From positions 1 through 7,236 of the forward strand of contig DRTT01000023.1 in the NCBI GenBank assembly GCA_011372105.1: DNA of 7,236 bases. Reading direction: 5' to 3'. The notes beneath the pieces were generated by a model that did no database searches, was not told the origin of the DNA, and saw nothing but the letters and a program-made list of their open reading frames with translations. Shown here piece after piece: positions 1 to 7,236 of this stretch (position 1 is its first letter; each line of letters opens with the position of its first letter). Made by a program: the position numbers and the translations under genes. The stretch comes from Candidatus Aerophobota bacterium (GTDB lineage Bacteria; Aerophobota; Aerophobia; Aerophobales; B3-G15).

Positions 1-390
1 AGTGCCTCCTTCTATTACTGGAAGATTTTCTGTTGAACGCAGAACGATAGCAGCAACTGCTCGAGCATCCACTGCATCAGACTTATCCTCTCCGTAGAAG
101 TCCTTCTGGCGGTTACTCTTTAAGGGATTTACCTCCAGGAGATAGCGTTTCTTTCTTTGGTGAAGAATCTGGCACAAAGGTAAAGCACAGTTTTTGCCTC
201 CCTCAACTTTGTAGATGATAACAAGACCTCTTTGCTCGGTGATCTTCTCTACTTCTTTGTCAAATTCCAGAACTCCTGCCCAAGTATTGGGAAAAGATCG
301 GGATAAAAGAATCTTCTCTGGATAAACCATAGCTACTCCGTAGTTTATCCATTTTCCAGGATCAATACCTACTGCCAGTATGTTTTCCAT
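1..390 (-). CDS. IS110-family DEDD transposase/recombinase, N-terminal part (truncated by window edge)
   Basis: Reading leftwards from ATG at 390-388 gives 130 codons open to the edge. The protein starts MENILAVGIDPGKW and has the RuvC-like DEDD layout of IS110 transposases: D10 in VGIDPGK, E63 in VEGGK, then D105 and D108 in EDKSDAVDARA, preceded by the family-typical LEVNPLK at 85-91. The domain would bind metal and, with a C-terminal serine-containing Tnp domain lying outside the window, carry out RNA-guided recombination. An in-frame ATG at 405-403 exists, but the GAGGAG-like ribosome binding site at about 398-403 favours ATG 390. The family's usual length is 300-450 residues, so roughly the first third is seen. 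No stop or frameshift occurs in the visible part, so the gene may be intact. Confidence 0.88.
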   Translation of the reverse strand, partial: MENILAVGIDPGKWINYGVAMVYPEKILLSRSFPNTWAGVLEFDKEVEKITEQRGLVIIYKVEGGKNCALPLCQILHQRKKRYLLEVNPLKSNRQKDFYGEDKSDAVDARAVAAIVLRSTENLPVIEGGT

Positions 391-412
391 TTCTTCTCTC
401 CTCATTTTATTT

Positions 413-561
413 CCCTACGGACCATACCAGGTATGAATGCGTTCTTTGCGCAACAATCTATTGATAGTTACCGTAGGGTTCCTCAGCAGCCGGGAAGGCA
501 CACATTCAGAATGCTTTCTCTAAATGAAAGAGCATGACTTGACGAGCCAATTCCCGGTGCC
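413..561 (-). ncRNA. candidate IS110 bridge RNA (target- and donor-binding loops)
   Basis: Reading leftwards, the transcript folds into two similar units. Unit 1: outer stem CCGGGAA (557-551) with UUCCCGG (496-490), extendable by GCA/UGC past a bulged C; 5' loop strand 550-536; hairpin AUG-CU-CUUUC / GAAAGCAU (535-526 with 518-511, 7-nt loop); 3' loop strand 510-497. Unit 2: outer stem CCCUACGG (478-471) with CCGUAGGG (420-413); 5' strand 470-453; hairpin UGCG/CGCA (452-449, 441-438, 7-nt loop); 3' strand 437-421. Two internal loops, target loop first and donor loop second, is the known IS110 bridge RNA plan. CGUCAAG (544-538) equals the adjoining host flank, and CAUACCUGG (435-427) is complementary to the element's end. 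The length of about 150 nt fits the class. Exact ends are inferred. Confidence 0.65.
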
Positions 562-568
562 GGGAACC

Positions 569-597
569 ATACTATCATTTCTTATAACCTCTATCAA
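569..597 (-). promoter_or_regulatory. sigma70-type promoter for the bridge RNA and transposase
   Basis: On the minus strand TTGATA (597-592) and TAGTAT (574-569) are separated by exactly 17 bp. The start would fall near 562-561, just before the first stem of the candidate bridge RNA. It lies wholly inside the proposed element, 11-40 bp from its end, so it would not depend on circle formation or host DNA. Predicted from sequence only. Confidence 0.5.
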
Positions 598-607
598 TAT
601 ATTTTAA

Positions 608-623
608 CATACCTGGCTTGACG
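608..623. other. proposed IS110 left-end/host junction: guide-matched donor and target half-sites
   Basis: On the plus strand 608-616 is CATACCTGG (element side) and 617-623 is CTTGACG (host side). CATACCTGG is the same sequence as RNA segment 435-427, so that segment can pair with the minus strand of the element end. CTTGACG recurs at 538-544, in the 5' strand of the first loop of the candidate bridge RNA. The two half-sites abut without a gap. In the IS110 scheme the left junction after insertion should be left target plus start of left end, read by the left target guide and the right donor guide, and those are the two guides that match. Confidence 0.6.
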
Positions 624-733
624 TGACCCATATTTTTGAGAACCACCTGATTCGTCAAATTCTCTCCTGGAGCAGGATACATCTTCTTACCAAACATTTT
701 CTTACCACAATTTTTATCATACATCCACCTTGC

Positions 734-762
734 TTGACAAAAAGAAAAAGATTTGGTATTTA
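734..762 (+). promoter_or_regulatory. operon promoter upstream of the ROK regulator
   Basis: A perfect -35 TTGACA (734-739) is followed after 17 bp by the weak -10 TATTTA (757-762). This is preceded by TGG, giving an extended -10 (TGn) element at 754-756. The start would be near 769 and the leader about 35 nt. The -10 overlaps the palindrome that begins at 760, so a bound repressor would exclude RNA polymerase. Confidence 0.6.
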
Positions 763-784
763 CTTAGTAAACTTTACTAAGTAA
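760..784. promoter_or_regulatory. 25-bp perfect palindrome, probable ROK-repressor operator
   Basis: The left arm TTACTTAGTAAA (760-771) and right arm TTTACTAAGTAA (773-784) are exact reverse complements around C772. The inner TTAGT...ACTAA pattern resembles operators of XylR/NagC-type ROK repressors. It lies over the end of the -10 and the predicted start, 20 bp before the ROK gene, so negative autoregulation and control of the whole operon are likely. I found no second copy in the window, including in the gap before the binding-protein gene. Confidence 0.7.
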
Positions 785-803
785 GTCTTGGATTGTTCAT
801 TCA

Positions 804-2015
804 ATGATGGATACAGGTAGGAAACCACAGACAATTAAGAGAATGAACAAGGCTTTGATTTTGAGGACAATAAATAAAGAGGGAGCAATTTCCAGAGCCG
901 AACTTTCTCGTAAAACTAGCCTCTCTATGCCTACTATAATGAAAATCGTGGATGAATTAAAAGAAGAAGGTCTTATAATAGAAGCAGGAGTTGCTCCTTC
1001 AATTGGAGGAAGACCTCCAAAAGTCATAAAACTTAATCCTAAAGGAGCATATGCGATAGGAGTGAAAATTCTCCCTAATGAGCTTAGGGTAGTTGTTGCT
1101 AATTTGAGAAATAATTTTGTTGCAAGGAGAGTTGAGACTATTAGTCCTTTTAGCGGATATAGAAAGATTTTGGCTCAATTGAAAGATGCAATAAGAGAGG
1201 TGACGTATAGGAGTAGAGTGAACTTTCGTCAAATTTTGGGTATTGGTATAGGAGTGCCAGGAATTGTGAATTCTTCTTCCAATGGAAAAGTAATATTTGC
1301 TCCTAATCTAAGAGGATGGGAAAATGTCTCCCTTGCATCTGACATAGAAAAGGAATTTGATGTTCCTGTGTTTATCGAGAATGAAGCAAGAGTTAGTGCC
1401 TTGGCTGAGAAGTGGTACGGGATAGCCAGAGGTGTAGAGAATTTTGTCTGCATAGATGTAGCAGTGGGTATAGGTGCAGGTATAGTTATAGATGGAGAGT
1501 TGTATAGAGGGCATGGTAATTTGGCTGGTGAAATAGGTCACCTGGTGGTGGTAAAAAATGGACCTGTGTGCAACTGTGGTAAAAGGGGATGTTTAGAAAC
1601 TGTTGCCTCTAATACTGCAATAATCAATATGGTTAGAAATAACCCTACTTCTACAATAATGAGACTCTGTAAAGAGAGCGAAAATTCTATTACCATGAAA
1701 GAAATTATTAAGGCAGTAAAAGTTGGTGACAAAGAGTGTGAGAAATATATTAAAAGGGCAGCAGTATACTTGGGTAGAGCTATTGGTTATTTAATTAATA
1801 TAATTGATCCTGAAATGATAATAATTAATGGAGAGATAACTCTGGCTGGAGATGTATTTTTTGATCCTCTTAAAAGAGAAATAGATAAATCTGCTTTTAG
1901 AGCTGGTAAGATCTTACCAAAGATTGTTACTTCCGGTTTAGGTGAGGATGTGGGGTTAATAGGGGCCTCTTCTCTTGTAATAAGAAACATATTTAAGGGA
2001 CCTCGGAAAGTGTAG
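804..2015 (+). CDS. ROK-family transcriptional repressor (XylR/NagC type)
   Basis: This 403-residue protein has an N-terminal winged helix-turn-helix (about 10-72: ALILRTINKEGAISRAELSRKTSLSMPTI, then wing motif GGRPP at 68-72) and a ROK sugar-kinase-like domain. The ROK domain shows GIGIGVPG (146-153), a GIGAGI phosphate loop (222-227), GEIGH (242-246) and the zinc motif CNCGKRGC (C256, C258, C263 with H246). The kinase catalytic Asp of the usual ND motif is Glu in IENEAR (E194), as in repressors that sense sugars without phosphorylating them. Length is typical. Two adjacent ATGs (804, 807) have no good ribosome binding site. A later Met at residue 14 would remove part of the conserved N-terminal helix, so the upstream start is kept. 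The palindrome just upstream suggests autoregulation. The ligand is unknown; being first in a sugar operon points to a sugar. Confidence 0.93.
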   Translation: MMDTGRKPQTIKRMNKALILRTINKEGAISRAELSRKTSLSMPTIMKIVDELKEEGLIIEAGVAPSIGGRPPKVIKLNPKGAYAIGVKILPNELRVVVANLRNNFVARRVETISPFSGYRKILAQLKDAIREVTYRSRVNFRQILGIGIGVPGIVNSSSNGKVIFAPNLRGWENVSLASDIEKEFDVPVFIENEARVSALAEKWYGIARGVENFVCIDVAVGIGAGIVIDGELYRGHGNLAGEIGHLVVVKNGPVCNCGKRGCLETVASNTAIINMVRNNPTSTIMRLCKESENSITMKEIIKAVKVGDKECEKYIKRAAVYLGRAIGYLINIIDPEMIIINGEITLAGDVFFDPLKREIDKSAFRAGKILPKIVTSGLGEDVGLIGASSLVIRNIFKGPRKV

Positions 2016-2029
2016 GAAGGAGCCAAAAA

Positions 2030-2890
2030 ATGAAAATAGGACTTTTGACTAACAGTTTAGTGGCAATAGGGATAAATGAACTGGAGGAAATATTTAAATG
2101 GGCAAAAAAATCAGGTTTTCAAGCAGTGGAAATTGGACCAGGGATCTCGCTTAATTTAGAGAAACTGAGAAGACTTCAACAGGAGTATGACTTGGAAATT
2201 ACAGGTTTTATCTATATGAGAAATATACTAAGTCCTAACAAAAAAGAAAGGCAAGTTCATATTGATAGAATAAAAGAACGTATTGAAATAGCTGGAGAGT
2301 TGAGTGTGAAGTATGTCACAATGTCTACAGGAAGGGATACAAGAATCTCCTACGAGGAAAATTTGCTTCTTTTTAAAGAAGAATTTCCTCCTATTTTAAA
2401 ATATGCAGAGGAAAAAGGTGTAACTCTTGTTTTTGAAAATTGTCCTGGGATGTCAAATATTGCTATTTCTCCTCCTATGTGGAAAAAGATATTTGAGATA
2501 TTTCCCTCTTCCAACCTCGGACTTTGCTTTGATCCTTCACATCTTGTTTGGCTTCAAATTGATCCGTGTAAGGCTATTCTTGATTTTAAGGACAGGATTT
2601 GTTATGTTCACGCAAAGGATACAGAAATTCTTAGGGACAGACTGGCCTACTGGGGAATTATTACTGATCATGTATATGATGAAAAGGAAAGACAGGAATT
2701 GAGATGGTGGAGACACAGGATTCCTGGGTGGGGGGAGGTAGACTGGAAAAAAATTATAACTACTTTGATGGAGATACGTTTTGATGGAGTGATAAGCATA
2801 GAGCACGAGGATCCTGTATGGAGTGGAAGTGAAAGGAAAGTGAAAAGAGGATTGGTTTTAGCTAAGGAATATCTTAGTGGCATAATTTGA
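2030..2890 (+). CDS. sugar phosphate isomerase/epimerase-like TIM-barrel protein (AP endonuclease 2 / xylose isomerase-like)
   Basis: This 286-residue cytoplasmic protein has the length and motifs of the xylose-isomerase-like TIM-barrel superfamily. Strand 1 is MKIGLLTNSL. Probable divalent-metal and substrate residues are E136 in VFENCPG, D168 and H171 in CFDPSHLVW, H194 in YVHAKD, and E258 in ISIEHED, with IPGWGEVDW (231-239) before the last strands. Such enzymes interconvert keto/aldo sugars or epimerise them, and relatives act on 3-keto-sugars, inosose or hydroxypyruvate. The ribosome binding site GGAAGGAG lies at 2016-2023, 6 nt before ATG 2030. The gene follows the ROK stop by 14 bp and precedes a Gfo/Idh/MocA dehydrogenase by about 18 bp, a pairing that suggests dehydrogenation and epimerisation of the same sugar. 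The exact substrate cannot be told. Confidence 0.88.
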   Translation: MKIGLLTNSLVAIGINELEEIFKWAKKSGFQAVEIGPGISLNLEKLRRLQQEYDLEITGFIYMRNILSPNKKERQVHIDRIKERIEIAGELSVKYVTMSTGRDTRISYEENLLLFKEEFPPILKYAEEKGVTLVFENCPGMSNIAISPPMWKKIFEIFPSSNLGLCFDPSHLVWLQIDPCKAILDFKDRICYVHAKDTEILRDRLAYWGIITDHVYDEKERQELRWWRHRIPGWGEVDWKKIITTLMEIRFDGVISIEHEDPVWSGSERKVKRGLVLAKEYLSGII

Positions 2891-2908
2891 ATATTTTGGA
2901 GAAGGGTG

Positions 2909-3943
2909 ATGAAGTTAAGAGTTGGAATTATTGGGGCAGGTAGAATGGGTAAATTTCATCTTGATTTTCTTGAGAAGGTGGAGGAGGCGGAGATTGTAGC
3001 TATTTGCGATATAAGAAAAAACTGCGCAGAGGATCTTGCGCATAGAGTAAAAGCCAGAGTTTACACAAATTACCAGAAGATGTACGATGAGGAGGAACTT
3101 GACTGTGTTTTTATATGTACTCCTGCTCACGCAAGAGAAAGGCAACTTGAGGAGGCAGCAATAAGAGGGATACATATTTTTGTTGAAAAACCAGCAGCTC
3201 TTACTCTACAGCAGGGAGAAAAGACTTATAAGGTTATTGAAAAAAGTGGGGTCATTTGCTCAGTAGGATTTCTCTGGCGATACTCAGAAGGAGTGGAAAA
3301 GGTTAGAAATTTTTTGAAAGACAAAAAGGTAGCTCTTATTGATGCCAGGTGGTATCATACAATCCCTCCTGTGGCATGGGTGAGGTCAAAGGAAAAAGGA
3401 GGAGGGCAAATTGTCGATCAGAGTATTCACCTTATTGATTTAATGAGGTACTTGGTAGGAGAGATTCAGGAGGTATACGGAAAAGCTACGCGGGGGCTTT
3501 TTCCTGAGATATCTGATTTTACTGCAGATGACGCAAGTGCAGTTACATTAACTTTTAAAGATAAAACAGTGGCAAATCTTTCCTCCACTTACTCTTTATT
3601 TTCTGGTGCGCCACTTGGTCCAGAGATAAACATTATTGGTAAAAGAATGCTTGTGAAGATTAACTCAGATAAGGTAGAAGTTTATACCCCCTATGAAGAG
3701 GAGTTTAAATTTGATGAAAAGGCCCATCTTGCCCATATGATGAAATCTCCAAAGGCAAATATTGAACAGTTTGATATTCAGCTTACAAATGCTGCAATGA
3801 AAGAAGACGAGATTTTTTTAAAAGCGGTGATTAGCAATAACTCTTCCATAATAAGATGCGATTTCAGCGATGCTTTGGAGACCTTGAAAGTAGCTTTGGC
3901 TATTGAAAGATCTATCCATCTTGGCAAACCAGTAAGTTTATAA
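2909..3943 (+). CDS. Gfo/Idh/MocA-family NAD(P)-dependent sugar dehydrogenase
   Basis: This is a 344-residue two-domain oxidoreductase. The N-terminal Rossmann fold begins LRVGIIGAGRMGKFH (GxGxxG), with D at the end of strand 2 (AICDIRKN), which favours NAD(H). VFICTPAHAR and VEKPAAL carry the family EKP motif (catalytic Lys near residue 94). The C-terminal domain shows GGGQIVDQSIHLIDLMRYLVG, where the Asp and His (about 170 and 174) are the usual catalytic/substrate residues. The family oxidises a sugar or inositol ring hydroxyl, often at C3 of glycosides. A GTG at 2906 directly precedes ATG 2909. The GGAG at 2898-2901 is 4 nt from GTG and 7 nt from ATG, so ATG is chosen. There is no signal peptide, so it acts in the cytoplasm with the TIM-barrel protein encoded upstream. 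Confidence 0.92.
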   Translation: MKLRVGIIGAGRMGKFHLDFLEKVEEAEIVAICDIRKNCAEDLAHRVKARVYTNYQKMYDEEELDCVFICTPAHARERQLEEAAIRGIHIFVEKPAALTLQQGEKTYKVIEKSGVICSVGFLWRYSEGVEKVRNFLKDKKVALIDARWYHTIPPVAWVRSKEKGGGQIVDQSIHLIDLMRYLVGEIQEVYGKATRGLFPEISDFTADDASAVTLTFKDKTVANLSSTYSLFSGAPLGPEINIIGKRMLVKINSDKVEVYTPYEEEFKFDEKAHLAHMMKSPKANIEQFDIQLTNAAMKEDEIFLKAVISNNSSIIRCDFSDALETLKVALAIERSIHLGKPVSL

Positions 3944-3960
3944 GATACAGGAGGCATATG

Positions 3961-4950
3961 ATGGAGATTGCTCTACAAGGACAGGAGAAAAGATGGTTAG
4001 GAGTTATACCTTTGTTTAATCCACAAGAGGGGGTTACTGTTTTAAATCCTCCTGAAGCCGGAGTAGGCTACTGGGTAGGAGCTCCCAGTATTTTATATGA
4101 TAGAGAAACTTCCAAGTTCTATCTTTACTACCGGATAAGAAAGCCCCGGCCTGCCAGAGGAATAAAATGCTTTGTTGCTGAAAGCGTAGATGGAGTCAAA
4201 TTCAGTCCTATCTGGGAAGCCACCAAAGAAGAATTTCACTCTCCTTCTATAGAAAAAGCCTGTCTTGTTAAAACAAGGGATGCAAAATACAGGCTTTATA
4301 TAAGTTATGTAGATCCTGAGAGCAAGCAGTGGCGTATTGACATGATGGAAGCTTCTTCTCCAGATAAATTCAAAGTAAGCGAAAGAAAGCAAATTCTCAC
4401 AGCTTCATCAATTAAATGCGAGGGAGTGAAGGATCCTTATGTACTTATAGTAGGAGGCCAGTATTATATGATAGTAAGCTATGCTCCTACTCCTATGAAG
4501 ATAGACGAGGATTTGAAAGAAAAGATGCATATGACAGGTGATGTTTATAATACTGGCATAACCAAGTCTCATACAGGGCTTGCTTTAAGCTGTGATGGTG
4601 TAAATTTCAAGTGGTGGGGAGATATACTTTCTCCTGGTGAAAGCTGGGATGCCTATGCTTCAAGAATTAGCTGCGTTGTTTATTTACCACCGATTTTTAC
4701 AGCCTTTTATGACGGGTCTGCTTCAGTAAAGGAGAATTACGAGGAGAAAACAGGTATTGCTATAAGCTTTGATCTTTTACATTACAAGAAATTAAGTTTA
4801 GACAAACCGGAACTTGTCTCTCCTCATGCCTCTGGCTGTCTTAGATATATGGATAGCATAATTGTGGAAGACGAAATTTACTACTACTACGAATATGCAA
4901 GACCAGATGGTTCTCATGAGATAAGAATGAATAAGGTAAAGATAAAGTAA
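3961..4950 (+). CDS. cytoplasmic beta-propeller glycosidase-like protein (GH43/GH32/GH130-like fold, family uncertain)
   Basis: This is a 329-residue protein (330 if ATG 3958 is used). It shows repeated blade-like beta segments: GAPSILYDRETSKFYLYYRI (about 41-60, numbering from 3958), KYRLYISYVD, GVKDPYVLIVGGQYYMIVSY (156-175), GLALSCDGVNFKWWGD, SRISCVVYLPPIFTAFYDGSA and GIAISFDLLHY. Such aromatic-rich repeats are typical of five-bladed propeller glycosidases. E155/D159 in EGVKDP, D221 near ESWDAYASR and D242 in FYDGS are candidate acidic active-site residues, and RIRKPRPARG (59-68) recalls phosphate- or substrate-binding Arg clusters of GH130. No signal peptide is seen, so it would act on imported saccharide. 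AGGAGG at 3949-3954 is 3 nt from ATG 3958 and 6 nt from ATG 3961; the latter is preferred. A specific GH family or activity cannot be assigned by eye. Confidence 0.75.
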   Translation: MEIALQGQEKRWLGVIPLFNPQEGVTVLNPPEAGVGYWVGAPSILYDRETSKFYLYYRIRKPRPARGIKCFVAESVDGVKFSPIWEATKEEFHSPSIEKACLVKTRDAKYRLYISYVDPESKQWRIDMMEASSPDKFKVSERKQILTASSIKCEGVKDPYVLIVGGQYYMIVSYAPTPMKIDEDLKEKMHMTGDVYNTGITKSHTGLALSCDGVNFKWWGDILSPGESWDAYASRISCVVYLPPIFTAFYDGSASVKENYEEKTGIAISFDLLHYKKLSLDKPELVSPHASGCLRYMDSIIVEDEIYYYYEYARPDGSHEIRMNKVKIK

Positions 4951-4984
4951 AAAGGAGGTGATGACAGATATTTATTTATTATAA
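4951..4984 (+). promoter_or_regulatory. strong anti-16S-matching ribosome binding site with 7-residue leader frame
   Basis: AAAGGAGGTGATG (4951-4963) matches the complement of the 16S rRNA 3' end almost completely, far better than is needed, yet no gene starts at normal spacing. The only nearby start is the ATG inside it (4961), 2 nt after GGAGG, opening the frame MTDIYLL with a stop at 4982-4984. The binding-protein gene has its own site, AGGAGG (about 4999-5004), before ATG 5012. This may be a ribosome-binding or standby site, a leader peptide, or the relic of a lost gene start. Confidence 0.3.
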
Positions 4985-5011
4985 ATTATAAAAGATTAAG
5001 GAGGGTATACA

Positions 5012-6304
5012 ATGTTTTTCTTGAGAAAGGGAAAGAAAAAAATAAAAATTGTTTTATTCCTGTTGGTGGTTATGATTATTTTATTTGTAAGTAGCAGTAT
5101 AAGTGTAGGTGCTGAGAAAATAAAAATAACAGTTAGTATCGGGTCTCATGGTAGATTTCTCCTTAAAGATACTATTAAGGCATTTGAATCTGAATATCCA
5201 AATATAAAAGTAGAGCCTTTAGCAATTTCTTCTGTTCCTAATGAGGCTTTCCAAGTTTACTCAACAGCATTTGCTGCTAAAGACGGGAGTATAAATATAC
5301 TTGGTCTTGATCCATCCTGGCCGGCTTATATGGCACGTGCTGGTTGGATAGAACCACTTGATAATCTTTTAAGTCAAGAGGACATGGAAGAGGTGAAAAG
5401 AGATTTCAATAAAGAAGCTCTGGAGATTAACACCATTAAAGGCAAACTATACGCAATTCCACTTTATGCAGATGCTCTTCTTTTCTATTACAGAAAGGAC
5501 CTGCTTAACAAATGTGGATTTGAACCACCACAGACCTGGGGTGATTTGGAAAAACAGGTGACAAGTATACTTTCTGCAGAAAATGACCCTAACCTTTCCG
5601 GATATATTTATCAAGCAGCCAGGATTGAAGGAATTGTTTGTAATTATGTTAATTTCCTTTCAGGAACAGGTGGTAAAATTTTAGATGAAAATGGCAAAGT
5701 CCTGCTGGAATCTCCCGAATCTCTTGAAGCACTGAGGTTTATGACTTATATGATGAAGAAAGGGATAACTCCTTCGACTATTGTTACTCACAACCCACAT
5801 GATGATGCTATTCAATTTCAAAATGGTCAGGCTATTTTCATGAATAACTGGCCTTTTGCCATGGGTATGTTTCAAAAGGAAGGTTCTCCGATGAAAAACA
5901 AGGTAGGAATTTCCCGTATGCCTGGCAAATATGGACCCGCGGCATCCTGTATAGGTGGTGTTTCCCTTGCTATTAATCATTATTCGAAGAATAAAGATGC
6001 TGCTCTTAAGTTTGTGAGGTTTATTACAAATTATGAATGGAATAAACAAAGAGCAATAAGAAGCAGCCTCCTGCCAGCAAGAACTATGGTATATGAGGAT
6101 CCTGAGGTTCTTTCTGCTAATCCGTCTTTTAACGAGATTAAAAAGGGAGCAAAGTATCTTACTTCACGTCCCAAGACAGAAAAATATCTGGAGATCTCCT
6201 ATGTACTCCAACTTCACCTTAATCAGGCATTACTGAGTATTGAGACTCCTGAAGAAGCTTTACATAGAGCAGCAGAGAAGATAAGAGAAATTTTAAGTGA
6301 ATAG
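5012..6304 (+). CDS. ABC transporter extracellular sugar-binding protein (SBP family 1)
   Basis: This 430-residue secreted receptor delivers a sugar to the permease encoded next. The N-terminus has a basic stretch (RKGKKKIK), a hydrophobic core (about 13-30) and a likely signal peptidase I site after A34 (SVGA-EK). No cysteine follows, so it is not a lipoprotein. The mature part has the maltose/trehalose-binding-protein layout: KIKITVSIG strand 1, AFESEYPNIKVE (57-68), NILGLDPSWPAYMARAGWIEPLDNLL (95-120), KLYAIPLYADALLFYYRKDLL (145-165) and PPQTWGDLE (172-180). C-terminal helices resemble those that close the two lobes, and length is normal. AGGAGG 8 nt before ATG 5012 fixes the start. The substrate is probably a glucoside or oligosaccharide, by family resemblance only. 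A stem-loop follows the stop, which may raise its level over the permeases. Confidence 0.93.
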   Translation: MFFLRKGKKKIKIVLFLLVVMIILFVSSSISVGAEKIKITVSIGSHGRFLLKDTIKAFESEYPNIKVEPLAISSVPNEAFQVYSTAFAAKDGSINILGLDPSWPAYMARAGWIEPLDNLLSQEDMEEVKRDFNKEALEINTIKGKLYAIPLYADALLFYYRKDLLNKCGFEPPQTWGDLEKQVTSILSAENDPNLSGYIYQAARIEGIVCNYVNFLSGTGGKILDENGKVLLESPESLEALRFMTYMMKKGITPSTIVTHNPHDDAIQFQNGQAIFMNNWPFAMGMFQKEGSPMKNKVGISRMPGKYGPAASCIGGVSLAINHYSKNKDAALKFVRFITNYEWNKQRAIRSSLLPARTMVYEDPEVLSANPSFNEIKKGAKYLTSRPKTEKYLEISYVLQLHLNQALLSIETPEEALHRAAEKIREILSE

Positions 6305-6316
6305 CTTGTAGATACA

Positions 6317-6359
6317 AGGTACCCAGCTTTCTTGTTTTTATTAAGAAAGTTGGGTACCT
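6317..6359 (+). promoter_or_regulatory. intercistronic stem-loop after the binding-protein gene
   Basis: Arms 6317-6333 (AGGTACCCAGCTTTCTT) and 6343-6359 (AAGAAAGTTGGGTACCT) form a 17-bp stem with one G-U pair (6326 with 6350) and a U-rich 9-nt loop. It is followed by GTAAAAATTTAG rather than a run of T, so it is a poor intrinsic terminator on this strand, and the other strand also lacks a T run. Its position 12 nt after the stop and before the permease is typical of hairpins that protect the binding-protein mRNA or partly attenuate transcription, giving excess binding protein over permease. Confidence 0.6.
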
Positions 6360-6419
6360 GTAAAAATTTAGCTTTTTAAGTAGGGTTCAAATTTTAAGTA
6401 AAAAATTTAAGGCAAGATA

Positions 6420-7236
6420 ATGAAAAGGCACAGGTTAAACGACTTTCAGTTTGCTATCTTGCTTATTTTGCCTGCTATAATTTTTATGGTTGCTGTAATG
6501 GGTTTTCCCTTTGGATATGTTATTAGGATGAGTTTTTGTAGTTATGATGTTTTTGCAGGAGGGAAAACAACATTTATTGGACTCAAGAATTTTTTTACAA
6601 TATTCTCCGATCCAGAATTTTTTAATGCTTTCAAAAATACCTTAGAATTTACTTCAATAACGGTCTTTTTTCAGTTTTTAATAGGGATGGGAATTGCCCT
6701 ATTGCTTAATCAGATGTTTAAAGGAAGAGCAATAATACGTACCGCTGTTCTTCTTCCATGGGCACTTCCCACTGTTATTAACAGTCTCTTTTTTAAGTGG
6801 ATGTTTGATGGACAATATGGTGTTTTTAATGATATCCTCTTAAGGCTTCATCTTGTCCAAGGGAAAATAAACTGGTTGGGAAGTCCGATAACTGCCAGGT
6901 GGGCTATATATCTGACACAAACCTGGAAAGTTAGTTCACTTGTTGGTTTAATTTTGCTTGCTGGACTTCAGGCTATCCCATCTGAGGTTTATGAAGCAGC
7001 AAAGGTTGATGGTGCAGGTAAATTAAAGCGTTTTCTCCATATCACTCTACCTCTTCTTAAGCCTTCTATTTTGATTGCACTGATATTTAGAAGTCTTGTG
7101 GCACTGCAGGTGTTTGACGTAGTTTTTGCTATGACCAGAGGAGGACCAGGTTACTCTACTGAAACTTTGGTATACAATATCTACAGACAGACTTTTGTAT
7201 ATTCTCGATTTGGTTATGGTTCAGCACTATCTGTAC
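6420..7236 (+). CDS. ABC sugar transporter inner-membrane permease, MalF/UgpA type (truncated by window edge)
   Basis: From ATG 6420 the frame stays open to the edge (272 codons), starting MKRHRLNDFQFAILLILPA. Membrane segments are visible at about 11-35, 77-97, 105-125, 162-185 and 216-240; a last one should lie outside the window. The cytoplasmic EAA loop that docks on the ATPase fits the consensus exactly: E192-A-A-xxx-G198, nine residues, I208-x-L210-P211. FIGLKNF (52-58) and MTRGGPGYSTETLVYNIYRQTF near the end are hallmarks of the MalF/UgpA/LacF side of carbohydrate importers (CUT1). The ribosome binding site is weak (AAGG, 6409-6412, 7 nt upstream), consistent with less permease than binding protein. 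A second permease gene (MalG type) is expected just downstream. Confidence 0.93.
   Translation, partial: MKRHRLNDFQFAILLILPAIIFMVAVMGFPFGYVIRMSFCSYDVFAGGKTTFIGLKNFFTIFSDPEFFNAFKNTLEFTSITVFFQFLIGMGIALLLNQMFKGRAIIRTAVLLPWALPTVINSLFFKWMFDGQYGVFNDILLRLHLVQGKINWLGSPITARWAIYLTQTWKVSSLVGLILLAGLQAIPSEVYEAAKVDGAGKLKRFLHITLPLLKPSILIALIFRSLVALQVFDVVFAMTRGGPGYSTETLVYNIYRQTFVYSRFGYGSALSV

Follow-up and report, generated by a model that had tools for sequence, protein, structure and literature searches.

In insertion sequences of the IS1111 and IS110 type, an RNA from a long noncoding region of the element, the seekRNA, guides the choice of target (PMC11187229). For IS621, a member of the IS110 group, the core dinucleotide is described as included in each guide pairing (PMC11208160), and a handshake guide base and a promoter formed across the joint of right end and left end have been reported (PMC11208158); in IS621 and close orthologues the core is CT, with a nearly invariant second base T (PMC11208160, PMC11208158). 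We analysed a stretch of 7,236 nucleotides (the window, meaning that whole stretch), with element coordinates given on its minus strand. Very likely, an IS110-group insertion sequence has inserted here, with its left junction in the window and, in its left end, a bridge RNA of two internal loops, which the transposase would use on a target like CGTCAAGC-CA-TTCAGAAT. The mechanism is already known, and the element is a divergent new example of it. One junction of an incomplete element from an uncultured lineage is thus enough to read a bridge-RNA guide code, and the same reading in relatives leads to repeated targets in their genomes.

The element in the window

Within the window, the element is represented by its left end and the first 130 codons of its transposase gene, the right end lying beyond. 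Positions 1-390, cut by the window edge, encode the N-terminal 130 residues of an IS110-type DEDD transposase, which match PF01548 (E 2.1e-9, 37.8 bits, cut-off 29) and contain all of D10, E63, D105 and D108; homologues also carry PF02371, and in the window protein the C-terminal Tnp domain, which bears the catalytic serine in the IS110 group, would lie past the edge. Against NF033542 (transpos_IS110) the fragment scores 25.8 bits (E 5.4e-6), below the curated cut-off of 140 bits, as are the scores of the full-length homologues P0003 (129.2 bits) and P0004 (122.6 bits). Single-sequence scans of genome and viral contig collections returned no relative, an alignment search and a 26-base RNA pattern matched nothing among viral contigs, and plasmid records gave no match to the fragment; 659 plasmid records matched P0003, every one at below 60% identity. 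Rfam gave no match to the window at gathering thresholds.

The noncoding stretch upstream of the transposase gene has a strong predicted fold (z -4.67 for 616-395, z -3.89 for 576-408) and would encode a bridge RNA with two internal loops. The target-binding stem-loop of this putative RNA (479-568) is drawn from predicted folds and from stem arms that pair in five elements, namely that of the window and the four relatives described below (L001-L004). It is followed by a donor-binding stem-loop (413-478), a member of our donor-loop RNA model R1, whose stem (CCCUACGG/CCGUAGGG) forms eight of eight pairs. The outer stems and a GGC/GCC stem pair in all five elements, and the stem arms differ in sequence between the window, L001 and L002. 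Scanning with the donor-loop model gave matches in 3 of 17 genomes and, with stricter filters, in 1 of 149, all four already known.

In the target loop, the left target guide (CGUCAAGU-CA, 535-544) pairs over 10 nucleotides with 623-614, one pair being a wobble, and a putative right target guide (AUUCUGAA-UG, 503-512), whose distance from the GCC stem is that seen in L002 and L001, predicts CA-TTCAGAAT. In the donor loop, alignment with L001-L004 places a putative left donor guide (UAGAUUGU-UG, 451-460), which predicts a right end TAGATTGT; the right donor guide CAUACC-UG-G (427-435; six donor bases, the core and one handshake target base) complements 616-608. Thus, the window shows the arrangement of the IS110 group, with a two-loop RNA in the left end upstream of the gene, a left target guide that pairs with the left flank and a right donor guide that pairs with the left end. 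An RNA placed after the gene, in the right end, would mark the IS1111 group; that of the window and of L001-L004 precedes the gene. If the enzyme works as that of IS621 does, it would use the bridge RNA to recombine a circular form of the element with its target. In the circle, the promoter halves TTGACA (right end) and TATAAT (L001) or TAACAT (L002) would stand 17 bases apart; the window contains the -10-like half only, TAAAAT at 606-601, the position of those two hexamers.

The junction itself was read from two matches made in the initial annotation, and both stand. Minus-strand 616-608 (CCAGGTATG) complements RNA 435-427, the two stretches forming a perfect inverted repeat (427-435/608-616), and CGTCAAG at 623-617 equals RNA 544-538, identity being 90% over 10 nucleotides. 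Beyond CGUCAAG the RNA has UCA and the DNA CCA; the guide's partner is the bottom strand, so that a U where the top strand has C makes a U.G wobble. In all, 10 nucleotides pair, one of them by wobble, the 11th base upstream being unpaired. The half-sites had been said to abut exactly. Instead they overlap: the target guide is three bases longer (CGUCAAGUCA/CGTCAAGCCA, one wobble), and its last three nucleotides fall inside the nine-nucleotide donor match, with CCA common to both. Overlap rather than abutment is expected because the core dinucleotide belongs to each guide pairing in the published scheme.

Aligned to L001-L004, the window would have its core, CA, at 615-614, the position of TG in those elements, and the element proper would start with GGTATG (613-608), which complements RNA 435-430. 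The left target in the flank is then CGTCAAGC (616-623), in a register taken from the same alignment, and the nine-nucleotide match would consist of six donor bases, two core bases and one target base. The assignment agrees with three guides: the left target guide ends in CA, and UG occupies the core position of both right-hand guides, target and donor. Against it stands the left donor guide, whose UG fits CA by two wobbles only. The G that follows the core complement in the donor guide pairs with 616, the last target base, which is C in the window and in L001-L004; by analogy, this G may play the role of the IS621 handshake guide. A matching base in the target loop fits in L001 and not in L002. 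The predicted full target is CGTCAAGC-CA-TTCAGAAT, and the predicted right end closes with TAGATTGT. Among 17 genomes of the related phylum, a set that does not include the host, this target had no exact match and two one-mismatch matches, as many as the control. Nor did a right end, a second copy or an empty site of the window element turn up in the searches.

Between 626 and about 731, the flank is similar to a repeat of genome G017, in five places at 85-88% over 84-101 bases and in a sixth at 73%, as well as one place in G014 (84% over 69 bases). The G017 likeness ends at 626, two bases short of the left target, where the letters of G017 differ. One copy of the repeat precedes an ORF with a weak, below-cut-off match to an ISL3 zinc ribbon, and the window element may sit in or beside another insertion sequence. 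For the host genes at 2898-4937, G018 has a syntenic pair with 69% DNA identity; the host is therefore probably related to Aerophobetes. The syntenic operon in G018 contained no empty site for the window element.

Three further observations concern the surroundings. Positions 804-6304 form a sugar-use operon, with a ROK regulator, then ORFs that by eye resemble a sugar isomerase, an oxidoreductase and a glycosidase, and a solute-binding protein, in part syntenic with contig 134 of G018 (L077). A perfect 12-base inverted repeat (TTACTTAGTAAA/TTTACTAAGTAA) at 760-784, before the ROK regulator gene (804-2015), is a possible operator. On the minus strand at 727-738, GTCAAGCAAGGT agrees with GTCAAGCCAGGT of the left junction at 11 of 12 bases and overlaps a plus-strand TTGACA, which may be chance.

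Guides and unoccupied sites of related elements

Homologue alignment gave four loci, three from Candidatus Aerophobetes (L001, L003 and L004) and one from Candidatus Eremiobacterota (L002). Each begins at its left end with CTGGGTATG, CTGGCTATC or CTGAGTATG, where the window has CCAGGTATG, and continues with target loop, donor loop and gene. The initial annotation had proposed aligning the flanks and left ends of several copies and finding an empty site. Applied to these relatives, both checks came out in its favour: the four left ends start at homologous sequence and their flanks follow each element's own guide, most weakly in L001 (six of eight left-target bases), and unoccupied sites put the boundaries of L002 and L001 at the homologous left end. 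The IS110 reading of the guides is thereby well supported.

All four guides can be compared with both junctions in L002 and L001, in which the left donor guide also matches the right end and the right target guide the right flank. In L002, the left flank is identical to the left target guide UUGUCAUUC-UG (11/11), and ATAGGAAGT-TG in the right end to the left donor guide (11/11); the right donor guide complements TG-AGTATG (8/8) and the right target guide TG-AGCGGA (8/9). TG is the dinucleotide that all four cover in register. The same contig also has an unoccupied copy of the target, with which the joined flanks share 93.6% identity in a 188-base alignment that spans the join; from DNA alone, this alignment leaves the exchange point ambiguous within TGAG. 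Several copies of a repeat with GTCATTCTGAGCG surround the element at 5545-8480 of this locus, one of them being the unoccupied target.

The junctions of L001 are GAGACCTC-TG-GGTATG on the left and ATAGAACGA-CG-AAAAAG on the right. Among the left target guides, that of L001 fits least well, two of the eight left-target bases being unpaired; the left donor guide agrees with the last 11 bases at 10 positions and by one wobble, and the nine-base right target guide has seven exact pairs, one wobble and one mismatch. Unoccupied sites occur in the related genome G003, where the copy on contig 40 has 20 identical bases across the join (TAGAGACCTCTGAAAAAGTC) and 80% identity over query bases 61-140. 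L001 has the TG of the unoccupied target as its left core and, in contrast, CG as its right core, which is how two of its guides read. Such a pattern would be expected of a top-strand exchange 3' of the core, with the target supplying the left core and the donor the right one.

We compared each guide with its own eight-base left target, the register being fixed by the relatives, in six elements: that of the window, L001-L004 (the L003 transposase has stops, and L004 is cut by a contig end) and the more distant L042, which has a like guide pattern and a CT core, its guides having been picked by eye after the match was seen, so that its 10/10 is not independent. Altogether, 44 of 48 left-target positions pair, the permutation mean is 29.2, and 4 of 720 permutations reach 44, L001, L003 and L004 being closely related and nearly interchangeable in this test. 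With one Aerophobetes relative (window, L001, L002 and L042), no other among the 24 permutations scores as high as the true pairing. The window guide pairs with eight of eight left-target bases, which 2.3e-4 of 400,000 random 8-mers from the fetched loci and the window match; the fraction of random 8-mers that pair as well as the true left target is 3.9e-4 for L002, 3.9e-4 for L042, 0.007 for L004, 0.008 for L003 and 0.031 for L001. These fractions apply to a register set by the relatives; in the initial annotation the register was freely chosen, and the odds behind its statement that the adjoining matches would be rare by chance were weaker.

Three other loci lie outside this set. Nothing was recognised in the upstream region of L022, and L009 was read for its right end and left out. 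The right end of L013 fits the L004 guides in part, with several wobbles and a core mismatch, and is perhaps the other half of the L004 element.

Alternative readings and the core dinucleotide

The nine-nucleotide complement could instead be merely an RNA stem that closes the left-end transcript, with CGTCAAG a chance repeat and no guide code at all. Consistent with a stem, the minimum-energy fold of 616-395 pairs CCAGGUAUG with CAUACCUGG, that is, the two nine-nucleotide stretches with each other. However, a stem leaves the 10-nucleotide target-guide match unexplained, the same loop strand in L001-L004 sits in an internal loop and faces the left end, and unoccupied sites place the boundary of L002 and L001 at that end; we regard this explanation as very unlikely. 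It is also highly improbable that the left boundary lies further in, so that the element would not start with GGTATGTTAAAATATATTG and CCAGGTATGTTAAAAT would be part of the flank repeat, the ISL3-like repeat of G017. Copies in G017 do have TATGTTAAAAT 17 bases (C170, C62) or 16 bases (C104) after the last shared block, and in the window these 11 bases follow at a distance of 14. Yet the likeness of the window to the IS110 left ends of its relatives continues past CCAGGTATGTTAAAAT (TATGTTAWAATATA) and includes CCAGG, which is complementary to the guide and absent from G017. The stretches in the window and in G017 both look like what we take to be extended -10 promoter elements, which can explain their likeness.

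Where the guide scheme is accepted and the element starts at the junction, the register can still be drawn as in the initial annotation, with a core CC at 616-615 and half-sites meeting at 617/616, where the exact seven- and nine-nucleotide matches do meet. We consider this register unlikely: all four L002 guides cover TG in register, the right junction of L001 and the unoccupied site differ at the first base of the same two positions (CG versus TG), and the right target guide of the window has UG, not GG, at the core position. With the core at 615-614, the CT of IS621, with T as its second base, is found neither in the window, where alignment points to CA, nor in L001-L004, which have TG. On balance we lean towards an IS110 subgroup with a pyrimidine-purine core step in place of CT, in which both bases of the relatives' TG are replaced in the window, giving CA, and three guides (left target, right target and right donor) have changed to match; such natural reprogramming would extend to the core base near-invariant in IS621. 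If the core assignment is true, this subgroup offers natural recombinases whose core is not CT and in which even the second core base has changed. The non-CT core may be the one unusual feature of the element.

Target sites and known systems

From the left flanks and right target guides of L001, L003 and L004 we built the motif RAGANCTCYGAAAAA, which matched 20 times in G003, the genome of L003, 14 times in G004, that of L004, twice in G001 and once in G002; the reversed control had no match in any of the four. Many of these matches are copies of the same repeats, so that the counts are not independent events, and as a prediction for L003 and L004 the motif counts for its AAAAA half only, since their left flanks entered it. 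By eye, the N position is C at 17, G at two and T at one of the G003 sites, and the L003 guide has U there, which pairs with T and wobbles with C; at the G004 sites it is G in 12 and C in two, and the L004 guide has G.

We read 20 loci among the 37 motif matches, two of these loci overlapping. At 14 of the 20, other loci share what follows the site but not what comes before, and some of the sites are paired in inverted orientation at a distance of about 200 bases. The sites look like the outer tips of repeated mobile elements, and the L001 target is followed by a transposase that has DUF772 and DDE domains. Hence, the ends of other mobile elements seem to be where IS110 elements of these Aerophobetes relatives insert; similarly, IS4321 and IS5075 of the IS1111 group insert into the terminal inverted repeats of other transposons. 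In the same loci (L109-L128), several repeat families of G003 and G004 have GAGANCTCTGAAAAA at their tips, and those of its copies that form inverted pairs about 200 bases apart resemble small non-autonomous elements.

Among the systems compared, seekRNA elements of the IS110 type have the RNA upstream of the gene, as here, and those of the IS1111 type differ in having it downstream, with the guide order reversed (PMC11187229). The likeness to IS621 covers a DEDD transposase, an RNA upstream of the gene with a target loop and then a donor loop, guides on the same strands and sides with the core inside them, a handshake base, a joint-spanning promoter (in L001 and L002) and insertion into repeats (PMC11208160, PMC11208158). 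In contrast to IS621, whose protein chain is 328 amino acids, the transposase here is longer and divergent (homologues P0003, 461 amino acids, and P0004, 412), and the core is TG or, as we read the window, CA rather than CT.
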